A DNA stretch of 41,486 nucleotides from a virus. The position numbers and the translations under genes were made by a program. The DNA is taken from positions 1 to 41,486 of the IMG/VR virus record IMGVR_UViG_3300018917_000040; one strand, given 5' to 3'. Numbering within the stretch: position 1 is the stretch's first letter; the number at the start of each line of letters is the position of its first letter. A model generated the notes under the pieces. That model ran no database searches. It was not told the origin of the DNA and saw only the letters and a program-made list of their open reading frames with translations. This document shows, piece after piece, positions 1 through 41,486 of the stretch.

Positions 1-735
1 CTAGTCTTTCAGCTCGCCGAGCCGGCGCAGCGTGGACACGCCCTTCTGCTCGGCCTGCCGCAGGTCGCCGATGCGATCTGACTCGCTCTCGCCCACGCCG
101 CGGAACGCGCAGCCTTCATAGATCAGGTCGCCATCGCGCCCGATGCCCGCCACCTTGGCGACGAACATCGGCGGCAGCTCCCGCAGCGCACCCGGCGGCG
201 CACCCTCGCGGCGGATGGTCAGCATCGTGGTAGCCGTCTCGCCGGGGTGCATCACGGCGAGGCGGTCGAGCCGGTCGATCTCCGTCACCGTGGTCAAGTC
301 CAGCCCCAGCTCGGCGAAGGTCTTGCGCTCGATCTGGCCGCGGCTGTAGCCCAATGGCGCGAACACCAGCATCATCGCCCGCGAATTGACCCAGCGGATG
401 CGCTTGTCGTCATCCTTGATCCAGCGCGCGAGCAGGCTCGAATGGTGCTGCTCGATCGTGTCGATCCGCTCGGACAGCGCCTCCACCTTTTCCTCGCACT
501 GGGCGTGGGCGGCCTTCGATTCGGCGAGCTGCGCCTTCACGACGTTCATCTCGCTACGCAGCCAGGCGACCTCGCTCTTCTCGCGCTGTTCCTCGCTGTC
601 GGCCGCCTTCTGCCTGTCCTCCGCGCGCGCCGCTCGGCGCTTGTCGAGATAGGTCCACAGCCCCCCGGCGGCGACGCCGCTCGCCGTGATCACGGCCGCG
701 ATGTCGATCGGCGTGATCATCATGCCGTCAGACAC
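1..735 (-). CDS. Membrane-anchored coiled-coil protein with a PAS-like domain
   Basis: Last visible gene of the late operon (244 aa). A hydrophobic segment (IAAVITASGVAAGGLW) lies near the N-terminus, followed by a charged coiled coil (about residues 30-95). Then comes a PAS-like stretch (DDDKRIRWVNSRAMMLVF, then GYSRGQIERKTFAELGLD) and a C-terminal part with IYEGCAF. I chose GTG at 735 because GGGAG lies nine bases upstream; an ATG at 753 and a double ATG at 723 have poorer sites. Its place just after the tail-tip genes is where holin or Rz-like lysis genes often sit, but the PAS-like domain does not fit a plain holin. Function unknown; the PAS call rests on motif shape only. Confidence 0.7.
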   Translation of the reverse strand: MSDGMMITPIDIAAVITASGVAAGGLWTYLDKRRAARAEDRQKAADSEEQREKSEVAWLRSEMNVVKAQLAESKAAHAQCEEKVEALSERIDTIEQHHSSLLARWIKDDDKRIRWVNSRAMMLVFAPLGYSRGQIERKTFAELGLDLTTVTEIDRLDRLAVMHPGETATTMLTIRREGAPPGALRELPPMFVAKVAGIGRDGDLIYEGCAFRGVGESESDRIGDLRQAEQKGVSTLRRLGELKD

Positions 736-795
736 CCAGGATCGCTCCCGCATCTTGGTCGGGGCGAGCCACGTCGGGCCGCGGCGCCACAGCGT

Positions 796-1200
796 TTACT
801 CGCCCGCCGACGCCGGCTGCACGGGAGCGGCAGCGGCGGGGGCTTCCGGATTGCGCCAGTCGATCTCGCCGTCCCGGAAATGCACCTTGGGAGCGGGCGC
901 GTCCGCGGGCTTTATCTTGCCCTCGATCAGCCTGATCACCTTGTCGGCCTCGTTGCCGGCGACGAAGGCGGTCCAGTTGTTCTGAACCGCATAGTTGAAC
1001 AGCAGCCCGGCGAGCTCCTTCCCTTCGTCGCCGAGCAGATCGTAATGCGCGTAGAGGATCTGCGCGCCCTGGCTGATCCGGTCGGCCTGCGAGCCGGGGA
1101 TCGATGTCAGGCGCCGCGACAGCCCATCGTCGCACGAGGGATTGTTCCCATAGGCGTAGATGCGCCGCTCCAGATCGAGCGTGTCGCTTACATATTCCAT
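796..1200 (-). CDS. Hypothetical late protein (134 aa)
   Basis: Soluble, mixed-charge protein starting MEYVSDTLDLERR, preceded by a good site (AGGGAG seven bases before ATG). The end is Ala/Pro-rich (PEAPAAAAPVQPASAGE), suggesting a flexible tail. It follows the tail-tip gene and a 101-aa protein in the same leftward operon, so it is probably a late structural or tail-associated product. I recognise no domain. The longer reading up to 1410 only overlaps the upstream gene and has no support. Confidence 0.65.
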   Translation of the reverse strand: MEYVSDTLDLERRIYAYGNNPSCDDGLSRRLTSIPGSQADRISQGAQILYAHYDLLGDEGKELAGLLFNYAVQNNWTAFVAGNEADKVIRLIEGKIKPADAPAPKVHFRDGEIDWRNPEAPAAAAPVQPASAGE

Positions 1201-1213
1201 TTTCAGGCTCCCT

Positions 1214-1519
1214 TCAGGGTCGTTTGGCGGCGGCGGCTTCAAGCGCGGCGAGGCGGGCGAGCACCCCCTCCCACTCACCGCGGGTGATGACGATCGGCGC
1301 GGCGTCGCGCGCGGCCTTCTTCCCGGCTTCGTCCACCACGAGGGCGGAGCCGGACAGCATCTCGAACTCCCGCGGAGCCCGGGGCAGCTTCTTTCCCCGC
1401 ACCCCGGCATAGCCGAGATCGGCCAGCGTCTTGCCGGCGGGGACGCGGACCACCTGCGTTTCTTCCCGCTCGGACCCGTCCTTTTGACGGACCGTGCCGG
1501 TGACCTGGAAATATTCCAT
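1214..1519 (-). CDS. Hypothetical late protein (101 aa)
   Basis: Small protein starting MEYFQVTGTVRQKDGS and ending in an Ala-rich helix (LARLAALEAAAAKRP). The first half looks like a short beta-rich domain (VTGTVRQKDG, TQVVRVPAGKTL). It starts three bases after the tail-tip stop codon, so the two are translationally linked. Its start MEYF resembles the MEYV of the next gene, but the rest shows no clear similarity. Function unknown; a tail-fibre accessory role is only inferred from position. Confidence 0.65.
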   Translation of the reverse strand: MEYFQVTGTVRQKDGSEREETQVVRVPAGKTLADLGYAGVRGKKLPRAPREFEMLSGSALVVDEAGKKAARDAAPIVITRGEWEGVLARLAALEAAAAKRP

Positions 1520-1522
1520 GGC

Positions 1523-4500
1523 CTAACCCTGCGCCCCGGCCTGCCCGGTGGGCGTCAGCGTCACGCCCTGCGCGCTTCGGGCCACCAGCCGGAAAGTCTG
1601 GGTGGAGCCGCCCGTCAGCCCGGCCTTGGTGTGGTCGATGGCGATCGTGCCTTCCTGCGTCGTGGCGATGCCGAAGCCGCTATCTTCCCGAACGATGGTG
1701 GCGGTTACCTCGCTCGTCTCGTCGACCCAGGCCGAGCCGTTCCAGATCTGGACCTTCACATGGGCATAGTAGATGCCCGCGCCGGCATTGGTGTCGATGC
1801 TCAATGAGGCCGTCACCCGGGCCTGTCCCGCCGAGCTGATTGTGACCGCCATCTGGTCGCTGATCGGCACCGGCGACGTGCTGCCGAACTGCGCGAAGGT
1901 GTAGTCGGTGTAGGACGTGCCGCCCATGCCGCCGCCGGTCCCGGCCGTAGTCGGCTGCGGCGCCTTCTGCTTGCGGTAGGTGACGAGCACCGTCCGGGTG
2001 GTGCCCGCATAGACGGCCTTCCACTCGATCGTCGCCTCGTCCGTCCCCATGCTTTGGGTTTCCGAGGGGACGATGCCGGTATAGCCGACGGGGACGACCC
2101 CGGTGCTGAAGGTCTGGCCGTTGTGGACGCCCGTTTGCACCCGGTAGCTCCAGGTGATGCCGGTGGCGATGGTGACGCCGTTCCGGACCAGCCGGAGGAT
2201 GTCCACCGAGTAAGGCGAGGAGCCCTGCAGGGCACCCGTATGGTCCGCCGGCACCACCACCACGGGCTTGGTGTCGATGTAGCTGGTAACGTCGGCGGCG
2301 GCCTCGAGCGGCTCCTTGGCCTGCAAGGTCGATCCGCTGCTGTAGGTCAAGCCGGATGGGGTGACCTGACCGCCGCCGCCACCCGCCAGCACGCCGTCCG
2401 CGCCCAGAGAAATACCCGCATTCGCCACCGCCGTTCCGCTGCCGGTGCCGATGCCGTTCAGGCTGTTCCCGGAAATGGTGATCGCGGTGTTCTTGATGCG
2501 GCTCCCGGCGCCGATCCCGATGCCGTAAATGTCGCCGGCCGCGTCCACCTGAATGCTGCCGTTGCGGATCGCCTCGCCGCTGGCTCCCTCCAGCCCGACG
2601 ACGGTGACTTGCCCGCCCCCGCCGCCGGCGAGGGCGCCGTTCGACCCGATTGAAACGGCGGCGTTGTTGACGCTCTCGCTGCCCGCCAGAGCGGCCAGGT
2701 TGACCGGGCGGCCGCTTAGGGTGGTGCCCCAGGCGGCGCCGTGGGTGGCGTCCAGGTCCCCCGAATATCCCAGCCCTCCGATCGTGACCTGTCCCCCGCC
2801 GCCCCCGGCCAGCGTGCCGTCGGAGCCGACGCTGATCAGGCTGTTGCCGACCGGCGTTCCGTCGCCCAGCCCGATGCCGCTGATCGCGCCGCCGACAATC
2901 CCGATCCTCGTATTCTGGATGCGGGTCCCGGCGCCGGTGCCGATGCCGTACACGTCGCCAAAGGCGTCGATGGTGATCCGCGCATTGCGCTGGGCGTCGG
3001 TGTCGCCGGAAAAGCCGATGCCCGGCAGGGTGACCTGCCCGCCGCCGCCGCCGGAAAACACCCCGTCCGAGCCGATCGACAGATTGGCGTTGAGGACGCT
3101 CGCGTCGACAACCGCCGCCCCGCTTTCCGTGCGCACCTGCCCCCCGCCGCCGAACTGCACCCTGTCCAGCGTCGCAAGATCGCCCAGCTCCGGGATCTGC
3201 TCCACCGAAATGGCCGTCGCGTTATCCATCGCCTCGCCGGCGGTCAGCGACGGCGTCGGCGGCGCCGTCCCGGTCCGGCCCAGCGCAAAGTCGTGCTTGG
3301 CGCTGGTCTCGCTTTCGAGCGTCAGCTCGACGATCGGCGGCTCGCCGCGACCGCCGGGCATGATGCGCCGCCCGACGACGACGCACAGCAGATTGGCGAG
3401 CCCCTCCTCCGGGATGTTCACCGCCAGCGCGTCGCCGGGCTTATACTCGATCAGCCGCAGCTTGCACGGCAGCACGATCGGCCCCAGCTCGCGCCCGTTG
3501 GTCAGTGCATAGGCGGCGAGCTCGGCCCCTTGGTCCTTGTCCTGCACCAGCTCGAGGTGCAGCTCCTCGCGTTTCTCCTCCCCGTCCTCCCCGACATAGG
3601 TGTCGCCCCGCACCTCGTCGATCTGGACATGCTCCCACTTGTGCGTCTCCAGCCGCACCTTGGGCACCAGGATGTTGGGGCGGCCGCGCCAGCTGCGCAT
3701 GCCCTGGACCGAGCAGTCGCCGGCCAAGTCGCCCTTGGTGATCGTGTCAATCGCGACCCGCGGGCGCGGGAACAGCACGCTGAGCTTGCCGCCGACCCAG
3801 CCGGGGCGCGCTCCCCCGGCCTCGCAGATGCGCTTGAGATTGTCCCAGCGGCTGCCGGGCTCCTCGATCTTGCCGCCGACCTTCCAGCCATTGGCATCGC
3901 AGGTGTTGGCGAAATCCGTCCATGCGGGCCAGTCGATCGCGTCGGGGCCCATGGCGATGCCGGCTACCTTTTTCCCGTTTTGAAAGCGGCCGAGCGCATA
4001 GGTGACGGCGTGGCAGGCCGGGTTCTGCGCCGCTGCGCCGCCGACATAGGTCGCTTCCTGCAGCGCGCGGCACGCCCCCGAGCCGCCGGGATAGGTCGAA
4101 TCCTGCCGCTGGTCGTAAACCCTCACGCCCTTGATCACGGCGCCGAAGCGCGGGATCCCGGCGCTCCAGATCTTGCCTTCGCGATTGTCGCGCAGCGTAA
4201 CCAGCCAGGCAGCATGGCCGCTCAGTTTGTAGGCGCCGCCCCATCCCGCGATCGCGCCGAACGGGCCCGCCAGCGCCGCCGGCTGCGGCGTCAGGCCCAG
4301 CTGCGTCGAGAGGTAGAGATAATCCTTGTAATAACCGGCCGCGTTGTTCCCACTGAAGGCGATGGTGGCATAATCGGCCTGGAAGGATTCGAACTGCTCG
4401 ATCGGGCCGCCGCCGGAGCCGACGAATACCATCGAGCGGTACGGGTTGGGCACGTCCTTGACGGTCGGGCCGTAGCCGACATCGTGCACCATCGTGCCGC

Positions 4501-4726
4501 CGACATAGGTCCGGCCCATCGCATAGGGCATCGGATTGCTGGCACCGATGCGGATGTCGTTGGCGCTGCCCAGCACCGGCGGCTTGCGCTGCGTCAGCCC
4601 GGCGCCCACGCTGGCCGCCATCGCTATGCCGCCCAGGATCGCCGCAGGGGCTCCGCCCACCGCCAGGCCGACAGCCGTCGCGGCAATGCCCGCGATCGTG
4701 CCGATGGTCTTGAGAGCGCCGCTCAC
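1523..4726 (-). CDS. Tail-tip / host-specificity protein (J-like), 1067 aa
   Basis: Large protein at the distal end of the tail cluster, the usual place of lambda J-type tail-tip proteins that contact the host surface. An N-terminal hydrophobic, glycine-rich stretch (about residues 5-45) is followed by a globular hub-like part to about residue 500. Next is a repeat region (about 525-790) with GGGGGQVT four times, plus one degenerate copy, alternating with DVYGIGTGAG-like and SIGSDGVL-like units. The C-terminus holds beta-rich, Ig-like sequence (SVDILRLVRNG, WKAVYAGTTRTVLVTYRK). The start is GTG at 4726, which overlaps the upstream stop as GTGA; the in-frame codons up to 4789 lie inside that gene. 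Receptor-binding role is inferred. Confidence 0.85.
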   Translation of the reverse strand: MSGALKTIGTIAGIAATAVGLAVGGAPAAILGGIAMAASVGAGLTQRKPPVLGSANDIRIGASNPMPYAMGRTYVGGTMVHDVGYGPTVKDVPNPYRSMVFVGSGGGPIEQFESFQADYATIAFSGNNAAGYYKDYLYLSTQLGLTPQPAALAGPFGAIAGWGGAYKLSGHAAWLVTLRDNREGKIWSAGIPRFGAVIKGVRVYDQRQDSTYPGGSGACRALQEATYVGGAAAQNPACHAVTYALGRFQNGKKVAGIAMGPDAIDWPAWTDFANTCDANGWKVGGKIEEPGSRWDNLKRICEAGGARPGWVGGKLSVLFPRPRVAIDTITKGDLAGDCSVQGMRSWRGRPNILVPKVRLETHKWEHVQIDEVRGDTYVGEDGEEKREELHLELVQDKDQGAELAAYALTNGRELGPIVLPCKLRLIEYKPGDALAVNIPEEGLANLLCVVVGRRIMPGGRGEPPIVELTLESETSAKHDFALGRTGTAPPTPSLTAGEAMDNATAISVEQIPELGDLATLDRVQFGGGGQVRTESGAAVVDASVLNANLSIGSDGVFSGGGGGQVTLPGIGFSGDTDAQRNARITIDAFGDVYGIGTGAGTRIQNTRIGIVGGAISGIGLGDGTPVGNSLISVGSDGTLAGGGGGQVTIGGLGYSGDLDATHGAAWGTTLSGRPVNLAALAGSESVNNAAVSIGSNGALAGGGGGQVTVVGLEGASGEAIRNGSIQVDAAGDIYGIGIGAGSRIKNTAITISGNSLNGIGTGSGTAVANAGISLGADGVLAGGGGGQVTPSGLTYSSGSTLQAKEPLEAAADVTSYIDTKPVVVVPADHTGALQGSSPYSVDILRLVRNGVTIATGITWSYRVQTGVHNGQTFSTGVVPVGYTGIVPSETQSMGTDEATIEWKAVYAGTTRTVLVTYRKQKAPQPTTAGTGGGMGGTSYTDYTFAQFGSTSPVPISDQMAVTISSAGQARVTASLSIDTNAGAGIYYAHVKVQIWNGSAWVDETSEVTATIVREDSGFGIATTQEGTIAIDHTKAGLTGGSTQTFRLVARSAQGVTLTPTGQAGAQG
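2357..3150 (-). repeat. Glycine-rich repeat region within the tail-tip gene
   Basis: The codons for GGGGGQVT recur near 2357-2386, 2608-2634, 2783-2810 and 3028-3056, with a shorter GGGGQV near 3136. Between them long and short units alternate: ISVGSDGTLAG-type units and YGIGTGAGTRI-type units. The repeats keep frame and look like beta-helix or collagen-like spacer units of a tail fibre shaft. Such tandem units are prone to copy-number change. Confidence 0.7.
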
Positions 4727-5166
4727 AGCACGCTCCACGCCGCCAGGATGTCGTTCCCGTCGAGCACCAGATAGACCGGCTCGGCGCACTCGTTCTGCTC
4801 GCTCCAGCCGAAATATTTATTGCCGCCGGCATAGGCGAACACAGCCTCGATCCCGTCCTTGCCTGGCACTGCCGCCAGGTCGCCGAGCCGCATCATGGCC
4901 GGCGGGATGCGCCGCAACATCGAGTCCAGCAGCCCGGTCACGCTGGCGTGCCCCGCCGCCTTCAGCGCCTTGCGCGCGCCGAGGCCGGAGGAATAACGCG
5001 GCAGCGGCGGCGGCCGCCGGCCCAGCTTCACCAGCAGGGATCGCGCCATGCGGATGCAGTCGGCGCGGGCGAAGTCGCAGCGGCGGCCCTTATATTTGGC
5101 CGCCACGAAGGTGAGCGCCCGCTCCCGCCGGATGGACTCCGGCACGCGCTTGCGTTCCGCGGCCAT
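4723..5166 (-). CDS. Tail assembly protein, DUF6950-like (147 aa)
   Basis: Carries the motif CDFARADCIRMARSLLVKLGRR near residues 30-50, whose ADC-x-RMA pattern resembles DUF6950-type proteins found beside tail-tip genes. These sit where lambda-like phages have an NlpC/P60-type protein. The start ATG at 5166 has GGAGG nine bases upstream; the longer reading to 5223 lies inside the upstream gene. Its TGA overlaps the GTG of the tail-tip gene. A later part has a beta-rich region (VYLVLDGNDILAAWSVL). I do not see a full Cys-His peptidase pair. Confidence 0.7.
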   Translation of the reverse strand: MAAERKRVPESIRRERALTFVAAKYKGRRCDFARADCIRMARSLLVKLGRRPPPLPRYSSGLGARKALKAAGHASVTGLLDSMLRRIPPAMMRLGDLAAVPGKDGIEAVFAYAGGNKYFGWSEQNECAEPVYLVLDGNDILAAWSVL

Positions 5167-5167
5167 C

Positions 5168-5833
5168 TCACCACGCCTCCATTTCGCGTGGAACGGCGGG
5201 GGCGCCGCCGCCACCACCGCCACCAGGGACGCTCGGCCCGCCGCGCACCGATCCGCGCGGCGGCGAGGCGACCCGCCAGGCCACCGTCACGCCCACGTCG
5301 ACCGCATTGTCCAGCCCCAGCTCCCCCGGCCACACCGACTTGTGGAACCGGCTCGACAGCACATTGCCTTCATTGACGTTCATCAGCCGCTCGGCCGCGG
5401 CGATCATCTCCATGTCGAGCAGCCGCGTGCCGCGTCCGAAGCGCAGGCGCGTTGAATCGAGCAGCATGTCGCCGAGCAGCTCGGCGCTGACCTCGTCGGC
5501 CAGCCCGGTCTGCGGGTCGACCCGCACCAGCCAGAAGCGGATCGGCGACATCTGGTATCCCGGCTGCGACAGGGTGGCCGCCGCCGCCCCCGATCTGGGC
5601 TGGAAGGTCAGCACGCCACCCGGCGCCTCGTCGCCTGCCTGCTCGGCGAATTCCTGCACCTCGACGATCGCGCCGAAATCGGGATCCTCGGCACGATAGG
5701 TCTGCCCCTGTAATTTCAGGAAGCCGCCGTCGCTGAGCCGGATCGTGCGCGCCGGCAGCCCGCCGGCCGCGCGCAGGCTGATCTCCACCAGCCCCGCGAT
5801 CGTCAGCCGCGGCAGGTCAAACGCACCGGGCAC
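5168..5833 (-). CDS. Minor tail protein (221 aa)
   Basis: Begins MPGAFDLPRLTIAGLVEISL and contains a region (about 135-165) with LLDMEMIAAAERLMNVNEGN followed by SSRFHKSVWPGELGL. The end is Gly/Pro-rich and low in complexity (GGGGGGGAPAVP). It sits between another tail protein and the DUF6950-like gene, with a gap of one base on each side, as expected in a tail-tip assembly set. The exact family is not recognised; minor tail or hub component is inferred from gene order. Confidence 0.65.
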   Translation of the reverse strand: MPGAFDLPRLTIAGLVEISLRAAGGLPARTIRLSDGGFLKLQGQTYRAEDPDFGAIVEVQEFAEQAGDEAPGGVLTFQPRSGAAAATLSQPGYQMSPIRFWLVRVDPQTGLADEVSAELLGDMLLDSTRLRFGRGTRLLDMEMIAAAERLMNVNEGNVLSSRFHKSVWPGELGLDNAVDVGVTVAWRVASPPRGSVRGGPSVPGGGGGGGAPAVPREMEAW

Positions 5834-6427
5834 CTACTCGAACTCCTCGATTGCAAACTCGAGGCGCAGCAGATGGTCGAGCGACATCGCCCAGGACCAT
5901 TCCTCACCGCGCACGAAGCCCTCGATGCGCGGCGTGGCGAATTCCAGCGCGTCGCCGTCCGCCGGCTGCACCCGCAGCATCGGCGAGATGGCGAGCGTCG
6001 CCGCCCCCGCGCCGCTCGCCGCCACATCGGCGTCGATCGTGTAGAGGCAGCGCCCGCCGGCATGGACGTGGCTGAAGAACTGGCCCTCGCGGGCGAGGTA
6101 GCCGGGCGCCAGCCCGCGCACCGCCAGCGTCCGCCCCGCCTGCCCGTTGCCGTTCACCACCGGCGCACCCGGCGCGCCGGGACTGAACGAGAGCAGCGGA
6201 AACTCCATCCGCACGCCCTCGCTCTTGCCCGCGATCAGCCGGCGCACGAATATCCGGCCCGTCTCGGCCGACGGCATGGGCGGCATCGTCACCGCCAGCT
6301 TGAAGCGGCTGCCGAGCCGGTCGACGCGCTGCGTCCGCCCGCCCAGCGGCGGCGTCACGAAGCCGCCGAAATCGATCAGCGAAGCCGACGCCTCCACCGG
6401 CGCCGGCAGCCCCGGCAGCTCGATCAC
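5834..6427 (-). CDS. Minor tail protein with a PPLGGR-type N-terminus (197 aa)
   Basis: Starts with GTG at 6427 (GGGGG six bases upstream) and ends directly before the next tail gene. The N-terminal part reads GGFVTPPLGGRTQRVDRLGS then RFKLAV. The middle holds PGAPGAPVVNGNGQAGRTLA and the end LLRLEFAIEEFE. Position between tape measure and tail tip suggests a distal-tail or hub protein. A related N-terminal module occurs in the 128-aa protein at 10132-10518. Confidence 0.65.
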   Translation of the reverse strand: MIELPGLPAPVEASASLIDFGGFVTPPLGGRTQRVDRLGSRFKLAVTMPPMPSAETGRIFVRRLIAGKSEGVRMEFPLLSFSPGAPGAPVVNGNGQAGRTLAVRGLAPGYLAREGQFFSHVHAGGRCLYTIDADVAASGAGAATLAISPMLRVQPADGDALEFATPRIEGFVRGEEWSWAMSLDHLLRLEFAIEEFE

Positions 6428-6438
6428 TTTCGCCCCCG

Positions 6439-6487
6439 CTCATCCTGAGGAGGCATTGAGCCCGTCGAAATGCCGTCTCGAAGGGTC
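6439..6487. repeat. Host-type dispersed repeat between tape measure and minor tail gene
   Basis: CATCCTGAGGAGG, then GCCCGTCGAA, then CTCGAAGGG: the CCTGAG/TCGAAGGG pattern common in sphingomonad genomes. It fills almost the whole gap between the tape-measure stop (6486) and the next gene's start region. Related copies lie at 24087, 29337, 30846 and 35478. Confidence 0.6.
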
Positions 6488-9400
6488 ATGGCAACCGCCG
6501 CGCCGCGCGCCGCGCCAGCGATGCTTGCGCGCGGCCAGAGCCTCCATATTCCGCCGCCGCCGCCATCGGCGCCGCGACGCCGGCCGCACGCCCGTCCACC
6601 ACCACGTCGAAATAGGGCGAGGGGACGATCTCGACCCGGCTGCGCCTGCCGCCATTGTCGTTGAGCGGGCGGACATCGAGCTGCTCGCCCCGGCTGACCC
6701 ACGCCACCGGATTGCCGTTCAGCGAAAGCAGGTTGCGATCGACGCCGGTCAGGCCCTTGATCGTCCCGCCGCCGGCCAGTTTCGGCAGGCCGCCGAAGCT
6801 GCGCGTGAAATCGTCGATATTGATCGGCCCGGCGCTGAACCCCGGAGGCGCGCCGTCGCTTGGGATCAGTCCCGACCCGAACCCTGACCCGAGACCCACC
6901 AATTTGCCGAGGCCGCCCAGCAGGCTGCCGAACCATCCGCCGCCGCCCTCACCGCCGCCGGCATTGGCGAGCGCATTCTTCAGCAGGTCGCGCAGCAGGT
7001 CGGCGACCATGTTGATGCTCTCCTCCAGCGCCCGCGACCACAGGTCGGTCCACCGGTCCTTGAGCCACGACATCATGTCGCCGTTCATCGCGGCATGCAT
7101 GCCGTCGCGGAATATCGATCGCCAGTGGCCGACCTGCCGGGCCTCTTCTTCCTCCGCCCACTCGGCCTCGGCCCGGGCGCGCGCATCCTCCGGCTTGATC
7201 CGGCCCTCGGAATCCTTCTCCAGCCGCTCGGCGCGCCGGCGGATGTCGTCGGCACGAACCAGGGCGCGCTCCTGTGCGGTGTCGCCGCGCAGCTTCGCCA
7301 GGCCGATCTGCCTGCCCGCCTCGTCGTCGCGCAGCCGCCGCGCCGCGGCGTCGGCGCGGGCCGCCTCGATCTGGTTGATGGCGCCGATCGCCTTCAGCTC
7401 CGCCTCGGCGGCCGACACGCCCTCACGCTGGTAGCGGGCGATCATGGCGCGCCGCTCCTCCTGCTCCTCCAGCTGGCGGACCATGGTGTGATCGTCGTTC
7501 AGCTGCGCGACCTGCAGGTCCTTCGCTTCCTCCATGATGGCCAGGTTGCGGGTCCGCGTGACTTCCTCCGCCGCGCGCAGGTCGCGAAGGTCGCGGTCCG
7601 CCGCGATCTCGGCGTCGGCGGTGCCCAGCTTGAGGTCGCGGTAGCGCTGGACCAGCTTGATGCGCTCGAGCTGCTGCTCGATGCGCCGCGTCTCGTCATG
7701 GTCCTCCCGCGCCCGCGCGGCGGCGAGCTGCTGCTCGAGCGCGAATTCCTGCTTCCTCAATGCGAGGCGGGCGCGCTCCTCGGCTTCGTCGGCGCCGTTG
7801 CTGCCGCCACCGCCGCTGCCCCCGCGGCCGCGGCCACCGCCGCGGCTCGCACGCGGCGCTGGGGCGGGCTTCGGAGCAGCAGGCATGCTGGCAGCGCCTA
7901 CCGCGGCTCCGGCTGCGGCGGCGCCGAACGTGTCTCCAATCTGACCGACGCCGCGGGCGATCCCAGTTATCGCCGGCCCCAGTCCCAAACCGAGTTGCTG
8001 CTTCACCCAGTTCCAGAGGTCCACGATGCTCATCGCGATTGCCCGCACGCCTTTGTAGACCCAGCCAAACCGGGCGTAGAGCCACTCGGAAATCGAGTTG
8101 TAAACGGACCGAACGGCGTTGAAGATCGGGCCGAGCATACTTCCGAAAAAGCTGATGACCCCGTTCACGAATTCGCCGATCTTACCCAGCACCCAGCCCA
8201 GAAATTGAACGATCCCGCTCAATAGGTCGTAGATGCCTTGGAAAAGGCCGCTCAGGGCGGGGAATGCAGTGCTGAGGGCGTTGACTATTCCTTGCCCGAA
8301 ATTTGCCACTGCGGAAACGGCCCCCTTCCATGCTCCGGCGAAATCGCCGGAAAGTAGAGCGGAGATTGCCGCAACAAAGTCGCTGACAGCTTTCACTACG
8401 GTGGCCAACAAGTTCACTATCAGCTCGCCGGCGTTGTAGAGAAGATTGCCGACGACAGATCCGATCACATCCCTCAACTGACCGAGAAAGCCAATGAGCG
8501 CGCCGACCGCCTGCCCTATCGGACCATTGGCGAGCTGAGAAAAGAGGTTACCGAGATTTGTGAATAGCGCGAAGAGCGGCGGGCCGAGCGTCTCCTTGGC
8601 ATAGGCCCAGACTCCGCCCAGAGCGCCAAGCACCTCATCTTTGAACAGCAGGAAGGCGCTCACCGCCAGACCGATCGGCCCGGTCAGCGCGCGGAATATC
8701 CCGCCGAGCGCGCCCATGGTGCCAGCCTTGGCGGCGATTTTGCCGATCCACAGCGCCAGCCCGCCCAGCTCCGCCACCAGCGAAGCGACGGGCGCGATGA
8801 TGAAGGCGATCACCCTGCCCCAGACGCCGAACTGACGTATCGCCAGGGCAATCAATGTTGGGCCCACGATGGTGGCAAGCACCAGCGTTAAGGGACCGAG
8901 AGCGGCCATGAAGGCGCCGAAGATCATCACCGCCTTCTGAACGCCGGCAGGAAGTCGAGTGAAGGCATCCAGCATCTGGGTCAGCGCGGCCGTCATCGCC
9001 TTCGCGATCGGCATCAGCGCCGTGCCCAGCTCCACCTTCATCTCCAGCCACGCTGCCGCGAGCGCGCGCTGGCGGTTGGCCAGGCTGTCGCTGGTCCGGA
9101 TCACGTCCTTCTGCGCATCCCGCGTATTCGCCAGGATGATGTTGGCCCGCAGCATGATCTTCTGCTGCTCGCTCAGGTCCTGCGTCGTCCCCTTGATCCC
9201 CAACCGCAGCATCTCCTGCTGCATCGCCACGTCCGAGAGGAACACGCCGTAGCGGCGCATCGGTTCGGCTTCGCCGGAGAGACCGGACATCAGCGCCGTC
9301 AGCGCCTCGTCGGGAGTCGTGTTGAAGAAGGAGGACAGGTCCTGCGCCAGGACGGAGAAGGTTTTGCTTAGCTCGGCCGCCTCGCCGCGCGTTTTCGCCG

Positions 9401-9776
9401 CCTGGTTGAACAGTAGGCCGAACCGCGCCGCCCCCTGCTGCATCTCCTGCGTCGACCGCCCCATCGCGTCGCCGGTTGCAACGGCCCAGGCGTTCATGTC
9501 GGCCGCCATGTGCTTGAACGTCTGGTTGAACGCGCTCTGCAGCTCTTCGGCGTCGCTCGCCGTTTTTACAGCGGCGCGCGCGAAGATCGCGCTCGGGACC
9601 GTCACCGCCGCCGTCATCTTGATGCCGAAGTCGCGCACCGACCGCTGCAGCTGCTTCGCCTGCGATCCGACCTCCTGCGCGAAGCTGGCAAAGCTGCGCC
9701 GGGACTCGGCGAGCGCATCGATCCATTCCCGCGAGTCGAGCGTCAGCTCGCCCCGCAGGCTCCCGACTTCGGTCAC
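6486..9776 (-). CDS. Tape measure protein (1096 aa)
   Basis: Sets tail length and is ejected with the DNA. It is the longest late gene and follows the tail chaperones, the normal order in long-tailed phages. Residues 1-260 are a helical tape-measure domain (start VGSLRGELTLDSREWIDAL; SALTALMSGLSGEAEPMRRY-like core). The middle (about 265-560) has many hydrophobic, possibly membrane-active segments. A Pro/Gly-rich linker follows (APRASRGGGRGRGGSGGGGS), then a long charged coiled coil (AEERARLALRKQEFALEQQL). The start is GTG at 9776 with GGGAG upstream. DNA near 7900-8900 looks less GC-rich than its flanks, hinting at a mosaic join. Confidence 0.92.
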   Translation of the reverse strand: MTEVGSLRGELTLDSREWIDALAESRRSFASFAQEVGSQAKQLQRSVRDFGIKMTAAVTVPSAIFARAAVKTASDAEELQSAFNQTFKHMAADMNAWAVATGDAMGRSTQEMQQGAARFGLLFNQAAKTRGEAAELSKTFSVLAQDLSSFFNTTPDEALTALMSGLSGEAEPMRRYGVFLSDVAMQQEMLRLGIKGTTQDLSEQQKIMLRANIILANTRDAQKDVIRTSDSLANRQRALAAAWLEMKVELGTALMPIAKAMTAALTQMLDAFTRLPAGVQKAVMIFGAFMAALGPLTLVLATIVGPTLIALAIRQFGVWGRVIAFIIAPVASLVAELGGLALWIGKIAAKAGTMGALGGIFRALTGPIGLAVSAFLLFKDEVLGALGGVWAYAKETLGPPLFALFTNLGNLFSQLANGPIGQAVGALIGFLGQLRDVIGSVVGNLLYNAGELIVNLLATVVKAVSDFVAAISALLSGDFAGAWKGAVSAVANFGQGIVNALSTAFPALSGLFQGIYDLLSGIVQFLGWVLGKIGEFVNGVISFFGSMLGPIFNAVRSVYNSISEWLYARFGWVYKGVRAIAMSIVDLWNWVKQQLGLGLGPAITGIARGVGQIGDTFGAAAAGAAVGAASMPAAPKPAPAPRASRGGGRGRGGSGGGGSNGADEAEERARLALRKQEFALEQQLAAARAREDHDETRRIEQQLERIKLVQRYRDLKLGTADAEIAADRDLRDLRAAEEVTRTRNLAIMEEAKDLQVAQLNDDHTMVRQLEEQEERRAMIARYQREGVSAAEAELKAIGAINQIEAARADAAARRLRDDEAGRQIGLAKLRGDTAQERALVRADDIRRRAERLEKDSEGRIKPEDARARAEAEWAEEEEARQVGHWRSIFRDGMHAAMNGDMMSWLKDRWTDLWSRALEESINMVADLLRDLLKNALANAGGGEGGGGWFGSLLGGLGKLVGLGSGFGSGLIPSDGAPPGFSAGPINIDDFTRSFGGLPKLAGGGTIKGLTGVDRNLLSLNGNPVAWVSRGEQLDVRPLNDNGGRRSRVEIVPSPYFDVVVDGRAAGVAAPMAAAAEYGGSGRAQASLARRAARRLP

Positions 9777-9790
9777 TCATTTGCTCCCAA

Positions 9791-9815
9791 AGAAAAAGGC
9801 CGCCCGAAGGCGGCC
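9791..9815 (-). terminator. Strong rho-independent terminator just before the tape-measure gene
   Basis: On the minus strand a seven-base stem (GGCCGCC/GGCGGCC) closes a TTCG tetraloop and is followed by TTTTTCT. This is a textbook intrinsic terminator for leftward transcription, ending about 15 bases before the tape-measure GTG. It has no T-run on the plus strand, so it does not serve the rightward moron at 9878. Confidence 0.85.
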
Positions 9816-9877
9816 TGCTCGACTCATTCCCCCCGGCGGGGCAGTTTCTCGTCCCTCACAACGAATCGGAGGGCACT

Positions 9878-10135
9878 GTGTCCAAAATCTATGGTGAATG
9901 GCTTGTCAGCGAGCCGCCTCTTCCCGTGGCGGACGCGGATCGAATACTTGGCGTCCAACTATCCACTGACGCGAAGGGGAGGCCTGAGTGGGTGGACATC
10001 CAGTTCCAATCTGCTGGTGAAGGGTTTCGGCAGTTCCGGATGGACTTGCCGAATGCTCTTTTTCTTCTGTCATGTCTCAAATCCATTCAGCTCGACACAG
10101 GCACGCCGTTCCCCGACGACCCGCGCGGCGGTTAA
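9878..10135 (+). CDS. Rightward moron gene, hypothetical (85 aa)
   Basis: Read against the surrounding late genes. GTG start at 9878 with a good GGAGGG site. The protein (start MSKIYGEWLVSEPPLPVAD, later ALFLLSCLKSIQLDTGTPFP) is soluble and has no domain I recognise. Its TAA overlaps the stop of the leftward 10132-10518 gene through the shared palindrome TTAA. The setting (isolated, opposite strand, next to a terminator) is typical of a moron that may be expressed in the lysogen. Function unknown. Confidence 0.65.
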   Translation: MSKIYGEWLVSEPPLPVADADRILGVQLSTDAKGRPEWVDIQFQSAGEGFRQFRMDLPNALFLLSCLKSIQLDTGTPFPDDPRGG

Positions 10136-10518
10136 CTACAGGACCGGGCCACTTCCGGCGGCTCGTCACCGAGGACGGTGTCGAAATCATCCGCGTGGAT
10201 GGCCGTTGGGCGGCTGCCGGCTCGCTCGCCGCCGTCAAATGGCTGGGGCGCGAACCGCTCCCATAGGCGATACCCGCCCTGCTCGGACTTGCACAGGAGC
10301 AGGGTGCCGTCGTCATAGAGGGTCAGCATCCACTGTTCCCTGGGCAATATATTGATGTTGCCGTCTCCGAAAGCAGCGGCGGGGGCAGGCGCGAGTTTCG
10401 GTCGCTCAACAGGCGGCCGCGGGTCGTGCACTTGCAATGTAAAACGGCGACCTAGCCGGTTTATCCGCTGAGCTCGCCCTCCTAGCGGCGGGTGATCCTC
10501 GCCGGGCAAATTGATCAT
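10132..10518 (-). CDS. Hypothetical late protein with a duplicated tail-protein module (128 aa)
   Basis: ATG at 10518 with GGGAGAAAGGG upstream. The start MINLPGEDHPPLGGRAQRIN followed by RLGRRFTLQV lines up with MIELPG...PPLGGRTQRVDRLGSRFKLAV of the minor tail protein at 5834-6427. The rest (EQWMLTLYDDGTLLLCKSEQ and GGYRLWERFAPQPF) is unlike that protein. It may be a tail-associated protein or a recombined fragment of one that gained a new C-terminus. It lies in the leftward operon before the tape measure. Confidence 0.55.
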   Translation of the reverse strand: MINLPGEDHPPLGGRAQRINRLGRRFTLQVHDPRPPVERPKLAPAPAAAFGDGNINILPREQWMLTLYDDGTLLLCKSEQGGYRLWERFAPQPFDGGERAGSRPTAIHADDFDTVLGDEPPEVARSCS

Positions 10519-10539
10519 TACCCTTTCTCCCGGGCCGCC

Positions 10540-10773
10540 TCAGGCGGCTTGCTGGCGGCCCTGCCAATATCGGTCCTCGATGCTGCGCGAGACGGTCGCG
10601 CTGACCCCCTGCATCGCCTTCATCTTGTCGCGGACATAGATCAGCATCTCGACCCCGATCGGCTCGCCGCGCGCGGCTCCCTTGATAGCCTCGTCGATCT
10701 TCATCTCGGCCAGCATCGCCACCGATCCCATGCGCCGGACCTGCTCGGCGTCGTCGCGAAGGTCGCCGCTCAT
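10540..10773 (-). CDS. Small late protein (77 aa)
   Basis: Helical, charged protein: MSGDLRDDAEQVRRMGSVAM then LAEMKIDEAIKGAARGEP, ending DRYWQGRQQAA. ATG at 10773 overlaps the upstream stop as ATGA, giving translational coupling. The in-frame extension to 10866 lies inside that gene. It sits between the tail chaperones and the tape measure. Function not recognised; a tail-assembly helper is only a guess. Confidence 0.65.
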   Translation of the reverse strand: MSGDLRDDAEQVRRMGSVAMLAEMKIDEAIKGAARGEPIGVEMLIYVRDKMKAMQGVSATVSRSIEDRYWQGRQQAA

Positions 10774-11117
10774 GCCTGCCTCGCCAGATTGAGGCCGCTG
10801 ATCGCATCCTCGTGATGCTTCACCAGCCGCTTCGACACTTCCTCCAGGCGCTCGTGCACATCCCACGACAGCGCTGCGATCGCCGCCAGCGCCTTTTCCA
10901 TGAAGGGATCGGTGTTGACCCGCCCCAGCAGATTGTCGACGCCCAGCCAGACGAAGAACACGGCCCCTGCCTGCTTCTCGACCTGCAGGATCTCGTCATC
11001 GAGCCCGTGCATCGGGCCCCGCAGCACGAAGTCGATCATCGGTCCGGTGGTTTCGTCATTCTTACCGGCTCCCGCGCCGGCCTCTATGATGCTATCTCTA
11101 CGCTCAGCCTGCTGCAT
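10770..11117 (-). CDS. Hypothetical late protein (115 aa)
   Basis: Begins MQQAERRDSIIEAGAGAGKN and includes a hydrophobic stretch (AGAVFFVWLGVDNLLG) and a helical end (HERLEEVSKRLVKHHEDAIS). A GGAGA site precedes ATG 11117. It couples to the 77-aa gene by ATGA. The rightward moron 11255-11800 separates it from the tail-chaperone genes, so the original operon was probably continuous before that insertion. Function unknown. Confidence 0.65.
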   Translation of the reverse strand: MQQAERRDSIIEAGAGAGKNDETTGPMIDFVLRGPMHGLDDEILQVEKQAGAVFFVWLGVDNLLGRVNTDPFMEKALAAIAALSWDVHERLEEVSKRLVKHHEDAISGLNLARQA

Positions 11118-11179
11118 GGAATGCTCTCCATTCGGTTGGTCAGAGCCGGCGGGAGGGCCCTAATCCTCCTGCTGGCTCG

Positions 11180-11254
11180 TTGTGCCTCTTGGGCCGGTTG
11201 TGCCCGTCATGTCAAGTGACTTGTGCTACAAGCGCTAATAGCCTAACAGGCGCT
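11180..11254. promoter_or_regulatory. Probable control region of the RHH/TM2 moron
   Basis: Three TTGTGC copies occur at 11180, 11198 and 11221. CAAG-TGA-CTTG (11213-11223) and CTTGT-GCT-ACAAG (11220-11232) are overlapping inverted repeats. A further dyad with arms AGCGC/GCGCT and inner GCCT/AGGC spans 11231-11254, up to the ATG. TTGTGC at 11221 is 17 bases from TAACAG at 11244, which would give a nearly leaderless mRNA. Autoregulation by the ribbon-helix-helix product is inferred. Confidence 0.5.
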
Positions 11255-11413
11255 ATGGCCGACGTACGCAAGGACCAGCGAATTCCGATCATGATGTCGG
11301 CACCCGAGGTGGAACGGATCGATGCTTGGCGTCGGAAGCAGCCCGACCTCCCACCACGCGCTGAGGCAATTCGCCGCCTGGTCGCCATTGGCATCGCCAC
11401 GAAGAGCGAGTAA
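11255..11413 (+). CDS. Ribbon-helix-helix-like DNA-binding protein (52 aa)
   Basis: The sequence DQRIPIMMSAPEVERIDAWR then RAEAIRRLVAIGIA matches the strand-helix-helix pattern of small RHH repressors: a basic strand (RIPIMMS), then the E-x-x-x-I-D and R-x-EAIRRLV helices. It is read rightward in the leftward late region, 27 bases before the TM2 gene, and probably forms an operon with it. I start at ATG 11255, because the extension to 11180 crosses the inverted repeats upstream. It probably controls its own moron operon. Confidence 0.7.
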   Translation: MADVRKDQRIPIMMSAPEVERIDAWRRKQPDLPPRAEAIRRLVAIGIATKSE

Positions 11414-11440
11414 AGCCATTCCCCGATTCAGGGGGAAACG

Positions 11441-11800
11441 ATGGACGCTCAACCAGCGGCGGCGAATATCCGCGAACAGAAATACTGCTCGGGATGCGGA
11501 ACGGTCATTCACCGCTCCGCCCCAAGCTGCCCGCACTGCGGAGCGCCCCAAGCCGATGTGACGGCCGCTCACGCCTACTCCGGCGGAAAGACGAAAACGA
11601 CCGCCGGGATATTGGCGCTACTGCTCGGGGGAATCGGCGTACACAAATTCTACTTGGGGCAGACAGGTCTCGGAATACTCTACCTTCTCTTCTGTTGGAC
11701 CTTCATCCCCGCGATTGTCGCCTTCGTTGAAGGCATCATCTACCTGTCCATGTCAGACGCCGACTTCAACGCCAAGTACAACCGACCCCCCATTCGCTAG
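11441..11800 (+). CDS. Zinc-ribbon plus TM2-domain membrane protein (119 aa)
   Basis: N-terminal zinc ribbon with two Cys pairs (CSGCG at about 17-21 and CPHCGAPQ at about 31-38), then a TM2 domain. That domain has [20 protein letters not shown], the diagnostic G-x-HKFYLG motif, followed by a second membrane helix ([16 protein letters not shown]). TM2 proteins are small two-helix inner-membrane proteins. As part of an independently read moron in a prophage, a role in lysogenic conversion or superinfection exclusion is plausible but not shown. Its TAG overlaps the stop of the leftward gene through the palindrome CTAG. Confidence 0.85.
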
Positions 11801-12120
11801 CGCCGCCCCTGCCGGGCCATGTGGGCCTTCATCGCTTCGTACATCTCGCGGCCCGTCATCCGCCGCCGCTCCGCCCGCTCGGGGCGGCTCAGCAGCTTCT
11901 CCAGCCTGGGGAATTTGGCCGGGTCCCAATGGCCCAGCCGCGCCGTCTGCCAGGCCTGGTAGCTGGCCGTGTCCACCGCCGCCCGCTCGCGCCGGGCATG
12001 GCCCCGCATCACCGCGTCGAACGTCGCCGGCGTCTGCTCCCAAAAGGTGCCGATCGACTGACCGGCCATGGTCCACAGCTCAATGAGCTCGAACCAGTCT
12101 ACCTTTTCCGGCTTCGCGGA
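11797..12120 (-). CDS. Tail assembly chaperone, downstream part (T-like, by -1 frameshift)
   Basis: Open frame that continues the upstream chaperone gene in the -1 frame: [20 protein letters not shown] then [20 protein letters not shown]. In many long-tailed phages the G and GT chaperones are made this way. An internal ATG at 12069 ([12 protein letters not shown]) could give a separate 90-aa protein, but the frame upstream of it is open and protein-like, favouring the fusion. The fused product would be about 243 aa. It ends on the CTAG shared with the TM2 gene. Confidence 0.7.
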
Positions 12121-12527
12121 GGGCCCGCGGGTGCGCGCCCGCCGGCCCCCTCAAGCGCCTTGCGATCCGCGCCCTTGGTCATCGCCGCCTGGATCGAGCG
12201 CATCAGCAGCCCCACCGCACCGATCGTGCCGACCTCGTCGAAAATCTCCTCCGTCTCCTGGTCGTCGACTTCACCATGATGCTTGAGCAGCCCGAAACCG
12301 AACAGCGCGCCGAGATCGCCGAAGCTGATCTTCTCGAACTCCGCGCGCGCCTTCCCCTCGTTGTCGGCATCCGCCGGATCGACCGCCGGCAGCACCTCCT
12401 GGATCGCCTGCATGAAGGGCTTGTCGAACTTGATCTCGGTTTCCTTCTGCGCGCGGAAACCGAAATGCAGCTTATATTCGGTGTCGCCCGCCCTGAAGCG
12501 GACGACTCCCTCAGGATCCGCAGCCAT
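12099..12527 (-). CDS. Tail assembly chaperone, upstream part (G-like), 142 aa
   Basis: Lies between tail tube and tape measure, the fixed place of tail chaperones. Starts MAADPEGVVRFRAGDTEYKL, with a compact beta start and a helical body (FMQAIQEVLPAVDPADADNE, LMRSIQAAMTKGADRKALEG). ATG 12527 overlaps the tail-tube stop as TGATG. The end ([13 protein letters not shown]) looks like translated linker, in line with the -1 frameshift that adds the downstream part. Known family role: binding the tape measure during tail assembly. Confidence 0.75.
   Translation of the reverse strand: MAADPEGVVRFRAGDTEYKLHFGFRAQKETEIKFDKPFMQAIQEVLPAVDPADADNEGKARAEFEKISFGDLGALFGFGLLKHHGEVDDQETEEIFDEVGTIGAVGLLMRSIQAAMTKGADRKALEGAGGRAPAGPPRSRKR
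12120..12126 (-). promoter_or_regulatory. Candidate -1 ribosomal frameshift heptamer
   Basis: On the minus strand GGGCCCT lies in the register G GGC CCT relative to the upstream chaperone frame. This fits X XXY YYZ and precedes that frame's stop (12099-12101) by about 20 bases. Slipping back one base enters the long open frame to 11797. A run GAGGGGGCC slightly upstream is an alternative slip site. Confidence 0.5.
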
Positions 12528-12967
12528 CAGGCTACCTCCGCCTCGGTGATCGGGCCGCTCCACTTCACCGTCGCGGTGAAGGTCCGACGGTCATCGGCGG
12601 GGTTGGAGCGCACGTAATTGCGGACCAGCACTTCACCGGTGAACTCACGCCGGGTCGTGCCATCGTCGTCGACGTCGATCACGATCCGGAACTCGCGAGC
12701 CTCGCCCGATTCCTTGGCTTCCCGGATCAGGGCGTCGGTGGGCGAGCCCGGGATATAGTTCCCGACCAGATCGGCCTCCTCGCCGTCGGCGAGTCGCGCC
12801 GTCTTGAAGGTCTTGAACCCTTGCGTTTTCAGATGGCTGGTCTCGTACAGGTCCGCCGCCCCTGCCGGCAGCGGTACCTCCGTGAGCTCGGCCAGCTGCA
12901 CCAGGGTGCCGGCGGCATTGGCGAGCCAGAATTCCGAGCCGTGCCCGGTTACAACTTCGTCGGCCAT
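12527..12967 (-). CDS. Major tail (tube) protein, 146 aa
   Basis: Forms the tail tube. The sequence shows tube-protein features: GSEFWLANAAGTLVQLAELT at the start, LYETSHLKTQGFKTFKTARL in the middle and a beta-rich end (RRTFTATVKWSGPITEAEVA). The pattern 'E-TSHLKT-GFK-F' is typical of short siphophage tail-tube proteins. It is placed between tail completion protein and chaperones, as in HK97-like phages. The ATG at 12967 follows the previous gene by 12 bases. Confidence 0.85.
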   Translation of the reverse strand: MADEVVTGHGSEFWLANAAGTLVQLAELTEVPLPAGAADLYETSHLKTQGFKTFKTARLADGEEADLVGNYIPGSPTDALIREAKESGEAREFRIVIDVDDDGTTRREFTGEVLVRNYVRSNPADDRRTFTATVKWSGPITEAEVA

Positions 12968-12979
12968 TGGTCTTCTCCT

Positions 12980-13390
12980 CTAAGCAACGGGCCGTGCCCG
13001 GATCCTGAAATCGATGCTCTTGCGGTGGACGAAGCCGAGCCCCGCCACTTCCTCACCAAGGTCCCGCGGCCCCTCCACCGAGGCGGGCAGGAACGACCAT
13101 CCCTCCGCCGCGGCGCGCGGCTGCAGCGCCGCCACCGCCGCGTCGGCGAGCCGCGACGCCTCCACCGAGCTGGTCGCCCAGCAATCGACCTGGACCCGCG
13201 CGAACCGCAGCGTCTCCAGCCCCTTCATCGTCTCGGCGCGCGGTTGGCTGATCGTCTGCAGCGTGATCGCCGGCAGCTTGCCCGCCTGCGGCCGCGTCAC
13301 CACTGCAATCCGCCCCGTCTCGGCGGTGACGATCGCCGTTACGGCCGCGTCCGCGCGCAGCCGCGCCCGCACCGCCCCGATCAGGTCCAT
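12980..13390 (-). CDS. Tail completion protein, DUF3168-like (136 aa)
   Basis: Starts MDLIGAVRARLRADAAVTAI, has PAITLQTISQPRAETMKGLE in the middle and a strand-helix end (VQVDCWATSSVEASRLADAA). The pattern of a helical start, 'P-ITLQ', and 'VQVDCWA' followed by a helix is typical of DUF3168 / gp17-like proteins that join tail to head. It sits between the gp10-like protein and the tail tube, which agrees. Confidence 0.85.
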   Translation of the reverse strand: MDLIGAVRARLRADAAVTAIVTAETGRIAVVTRPQAGKLPAITLQTISQPRAETMKGLETLRFARVQVDCWATSSVEASRLADAAVAALQPRAAAEGWSFLPASVEGPRDLGEEVAGLGFVHRKSIDFRIRARPVA

Positions 13391-13393
13391 GCG

Positions 13394-13822
13394 TCAGCGC
13401 CCCTGTTTCTTGATCTCGCCAGCCACCGCCTTGGCCACCAAGCCCATTGCCCGGTTGCCTGCGGCATCGAAGGCGGGCCGCAGGAACGGCTGGGCGGCCA
13501 TGTGAATCGTTCCGAACTCCACCATGTGGCCGTAAAAGCCATCCGCCCCCGCTGAGCGGCCGACTGCGGGCCCGATGTAGACCCGCATCTCCTCTGGGCT
13601 CTCGTTGCGCTGGTCGGTCTTGAACTTGAGCTTGGTCGTCACGACGATGCTGGCGGCCAGATTGCCCGTTCGCCGCGGCGCCCGCATTCTCGCCTCATCT
13701 GCGATAACTCCGCCGCCGAGGAACAACGCAGGCATGACCACCGCCGGCCGTGCGACCCGCTCCTGCCGCTTCAGCGACGCGACCACTTCCGTTCCGCCCT
13801 TGAGCCTCAGCCCCATTTTCAC
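13394..13822 (-). CDS. HK97 gp10-like head-tail/tail protein (142 aa)
   Basis: Basic protein with LKGGTEVVASLKRQERVARP at the start, then ARMRAPRRTGNLAASIVV (the P-R-RTGNL-SI motif of the gp10 family), then VYIGPAVGRSAGADGFYGHM and VEFGTIHMAAQPFLRPAFDA (VE-GT-----PFLRPA motif). These motifs identify the HK97 gp10 / minor tail family. GTG at 13822 overlaps the upstream stop (GTGA) and has GAGG eight bases before it; an ATG six bases further on is possible. Confidence 0.88.
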   Translation of the reverse strand: MKMGLRLKGGTEVVASLKRQERVARPAVVMPALFLGGGVIADEARMRAPRRTGNLAASIVVTTKLKFKTDQRNESPEEMRVYIGPAVGRSAGADGFYGHMVEFGTIHMAAQPFLRPAFDAAGNRAMGLVAKAVAGEIKKQGR

Positions 13823-14181
13823 TGGACCTGCCTCACCGCCGCCACGTCCAGCACGCCGGCCTCGGGCCGCGTCACGGACCTTATGTCCCATGCGGGCGCC
13901 GTCGCCCAATCGTCGGGCACCGGCCGCGCCGGGTCGCAGCGCATTCGGGCGCCGGGCCCCAGCCAGCGCGTGTCGCTGCTCTCCCGCACCCGGAAGGTCG
14001 CCGGCATGGAGGCGCTCGCCTGCGCCGCTTCGCGCCGCTCCTGCCCCGTGCCCCAGATCGGCCACGCCCGCACCGTCGCGACGATTTCCCAATCGTCGAT
14101 TTCCTGCCCGTGCTCATCCTCGCCGCTCGCGCGCCGTTCGAACCGCACCTTGTGGGTCAGCATGCCTGCGGGGATGGGCAT
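13819..14181 (-). CDS. Head-tail adaptor / head closure protein (120 aa)
   Basis: Starts MPIPAGMLTHKVRFERRAS, has DWEIVATVRAWPIWGTGQER then REAAQASASMPATFRVR, and ends AWDIRSVTRPEAGVLDVAAV. The 'G-L-H-V-FER', 'W-V--VRAW-', 'A-ATF-VR' and 'WDI-S' pattern is that of SPP1 gp16 / phage head-tail adaptor proteins. ATG 14181 has GAGAGGG upstream; the longer TTG reading to 14226 is weak. It forms the neck between connector and tail completion proteins. Confidence 0.85.
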   Translation of the reverse strand: MPIPAGMLTHKVRFERRASGEDEHGQEIDDWEIVATVRAWPIWGTGQERREAAQASASMPATFRVRESSDTRWLGPGARMRCDPARPVPDDWATAPAWDIRSVTRPEAGVLDVAAVRQVQ

Positions 14182-14239
14182 CAATCCCTCTCCGCCCGCG
14201 CCGCAGGGGTTGACCTGGTTGGCCAAAGGCGAGGGCGCA

Positions 14240-14824
14240 TCAAAGCACCATCCGCCGGTAAGGCCGGCACAGCCCGATCGCCCCCGGCGGCATCGCCTCC
14301 TCGCCGCCGCCCTCTCGGTTGGCGTACATCCATCCGACCGTCAGCTTCACCGCCGCGCTCAGATCCGGCGGGCACAGCCCGTCCTCATATCCCGCCGCGA
14401 ACGTCACCCGCACCGCCGCCGCGCCCAGGCCATGCGCCAGGCTGGGCCAGTCGCTGCCGATCGCCGGCAGCAGCGCGTCCCCGTCCGCCTCGCTCCACCG
14501 CCACGCGGCCTCGTCCAGCACCACCATCGCCCCGTCGGCGCCGACATGCTCGACCGCCACGATCGCCGTCACCGGCTCGCGCCACAGCCGGATCGGCGCC
14601 GGCAGCGCCGGCCACGCCGCCGCGCTCCACCGCAGCGTCCGCGCCGTCAGCACCTGCCCGGTAAACTTCTCCACCGCCGCCTGCGCCGACCGGACGAACC
14701 CCTCGATCAGCGCGTCGTCATCCCCATGATCGACATTCAAATGCCGCTTCGCTTCCGCCACATCGAACACCAGCGGCACCTGGGCGAGCGGCGTGACGGT
14801 GCGAATTTGATATCTCACCGTCAC
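14240..14824 (-). CDS. Head-tail connector protein, gp6-like (194 aa)
   Basis: Has VFDVAEAKRHLNVDHGDDDA then LIEGFVRSAQAAVEKFTGQV, the 'L-EAK-HL-VD---DD--I---I-AA---E--TG' signature of phage gp6-like connectors (phiE125 gp8-like). Later parts include VRVTFAAGYEDGLCPPDLSA (VTF-AGY-----P-DL--A) and VGWMYANREG. I chose GTG 14824 with GGAGAG seven bases upstream; a GTG at 14839 is possible. Family role: first ring below the portal. Confidence 0.87.
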   Translation of the reverse strand: MTVRYQIRTVTPLAQVPLVFDVAEAKRHLNVDHGDDDALIEGFVRSAQAAVEKFTGQVLTARTLRWSAAAWPALPAPIRLWREPVTAIVAVEHVGADGAMVVLDEAAWRWSEADGDALLPAIGSDWPSLAHGLGAAAVRVTFAAGYEDGLCPPDLSAAVKLTVGWMYANREGGGEEAMPPGAIGLCRPYRRMVL

Positions 14825-14854
14825 GCCAGAGCTCTCCACTTCGGGCAGCGGGGC

Positions 14855-15208
14855 TTAGCCCTGCTGCGCCTTCAAATTGTCGGCCACCGCCTGGTCCGAC
14901 GGCTTCGACGGCTCGTTGAAGTCGATGCGGTTCGCGTCCGCCGGCTGCCCCGCGCGGGGAGTGTTGTCGACCGCCGGATGATCGACGTCGATCCGCTCCT
15001 TGATCGTCGGCTCGACGAAGGCGCCGGAGCCTTCCATGTCGGTCCCCGCCGCCGCCTTCAGCTTGTCCTCGCTGAGGCCGGCGGTGTCGGCCGTACCCGG
15101 GCGGTCCGACAGCGCCACGCCGCTGGTATCGGCGCTCGTGCCTCCGCTGGAATCCTTGGTCGCCTTCGCGCCGCTCGTCGCGGCAGAACCCGTGCTTTTG
15201 GTCATCAT
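14855..15208 (-). CDS. Hydrophilic low-complexity head-region protein (117 aa)
   Basis: Between capsid and connector. Very rich in Ala, Ser, Thr, Gly, Asp and Lys (TKSTGSAATSGAKATKDSSG) with a more ordered end (EPTIKERIDVDHPAVDNTPR). Probably unfolded and acidic. The ATG-ATG start at 15208 has AAAGGAG seven bases upstream. Could be a minor head or decoration-type protein; no family recognised. Confidence 0.6.
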   Translation of the reverse strand: MMTKSTGSAATSGAKATKDSSGGTSADTSGVALSDRPGTADTAGLSEDKLKAAAGTDMEGSGAFVEPTIKERIDVDHPAVDNTPRAGQPADANRIDFNEPSKPSDQAVADNLKAQQG

Positions 15209-15257
15209 GGTGTTGCTCCTTTCCATGAAGAAAGAGCGCCGCGACGCCCCTTCTCGA

Positions 15258-15291
15258 TAGAAAAGAGAGGGCCGCCGCGGGGGCAGCCCTC
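15258..15291 (-). terminator. Candidate attenuating terminator after the capsid gene
   Basis: On the minus strand GAGGGC pairs with GCCCTC across a GC-rich 13-base interior, followed by TCTTTTCT. It lies between the capsid stop (15319) and the next gene (15208). A partial terminator here would keep capsid mRNA high relative to downstream genes. The T-run is interrupted, so it is probably leaky. Confidence 0.55.
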
Positions 15292-15318
15292 CCCATCAGA
15301 TGTAATGATACTCGCTAG

Positions 15319-16575
15319 TTACGGAGCGACCCCGATCCGGAGCGCGCGCATCGGCTCGGTGTTCTTCACCCCACCACCCACGCGCTTGGTCGTGTAAAAA
15401 TGCACGAACGGCTTGTTGGTGTACGGATCCCGCAGAACGCGGACGCCGATGCGATCGACGACCTGATAGGTCTCTCGCATGTCGCCGTAGAGCGCTGCGA
15501 TGTTGCCGGCGCCGACGTTCGGCATACCCGGCATATCGACGACCGGTTCACCTGCGAGCGTCGACGGCACGCCCTGCGCCAGGCTCGGCTGCCACAGGTA
15601 ATTGCCGTTGGCATCCTTCAGCTTACGGAAGGCGCCGACCGCACCGCGATTCATATAGAACTTGGCATTGGCCGCGTAGGCACCCGGAAGGCCGGTTTGC
15701 AGGTCGATGAGCGCATCGCCCTGCACGCCGGTGGCGGAGCCGGAATATACCTGCTCGATCGCGCCGAACGGATGCCGGGAAGCATTGGCCTCGCCAGTGA
15801 CGTAGGTCAGCACGCCATGCGGTTTGTTGACCCCGTTGCCGGAGAGGAAGGCGATGCCTTCCTGCCGGTCGAACTCAACGCTCACCTCGTCGGCGAGCCA
15901 GCGTTCGATGTCCACCTCCGCGTCGTCGATCAGGCCCTGGCTCGCGGCGGGGTTGGCGTAGAGCTCGCCCAGCGGGAACGCCAGGGAGGTGAGCCCCGGG
16001 GTCGTGGTCGCCGGGCGCGCAGCCGTTTCGCCGACCCAGCCGGACCCGACGTTGCGGTCGGAGAAAAGCTTGGAGAAGCCGGCGCCGCTGATGACCTGGA
16101 CGCTTGCGTTCTGGCGCATCGGCGAGATGAGCTTCTGCGCCCCGGTGATCGTGCGATCCCACTCGACCGGCGCGAGATAGCCGCCCTCGCTGTCCGTCTT
16201 GGTGGCAGCGGCACGCAGCTCCTCCATCTTCGGGGAGGTGACATCGCGCTTCATGTACGCCTCGAACTGCTGCGTATATTCAGGGTCGCGGGGCTGCGGC
16301 TTGTCGCTGCCGTTGAGCTTCGCTGCGGCAATCTGCCGGCCCTGCTCGTCGATCACCGCCTGGAGGCGGGTCAGCTCGGCATCGATCCGCTCCACCTTCT
16401 CGACGGCCACAACATCGGCCTTGCCAGCCAACTGAGCGGTGTGGGCCGCTTTGAACTGCTCCCAAGCGGCGCCGAGCGCCTCGAGGGTAACGGGAGGCGT
16501 GGGCTGGGCTTCCGCGCGAACGGCAATCAGCCCCCGGCCCGCCGCGGCGGTGCCGCGCACGTTGGTCATCTTCAT
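15319..16575 (-). CDS. Major capsid protein, HK97 fold (418 aa)
   Basis: N-terminal delta-like helical region (about residues 27-90: LEALGAAWEQFKAAHTAQLA, KVERIDAELTRLQAVIDEQG), then the capsid core. The core shows HK97-type motifs: GGYLAPVEWDRTITGAQKL, WVGETAARPATTTPGLTSL, AFPLGELYANPAASQGLIDD and FLSGNGVNKPHGVLTYV. It lies directly after the protease gene, which is expected to remove the delta region. Length is typical of capsids that carry their own scaffold domain. Confidence 0.95.
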   Translation of the reverse strand: MKMTNVRGTAAAGRGLIAVRAEAQPTPPVTLEALGAAWEQFKAAHTAQLAGKADVVAVEKVERIDAELTRLQAVIDEQGRQIAAAKLNGSDKPQPRDPEYTQQFEAYMKRDVTSPKMEELRAAATKTDSEGGYLAPVEWDRTITGAQKLISPMRQNASVQVISGAGFSKLFSDRNVGSGWVGETAARPATTTPGLTSLAFPLGELYANPAASQGLIDDAEVDIERWLADEVSVEFDRQEGIAFLSGNGVNKPHGVLTYVTGEANASRHPFGAIEQVYSGSATGVQGDALIDLQTGLPGAYAANAKFYMNRGAVGAFRKLKDANGNYLWQPSLAQGVPSTLAGEPVVDMPGMPNVGAGNIAALYGDMRETYQVVDRIGVRVLRDPYTNKPFVHFYTTKRVGGGVKNTEPMRALRIGVAP

Positions 16576-16590
16576 GATCGGGTTTCCTGT

Positions 16591-17460
16591 TTAGGAAGTG
16601 AGGATGTCGAAGGCGCTCTTGAGCGCTTCCGGGGTGGGGCCAGCGTTCGGCGTGGCGGGCCCGTCAGCGCGCGGCGTGTCGGGCTTGATCGCGCGATACA
16701 GCTCCCGCCGCGCCGAGCGCGGCATCTTCTGCTTCGCGAGAAAGCGGTCCAGGCTGGCCTGGTCGGAGGGGAATTCTTCGCACTCGGCATAGACCGGCAT
16801 CTTGGCCTCGCGCTCCATCAGCACGTCGGCCAGTCCGGCGTCGATCGCCTCCTGCCCCCGGAAGAACACATCCTTGCCGGCCATCATGCGGGCGAACTCG
16901 TCTGCTTCGCGGCCAGACCGCGCGGCGTAGGTCTCGCACATCGCGCCATCGATATGCTCGAGCGTCTGGTACGCCTCCTTCATGTCGGTCTTCGTTCCCA
17001 TAAACAGCCCCTGGGCCTCGTGGATCATGATCTCGGCATTGTGCGCGATCGCGATCTCGTCACCGGCCATGGCGATAACCGAGGCCGCCGAGGCCGCGAT
17101 GCCGAGTATCTCGACGTTGACTGCCGCGGGGTGACGCCGCAGCAGATTGTAGATCGACACCCCCTCGAAATAATTGCCGCCGGGGGAGTTGATCTCGACC
17201 TTGATCGGCTTCTCGCCGATCGACCGCAGCGCCGTCGCGATCCGCTTGGAAGATACGCCGCCGCCCTCGCCGTCGTCGCCGATATAGTCGAAGATGGAGA
17301 TGGTCGGCATGTCCGATGCAAGCGCCGTCACTTCGAAATGCCGGAATTCCGCCGCTAGGGCCTTCGTCTCGAACTGCCACTCGCTCGAATGAGGAACCTC
17401 CGCAATCTCCGGCGGGCGCGCGCCAGCGATGACGCCGAGCAAACCGCTAAGCTGTCGCAT
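16591..17460 (-). CDS. Prohead protease, ClpP-like (289 aa)
   Basis: Serine protease that matures the capsid. Motifs: INSPGGN (about 90-96, oxyanion region), GIAASAASVIAMAGDEI (about 120, Ser124 the likely nucleophile), and EIMIHEAQG with His147. The C-terminal third (EEFPSDQASLDRFLAKQKMP) is a linker that may hold its own cleavage site. ATG 17460 lies inside the portal gene end (14-base overlap). The fold is that of S14/S49-type phage proteases found between portal and capsid in HK97-like modules. Confidence 0.92.
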   Translation of the reverse strand: MRQLSGLLGVIAGARPPEIAEVPHSSEWQFETKALAAEFRHFEVTALASDMPTISIFDYIGDDGEGGGVSSKRIATALRSIGEKPIKVEINSPGGNYFEGVSIYNLLRRHPAAVNVEILGIAASAASVIAMAGDEIAIAHNAEIMIHEAQGLFMGTKTDMKEAYQTLEHIDGAMCETYAARSGREADEFARMMAGKDVFFRGQEAIDAGLADVLMEREAKMPVYAECEEFPSDQASLDRFLAKQKMPRSARRELYRAIKPDTPRADGPATPNAGPTPEALKSAFDILTS

Positions 17461-18754
17461 CTTCTTCCTCCAATATCGTCGCCGCCGTCGTGCCCGGACG
17501 CGGCAAGTCGTCGCCACCGTCCTTGGCGTTCATGTCGAAGGCCTCGCGCGCCTCATTCTGCGTCTGCCAGCCGAAGCCTCCACCCGCGCCCAGAGCCTTG
17601 GACATGAAGTCCGCTTGGTCCTTCATCGAGCCGCGCAGCAGCGCCCGCTCGTTGAACTTGGCGTACAGCATCGTGCCGTCGGGGCTCTCCTGGTCGCGCT
17701 CGTCCAGCAGCCGCCACACCGCCTCCTCCCACACCACGAACCACATGAGCAGGCAGTAGGTGACGAAGAACAGCCCCAGCTGCTCGATTCCCGTGCCCCA
17801 GCTCGTCTCGTCGAACATCAGCAGAGGCCGGGGCACTCCGGTAAAACGGGCCCCCTCTTCTGCCTCATGCTTACGCATCTCGGCCAGCTGGGCATCCTTG
17901 GCGGATCCGGCGAACGGCTTGGCCTTCAGCCCCTCCTCCAGCACCATCCAATCGCCGGCGGCGTCGGGGCCGGTGTAATTCTCGGCCATGCTGGCCTTCA
18001 GATTCTCGATCGCTTCGGCACCCAGCGTCTTGTCGCTCTCCAGCGCGCCGCCCGCCATCATCCCTTTCGAGACCAGCCTGCCCGCCGCACGCTGTGCAAC
18101 CATCGCCAGGCCGAGGCTTTCCGCGGCGACCTCCAGCAGGCCCATGCCGCTCAGCCCGTCTAGCGACATCGGCGATCGGAAGCAGAAGACTTCCCGCTGC
18201 TGCAGCGTCACCGTTCCCCCCGTGGGGCGGCAATATTCAAAGGTCAGGCTGAAGCTGTCCGACAGCTTCGGCTTCACCGACCTGCGCGGCAGCGGGATCA
18301 ATTCCCGGACATCCCGACCCTGCCGGATCACCAGCGCGTATGCGTTGCCGTCGAGCAATGCGACCAGCTGCATGTAGCTCTTGAACTCGATCGCCGTCTG
18401 GTAGCTGTTCGGCCGCCGGTGCAGCACCTTGAACAGGGGATGGTTCTTGGCCTTCTCCGTCGTGCCGTCCGGCTTGCGCCGGATCAGATGCAGCGGCAGC
18501 ATCCCGATCGAACCGGCGATCAGGAAGCACCCGCGGTAGAACGTGCTGTTCCGCAAGGCCCTCCGTCCCGTCGGGGCAACTCCAGCGGCAGTCTTCCTAC
18601 CATCGGTCAGGAATTCCCCGAGCGCCGGATCGTCCAGACCGGTGGCGTCGAACGCCTTGATGATGCCGCGCCCGATGCTCTGCCGGACCACCGGCGCAGG
18701 AGCGGGAGGCGCCGAGCCTGTGGCCCAGCTCCGCAGGCTGTCGATCAGACCCAT
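17447..18754 (-). CDS. Portal protein, HK97 family (435 aa)
   Basis: Starts MGLIDSLRSWATGSAPPAPA. Portal motifs include ALRNSTFYRGCFLIAGSIGM then LPLHLIRRKPDGT, NHPLFKVLHRRPNSYQTAIE (HPL---L---PN---T--EF) and LLDGNAYALVIRQGRDVREL (GNAYA). The C-terminal half has RFTGVPRPLLMFDETSWGTG (F-VP--L). These are diagnostic of the HK97 gp3-type portal, the ring through which DNA enters the head. It lies between large terminase and protease. Confidence 0.95.
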   Translation of the reverse strand: MGLIDSLRSWATGSAPPAPAPVVRQSIGRGIIKAFDATGLDDPALGEFLTDGRKTAAGVAPTGRRALRNSTFYRGCFLIAGSIGMLPLHLIRRKPDGTTEKAKNHPLFKVLHRRPNSYQTAIEFKSYMQLVALLDGNAYALVIRQGRDVRELIPLPRRSVKPKLSDSFSLTFEYCRPTGGTVTLQQREVFCFRSPMSLDGLSGMGLLEVAAESLGLAMVAQRAAGRLVSKGMMAGGALESDKTLGAEAIENLKASMAENYTGPDAAGDWMVLEEGLKAKPFAGSAKDAQLAEMRKHEAEEGARFTGVPRPLLMFDETSWGTGIEQLGLFFVTYCLLMWFVVWEEAVWRLLDERDQESPDGTMLYAKFNERALLRGSMKDQADFMSKALGAGGGFGWQTQNEAREAFDMNAKDGGDDLPRPGTTAATILEEEDATA

Positions 18755-18764
18755 CAGCTGCTCG

Positions 18765-20486
18765 TCAGACCCGCACCAGGCCGCGCGTTTCGTAAACCGA
18801 CCGTCCGTCCCCCGCCGCCTCCGGGTTCAGCTCCAGCCCCTTGGCTGCGTTGAAGCCGGCCACCAGCGGGTCGATCTTCGCCTTGCCGGCGGCTTCCTTG
18901 GTGATCAGCACCGCATTGCCTCTCTGCTCGGCCTTCGCGTTCCCGACGCACCAGGCCATCATCCTCGATCCCGAATGCTTCAGATTTCCGGCGGCCAGGA
19001 ACTTCTCCATGCTCCACACCGCCGAGCTCAGCCGGTAACCCTGCCCGACCGCCACCACCTGCGGGAACGTCAGCCCCAGCTCGGCCAGCGCGTCGACCAG
19101 GATGCCCACTCCCTGCGGGTCGAGCCCGATCGCGCTCTTCTCGGGGAACAGCCCCTTGGCCGCGACCCGGCCCAGCAGCGCCGCCACCTCGCGCACGTCC
19201 TGCATCGGATCGTCGCAGATTATCAGGTCGCCGTCGGCCGCGAAGTCGGTCAGCGCCGGCGCGATCTCCTTGCGCAGCTCCAGCACGCTGCGGTGCACCC
19301 AGGCTTTGAACCACAACAGCCAGCGGCGCGTGTCGCGCTCGCGGCCCGCCACGCACAGCCCGAACAGATCGTCCAGCCCGCCCCCGTCGACCCCCGCCAC
19401 CGCGACCTCGCACCGCGCCAGCATCTCGTCCAGGTCGCCGCAAAGCTCCGGCGCCCCCGCCGCCTCCCACCAATCCGCCCCGCGCCAGCGCTGCGCGTGC
19501 AGCCCCAGCCCGATCTCGACGTTGAGATGCTGCGACGCCCAGCGTCGCACCTCCTCCTCGCCCTTCGCCTGTGCCTTGGCGAAGTCATCTTCGAGCATGT
19601 CGAGGCGTAACGAGCGGCCGAGGTTCGGCAGCACCCAATGCCAAATTTTCGGGTCGCGCCAGGCGCCGGAACGCTGGAATGCTTCATCGAATTCATACAG
19701 CACCGGCAGCAGCCCAGCAGCTGCGCCGGTGACTCGGCCATCGCGAATGTCGCGCGCCAGCCGCAGCTCGGCTTTGAACACGCCTGCCGGCGGCTGGTCC
19801 GACTGCGTCGTGATCTTCAGGATGAACGCGCCTGGCCGCGCGAGCATCCCGCCTTCGAGCTGCCCAAGCACCCGGGCCGCGTAATTCACCTTGCCAAGGA
19901 TGTGCACCTCGTCGACGAGCACCCCCTTCGGGATCTCGCCGGTCGCCACGCTCTCGTCGAACGTCTGCACCCGCAGCGTCGATTCCGTCACCCGGTCGGT
20001 GATCAGCTTGCGGTGGTCGGCAATGTGGAAGCGCGCCGACAGCACTTCGTCGGCGCGGATCATCCCCGCCGCCTGCGCATAGCCGCGATCGGCGATGCTC
20101 TGCGTGGGCCCCAACAGCGAATAACGCTGCAGCGGCTCCTTGTCCCCCAGCACCGCCGTCACCATCGTGCCGCCGGCATTGGTCGTCTTCGAATTCTTCT
20201 TCGGCACCAGCACCAAGACGTTGCGGACGTGCCGCAGCCCGCTCGCGTCGACCGATCCGAACACCGGCGCCAGCACGTTGAGCCGATACCAGTCGCCAGC
20301 CGCATCCCGCAGCGGCGGCTTGCCCGCCACGTCGGGTAGCCTCAGCTTGTTGAAGATGCCGATATGCTTGGCGACCGCCACCTCGTCGAGCGGCAGGTCC
20401 GGCACCAAGGGCCGCCCGTCCTTCAGCCGCTGCCACCAGTCAGGCTGGGCGAACGACCAGGGATCTAGTTGAGGAGGCCCTCCCAT
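18765..20486 (-). CDS. terL: Terminase large subunit (573 aa)
   Basis: ATP-driven DNA packaging motor with nuclease. An atypical Walker A (LVPKKNSKTTNAGG, about 93-106) has the PKKN-K-T form of the Terminase_1 / HK97-type group. The Walker B is GVLVDEVH (Asp192, Glu193). The RNase H-like nuclease begins near VDGGGLDDLFGL (about 367). ATG 20486 overlaps the end of the small-subunit gene by 22 bases. Length is normal for the family. Packaging type cannot be told from sequence alone. Confidence 0.95.
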   Translation of the reverse strand: MGGPPQLDPWSFAQPDWWQRLKDGRPLVPDLPLDEVAVAKHIGIFNKLRLPDVAGKPPLRDAAGDWYRLNVLAPVFGSVDASGLRHVRNVLVLVPKKNSKTTNAGGTMVTAVLGDKEPLQRYSLLGPTQSIADRGYAQAAGMIRADEVLSARFHIADHRKLITDRVTESTLRVQTFDESVATGEIPKGVLVDEVHILGKVNYAARVLGQLEGGMLARPGAFILKITTQSDQPPAGVFKAELRLARDIRDGRVTGAAAGLLPVLYEFDEAFQRSGAWRDPKIWHWVLPNLGRSLRLDMLEDDFAKAQAKGEEEVRRWASQHLNVEIGLGLHAQRWRGADWWEAAGAPELCGDLDEMLARCEVAVAGVDGGGLDDLFGLCVAGRERDTRRWLLWFKAWVHRSVLELRKEIAPALTDFAADGDLIICDDPMQDVREVAALLGRVAAKGLFPEKSAIGLDPQGVGILVDALAELGLTFPQVVAVGQGYRLSSAVWSMEKFLAAGNLKHSGSRMMAWCVGNAKAEQRGNAVLITKEAAGKAKIDPLVAGFNAAKGLELNPEAAGDGRSVYETRGLVRV

Positions 20487-20929
20487 TCGCTTTCACGTCC
20501 CGCGCGGTGCGCCTCGACCAGCGCCTGTTCCTTCTTACCCAGCTTCTTCGGCTTCTCTGCGGCCGGAGCCTTGCCGCGCTGCAGCTCGGCCTGGCGCAGG
20601 CGCTCCAGCTTCTTCTCGAGCAGCGCCATCGCGCTGACCTCGCCGGCCTCCACCTTGGCGACGATCGCCGCCATGTTCTTGATGTCGAGCCGCAGGCGCG
20701 CCGCGCGCTTGACCTGCAGCTCGTGAAAATAATGCCGCTTCAGCGTCCGCTCGGTGATCCGCATCGCCGCCGCGATCTCGGATTCCTCATGGCCGCACGC
20801 CAGCCCCAGCTCCACGAAACGGCGGAATTCCGGGGTCGGCACATGCGGCGGCCGCCCCTTCTTCCCCCGCGACGCCGGCACCGGATGCCCCAGCAGGTCC
20901 ACCACCCCCGGCAAAAACACGTCACCCAC
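20465..20929 (-). CDS. terS: Terminase small subunit (154 aa)
   Basis: Recognises phage DNA for packaging. Contains GRPPHVPTPEFRRFVELGLA then EIAAAMRITERTLKRHYFHE, a helix-turn-helix typical of small terminases, followed by a helical oligomerisation part (AARLRLDIKNMAAIVAKVEA) and a basic tail (KPKKLGKKEQALVEAHRAGR). GTG 20929 with GGAG nine bases upstream is my chosen start; a later in-frame GTG near PGVV is possible. Directly upstream of terL. Confidence 0.85.
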   Translation of the reverse strand: MGDVFLPGVVDLLGHPVPASRGKKGRPPHVPTPEFRRFVELGLACGHEESEIAAAMRITERTLKRHYFHELQVKRAARLRLDIKNMAAIVAKVEAGEVSAMALLEKKLERLRQAELQRGKAPAAEKPKKLGKKEQALVEAHRAGRESEWEGLLN

Positions 20930-21010
20930 GAAAAAAATCTCCGAATGAGGGGGACAGCGGTCTCGGAGCCGCCACCCCTGCGAACTTTTCACCCCCCCGG
21001 GGGGGCTGCC

Positions 21011-21322
21011 TCACCGCTCCCCGCGCGCCCGCTCCGCCCGCGCCCTCGCCGTCTTGGCCGGGTGGCACTTGGCAGCGCACAGCAGCTCGATATTGCCCGG
21101 GTCCAGCTCGGCCCCGCCGTCCTTGCGCTCCACCACATGGTCCGCGATCAACCGCCCGCCGGACCCGCACCGCTGGCAGAACGCCCCGCGCTCCAGCTTC
21201 ACCCGCGCGACCAGCGCCCGCCACTCCCTGCTCTGGTAGAAGCTCTCCGCCACCTTCGGCGCCGCGCGCACCTTGGGAGCCATCGCCCCGATCCGCCCCG
21301 GCATCGCCGTCAGCCGGCCCAT
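21011..21322 (-). CDS. HNH endonuclease (103 aa)
   Basis: Small HNH nuclease next to the terminase genes, where such proteins help packaging in many siphophages. Motifs: CQRCG (Cys49, Cys52), ADHVVERKDGGAELDP (Asp61-His62), GNIELLC (Asn77) and CHPAKT (Cys86, His87). The HNH core is complete. ATG 21322 has GAGG close by; a second in-frame ATG (MPGRIG) follows. Confidence 0.92.
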   Translation of the reverse strand: MGRLTAMPGRIGAMAPKVRAAPKVAESFYQSREWRALVARVKLERGAFCQRCGSGGRLIADHVVERKDGGAELDPGNIELLCAAKCHPAKTARARAERARGER

Positions 21323-21658
21323 CGCCTCACCCCTTCAAAGCAGCGGCGCCGAACCCCGCGAGGAGCCCGGCGCCGCCTTCATCAGGAGAGGGTGATGCGC
21401 ATCAGGAAGCTCCTCACGGTCCATCGACTGGCGTACGCGCCGCCTCAGCATATCGAGATATACCCCGGCCGGAGGTGCTTGGCGCACACCCTAAATTTAC
21501 TCCAAGCACCTTGACACGCCCCGCCGCCGCCTAAGCCATTGCCGCCGCTCGCCTTTCCCCTCAAACTATTTTCGCCAAACGCACGCGAAACGCACTTCCA
21601 TTCGGCCTTAGCAATGCGTCTGCACTTTTCTGTGGACAAGCTCACCGCCCCATCCCGT
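21323..21658. other. 336-base gap with no secure gene
   Basis: Less GC-rich than its surroundings, with ATTTTCG and AAATTTA stretches. A leftward reading 21445-21645 (GTG, 66 aa, MSLSTEKCRRIAKAEWKCVS at the start) begins 14 bases after the DUF6362 stop and has a GGGG-type site. A rightward ATG near 21398 follows a good AGGAGAGGG site but gives only 39 residues. Neither resembles a known protein. The gap is a likely place for the late promoter or packaging site, but I see no convincing -35/-10 pair. Confidence 0.4.
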
Positions 21659-22186
21659 TCAGAGCGCCCCGTTCAGCGCCCGCGCGATCGCCGTCACCGC
21701 TCGGCTATACCGCATGCCGAGCCCGCGCAGCCCCGTTCCACCTGGACGGCCCTGCGGCCCCAGCGCCCGCCTGATCTCCGACCACCGCACCCGACGCCCG
21801 CTCGCCTTGGCCGCCACCGTCACCACCACCAGCCGCCGGTCCCGCTCCGGCGCCAGCAGGATCAGCGCGCTCGCCGCGTCCCGCTCGGCCACTTCGGCGC
21901 GGCTCAGCGGCACCCGGCGCCGCGCCGCGGCCTCCGCCTCTTCCTTGATCACGTCCCACGAATAGGCGCTGCCCGGCCCCGGCGCGTCGCGGAACGCCAG
22001 CTCCCACGGCGCGTCCCCGGCGAACGGCGACCTGCCCCCGCCAGGCGAGCGCCGCCACAGCTCCACCGCCCCGATCAGCCGCGCCTCGACATCGGCGAAG
22101 GTCCAGAAACCATCATCCTTCCGTCCATCCCCGATGCTTCCGCCGCGGGAAGGATCGAAGACGCGCTCAGCAACCCGGCAAGCCAT
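21659..22186 (-). CDS. DUF6362-like phage protein (175 aa)
   Basis: Contains VEARLIGAVELWRRSPGGGR then SPFAGDAPWEL, RDAASALILLAPERDRRLVV and SGRRVRWSEIRRALGPQGRP near a C-terminal helix-turn-helix-like part (GLGMRYSRAVTAIARALNGA). The 'R-SPGGG--PFAGD-PW' pattern is what I associate with DUF6362 proteins near phage replication genes. ATG 22186 is my start; an earlier Met is possible but the upstream part is poor. Possibly DNA-binding; role unknown. Confidence 0.7.
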   Translation of the reverse strand: MACRVAERVFDPSRGGSIGDGRKDDGFWTFADVEARLIGAVELWRRSPGGGRSPFAGDAPWELAFRDAPGPGSAYSWDVIKEEAEAAARRRVPLSRAEVAERDAASALILLAPERDRRLVVVTVAAKASGRRVRWSEIRRALGPQGRPGGTGLRGLGMRYSRAVTAIARALNGAL

Positions 22187-22397
22187 TGTCCTAAAACCCT
22201 TTTCTATATCTATCCGGAATGATCGGATGGATTGGAATGATGATCCGGCCATGCCGCGCCCGCGCGCCCGCATTCGCGCACGCACGTGAGGGGGAAAGCG
22301 GCGCGCAACCCTCCGAACATCCCAAAGGCGCGGGAAACCGCCCTTTTTCCTTTCCACCAATCATCCCGCCAACCCTCCATCCGGAAGCATTCGCCGC

Positions 22398-24500
22398 TCA
22401 AACCTCGTCATAGGCATCCCCCGCCGGCGGCCAGTCCGCGCCACCCGCATCCACCGCTTCTGCCGGCGCCTCCGCATCCGGCTCCAGCCGCCGCGGCTTC
22501 CCCTCCGCATCCACGAAATCGTCGACACTTCGCGTAGTCTTGAGCCCCAGCACATGATTACCATTGCTCGACTTGATCTTGTAACCGTGGCTCTTCAGCT
22601 TCTGCGAGAATGACTTGTTCTTCATTTCATATTCGTCGGCCACCCGCGCCCACGCCACGAACAGCGCATGGAGGTGCGACGACTGCACCCGGCTGGCCTG
22701 GTCCGGCTCGGTGCAGTCGCGCAGGAACCGCCCGACCGGGTCGCTGTCGTCCCGCCACGCAGCGGTGGCGGCGGTCACCGATTCCGGCTCGACGAAGCCA
22801 TGTTCCAGCCAGTCCAGCATGCCGCGCACCATCCAGGCGAAGATTCCCGGCAGCTCGGCGCGCAGCTTCTCGGGCAGCAATTCGTCCTTGTCGGCATCCT
22901 CGATCCGGCTCTCCCACGGCACCTGCTTCAGCCGCCGCCAGATGCCGTGGTCGAGCCCCTTGATCCTGAGCTCGTGATTGCCGCCGATGGTCAGCTTGAA
23001 GTCGGGGGTGAGGTCGAAGAAACCCTTGTGCAGCGCCCGCGCCGGGAACGGCTCCTGCCCGGTCACCAGCTTGATCAGCGCCTCGTTCAGCTTGCTATTC
23101 TCCTCCGGCTCGCTGGTGCGCAGCAGCCGCACCCCGCTGAGCCGGGCCAAAGCGGGCGTCGCCGCGTCGCCCGATTTCTTGACCGACTGGTCCAGCAGCG
23201 CCTCGATCAGGATCGTGCCCGCATAATCGCCGATCGCCGAGGCGCAGGCGTCGATCACCGTCGATTTTCCATTGGCCCCGGTGCCGTGCCAGAAATGCAG
23301 GATCTGCGCTCCTGTATGGCCGGTGAGGTTGTATCCGAGCCACTGCCGCACATAGCGCCGCCGCGCCCGCTCCGGCTGTGCCCAGCGGATCACCGCGTCG
23401 AACTTCTCCGCCCGCGCCTCCGGATCGTAGGCCACCGGCGCCAGGCGCGTATTCAAGTCCTCGCGCCGGTGCGGGTGCAGCACCATGCCCCAGCGAGCCT
23501 GCCCCGGACCCGATCCGGGGTCAGGGCGCCGCTCGGGGCGCAGGACGCCGTTCATGACGCAAATCGCCATCGGCTCGCGGTCGAAATCCTCGATCGGGCG
23601 GGTCAGCCACTGCATCGCCACGCTGGCGGTGGAAGCCAGCTGGCCATTGGATTCCATGACCCGGCCCCAGCCTTCCAGCGCGACCGCCTGCTCGCCGCCC
23701 CAGTTGAGGCCGTCGGGGTTCACCGGCTTGCCGAGCTTCTCATATTCGGCGAGCGTCTTCTTGCTCACCGATTGCGGCGGCACCCCGGTCTGGCGCACCA
23801 GCCGCGCTTCGTCCTGGACGTCGCGGATGGTGGCGAAGATCGCCGCCTTGACCTCGGCCGGCAGGCTGTTCTGCTCCTGGTCGAGCACCCGCCACCGCCG
23901 CCCGTCCCAGCCCAGCCAGCCCTTGGCCGTCGTGTAGAGGAAATCGTGCCCCCGCCGCGCCCGGAACCGCTCCGCCAGCCCGAAGCCCGTCATCGGCATC
24001 CGCGCGCAGCGCATGGCGAGCAGCTGCCCCTTCCCCTTGAACGGCTGCTTCAGCCCCACCCGAAACGCTTGGTCCCAGATTCCCCGCTCACCCTGAGGAG
24101 CGACTGACCCCGGACTTGATCCGGGGAAAGGCGCGTCTCGAAGGGCCGCTGAAACCTCCGCGTCGACGCGCTCCCGCGCCAGCATCCCCGCCGCTACGCG
24201 CCGCCCCGCGGCGACCGCCACGGCCTTCAGTCGCCCCGTCTCCATCCCCGCCAGGGCCGGCACGACATCCAGCCACCACCGCTCCGCCAAGAATGCCAGC
24301 AGCGCCTGCTCCCGCTTCGTCGCATCTTCCGGTTCCATCCCATTCGGAAGGATCGGGTCGTCAGGGTCCGCGGACGGAAATGCGGCGTCGTAGCGCGCGC
24401 GCCACGCGGCGAGATATTGCGTCCGCGTCTCCCCGTCGCGGATGGAGCCGGCGAGGGCCTCGAGGCGAGCCCACAGGCTGGAGATCGCCTCCGGCGTCAT
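22398..24500 (-). CDS. D5/P4-type replication helicase, SF3 (700 aa)
   Basis: Replicative helicase of the phage. It has an N-terminal D5-N-like region (about 180-380: GHDFLYTTAKGWLGWDGRRW), a Walker A in FWHGTGANGKSTVIDA (about 400), and a following core with LLRTSEPEENSKLNEALIKL then VTGQEPFPARALHKGFFDLT, and FKLTIGGNHELRIKG. These match phage/plasmid primase P4-family C-terminal helicases. ATG 24500 overlaps the upstream stop (ATGA). Two segments, about residues 118-138 and 325-334, are encoded by host-type dispersed repeats kept in frame. Confidence 0.92.
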   Translation of the reverse strand: MTPEAISSLWARLEALAGSIRDGETRTQYLAAWRARYDAAFPSADPDDPILPNGMEPEDATKREQALLAFLAERWWLDVVPALAGMETGRLKAVAVAAGRRVAAGMLARERVDAEVSAALRDAPFPGSSPGSVAPQGERGIWDQAFRVGLKQPFKGKGQLLAMRCARMPMTGFGLAERFRARRGHDFLYTTAKGWLGWDGRRWRVLDQEQNSLPAEVKAAIFATIRDVQDEARLVRQTGVPPQSVSKKTLAEYEKLGKPVNPDGLNWGGEQAVALEGWGRVMESNGQLASTASVAMQWLTRPIEDFDREPMAICVMNGVLRPERRPDPGSGPGQARWGMVLHPHRREDLNTRLAPVAYDPEARAEKFDAVIRWAQPERARRRYVRQWLGYNLTGHTGAQILHFWHGTGANGKSTVIDACASAIGDYAGTILIEALLDQSVKKSGDAATPALARLSGVRLLRTSEPEENSKLNEALIKLVTGQEPFPARALHKGFFDLTPDFKLTIGGNHELRIKGLDHGIWRRLKQVPWESRIEDADKDELLPEKLRAELPGIFAWMVRGMLDWLEHGFVEPESVTAATAAWRDDSDPVGRFLRDCTEPDQASRVQSSHLHALFVAWARVADEYEMKNKSFSQKLKSHGYKIKSSNGNHVLGLKTTRSVDDFVDAEGKPRRLEPDAEAPAEAVDAGGADWPPAGDAYDEV
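23499..23525. repeat. Host-type dispersed repeat inside the helicase gene (second type)
   Basis: CCCCGGACC followed by CGATCCGGGGTCAGG, an inverted repeat around GATC. It encodes the odd peptide PDPGSGPGQA inside the helicase without breaking the frame. The same kind of element is nested in the copy at 24087-24145. Confidence 0.6.
24087..24145. repeat. Composite host-type dispersed repeat inside the helicase gene
   Basis: Outer part CACCCTGAGGAG...TCTCGAAGGG resembles the element at 6439. Inside it sits CCCCGGACTTGATCCGGGG, a separate inverted repeat. Together they encode the extra peptide PFPGSSPGSVAPQGERG in frame. Confidence 0.65.
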
Positions 24501-24985
24501 GGAGCCCGCTCCAGGATCAACAACCGTCGATGCTTCGTCAGGCGAGGCCGCCCACGTTCGTCTCGGACGAGCCGCCAACCGGCCTGCTTGAAGCAGAAGC
24601 CGGGATTTCCGCTGCGGACCTTCCTGGGATCGACGTATGTGTAGTGCCGCTCCCCTGGCCAACGGGTGTCAGCAAGCGCGTCGGCTTCCCGGATCAGCCA
24701 ACTCGACAGACCGGCGCCTTCGTTCCTGAAAATGGCGCAATTAATGCCCCGCTGGTCATCGCCGCTGATGAATTTTCGCCAGACAAACAGTCCTCTGCGG
24801 CATGGCGTGGTCAGTACCATCTTAAAGCCTGGCCCGGCTATAAGCTGAGTCCCACGGGCGCGGCGCAGCACCAAGCTTCTGGCGGCCGAGTAATGCCGCT
24901 CGTACATTGAACAAGCATGCGCATCGCCGTCGCGGATCGGAATCCATATCGAGCTGTCGAAGAAGAGCTGGGCGGCGACTGTCAC
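24497..24985 (-). CDS. Conserved phage protein, possibly GNAT-like (162 aa)
   Basis: Has HYSAARSLVLRRARGTQLIA, GPGFKMVLTTPCRRGLFVWR then KFISGDDQRGINCAIFRNEG, and WPGERHYTYVDPRKVRSGNP then GFCFKQAGW. I recall this 'RHYSA...LFVWRKF...G-NCA-FRNE...R-YTYV-P-K--S-NPG-CFK-AGW' pattern from many phage and bacterial proteins of unknown role, with an acetyltransferase-like fold. GTG 24985 overlaps the primase stop, and its own stop overlaps the helicase ATG. Probably acts with replication genes. Confidence 0.75.
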   Translation of the reverse strand: MTVAAQLFFDSSIWIPIRDGDAHACSMYERHYSAARSLVLRRARGTQLIAGPGFKMVLTTPCRRGLFVWRKFISGDDQRGINCAIFRNEGAGLSSWLIREADALADTRWPGERHYTYVDPRKVRSGNPGFCFKQAGWRLVRDERGRPRLTKHRRLLILERAP

Positions 24986-26190
24986 GCCGCCTGCTCCGCT
25001 AGACTATCGAACAGCCATTCGCTCAGCGGCCGCGCGGCGGCGATCACCGCCTCGACCGCCTCGCGGCCCTGTGCACGCACGAAGCTATCGGGATCCTCGC
25101 CTTCCGGCAGCTCGGCCACGGCGAGGCTGCGCCCCGGCCCCACCATCGGCAGCGCGCGCTCCGCCGCCTTCAGCGCCGCCGCCCGCCCTGCCTTGTCGCC
25201 GTCGAGCAGCAGCACCGGGCAATGCGCCACCCGCCACGCCCGCTCCAGCTGCTTTTCCGTCAGCGCCGTCCCCATCGGCGCCACCGCCTCACCGATCCCG
25301 GCCAAGTCGAGCGCGATCGCGTCGAACTGCCCCTCCACGATCACCAGCCGCCGCGCCGCCCGCGCGGCCGGCGCCGCCCGGTGGAGGTTGAACAGCAGCT
25401 CCCCCTTGCGGAAATGCTCGCTTTCCGGGCTGTTGATATATTTGGGGCGCGGATTGGCCTGCGGCGAGGCGGCGGCAGGCTGGCTAGGTGGGTCCGCCGC
25501 TTCTCCGCCAACACTCAGGTCCCGCCCCGCAAACCCCGCCACACGTCCGCGCCCATCGTGAATCGGGATCATGAAGCGCCTGGCGAAGCGGTCCCGCCAC
25601 AGCCCGCTGCGCTCATCCCTGATCAGCAGCCCGGCGGCCTCCAGCTGCTCCGGCGGGACGGCTCCATGGTGGCCGGCGCCAACAGCCAACCCGCCGGCGA
25701 AAGCGCTCACCACACTCGCCTTGGGCGGCGCATAGCCGAGCCCGAACCGCTCGATCGCCGCTTCGCCCAGCCCGCGCTCCGCCAGCGCGGCCCTTGCCCT
25801 GGGCACGGCGCGCAGCTGGGCCGCATACCAGCGCGCCGCCCGCTCCAGCATCTCGGCCGCGCCCGCGCGCACCGCCTCGCGCCGCTGTGCCTCGGGCGAG
25901 GGCGCCGGCACCTCCATCCCCGCCGCATCGGCCAGCTGCCGCACCGCGTCGAGGAATCCCATCCCCTGTGCATCGGTCAGCCAGCGCAGCGCGTCGCCAT
26001 GCGCCTGGCAGCCGAAGCAGTGCCAGAAGCCCTTCTCGTCATTGACGGTGAAGCTCGGCGTCTTCTCGCTGTGGAACGGGCAGCACCCCTTATGCTCGCG
26101 CCCGGCTTTGACGAGCTTCACGCTCCGCCCGATCAGCCCCGAAAGGCTGGTCCGCGCCCGCAGCTCGTCGAGGAAGGAGGGAGGAATCAC
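24982..26190 (-). CDS. DnaG-type primase (402 aa)
   Basis: Makes RNA primers for phage replication. The N-terminal zinc finger is CCPFHSEKTPSFTVN...HCFGC (Cys37, His40, Cys58, Cys61). The TOPRIM domain has LVIVEGQFDAIAL (about 280) and LLLDGDKAGRAA (about 328). At 402 residues it is shorter than cellular DnaG because the helicase-binding end is missing. GTG 26190 is preceded by GGAG in the palindrome at 26195-26219. A repeat-derived peptide GLAVGA lies at about residues 165-170. Confidence 0.92.
   Translation of the reverse strand: MIPPSFLDELRARTSLSGLIGRSVKLVKAGREHKGCCPFHSEKTPSFTVNDEKGFWHCFGCQAHGDALRWLTDAQGMGFLDAVRQLADAAGMEVPAPSPEAQRREAVRAGAAEMLERAARWYAAQLRAVPRARAALAERGLGEAAIERFGLGYAPPKASVVSAFAGGLAVGAGHHGAVPPEQLEAAGLLIRDERSGLWRDRFARRFMIPIHDGRGRVAGFAGRDLSVGGEAADPPSQPAAASPQANPRPKYINSPESEHFRKGELLFNLHRAAPAARAARRLVIVEGQFDAIALDLAGIGEAVAPMGTALTEKQLERAWRVAHCPVLLLDGDKAGRAAALKAAERALPMVGPGRSLAVAELPEGEDPDSFVRAQGREAVEAVIAAARPLSEWLFDSLAEQAA
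25673..25698 (-). repeat. Hairpin repeat, copy 1 (GLAVGA), in the primase gene
   Basis: On the minus strand the arms GCCGGCG and CGCCGGC enclose the 13-base loop GGTTGGCTGTTGG. It is read in frame as GGLAVGAG. One of four copies with the same loop and co-varying arms. Confidence 0.75.
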
Positions 26191-26448
26191 TTATCGCTCC
26201 AAAGTGGTACTTTGGAGCGGTGGGGCGACGCGCGAGATGAACCACGTGGGCCACGTCGCAACCGGGTCCATTTTCTGCCGGCTGATCGTGATCAGCCCTC
26301 GGCCAGCAAGCCGCCGCGCAGCAGCGTGCTGCCCCTGGTCAATCTCCACCTCGTAACCGGGCTCCGGCACGATCCCTAGGAGCAGGAGCTCGTCCTGCGG
26401 CAATGGCAGCTGATACGTCGGCAGATCGTCGAAGAGGAGATCGCTCAT
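26191..26448 (-). CDS. Hypothetical early protein (85 aa)
   Basis: Acidic start (MSDLLFDDLPTYQLPLPQDE) and a compact body (EIDQGQHAAARRLAGRGLIT). The last codons run through the palindrome at 26195-26219 (APPLQSTTLER), and TAA lies directly before the primase GTG. ATG 26448 overlaps the upstream stop (ATGA). Function unknown; GRGLIT hints at a winged-helix-like end but this is weak. Confidence 0.65.
   Translation of the reverse strand: MSDLLFDDLPTYQLPLPQDELLLLGIVPEPGYEVEIDQGQHAAARRLAGRGLITISRQKMDPVATWPTWFISRVAPPLQSTTLER
26195..26219. promoter_or_regulatory. Perfect palindrome before the primase start (copy 1)
   Basis: Arms CGCTCCAAAGT and ACTTTGGAGCG flank GGT, with no mismatch over 11 bases. 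In the leftward mRNA the GGAG of the second arm is the Shine-Dalgarno of the primase, six bases before its GTG. The hairpin would therefore hide the ribosome site. The core recurs at 33184-33204. Confidence 0.8.
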
Positions 26449-26753
26449 TCCGCCCCCCAGCCTTCAGCAGCGCTGTGCGCGAGCTCTCCCCCGGAGACCT
26501 CGTGCTCGCGCTCCCCACACACCCGCGCCGCCTGGGCGGCGGGGCCGTGGCGGCGCAGCCAGTCGGCGGCGGCGCGCACCCGCTCGGCCACCAGATGCCA
26601 CGCCTCCCGCTCGCGCGCGTCGCGTATCTCCGCCCGCCGCGCCGCCGGCAGCAGCCGCCAGCACAGGTCGCACAACCTTTGCCACCGCGGCACCGAACAA
26701 CGGCACGCGCAGCATAGCGACGGCTCGGCCCAGGGCTTCGGCGGCCGCCTCAT
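26445..26753 (-). CDS. Cysteine-rich hypothetical protein (102 aa)
   Basis: Has SLCCACRCSVPRWQRLCDLC near the N-terminus, likely a zinc-binding knuckle, followed by a helical Arg/Ala-rich body (REREAWHLVAERVRAAADWL). ATG 26753 has GAGG seven bases upstream; the reading to 26810 lacks such a site. It is the first gene of the leftward replication operon. Possible nucleic-acid-binding protein; family unknown. Confidence 0.6.
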   Translation of the reverse strand: MRRPPKPWAEPSLCCACRCSVPRWQRLCDLCWRLLPAARRAEIRDAREREAWHLVAERVRAAADWLRRHGPAAQAARVCGEREHEVSGGELAHSAAEGWGAE

Positions 26754-26886
26754 TCCGCCACCTCGCAGCCTGAACATCGCCCAAAGGCGTTCGCTTGCGC
26801 CCCGTGCCAATGTGCCACTGCTGACGGCGGTAAAACCGGCGCCGGGGAAAAGTTACGCACCGCCCCCTTGCTGGCCACCGCGCGCA

Positions 26887-26910
26887 AAGGCGCTATCTGG
26901 TTGGCGCCTT
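26887..26910. promoter_or_regulatory. Inverted repeat upstream of a small rightward ORF
   Basis: Arms AAGGCGC and GCGCCTT are perfect, ten bases apart, 13 bases before the ATG at 26924. It lies between the leftward replication operon and the rightward ORF/hicAB and may be an operator for either. Confidence 0.4.
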
Positions 26911-26923
26911 CGACAGGAGACGC

Positions 26924-27043
26924 ATGATGGACTCGCTTATCGACCTCGCCGCCGCGCTCATTCGGCTGAGCGCTTCGCTGCTCGACCGCCTGCCCCGCCG
27001 CAGGTCCGCCGGGGAGGACAAGCCGCCGAGCCGCCCCGGCTAG
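26924..27043 (+). CDS. Small amphipathic ORF (39 aa)
   Basis: ATG-ATG start with AGGAG at good distance; reads MMDSLIDLAAALIRLSASLL then DRLPRRRSAGEDKPPSRPG. The first half is a strongly amphipathic or membrane-seeking helix and the second half is basic and Pro-rich. It resembles a small membrane peptide. It is short, but the start signal and the inverted repeat ahead of it support translation. It precedes the hicA promoter. Confidence 0.45.
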   Translation: MMDSLIDLAAALIRLSASLLDRLPRRRSAGEDKPPSRPG

Positions 27044-27047
27044 CGCA

Positions 27048-27104
27048 GAATACACATCATTTTGCGCACTCACGCTTGACCCATATCCGGTCAGTGTGTA
27101 TTTA
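27048..27104 (+). promoter_or_regulatory. hicA promoter with flanking inverted repeat
   Basis: TTGACC (27076-27081), 17 bases, TATTTA (27099-27104): a near-consensus sigma-70 promoter. AATACACA (27048-27055) and TGTGTATT (27095-27102) are perfect inverted arms, the second covering the -10 box. This fits an operator for autoregulation by HicB, which has a DNA-binding C-terminus. Confidence 0.7.
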
Positions 27105-27131
27105 TGTGTGCAAGGAACAGGGAAGCGGCAA

Positions 27132-27314
27132 GTGATCGAGAGCGCGGAAACCATCAGGCGGCTGGAGCGGGACGGCTGGGAGCAGGTCTCGCAAAAGGGC
27201 AGCCACCGGACCTTCAAGAAGGAAGGCGTGCCCCACCTGATCACCGTGCCCCACCCGCGCAAGGACCTTCCCAGGGGGCTGCGCAAGGCGATCCACAAGG
27301 CGGCGGGCTGGTAG
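27132..27314 (+). CDS. hicA: HicA-type mRNA interferase toxin (60 aa)
   Basis: Starts VIESAETIRRLERDGWEQVS then QKGSHRTFKKEG, and ends LRKAIHKAAGW. The 'L---GW----KGSH--F' motif with the catalytic His, followed by I-VP-P-KDLP-G--R-I-KAAG, is typical of HicA toxins with a double-strand RNA-binding-like fold. GTG 27132 gives the usual 60-residue length. HicA cuts translated mRNA and is held by HicB, encoded next. Confidence 0.93.
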   Translation: MIESAETIRRLERDGWEQVSQKGSHRTFKKEGVPHLITVPHPRKDLPRGLRKAIHKAAGW

Positions 27315-27376
27315 GCAGCCCGCCCACTCCACCTCAAGGGGCGCTGCCCCGCTTCATGCCATGGAGGGCAAGGACG

Positions 27377-27943
27377 ATGTACTATCTCACCCTGATCTAC
27401 CGCGACAGCGAAGGCGGCTGGGGCTTCACCGTGCCCGACGTCCCCGGCTTCACCGCAATCTCCGACCGCCCCGCGCTCGGCGAGGCGCTGGCCGAGGCGC
27501 GCGAGGTGCTGACGGCGCACCTCACCGCCATGATCGACAACGGCATGGATCTGCCCGCCGCGCGCGATCCCGGCGACATCATCGCCGATCCCGATCTGCA
27601 GGAGGATATCGGCGGGGCCGCGGCATCCATCCTGCTGCCCGCCATGGTGGCCGGGGGGCGCACGCTGCGCGTCAACCTGTCGCTCGACGAATGGACGCTC
27701 GGCCTGATCGACACGGCCGCCCGCGACCGCGGCCTCACCCGCTCGGCCTTCATCGCCGAGGCGTGCCGCCGCGCCGCCGTCGGCGAGGTCCGCGCTCCGG
27801 CGGCTGCGGAGGCCAGTGTCGAGGCCCAGCGGCGGCTGCACGAGGCGATGACTGCCGGGACCGCGGCGCCGAAGGCCGCAAAGCGCACCGGGTCGATCGC
27901 CCGCGACCCGGTCACCGGTCAAATGGTGGTGCGCCGCCGCTGA
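27377..27943 (+). CDS. hicB: HicB-type antitoxin (188 aa)
   Basis: N-terminal HicB domain (MYYLTLIYRDSEGGWGFTVP then DVPGFTAISDRPALGEALAE; D-PG motif) of partial RNase H-like fold that binds the toxin. A C-terminal ribbon-helix-helix follows (TLRVNLSLDEWTLGLIDTAA, then SAFIAEACRRA). The extra tail (AAKRTGSIARDPVTGQMVVR) is longer than in simple HicB proteins. It starts 62 bases after hicA with GGAGGG ahead. It converges on the leftward methyltransferase with only five bases between stops. Confidence 0.92.
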   Translation: MYYLTLIYRDSEGGWGFTVPDVPGFTAISDRPALGEALAEAREVLTAHLTAMIDNGMDLPAARDPGDIIADPDLQEDIGGAAASILLPAMVAGGRTLRVNLSLDEWTLGLIDTAARDRGLTRSAFIAEACRRAAVGEVRAPAAAEASVEAQRRLHEAMTAGTAAPKAAKRTGSIARDPVTGQMVVRRR

Positions 27944-27948
27944 CCCCC

Positions 27949-29256
27949 TCACGCCGCCACCTCCACCTGCGCGAACATGCCGGCGGCGGCGCGCACCCGC
28001 CGCTCGGCGGTGGCGGCATATTCGGGCGACAGCTCGCACCCAATCGCGTGGAGCTGCTCGGCGTCGGCCGCGATCAGGGTCGAGCCCGAACCGCAGAACG
28101 GGTCCAGGACCGTTCCGCCCTTCGGGGTGATGAGCCGGCACAGCCAGCGCATCAGGGCGACCGGCTTGACCGTCGGATGCTTGTTGCCCTCCCCGCGCTC
28201 CTCGCTAGTGGCCTTGGCGCAGTAGAAGAAGCGAGCGGCGGAGCCGGAGTCGCCATGGAAGCGCGTAGCCACCCGCTCCCGCTCGCCATGGACGTTGGTG
28301 ACGGCGTTGCTCGGCTCGGTGCCACGCACCGGCGCGAACGCGCCCGCCTCGCGCGGAAACCCCGCCAGCACTTCCTCAGAACCATCGTGGATAATGTTGG
28401 CGGGCCAGCGGCCTAGATTGTTGGCGGGGCCGCTCCTCTCCGCCGGCTTGTGCGTCATCATGCTGCGATTGGGTGGGGTGTAGCCCTCTGCCGAAGGGGT
28501 GTAGGACGCATCCAATTCGCCTCGATCGATAGTCTCTCCCTCGGCCTCAATCCGGCACCCATCGATATTCAGCGCCCCCGTCCCGAACGCCTGCACATTG
28601 GCCGCCACCGTGCCGACCAGCGGCTTGCGGGCGAGGCAGATCGGCTCCCATGCGGGCTTCAGGGCGGTGCCCCAGCCTTGCCATTGGCGGGCTGCTTCGG
28701 TGGCCGGGGCGGTCTCGGTCGGCACGAACTCGCGCCCATTGTCCTTCACCCACCCGGCCTTGTTCTGGTCGGCGCCGGGGATCATGCGCTTCACCGGCTT
28801 GCCGGCGCGCAGAACCTCCCGCTCGGCTCCCGCCGCCTTGTCGATAGCCTTGGAAACGTCGAGCGACTTGGGAAAGCCGCTGCCGTAGCACCAGGCGAGC
28901 TGATCGCGTATCTCGAACCCGGCATCCTCGATCGCGCAGGCCATGCGGTGGTAGGTGCGGGTGCCGCCGAACGCGACGATGTGCCCACCCGGCTTGAGCA
29001 CGCGCAGCACTTCGGCCCATGTCTCCGGACGGAAGGCGACATCGCCGCCGTCCCATTGCTGACCCATGAAGCCGGCCGAGGCGCGGGCATAGGCTCCGGT
29101 CCTGCCGACCTTGGCGGGCGCGGCGTCGGGCGATCCGAACCGCTTGACGATGCTGGTGAGATGGTAGGGTGGATCGGTGACGCACGAATCCACGCTGCCG
29201 TCCGGCAGCTCGCGCATCCGCTCCAGGCAATCGCCGATCAGCAGGCGGACCGTCAT
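27949..29256 (-). CDS. DNA methyltransferase, DPPY type, class beta (435 aa)
   Basis: Adds a methyl group to adenine N6 or cytosine N4. DPPY (residues 28-31) comes first and the AdoMet motif DPFCGSGS (from residue 385) last, the order of class beta enzymes. KHPTVKPVALMRWLCRL precedes motif I as usual. The middle (about 140-340) is the target-recognition region. Full length, no nuclease nearby, so it probably protects phage DNA or alters expression. ATG 29256 overlaps the DUF5131 stop. Confidence 0.93.
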   Translation of the reverse strand: MTVRLLIGDCLERMRELPDGSVDSCVTDPPYHLTSIVKRFGSPDAAPAKVGRTGAYARASAGFMGQQWDGGDVAFRPETWAEVLRVLKPGGHIVAFGGTRTYHRMACAIEDAGFEIRDQLAWCYGSGFPKSLDVSKAIDKAAGAEREVLRAGKPVKRMIPGADQNKAGWVKDNGREFVPTETAPATEAARQWQGWGTALKPAWEPICLARKPLVGTVAANVQAFGTGALNIDGCRIEAEGETIDRGELDASYTPSAEGYTPPNRSMMTHKPAERSGPANNLGRWPANIIHDGSEEVLAGFPREAGAFAPVRGTEPSNAVTNVHGERERVATRFHGDSGSAARFFYCAKATSEERGEGNKHPTVKPVALMRWLCRLITPKGGTVLDPFCGSGSTLIAADAEQLHAIGCELSPEYAATAERRVRAAAGMFAQVEVAA

Positions 29257-30347
29257 GTGGTCTCACGCGCCCCTCGACGCGGCTCGGGATGAGCGGGAGC
29301 GGAGGGCGCGGAGGGGAAAGCGCTGTGCTCCACCCCGCCCTTCGACACCCCGCTGCGCGGCTGCTCAGGATGATCGGGCATTGCGTCGTGCACGACGCCA
29401 TCCAGCAGGCGACCGGCGGCTTTCTTGCCCCATCGCTCCAGCGGAAGATCAACCGTGCGCGGCTCGGCTTTGTGTCCGACAATCCCTTTGTCGACCGGGC
29501 CCCACTCCCCCCATTGCTTGAAAAAGAATGGCACCCCCACCGCGGCGCATTGGTCGCGCAGGCTCCGCGCCCAGTCCGGGTGCATCGGCCGCGCGCCCGG
29601 GCCGCTCTCGCCGCCGGCAATGACCCAGTCGAGGTGATCAAGATAGGTGATCCACCCGATGCGTTCGAACTCAGGAAGGCACTGCCCCAGGTCCACCGGC
29701 CCCAGCAGCGGCTCGCAGGAAAGGAAGCGGACCGCCGCCGGCGTGGCCAGCAGATGCGGGATCCGCTCGTCGGCGCGCCCCTGATCCTCGACCGACACGC
29801 CGAGCCAGACGTTGGGGAGCGGCCAGTCATCAAGCACCCGCTCGCGCGCATCTCGGCACATCATCAGGGTAGCGCCCGCCTTGCGTGCGGCGTTCGCTAC
29901 GAAATCAGCGCAATTGTCATCATGGGCGGCGTCATAGCGCTCGAAATACCGCCGCATCCGCGCCGCGCGCTTGGTCAGCACCTGGAATTCGTGCTGCGGT
30001 GCCAGCGCCATCACTGCGAACACGCGGTCGATCCATTCGTCGGGCACGCTCTCGTGGAACAGATCCGACATCGAATTGACGAAGATGCGGCGCGGCCGCC
30101 GCCACTTGAGCGGGCGCGTCAGCAGATGCTCGGCCAGCGCCACCTTGCCGGTCCAGCGCCCGCCCTTCGACGTGCGCACCGCCAGTCCGTGATAGGCCTG
30201 GCCGGGATCGGAGAAGCGCGCGGCGATCTTCTCCGCATAGCAGCCGCCCTGATTGCCCGGCCCGCCGCACCCCGGCGACACCCGCGTGCAGCCGCGCAAA
30301 GGATTCCAGGTGTCGTCGGTCCACTCGATCGGTGAGTTCTCAGCCAC
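29253..30347 (-). CDS. DUF5131 / phage Gp37-Gp68 family protein (364 aa)
   Basis: Starts MAENSPIEWTDDTWNPLRGC with further Cys at 27 and 36 (CYAEK), then SMSDLFHESVPDEWIDRVFA, WLGVSVEDQGRADERI and DWVIAGGESGPGARPMHPDW. These identify the family (IEWTD-TWNP, VS-GC--CYAE, NSMSDLFH, VW-G-SVE, GGESG). The N-terminal cysteines and overall layout recall radical-SAM-like proteins, but the activity is not established. The last ~40 residues (DHPEQPRSGVSKGGVEH...) derive from a dispersed repeat at 29337-29376. Confidence 0.92.
   Translation of the reverse strand: MAENSPIEWTDDTWNPLRGCTRVSPGCGGPGNQGGCYAEKIAARFSDPGQAYHGLAVRTSKGGRWTGKVALAEHLLTRPLKWRRPRRIFVNSMSDLFHESVPDEWIDRVFAVMALAPQHEFQVLTKRAARMRRYFERYDAAHDDNCADFVANAARKAGATLMMCRDARERVLDDWPLPNVWLGVSVEDQGRADERIPHLLATPAAVRFLSCEPLLGPVDLGQCLPEFERIGWITYLDHLDWVIAGGESGPGARPMHPDWARSLRDQCAAVGVPFFFKQWGEWGPVDKGIVGHKAEPRTVDLPLERWGKKAAGRLLDGVVHDAMPDHPEQPRSGVSKGGVEHSAFPSAPSAPAHPEPRRGARETT
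29337..29376. repeat. Dispersed repeat in the C-terminus of the DUF5131 gene
   Basis: CGCCCTTCGACACCCCGC then GGCTGCTCAGGATGATCGGG, the reverse form of the CCTGAG/TCGAAGGG element. It supplies the last non-conserved part of the protein and may have replaced the original C-terminus. Confidence 0.6.
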
Positions 30348-30657
30348 GGCGAGCCTCCCCGTAGGCGTCGGCGACGATCCGCTCCGGCGAGTGGCCAGCC
30401 AGCAGGCCCGCCACCATTGGCTTCAGAAGCGCGTCCATCAGGAAGGCGGCGTGATCGTCGGCGGTGCGTTGCGGCTGGGACTTCTGCATCGCGCCCACAG
30501 TGGCGCCGATCAGCGCGGCCGTGGCGCTGAGGCTGACAAGAAAGCGGTCGTTAGGGTTGCCGAGCAACTGAAGCGTCTGCTGCAGCCGGTCGCCGCAATC
30601 CCGCGCCGCCTTTGCGGAGAGATCGCGAGCAATATGTTCGGGGACCCGCTCAGCCAC
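30340..30657 (-). CDS. Hypothetical early protein (105 aa)
   Basis: Helical protein (ARDLSAKAARDCGDRLQQTL, FLVSLSATAALIGATVGAMQ, ALLKPMVAGLLAGHSPERIV). GTG 30657 follows a GGAAGAG site and overlaps the end of the preceding gene; its own end overlaps DUF5131 by eight bases. Part of the leftward early operon. No family recognised. Confidence 0.6.
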   Translation of the reverse strand: MAERVPEHIARDLSAKAARDCGDRLQQTLQLLGNPNDRFLVSLSATAALIGATVGAMQKSQPQRTADDHAAFLMDALLKPMVAGLLAGHSPERIVADAYGEARRG

Positions 30658-30964
30658 GCTCTTCCTCCTGAACGTGCAGCCCCGCGCGGATGTCGCCGGC
30701 GAAGGCGCGCAGGCGGTCCTTGAGCAGGCCGCCTTCCTCGGCGCCGACGCGGCCCCTGGCGATCAGCGCGTCGATCTGCCCGCACTGGCGCGCCGCATAG
30801 GCCGCCACCGCCGCCCGCTCGGCGCGGACGATCTCCCGCTCATCCCTGTCCTGAGCGCCGTCGAAGGGCCGAGCAGCGTCGAGCGCAGTCGAAGAGCTTG
30901 TCCTGAGCTCGGTCGAAGGACGCCCGTCGAGGGACCGCTCCACCTGGGCCGCACCATCAGACAT
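30650..30964 (-). CDS. Hypothetical early protein carrying a repeat-derived insert (104 aa)
   Basis: Real-looking helical part: REIVRAERAAVAAYAARQCG then RGRVGAEEGGLLKDRLRAFA. Residues about 11-40 (SLDGRPSTELRTSSSTALDA and following) are encoded by a dispersed repeat at 30846-30933, so the original protein was probably about 75 residues. The reading frame is intact. It overlaps the next genes at both ends by eight bases. Function unknown. Confidence 0.6.
   Translation of the reverse strand: MSDGAAQVERSLDGRPSTELRTSSSTALDAARPFDGAQDRDEREIVRAERAAVAAYAARQCGQIDALIARGRVGAEEGGLLKDRLRAFAGDIRAGLHVQEEERG
30846..30933. repeat. Dispersed repeat cluster inside an early gene
   Basis: Tandem variants of the CCTGAGC...GTCGAAGGG element: CTGTCCTGAGCGCCGTCGAA, then GTCGAGCGCAGTCGAAGAGC, then CCTGAGCTCGGTCGAAGGAC and CCGTCGAGGGACC. 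The total keeps the frame open. Confidence 0.7.
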
Positions 30965-31412
30965 AGCTCAGCCCCATCGTCCCCGAGCTGCTCAGCCCGA
31001 ACGGCGCGGGGCGGTGGCCGCAAGCCACATCGCTGCGCACGCCGCAGCGCGGGCAGCTCCCCCGCTCCACCCGCCGCGCCGCGATCTCGGCCGCCGTCAG
31101 CCGCACCCCGTCCTCGCGGTCGCGCACCGAATCGGCCCGGTGCACCCGCCACGCGCCGCCATTGGCGCGCACGCTCCATGCGGTCCGCGCGCCGGTGGCC
31201 GCGATCGTCACCCGCCGGACGTTGCCGCGCCGCTCGACGCGCACGAAGCCGCGCCGCTCGAGCGCCCCGATCACCGGCGACACCTCGCACGGATGCCCGT
31301 CCCAGTTCACCATCTCCTGGTTGGTCGGGCACGGCGCACCCTCGGCCGCCGCGGCGCACAGCGCGTCGAACACGGCCACCGCGCGCGACGAAGCGATCCG
31401 CGCGTCCCTCAT
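30957..31412 (-). CDS. Winged-helix-like DNA-binding protein with a Cys motif (151 aa)
   Basis: Starts MRDARIASSRAVAVFDALCA, then PCPTNQEMVNWDGHPCEVSP and VIGALERRGFVRVERRGNVR, a winged-helix pattern as in LexA-type DNA-binding domains (CPTN-E---- followed by a recognition helix and G-V wing). The C-terminus has CPRCGVRSDVACGHRPAPF, probably zinc-binding. ATG 31412 overlaps the HD gene stop. Likely an early regulator. Confidence 0.7.
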   Translation of the reverse strand: MRDARIASSRAVAVFDALCAAAAEGAPCPTNQEMVNWDGHPCEVSPVIGALERRGFVRVERRGNVRRVTIAATGARTAWSVRANGGAWRVHRADSVRDREDGVRLTAAEIAARRVERGSCPRCGVRSDVACGHRPAPFGLSSSGTMGLSYV

Positions 31413-31990
31413 CGCGCCGGCCACCCGGTCAGCTCGCGGAAGCGGCTGAGGAACATGTGGCGGGCCACCCTGGGGGCCCATTCGTTCAGCGACACCCGCG
31501 CCCGCAGCGCCAGCGGCACGTCGATGCCGGCGAGGCATTCCCACTCGCTGCGGTCGCCCTTCAGATCCTCCTTCTCGATCCTGAGCATGCGCGCGTCGGC
31601 GAGGCGGACCTCGGGCGGCAGCGGAAAGGCGAAGCCGAACCGGGCCGCCATCGCCTGCTCGATCCGCTCATCCAGCTCCCGGAACACCGGCACGGCCGCC
31701 TTGAGCGGCGTCGGCAGGTCGTTGGTGAAGGCCTCCGCCGTGTCGTGCAGCAGGGCGGTCAACGCATGCTCGGCAGGCACGATCCGGCTTACGTTCCACG
31801 CATGCTGCGCGACCGAATAGAAATGCGGGATGTGCCCGGCGAAGCGGCACACATTGCTCAGCGCCTGCGCGATATCCTCGATCGTCACCGGGCACGCGCC
31901 GGGATCGTCATAATCGAACATCAATCCGCTGCTGAGGCGAATGCCGTCGGAAAGGGAGACGGGGGCCGCCGCTGCCTGGGCCTTACTCAT
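31409..31990 (-). CDS. HD-domain phosphohydrolase (193 aa)
   Basis: Resembles YfbR-type 5'-deoxynucleotidases. HD-domain residues: SVAQHAWNV (His63), ALLHDTAEAFTNDLPTPLK (His82-Asp83, Asp91), then KAAVPVFRELDERIEQAMAA. Starts MSKAQAAAAPVSLSDGIRLS; DYDDPGACPVTIEDIAQALS is a usual N-terminal part in phage members. Probably adjusts deoxynucleotide pools during phage growth. ATG 31990 overlaps the preceding gene by eight bases. Confidence 0.88.
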   Translation of the reverse strand: MSKAQAAAAPVSLSDGIRLSSGLMFDYDDPGACPVTIEDIAQALSNVCRFAGHIPHFYSVAQHAWNVSRIVPAEHALTALLHDTAEAFTNDLPTPLKAAVPVFRELDERIEQAMAARFGFAFPLPPEVRLADARMLRIEKEDLKGDRSEWECLAGIDVPLALRARVSLNEWAPRVARHMFLSRFRELTGWPAR

Positions 31991-32648
31991 GATTCGGCCC
32001 CCGCGTCCGATTGCCATTGCTCCATTGCGGCTGGGCCGATCCGTCCCCCGGACGCCGCGGCAAAGCGGTCCGCAGACCGCTGGCCACAATCTCCACCACC
32101 CGCCACGGCCCGTCCGGGCCCGGCCATATCTCGGTGCGGATGCGCCCTTCGGCTTCCAGCTTGCGGACGCGCCATTGCGCCTGGTCGCGGGTGGCGAGCC
32201 TGCCGATCCGCGCCAGCTGCGTGTCGCTCGGGCATGGCCGCCCCGCCCCCGCCGCGCGCCGCAGCACCGCCAATATCCGCGCCGCCGCCGCGTCGCGCAC
32301 CGCCAGCGGCGCGCGCCGCCCGCGCCCGCCGCGCGGCCCGATCCGCTCCACCGACCATTCGAAGCAGGAGGAGGCACGATCGCCGGTCCGCCGCGCCGGC
32401 GGCAGGTCCACCAGCCCAGCCCGATACATCGCCGCCGCCGCCCGCGCCGCCGGCCCCTGCACCAGCGCCGGCCCGGAGAAATAGACGAACCGCTCCCCCG
32501 GCCGCGCCCGCCCCGCCCACGCCCGCAGCTCCGCCGCCGACGCCGCGCGCACCGGGCATGATTCCCCCTCTCCCGTCACCGGGAGAGGGTGGCGCGCAGC
32601 GCCGGGTGAGGGCCTGTCCGACACCGCCGCTGCAGCAAGGCGGGCCAT
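31983..32648 (-). CDS. Winged-helix-like early protein (221 aa)
   Basis: Has ERFVYFSGPALVQGPAARAA then AAMYRAGLVDLPPARRTGD (about 50-90), and a C-terminal winged helix (CPSDTQLARIGRLATRDQAQ then WRVRKLEAEGRIRTEIW). ATG 32648 overlaps the upstream stop as TGATG. The N-terminal peptide SDRPSPGAARHPLPVTGEGE comes from a dispersed repeat (32562-32612). Probably DNA-binding; precise role unknown. Confidence 0.65.
   Translation of the reverse strand: MARLAAAAVSDRPSPGAARHPLPVTGEGESCPVRAASAAELRAWAGRARPGERFVYFSGPALVQGPAARAAAAMYRAGLVDLPPARRTGDRASSCFEWSVERIGPRGGRGRRAPLAVRDAAAARILAVLRRAAGAGRPCPSDTQLARIGRLATRDQAQWRVRKLEAEGRIRTEIWPGPDGPWRVVEIVASGLRTALPRRPGDGSAQPQWSNGNRTRGPNHE
32562..32612. repeat. Dispersed repeat (CTCTCCC/GGGAGAG type) near the start of an early gene
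   Basis: CCCCTCTCCCG then CGGGAGAGGGTG form an inverted repeat, followed by GCGCAGCGCCGGGTGAGGGC. This is a common interspersed element in GC-rich alphaproteobacteria. Here it lies in frame near the N-terminus of the 31983-32648 gene. Confidence 0.6.
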
Positions 32649-33175
32649 CAGCCACTTTTCTTCTCGATCAGCGCCTGCAGCTTGACGCGCAGCCGCGCCG
32701 CGCCGCGCTCCAGATCGTGCAGCTGGTCGAGCGCGCCGGCGGCCTCCGCCGGGGTGCAGTCGCGCCCGCCTTCGGAGCAGTGGCGCAGCGCGGACGTGAT
32801 CGCCTGGGCGACGTCGCCCAGCTCGGCGGTGATCTCGCTGACCGACATCAGCAGCCCGTCCGGGTCGGACTCGTCCTGCGCGACCGGCACCAGCACGAAT
32901 CCCTGCCGCCGCGCCAGCGCACGAGTGACGTGCGGCCAGCCCTCGCCGGAAGTCACGTCCTCGATCGCGCCGACCTCGTCGATGCGCAGGAAATCGGGCG
33001 TGTTGCGGTTCTGGCAGTCGCTCATGCGCTGTTGGAGGCGGCTCTTGCCGAGCCCCGCATCGCGGATGCTCTCCCCCGCCCCGTCGGTCCCGCCCGCCGC
33101 CCGCACCAAAGCGCGCGTCGCGACCTTCAGCTCAAGCTCCGGCTTGGCCAGCACGATGTCGCGGCGCGCGGTCAT
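32648..33175 (-). CDS. CII-like phage regulatory protein (175 aa)
   Basis: Starts MTARRDIVLAKPELELKVAT. The middle (GKSRLQQRMSDCQNRNTPDF then LRIDEVGAIEDVTSG) has the shape of phage regulatory CII (P2-type) proteins: helix-turn-helix, then 'D-V--IE---G'. A helical second half ends ALDQLHDLERGAARLRVKLQ. It sits after the cro-like and small HTH genes, where a CII-type activator is expected. ATG 33175 has GGAG eight bases upstream, within the palindrome at 33184-33204. Confidence 0.6.
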   Translation of the reverse strand: MTARRDIVLAKPELELKVATRALVRAAGGTDGAGESIRDAGLGKSRLQQRMSDCQNRNTPDFLRIDEVGAIEDVTSGEGWPHVTRALARRQGFVLVPVAQDESDPDGLLMSVSEITAELGDVAQAITSALRHCSEGGRDCTPAEAAGALDQLHDLERGAARLRVKLQALIEKKSG

Positions 33176-33183
33176 GGGGCTCT

Positions 33184-33204
33184 CTCCAAAGTGGTACTTT
33201 GGAG
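33184..33204. promoter_or_regulatory. Perfect palindrome before the CII-like gene (copy 2)
   Basis: Arms CTCCAAAGT and ACTTTGGAG flank GGT, the same core as at 26195-26219. In the leftward mRNA the GGAG of the second arm is the Shine-Dalgarno, eight bases before ATG 33175. A hairpin would bury it. Confidence 0.8.
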
Positions 33205-33341
33205 CGGCGGGAAGCAGCGGGCAGGGGAGGTGCAGTCGAAGCGATACCGCGCTCGCGCTGGCGTGGAGGATCCACCGCTGACGATGGCGCACTCGACACA
33301 GATGGCGCAGCCTGGGCGGGTCAGGGGAGGAACGAAGGACG

Positions 33342-33515
33342 TCATGTCGCCTGCACCGCGGTAAGGTCGGAGCCGTTACCGGATGACGCACCGCCGGCGC
33401 CCGTGCGAGCCAGGCTGGCATGCACTTGCTCTTCCGACAGGCCATAGCCGCGCGCCACATCGGCCGCAGACCAGCCGGCGGTGAGCAGGTCGCGAATCAG
33501 CGCGTCGTGGCTCAT
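33342..33515 (-). CDS. Small helix-turn-helix protein (57 aa)
   Basis: Short gene: MSHDALIRDLLTAGWSAADV then ARGYGLSEEQVHASLAR, a compact helix-turn-helix, with a Gly/Ser tail ending TAVQAT. ATG 33515 overlaps the stop of the cro-like gene (ATGA), which supports it. It lies second in the leftward early operon and may be a regulator or excision-type factor. Confidence 0.65.
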   Translation of the reverse strand: MSHDALIRDLLTAGWSAADVARGYGLSEEQVHASLARTGAGGASSGNGSDLTAVQAT

Positions 33516-33730
33516 GCCGCCGCGCTTTCCGGCGCGGTGTGCACCAGCCCCGCCAGCGTCACCTGCCCGCCCGAAGCGGCGATGATGCTCAGCATCGTGT
33601 CGCGGGTGATGTTCTGCCGCCCCTTGCGGATGCGCGATATCGAGGCCTCGCTCAGCGGTGGATCGCAGGCGGCGCCGAAGTCGGCGGCGGTGGGAGCGCC
33701 GGGGGCGCTGAGATATTCATCGAGCGTCAT
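33512..33730 (-). CDS. Cro-like repressor (72 aa)
   Basis: MTLDEYLSAPGAPTAADFGA then LSEASISRIRKGRQNITRDT: a helix-turn-helix with 'LS-ASISRI-KG---IT-DTM--I--A-GG'. First gene of the leftward early operon, divergent from the CI-like gene, the standard lambdoid-type switch. The end is TLAGLVHTAPESAAA. It probably represses the early promoters. Confidence 0.82.
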   Translation of the reverse strand: MTLDEYLSAPGAPTAADFGAACDPPLSEASISRIRKGRQNITRDTMLSIIAASGGQVTLAGLVHTAPESAAA

Positions 33731-33738
33731 GACATGCT

Positions 33739-33767
33739 GAGTTACACGCGGTGCAACCGTTCAGCAA
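33739..33767 (-). promoter_or_regulatory. Candidate leftward early promoter
   Basis: On the minus strand TTGCTG (33767-33762), 17 bases, TAACTC (33744-33739), just before the cro-like ATG. An imperfect dyad CGGTGCAACCG (33750-33760) lies in the spacer and may be the repressor operator. Confidence 0.5.
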
Positions 33768-33817
33768 GAGGCAAATTCCATGGGGCGGCATTTCATGGAT
33801 CGGCGGCATTGGCGACA

Positions 33818-34222
33818 ATGCCCGCCATGGGCATCACCCGGCGGAATTACATAGCGCAGTGGCGCAAGTTCAAGCAGCTTACTGCGGTGGAGCTGGCGGA
33901 CCGGCTCGCCGAATATGCCGAGATGCACGGTGTGAATATTCCAACCACCAAGGCCAGCATAAGCCGCATCGAGCATGGCGGGCAAAACTTCAGCGTCGAT
34001 CTCCTGCACGCTATCGCTGCAGTGCTCGCGACCGGCGAGGATGATCCCAAACCTGGGGATCTGCTGGAGCGCAATCCCTTCAAGGGCGTGCTCCAAGCTG
34101 AATCGTTCATCCAAGCCTTGAACGATCGCCAGCAGAAAAAGGCGCTCGGCGTGCTCCACGCGATGTTTGGCGAGGATCAAGAGGGTTATCGCGCCGACAC
34201 GAGCGATGGTTCCACGGAGTGA
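33818..34222 (+). CDS. CI-like repressor with XRE-type helix-turn-helix (134 aa)
   Basis: Begins MPAMGITRRNYIAQWRKFKQ then LTAVELADRLAEYAEMHGVN, with TKASISRIEHGGQNFSVDLL as the recognition region: a classical XRE domain (about 5-75). A helical tail follows (AESFIQALNDRQQKKALGVL). There is no LexA-type self-cleavage domain, so induction would need another signal than RecA cleavage. Start could be ATG 33818 or 33827. Divergent from the cro-like gene. Confidence 0.82.
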   Translation: MPAMGITRRNYIAQWRKFKQLTAVELADRLAEYAEMHGVNIPTTKASISRIEHGGQNFSVDLLHAIAAVLATGEDDPKPGDLLERNPFKGVLQAESFIQALNDRQQKKALGVLHAMFGEDQEGYRADTSDGSTE

Positions 34223-34232
34223 AACTTATCGG

Positions 34233-34261
34233 TTGACGCGCAGTTCCACCCCGCGTAACTA
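34233..34261 (+). promoter_or_regulatory. Rightward early promoter
   Basis: TTGACG (34233-34238), 17 bases, TAACTA (34256-34261): near-consensus sigma-70. It would drive the operon from 34287 to the integrase. Confidence 0.7.
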
Positions 34262-34283
34262 GGCCTCCGCAACACCGGAGGCC
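34262..34283 (+). promoter_or_regulatory. Inverted repeat at the expected transcription start
   Basis: Perfect arms GGCCTCCG and CGGAGGCC around CAACAC. The GGAGG in the second arm is the Shine-Dalgarno of the 34287 gene. From the promoter above, transcription would begin inside the first arm, so this may act as a DNA operator; longer transcripts would form an SD-hiding hairpin. Confidence 0.55.
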
Positions 34284-34286
34284 CAA

Positions 34287-34748
34287 ATGCTTTCTTCCCC
34301 CACCCCCTTTCCCCAGGTCGGCAGCTACGCGCTGCTGCCGGTCGACCCCGTCAGCGGGTTGGCGGTTGGCGCTGACCACAAAGCTGCCACCACCCATCTC
34401 GCGCGCATCATCGCCCTGGCTCCCGTCGGCGGGTTGGCTGTTGGCGCCGACCGACAGGCAACCGTGAGCCTGCCACTGGTCCCCGGCAGCAGCGGCACGC
34501 GCAGCGTCGCCCTCGGCGAGCTGATCGACCCCACCCCGCTCACCGCCGAGGAGAGGCGCGAGCTGGACGAGCTGTGCACCCGCTGCCTGGCCGCCGCCTC
34601 GGGCGGGCTCGATCCCATGCGCAACCTGTCCAAACGCCAGCGCGCGCGCTTCGACGAGCTGTCCAGCCGCGCCGCCCGCGCCGCCACGCTCGAGCGCCTG
34701 CTCGCCGAGCTGAAGCAATATCAGCTCCGGCAGGGGATGGCGGCGTGA
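34287..34748 (+). CDS. Hypothetical early protein with two repeat inserts (153 aa)
   Basis: First gene of the rightward operon. The C-terminal half is a helical, charged domain (LTAEERRELDELCTRCLAAA; FDELSSRAARAATLERLLAE). The N-terminal half contains two copies of the hairpin repeat, read as VSGLAVGADHK and VGGLAVGADRQ, 72 bases apart. Without them the protein would be compact. Function unknown. Confidence 0.7.
   Translation: MLSSPTPFPQVGSYALLPVDPVSGLAVGADHKAATTHLARIIALAPVGGLAVGADRQATVSLPLVPGSSGTRSVALGELIDPTPLTAEERRELDELCTRCLAAASGGLDPMRNLSKRQRARFDELSSRAARAATLERLLAELKQYQLRQGMAA
34350..34376 (+). repeat. Hairpin repeat, copy 2
   Basis: Arms GTCAGCG and CGCTGAC around GGTTGGCGGTTGG, read in frame as SGLAVGA. 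Confidence 0.75.
34422..34448 (+). repeat. Hairpin repeat, copy 3
   Basis: Arms GTCGGCG and CGCCGAC around GGTTGGCTGTTGG, read in frame as GGLAVGA. Differs from copy 2 by paired changes in the arms that keep the stem. Confidence 0.75.
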
Positions 34749-35191
34749 TGGGCACGTCTGCCGGCGCGCCCGCCGCCGCGGGCTCTGCTCCGTCAGCCGG
34801 GGATGAGCTCCGGCAATTGGCAAGCATGTGCACGACAGCGGGCGAATTGCCCCTCCACCTGCTGGACGCGCATCTCAACTATATCGACCGCAGGATACGC
34901 GATCTGAAACTGATCCCGGAGACGAGGGCTGAGCGCCGATACACGCGCAACCTCGACTTTGCGAAACGGCTGGTTCCCGCGAACTGCTCCTGGGCCGTGG
35001 GGAATTGCGGCGAGGATGACGGCCCCTGGGCCTGCGTCACCGCGAACGGCGAAGATCAGCCGGAGCGGGCGGACTGCCCGGACTATGAGGCTTCGGGGGT
35101 GACGCCCAGCGTCGCGCTGGCAGCGGCGGCGCTGCTCGCACGGGCCGCCGGCGAGCCCATCGGCGGCAGCGAAGAAGGAGGTGCAGCGTGA
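34748..35191 (+). CDS. Hypothetical early protein (147 aa)
   Basis: Starts MGTSAGAPAAAGSAPSAGDE, then LPLHLLDAHLNYIDRRIRDL, and a Cys-containing middle (CSWAVGNCGEDDGPWACVTA; ADCPDYEAS). ATG 34748 overlaps the upstream stop (TGATG). The GEDDGPWACVTANGE region looks like a compact conserved part, but I cannot name the family. Confidence 0.65.
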   Translation: MGTSAGAPAAAGSAPSAGDELRQLASMCTTAGELPLHLLDAHLNYIDRRIRDLKLIPETRAERRYTRNLDFAKRLVPANCSWAVGNCGEDDGPWACVTANGEDQPERADCPDYEASGVTPSVALAAAALLARAAGEPIGGSEEGGAA

Positions 35192-35565
35192 ACGTGCCCC
35201 CCTTCCGCTCCACCCCGGTGGACAGCCGCCGGCTGACCACGCCCGCGCACCTCATCGGCCGACAGTCGCCCGCCGCGCGGCAGCGTGTGCATGGGGAGCT
35301 GCTCCCCATGGCCTGTCCCGAGCCGCGGCGAAGGGGCCCGATCCAGCCCATGCAGGACGAGCGGGGCGAGAGGGGCGCGTGGATCGCCGCATGGACGCTG
35401 GCCGCTATCCTGCTCGCCCTGGTGATCCTCCCCGGCCTCGCCTGGCTGGCCGACGGCGCCCCTCGAACCGCTCATCCCCGTCCTGAGCCTAGTCGAAGGG
35501 CCGAGCCTGTCGAGGGACGCGCCCACCCCGCCGACGAGGCAAGCTGGCCCAGGGCCGCGCCATGA
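35188..35565 (+). CDS. Small single-span membrane protein (125 aa)
   Basis: One clear membrane helix (AWIAAWTLAAILLALVILPG, about residues 64-88). The C-terminal tail PRPEPSRRAEPVEGRAHPAD is encoded by a dispersed repeat at 35478-35520. GTG 35188 overlaps the upstream stop. The N-terminal half is basic and probably cytoplasmic. Role unknown. Confidence 0.6.
   Translation: MNVPPFRSTPVDSRRLTTPAHLIGRQSPAARQRVHGELLPMACPEPRRRGPIQPMQDERGERGAWIAAWTLAAILLALVILPGLAWLADGAPRTAHPRPEPSRRAEPVEGRAHPADEASWPRAAP
35478..35520. repeat. Dispersed repeat in the membrane-protein gene
   Basis: CCCGTCCTGAGCCTAGTCGA then AGGGCCGAGCCTGTCGAGGG, the CCTGAGC/TCGAAGGG element. A degenerate relative may occur at 35317-35338 (GTCCCGAGCCGCGGCGAAGG). 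Confidence 0.6.
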
Positions 35566-37049
35566 CCGGCCCCGACCCCTCGATCGACATGGTGCGGCGG
35601 CTAGCCGGCCGCGGCGGGGCCGCGACCGGGGATGAGCTAAAGGCCGTGCTGGAGCGGGTGATCGCCTGCACCGAAAGCACAAGGCCTGCCGCAGAGCGAG
35701 CTAACGAATGGGATATGGCAATCCGCGCTGTCCGCGAAGCCCACGCCCGCCTCTCCGACCGCGGCCAGGCGGAACCACCAGCCTATTCCGACAGCGAGCG
35801 CACCACGACCGCTGCTGCGATCATGGACGTGTGGATGGGCGGCAATCAGGCATGGCGCACCGATATGGACAAAAGCCTGATCTTGGAGAGCGCGGATTGG
35901 GAACAGGCGCTCAAACTTGCTGACGCCGCCCTCGCCGCCAGAAGCGTGCCGGTTGGTGGTGAAAGTGTGGCGGCCCGCCTGCTCGCTGAATATGCGCAGG
36001 CGAACGGCTACGACCGATTTACTTGGAAAGGCCGCGTGCAGACCCAGGGCGAGGAAGCAGAGCGCTTCGCGGTTGATGTGAGCCTTTGGCCCGCCTCTCG
36101 TTCAACACCTGCCACCCCCAATCCTCCCCCCGTCGTAAGGCAGGGCAGCACCACCCTAACGCCAGTCACAGAACCGGGCTGGCCCGATGTTCCTCAAGCC
36201 ACCGGTGACGCCGAGGAACATGACGACGCCTACGGGGGCGCAAGGCAGGGCATTGAGGGTGAACCAACACCCATGCAGAAGCTCATGGCCCAACGAAGCG
36301 GCCACGAGGTCGGCTGCAACTGTTCCTATTGCAGCGATCCAGACGGCAGTAAAGCCGAGGCAGCAGTCGCAAGGCAGGGCATTGGCGAGCCCGCGCTGAG
36401 GGAGGCGCAGGGGCAAATAGACGAACCTTTGCGGAACGTCGTCCGAAACATAGTTCGGAAAGCCCTATCCACCACCCCCACGCCGGTCGTGCCGGAGGGA
36501 GTGAACAGCGATGCGGTGAGGCGAGCGGTTAAGGATGCGCTGGCCCAATATCACGCCGAGTGTGCCGAGTTCGTCAAACATCCCGGCCCGGCAGCAGACG
36601 CGCTCATTACCAAGCTCCGCTCCCTCCTCGCCACCGATAAGCCCGCAATTGGGCAGGAAGGGGGTGGGCGGTTCCAAGCGCGCGTCGGTGAGTGGATGCT
36701 GGCGTGCTTTGGCCCGGAGATCAGCGCCGACGGCATGGAGCGCAACCACCGCTTCCTGGAGGAGTCGCTGGAGCTAGTCCAGTCGCTCGGCTGCACCGCC
36801 AGCGAAGCCCACCAGCTGGTCGATTACGTGTTCGGCCGACACGTGGGCGATCCTCAGCAGGAAGTCGGCGGGGTGCGCGTCACCCTCGCCGCGCTCTGCA
36901 ATGCCCACAGCATCGGCGAGGATGAAGCTGCCGAGCGCGAGCTAGCGCGCATCTGGACGAAGGTGGAGCAGATCAGGGCTAAGCAGGCTGCGAAGCCCAA
37001 GCACTCGCCGCTGCCAGCCACCCCCACGCAGGAGGGCCCCGATGCCTGA
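35562..37049 (+). CDS. Multi-part protein with a MazG-like C-terminus (495 aa)
   Basis: The C-terminal part (about 370-480) has RVGEWMLACFGPEISADGME then RNHRFLEESLELVQSLGCTA, and DYVFGRHVGDPQQEVGGVRV, like all-alpha NTP pyrophosphatases (MazG-type) seen in many phages, which clear unusual nucleotides. The N-terminal 360 residues look patched together, with the phrase ARQGI(E)GEP twice and VRQGS once near 36137, 36240 and 36370, and a Cys pair (GCNCSYC). Probably a fusion of small early proteins. Confidence 0.75.
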   Translation: MTGPDPSIDMVRRLAGRGGAATGDELKAVLERVIACTESTRPAAERANEWDMAIRAVREAHARLSDRGQAEPPAYSDSERTTTAAAIMDVWMGGNQAWRTDMDKSLILESADWEQALKLADAALAARSVPVGGESVAARLLAEYAQANGYDRFTWKGRVQTQGEEAERFAVDVSLWPASRSTPATPNPPPVVRQGSTTLTPVTEPGWPDVPQATGDAEEHDDAYGGARQGIEGEPTPMQKLMAQRSGHEVGCNCSYCSDPDGSKAEAAVARQGIGEPALREAQGQIDEPLRNVVRNIVRKALSTTPTPVVPEGVNSDAVRRAVKDALAQYHAECAEFVKHPGPAADALITKLRSLLATDKPAIGQEGGGRFQARVGEWMLACFGPEISADGMERNHRFLEESLELVQSLGCTASEAHQLVDYVFGRHVGDPQQEVGGVRVTLAALCNAHSIGEDEAAERELARIWTKVEQIRAKQAAKPKHSPLPATPTQEGPDA

Positions 37050-37446
37050 CGCCGCGGCACCCCTCCTCTTCGAATGGCAGGCCGAGGCCGCGCGGCGGGA
37101 GCTGGCGGCGTGGGAGCGGAACGGCCCCCTCGCCGTCGCCGACCGCCGCATGGACCAGGCCGATCTCGACTTCAACCTCGCCGCCTGGCGCGCCATCGCG
37201 CAGCTGATGGCGACCGGCAAATGCGAGGAAACCACGCTCACCTGGGCCGACCTCCACCGCGCCACCGCCGCCTGCCTCAAGCGCCGCCGGGAAGCGATCG
37301 ACGCCAACCAGGACCCCGACCGCCACCGGGCGCTGGTCGAGCGCCACCAGCTCGTCCTGTCCATCCACGCCCGCATCGCCCGCAACCGCGACGCGGCATA
37401 CCGCGCCCAGCCGCACGACCGTGAAGCGGAGGCGCAGGCCGCGTGA
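37042..37446 (+). CDS. Hypothetical helical protein (134 aa)
   Basis: All-helical and charged: FEWQAEAARRELAAWERNGP, RRMDQADLDFNLAAWRAIAQ, TWADLHRATAACLKRRREAI. Overlaps the end of the preceding gene and ends two bases before the methyltransferase start. Family not recognised. Confidence 0.65.
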   Translation: MPDAAAPLLFEWQAEAARRELAAWERNGPLAVADRRMDQADLDFNLAAWRAIAQLMATGKCEETTLTWADLHRATAACLKRRREAIDANQDPDRHRALVERHQLVLSIHARIARNRDAAYRAQPHDREAEAQAA

Positions 37447-37447
37447 C

Positions 37448-38597
37448 ATGGCTCTACGTCCCGCCGACCCTCCCTGGAACACCATCTCCCTGTGCGCCGG
37501 CGGCGGCGGGCTCGACCTCGGCATCCAGCTCGCCGTGCCCGGAGCGCACAGCGTCTGTTACGTGGAGAGGGAAGCCTATGCCGCCGCATGCCTGGTCGCG
37601 CGCATGGAAGCGGGCGACCTGGCTCCGGCGCCTGTCTGGTCTGACCTCGCCACCTTCGACGCTCGACCATGGCGCGGCCGCGTTCATTGCATCGCTTCCG
37701 GAGATCCCTGCCAGGACAACAAGCACCGCCGGAAAGCAGCTCGGCGCCGGCGGCACCCGCTTCCTCATCCCCGAAGTGCTCCGGGTGGTCGATCAGTGCC
37801 GGCCTCTCCGTCTCTTCCGCGAAAACGTGCCGGGGAACGCGGCCGGACAGCTCGCCGCCCTCGTCCCGCCACTGGAGCGAATGGGCTACCGCGTTGAATG
37901 CGGACTTTTCAGCTCGGCCGAAACCGGAGCTTCCCACGGACGCAAGCGCATGTTCGTCATGGCCGACCTGGCCGACGCCGAGGGCGAACGACCCGGAGAA
38001 GCGTGGGAACTTCGACACCAGCAACCCGAGGAATGGCCTGCCGGGTGCGGCTGCCTTGTGGGGCACGCCGACTGTGAACCGGAGGGCGCAGGAGCCGCGG
38101 GATGTGCACCACGGGGTACAGCTGGCGAACCAGGTGGATCAGTGGCGGACGCCGGTGGCGCGAGACGCGGAGCGGGGCGCGTCCAACAGTCACGATGCGA
38201 AGGCGGGCAAGCACTCGCTGCTGTCGGAAGTGGCGAACTGGCCAACGCCGGCGGCGCGGGATCACAAGGGCGCGAACTCGATCGAGCATGTGACGACGAA
38301 CGGCACGGGCCGCATGCACATGGACCAGTTGCCGAATTTCGTCCTCTATGCCTCCCACTCAGCGCACCCGGACCTTCCGACTCCCGCTGGCCCGCCATCC
38401 TCGCCGCCGCGCCGCAGCTTGAACCCGCTGTTTGTCGAATGGCTCATGCGCTGGCCCATCGGGTGGAGCGACTTGGACTGCTCGGCAACGGGGTCGACCC
38501 GGTGGCTGCAGCTTATGCGTGGCTTTGTCTGGACGCTCGCCACCGCGCCGCGCGAGCGGCACGGCCAGCTGGGCCTGGGGCTGTGAAGGCGGCATGA
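37448..38597 (+). pseudogene. C5-cytosine DNA methyltransferase split by a frame change near 37721
   Basis: Would methylate cytosine C5. The first frame gives motif I (ISLCAGGGGLDLGIQLAVPG) and motif IV with the catalytic Cys (ASGDPCQ, Cys88), then runs out of sense after about 37720. One base later the next frame continues at once: STAGKQLGAGGTRFLIPEVL, then RENVPG (motif VI), GASHGRKRMFVMAD (motif VIII), and motif X (LGLLGNGVDPVAAAYAW). That frame ends on an ATGA overlap with the next gene, as elsewhere in this phage. So one extra base (or programmed +1 shift) near 37721 splits the enzyme. A third frame also looks coding; see findings. Confidence 0.8.
37960..38586 (+). other. Overlapping frame with WPTP-x-ARD repeats, protein-like
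   Basis: Reads WPTPRANDPEKRGNFDTSNP, then WGTPTVNRRAQEPRDVHHGV, WRTPVARDAERGASNSHDAK, WPTPAARDHKGANSIEHVTT and NPLFVEWLMRWPIGWSDLDC. I recognise this style from the C-terminal parts of other phage C5-methyltransferases. It covers the same DNA as the second frame of the split gene, where the same repeats read LADAEGE, VGHADCE, VADAGGA and LANAGGA. Confidence 0.5.
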
Positions 38598-38995
38598 ACG
38601 GGCAGGCCGTCACTGACGCCCCGCCGCCAAACGCCGCTGGCGGGGCCGCCCCGGCTTCGGCACCAAGGCTGCCGCGCGGCTGTCCGGAGTGCCTGGCGCG
38701 CGTCTCCTCGCCCCAGCCCGCCGCCTTGTTCTGCTCGCCGGAGCACAAGCGCGCCTGGCACATCCGCGCGCGCAGCCGCGGGGGCGTGCTCCTCGCCCTG
38801 GCGATGGCCGCGCGCCAGACGCGGGGCGGCACCCGCGGCCCGGAACACCAGCGCGCGATCGGCCGCCGCGCCCGCGCCGACGCCGACCAGCTCATGCAGC
38901 GCTGGAAGGAAGAGGACCGCGCCGCCGGCCGCATGTCCGCGATCGACTACATCACGCTGCGCTACCGCTACGGCCTGGTGGACGTGGTCCGGTGA
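38594..38995 (+). CDS. Small Cys-containing phage protein (133 aa)
   Basis: Has RGCPECLARVSSPQPAALFC then SPEHKRAWHIRARSRGGVLL, a likely zinc-binding motif (CPEC...CSPEHK). The end is helical (ADADQLMQRWKEEDRAAGRM then SAIDYITLRYRYG). ATG 38594 overlaps the methyltransferase frame; the stop overlaps the next GTG. Function unknown. Confidence 0.7.
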   Translation: MNGQAVTDAPPPNAAGGAAPASAPRLPRGCPECLARVSSPQPAALFCSPEHKRAWHIRARSRGGVLLALAMAARQTRGGTRGPEHQRAIGRRARADADQLMQRWKEEDRAAGRMSAIDYITLRYRYGLVDVVR

Positions 38996-39177
38996 ACGCC
39001 CAGGCCGACCCCGACCTGATCGAGCTCGCAAGAGCGCTTGCCCGCGCGAGCGTTCGGAGAGACATTGCCCGCGCCCGCACCTCCCGGCCCGGCAGTGGGC
39101 TGGCGGTTGGCGCTGCCGGGCCGGAGCCGCAAGGACGCCATGCGCACGATCATCTACGCCCGCTTCAGCTCGGATAA
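38992..39177 (+). CDS. Small phage protein with repeat insert (61 aa)
   Basis: GTG start overlaps the upstream stop (GTGA). Reads MNAQADPDLIELARALARAS then VRRDIARARTSRPGSGLAVG, with the hairpin-repeat peptide GLAVGA, and ends RHAHDHLRPLQLG. 'DP-LI-LARALAR--V-RDIA' resembles small conserved proteins often placed just before phage recombinases. It overlaps the integrase start by 38 bases. Confidence 0.65.
   Translation: MNAQADPDLIELARALARASVRRDIARARTSRPGSGLAVGAAGPEPQGRHAHDHLRPLQLG
39088..39124 (+). repeat. Hairpin repeat, copy 4, just before the integrase start
   Basis: Arms GGCCCGGCAG and CTGCCGGGCC (ten pairs) close over TG/CG and the loop GGCTGGCGGTTGG. It lies 15 bases before the integrase ATG and is read as SGLAVGA in the small gene. 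Confidence 0.75.
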
Positions 39178-40720
39178 CCAGAACCCGCGCTCGATCGCCG
39201 ACCAGGTTGCCCTGTGCCGCCAGCGCGCCGCGGCCGAGGGGTGGAGCGTGGTCGCCGTGTTCGAGGACGCGGCGATCAGCGGCGCCGCCGGCATCGGCGA
39301 GGAGCAGCGGCCCGGCCTCCACGCCATGCTGGCGCTGGTCGAGGCGGGCGGCGTCGACCAGGTGCTCGCCGAATCGACCGACCGCATCGCCCGCCACGTC
39401 GCCGACGCCCACCTGGTGCGCGAGCGCATCGAATATGCCGGCGCCCGCCTCTTCACCCTGTTCGACGGGGCGGTCACGCCGATCATCGGCCTGGTCAAGG
39501 GCTTCATGGACGCGCAGTTCCGCACCGATCTCGGAAAGCGCGTGCGCCGCGGCCACCAGGGGGCGGTGAGCGAGGGCCGCTCCCCCTCGGGCGTGGCGTA
39601 CGGCTACCGCAAGGTGCTGCGCTTCGGCGCCAAGGGCGAGGCGGTGCGCGGCCTGCGCGAGGTCGATCCCGACCAGGCGGAGATCGTGCTGCGCATCTAC
39701 CGCGAATATATCGCCGGCAAGAGCTCGCGCCAGATCGCCCACGCGCTCAACCGCGACGGCGTGCCCGCCCCGCGCGGGCGGCTGTGGGCGCCGACCACCA
39801 TCTCCGGGCATCGCGCCGCCGGCTTCTCGATCCTCGCCAACCCCATCTACATCGGCCGCATCGTCTACGGCCGCACGCGATCGGCGGTGAACCCGGTCAC
39901 CCGCCGCCGCACCAGCCGGCCCGGCGAGGGGCCGCTGGTCGAGCAGGAGGCGCCGCACCTGCGCATCGTCGACGACGCGACCTGGGCGACGGCGCAGGCA
40001 ATGCTGGACGCCAATGCCGGCGGCCGTCCCGAACGGCGGCGGCGGCCGAAGCACCTGCTTTCCGGGCTCGGCGAATGCGGCCTGTGCGGCGCGGCCTGGG
40101 TCAAATTCTCGATGCTCAACTGGAAATGCTCGACCCACCAGAATGGCGGGGCCTGCGCCAACAATCGCACCATCTCGACGCGGCAATATGAGCGCCGCGT
40201 GCTGGCCGAACTCAAGGCCGGCATGCTCGCGCCGGAGGTGGTGAGCGCCTATGTGCGCGAATATCACCGCGAATATGCCCGCGCGGCGGCGCAGCTCGGC
40301 CGCGACCGCGACCGCATCGAGCGGCAGCTCGGGGAGGCGCGGCGCAAGGTCAAGCGGCTGCTCGACGCCTTCGCCGCCGGCGCCGACGAGTTCGCCGAGA
40401 TCCGCGACATGCTCGCGGCGGCGCGCGACGAGCGGGAAAGGCTGGAGCGGGAACTGGCCAGCATGGACGCGCTCCCCGACGTGCTCGCGCTCCACCCCCA
40501 GCTCGAGGCGGAATATCGCCGCCAGGTCGAGGCGCTCGAGGAAGCCCTCGCCCGCCCCGAAGCCGAGCTCGACGCCGCCCCGCGGCTCCGCGCCATGATC
40601 GCCCGCATCATCCTCACCCCCAGCCCGGAAGGCCGCGGCGCCCATATCCAGGTGGTGCGCCGAATGGACCAGGTCCTCGCCCTGGCCCAACCCAAAGCCG
40701 CCGCGCGCAGCATACGCTGA
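39140..40720 (+). CDS. Large serine recombinase (integrase), 526 aa
   Basis: Integrates and, with a partner, excises the prophage. The catalytic domain starts MRTIIYARFSSDNQNPRSIA (Y-x-R-x-S motif, Ser10 the likely nucleophile), with AESTDRIARHVADAHLVRER and MDAQFRTDLGKRVRRG. The recombinase domain follows (GVAYGYRK...EIVLRIYREYIAGKSSRQIA). A zinc ribbon follows (CGLCGAAW...KCSTHQNGGACANN, about 313-345), then a coiled coil (RDRIERQLGEARRKVKRLLD). AAGGA precedes ATG 39140. Last gene of the rightward operon, next to the attachment site. Confidence 0.95.
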   Translation: MRTIIYARFSSDNQNPRSIADQVALCRQRAAAEGWSVVAVFEDAAISGAAGIGEEQRPGLHAMLALVEAGGVDQVLAESTDRIARHVADAHLVRERIEYAGARLFTLFDGAVTPIIGLVKGFMDAQFRTDLGKRVRRGHQGAVSEGRSPSGVAYGYRKVLRFGAKGEAVRGLREVDPDQAEIVLRIYREYIAGKSSRQIAHALNRDGVPAPRGRLWAPTTISGHRAAGFSILANPIYIGRIVYGRTRSAVNPVTRRRTSRPGEGPLVEQEAPHLRIVDDATWATAQAMLDANAGGRPERRRRPKHLLSGLGECGLCGAAWVKFSMLNWKCSTHQNGGACANNRTISTRQYERRVLAELKAGMLAPEVVSAYVREYHREYARAAAQLGRDRDRIERQLGEARRKVKRLLDAFAAGADEFAEIRDMLAAARDERERLERELASMDALPDVLALHPQLEAEYRRQVEALEEALARPEAELDAAPRLRAMIARIILTPSPEGRGAHIQVVRRMDQVLALAQPKAAARSIR

Positions 40721-40745
40721 CAACGCACACTGCGTTGAATCCCAC
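40721..40745. other. Probable attR junction
   Basis: Between the integrase stop and the point where the glycosyltransferase frame becomes family-like (HGKELVVREALGAGLPSAGV). The switch lies around AACGCACACTGCGTTGAATC. The partner attL is outside the window, so the core cannot be defined here. Confidence 0.6.
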
Positions 40746-41486
40746 GGCAAGGAGCTGGTGGTGCGCGAGGCACTCGGCGCCGGGCTCCCCTCGGCCGGCG
40801 TCGGCTGTGCGATTTCTCGCGAGGCGATAGCGCAGCTCGCCGCGCAGGATGCGGACGGCAATCCGTTCGACGCCGCCAGCCTGACCGAGGATTATGAGAT
40901 CGGCCTGAAACTGCACGCGCTCGGCCGGCGCGGCGCGTTTGTGCGCCTCCCCGCCGGCGTCGGGGGCGGCGTCATCGCCACGCGTGGCCATTTCCCCTCC
41001 GACTGGCGGGAAGCGGTGGCGCAGAAGTCGAGGTGGATGGCGGGCATATCCTTGACCGGCTGGGACCGGCTCGGCTGGGGTGGCGGTCCGGCGGAGTGCT
41101 GGATGCGGCTGCGCGACCGCCAGCCGCCGCTCGCCGCTCTGCTCCTGTGCGCCGGTTACGCCGCACTGCTTGCCGCGGCGATCCTGGCCAGCGCGGCGCA
41201 GGCCGCCGGGCGGCCGATCCTGCTGGTGACGCCGACGCTGGCGCTAATGATGCAGGCCGCGACATTCCTGCTCGCCTGGCGGCTGGCCATGCGCTTCGCC
41301 TTCGCGGCCCGCAGCTATGGCTGGCGCGAGGGGCTGCGCGCTCTGCCTCGGGTCCTCACCAGCAACGCGCTGGCGATGCTGGCGGCGCGCGCGGCGATCG
41401 GGCGCTACCGCCGCGCCCGCCGCACCGGCGAGGCAGTGTGGGGCAAGACCCGGCACATCTTCCCGGTCCAAGTGCCGGCCGAGTGA
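40737..41486 (+). pseudogene. 3' part of a host glycosyltransferase (N4 adsorption protein B-like), interrupted by the prophage
   Basis: Reads HGKELVVREALGAGLPSAGV then GCAISREAIA, FDAASLTEDYEIGLKLHALG (TEDYE motif) and AVAQKSRWMAGISLTGWDRL (Q-x-x-RW motif), typical of family-2 glycosyltransferases. Two or three membrane helices follow (PPLAALLLCAGYAALLAAAI; LLVTPTLALMMQAATFLLAW). This is the layout of the NfrB-type inner-membrane enzymes needed for phage N4 adsorption. The N-terminal part is missing on this side of the integrase; the start codon lies beyond the other end of the prophage. Confidence 0.8.

Follow-up and report, generated by a model that had tools for sequence, protein, structure and literature searches.

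A four-copy palindromic repeat inserted in frame into coding sequences of an apparent temperate phage genome

In-frame palindromic insertions are already known from a few bacterial chromosomes. The palindromic elements of Rickettsia, with a length of about 150 bp (PMC10969869), lie in frame within unrelated genes of the chromosome, encode a conserved peptide and are apparently tolerated (PMC10969869; PMC6649704), and their repeats are reported to lose identity over time (PMC6649704). REPs of two super-families, GTAG and CGTC, are palindromes of 20-40 bp; some of them, the intragenic REPs, lie within ORFs, frequently in genes for replication and repair (PMC3733652, Di Nocera et al. 2013). Families of the CGTC type occur typically in Alphaproteobacteria and have no known transposase; they are defined by an unpaired terminal CGTC (or TGTC/CCTC), an 8-9 bp stem starting with AT, a loop of 4-5 nt and a CCA tail (PMC3733652). 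In nematomorph mitochondria, long palindromes in conserved protein regions keep their arms paired though both arms code, for which template-switching repeat conversion was proposed (PMC6649704). Here, a short palindrome that recurs at four coding sites of a viral record is compared with these systems.

The window analyzed, i.e., the whole stretch of 41,486 nt of IMG/VR virus record IMGVR_UViG_3300018917_000040, has a high G+C content. It encodes a major head protein, a head protease, a portal protein and a terminase, in addition to a D5-type primase-helicase, DnaG, a CII-like regulator and a large serine recombinase; judged by these genes, the record looks like a temperate phage genome. A sphingomonad host is conjectural. 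Two copies of the repeat (c1 and c2) lie in a gene at 34287-34748 (+) for a 153-aa protein of the PFPQVGSY... family, to which no function was assigned. The third copy (c3) lies in a 61-aa ORF at 38992-39177 (+), which overlaps the start of the serine recombinase gene (39140-40720, +; Resolvase N-terminal domain and Recombinase domain). The fourth copy (c4) lies in the gene at 24982-26190 (-) for a DnaG-type primase with zinc ribbon, DNAG_N and Toprim domains. Directly after the recombinase gene, a glycosyltransferase family 2 gene (40758-41486, +) runs off the contig end and may represent host DNA from the integration site. The window further encodes two DNA methyltransferases, which belong to different classes (N6/N4 type and C5-cytosine type), at 27949-29256 (-) and 37443-38597 (+), and a DUF5131 gene is found at 29253-30347 (-).

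The hairpin core common to the four copies spans 27 nt, i.e., a 13-nt, near-constant loop between two arms that form 7 bp. Copy c1 (34350-34376, +) reads GTCAGCG-GGTTGGCGGTTGG-CGCTGAC, with arms at 34350-34356 and 34370-34376 and the loop at 34357-34369. Copy c2, which the initial annotation had placed at 34422-34448, is shifted by 3 nt to 34425-34451 (+) and reads GTCGGCG-GGTTGGCTGTTGG-CGCCGAC (loop 34432-34444). In c3 (39084-39124, +), the core (39091-39117; loop 39098-39110) is part of an extended stem of 14 bp (CCGGCCCGGCAGTG/CGCTGCCGGGCCGG), while c4 (25672-25698, -) reads GCCGGCG-GGTTGGCTGTTGG-CGCCGGC (loop 25679-25691). The presence of the four copies, as initially annotated, was borne out by the 16-mer pattern GGYTGGCKGTTGGCGC, which matched four times in the whole window and never in 100 dinucleotide shuffles. 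A covariance model run on the whole window with filters off gave 57-70 bits for the four copies, on which it had been trained, while no other segment exceeded 18 bits (E = 0.02); thus, it revealed no fifth copy in the window. In a scan for hairpin families of a general kind, GC-rich noise swamped loops of 8-12 nt, and for loops of 13 and 15 nt the c1-c4 family was the only one among the matches listed. Outside the 27-nt core, the copies resembled each other only marginally, with p = 0.06 for the 6 nt upstream and p = 0.045 for the 12 nt downstream. Copies c1 and c2 lie 75 nt apart in one gene and may be non-independent insertions.

The arms differ by paired changes, as had been noticed initially: all 28 cells (four copies with seven pairs each) hold standard pairs, a share that drops to 14-68% when the partner column is slid by 1-3 positions. 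Two of the seven pairs vary on both sides, one with three types (TA, CG, GC) and one with two (AT, GC); four are invariant, and a G-T wobble occurs in one copy. The sole difference between c2 and c4 is a compensated pair (T-A to C-G), and c1 and c2 are distinguished by one loop base and by an exchanged pair (A-T to G-C). All arm changes retain pairing. The covariation score, which rests on the small sample of four copies and two covarying pairs, was matched by 5 of 500 column shuffles. The pairing statistics provide moderate support for a structured stem. Pairing is maintained across changes; the initial conclusion that covariation means selection of the stem was overstated, since template-switch correction yields the same pattern in an unselected stem.

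Comparison with relatives revealed what the genes look like where the repeat is missing. In the nearest relative of the DnaG primase (L141; 64% identity), a net gap of 13 residues lies opposite SAFAGGLAVGAGHHG; the next primase (L142; 62%) and 17 further, more distant primases also lack the c4 segment. The c4 insert is thus estimated at 39 nt (13 codons; 25666-25704, -), reading AFAGGLAVGAGHH, with edges uncertain by several nt. For the 153-aa ORF, two relatives (L127 and L128) matched over 113-114 aa and lack both the c1 and the c2 insert, while a profile search with this ORF gave no match in 289 genomes. At the c1 site, 21 residues separate SYA(L/V) from L(A/V)RI as compared to eight in the two relatives, i.e., 13 extra, and removal of 13 codons from the 153-aa ORF restores their spacing of eight residues between SYAL and LARI. 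The c1 insert is likewise estimated at 39 nt (13 codons; 34344-34382, +; DPVSGLAVGADHK), again with edges uncertain by several nt. At the c2 site, the relatives are shorter by 9 and 5 residues and not by exactly 13, so that the insert placed at 34419-34457 (+; APVGGLAVGADRQ) corresponds to a gap of 9 or 5 codons. Six relatives (L170-L175), the recombinases of which are 61-63% identical, have the same small ORF as that carrying c3, without the hairpin; two of them, with 45-46% identity in this ORF, are 9 or 5 residues shorter. Hence, a footprint of 6 + 27 + 6 = 39 nt is exact at c1 and c4 and inexact (5-9 codons) at c2 and c3. Since the relatives show a gap at every site, the copies are insertions, always in whole codons.

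As initially annotated, all four copies are read in the GLAVGA frame, and this frame was confirmed to lie on the sense strand, where they encode xxGLAVGAx. All six frames are open in c2-c4 and four in c1; the same sense frame in all four copies would be expected by chance in about 1 of 200 cases, if equal odds are assumed for each open frame. The two loop positions that vary do so synonymously (TTG/CTG and GCG/GCT), and the middle of the peptide is conserved as DNA or as peptide. The arm pair with three types alters the residues on both sides (V..D in c1 and c2; A..G and G..A among the remaining copies). Since these changes are paired and yet change amino acids, retention of the palindrome has taken precedence over the peptide ends. 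An AlphaFold2 (AF2) model of the primase (mean pLDDT of 85.5) gave values below 50 for residues 167-175 between folded flanks, and the c4 insert is thus predicted to be an unfolded loop within an otherwise confident fold. The AF2 model of the 153-aa ORF was built on three sequences and is uninformative for its inserted half.

Four copies at non-homologous sites of three unrelated genes favor an insertion element. We consider it probable (roughly 0.6) that the repeat is a non-autonomous palindromic insertion element of about 39 bp, which spread within the phage lineage and persists because its copies are in frame and benign. The element would have been copied to at least four sites of the temperate phage genome, where it settled in variable or loop regions of the three genes. 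The copies that survived would be those keeping the frame and encoding a bland peptide, x-x-G-L-A-V-G-A-x, tolerable to DnaG and the two small proteins, so that the requirement for open genes acted as a filter on the spread. The arms could drift and yet stay complementary if the folded single strand were the mobilized form; alternatively, replication may re-copy one arm from the other by template switching. Repetition, arm pairing, absence from the relatives' sites and in-frame insertion in a single coding orientation support the insertion of a structured element in coding DNA, as had been proposed initially. Its mobility as a DNA element is suggested by insertion patterns in one genome, hence the limited confidence given above; an exact element length of 39 bp and tolerance by the host proteins, rather than a benefit to them, are likewise our inferences. 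No Y1/HUH transposase was found in the whole window, and thus the linked transposase for which the initial annotation proposed to look is missing there.

Copies outside this record were sought in several collections. In 2.9 million viral contigs of IMG/VR, none was found, in one scan among the matches listed; the matches listed in the first scan were consistent with chance. When 84,980 species genomes were searched for exact 23-mers, four single, isolated matches in unrelated taxa emerged; a one-mismatch scan of 398 Pseudomonadota genomes and 289 genomes from a single class gave scattered matches only, and BLAST revealed no copy in plasmids and phages. These three genome scans speak against a common host chromosomal repeat. 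When the covariance model was applied to 50 whole records of relatives, no copy was detected; the best match (L279) reached 23 bits, and this as well as a match in L198 were GC-rich look-alikes missing the exact loop. A degenerate GLAVGA pattern occurred in 25 contigs, all of them single coding look-alikes with different loop DNA. One coding stretch elsewhere, N-I-G-G-L-A-V-G-A-D-V (ATCGGCGGGCTGGCTGTTGGTGCTGAT; L183:1495-1525), forms a near-palindrome with the same loop. It resembles what we take to be an MCE/MlaD coding motif, and a captured host gene fragment of this type is a possible seed of the hairpin. The hairpin family appears to be rare in sampled genomes and may not be unique to this record. 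The initial annotation had made the idea of a mobile element depend on further copies elsewhere, and every collection searched, from which the records closest to the window may be missing, lacked them. This argues against a mobile element, since such an element should have a source, without refuting the idea.

A second short repeat, with the core CCTGAGCnnnGTCGAAGG, is present in three copies (30836-30874, 30902-30919 and 35468-35506, +). Two of these are 90% identical over 39 nt, and one is part of a 125-aa ORF, in its C-terminal tail. Among the genomes sampled, some contain several copies of the core (up to 17, in G562), and no paper containing a sequence of this type was found.

A phage protein, such as a repressor, a replication or a recombination protein, might recognize the copies as sites scattered over the genome, the hairpin forming part of each site; four copies in this phage genome and none detected elsewhere would agree with this. 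The stoperator sites of mycobacteriophage L5, which point in one direction, offer a parallel. The near-constant 13-nt core and the same orientation to transcription in every gene agree with such sites as well. However, dispersed operators normally arise in place and mostly between genes, whereas c1-c4 arrived as multi-codon insertions missing from the relatives of each gene, and their arms vary. We therefore regard recognition sites as unlikely.

A similarly low probability is assigned to plain duplications of a GC-rich coding stretch, in which the palindrome would stem from GC-rich codons and the arms would be held by template-switch correction, with neither an element nor a function involved. 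GCC/GGC and GTC/GAC codons are mutually reverse-complementary, and AGGLAVGAG-like peptides of unrelated single-copy genes (L291, L294, L304 and L311) also pair at seven of seven positions. Moreover, template switching turns imperfect palindromes into perfect ones (PMC6649704), and the outer 7 bp of the c3 stem, found in c3 alone, fit arm extension by this process. Against this explanation, the near-identical loop DNA of four copies in three genes requires copying to distant sites, and the single-copy look-alikes differ in their loop DNA while c1-c4 share theirs. That hairpins specific to the phage spread without a transposase, by strand switching during phage replication, with each successful copy encoding the same harmless peptide, is a speculative proposal to which we give little weight.

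Effects at the RNA level, i.e., an attenuator, a stability hairpin or a G-quadruplex in the mRNA, are very improbable. The constant orientation to transcription would suit a regulator, as would the strong hairpin of c3 right ahead of the ribosome-binding site of the recombinase gene. Copy c3, alone among the four, folds better than its own shuffles (z of about -3.6). In contrast, c1, c2 and c4 do not surpass their shuffles as RNA (z of -0.2 to -0.4) and barely do so as DNA, and c1 favors a different RNA fold. In addition, no Rfam family matched in 34000-39500, which covers c1-c3, and no U-run follows the stems of c1-c4. The two-tetrad G-quadruplex considered initially does not hold for the family, since four GG runs are not present in every copy: the loop GG-TT-GG-C-GG-TT-GG occurs in c1, and in c3 with CT replacing the first TT, and in no other copy, while c2 and c4 (loop GGTTGGCTGTTGG) carry GGCTGTTGG and are one GG run short of four. 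As an observation apart, only a few nt separate the end of the c3 stem (39084-39140 region) from the likely ribosome-binding site of the serine recombinase gene, and the stem could influence translation of this gene. Selection at the protein level, with GLAVGA as a beneficial peptide motif acquired by convergence or exchange, is just as remote: the core peptide is constant and its loop substitutions are silent, but the shared DNA exceeds what the peptide needs, the arm changes are paired at the cost of amino acid changes, and the motif falls into the predicted unfolded loop of DnaG.

If the insertion element exists as proposed, a phage with its own small family of such elements, a replication gene included, would show that they colonize compact viral genomes, and if carried by phages, they could travel between hosts with them. 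The small system also permits a direct test of whether covarying arms come from a selected mobile hairpin or from copying errors at the replication fork.

Compared by description, the phage repeat shares with the Rickettsia palindromic elements the in-frame position at several unrelated coding sites, the conserved peptide, the apparent tolerance by the proteins concerned and the absence from orthologues. It differs from them in length, with a net 39 nt at two exact sites as compared to about 150 bp, in its location as four copies in a phage rather than in a bacterial chromosome, and in its arms, which stay paired. Since the sequence comes from a virus record of high G+C content, an origin from Rickettsia is unlikely. 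With intragenic REPs, it has in common the size range of the palindrome and, with DnaG primase, a site in a replication gene. However, CGTC is found in c1 and c2 only, where its GTC is paired, and the 7-bp stem without AT, the 13-nt loop, the CCA tail lacking in some copies and the low copy number separate it from CGTC-tagged REPs. As to GTAG-tagged REPs, no GTAG lies beside any stem, and no PF01797 (RAYT, Y1 transposase) was detected in the whole window, although the host could carry a RAYT. The nematomorph palindromes likewise keep paired coding arms; the phage repeat is a single short sequence inserted several times, whereas those palindromes are long and situated where the protein is conserved. 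The double-hairpin elements of fungal mitochondria are mobile, and their hairpins combine a conserved loop with a compensated stem; being mitochondrial and double, they differ from the phage repeat and serve as a lead only. By its sequence features, the phage repeat thus appears to be of the in-frame coding-palindrome kind, outside both the published definition of CGTC and GTAG REPs and the length of the Rickettsia palindromic elements.
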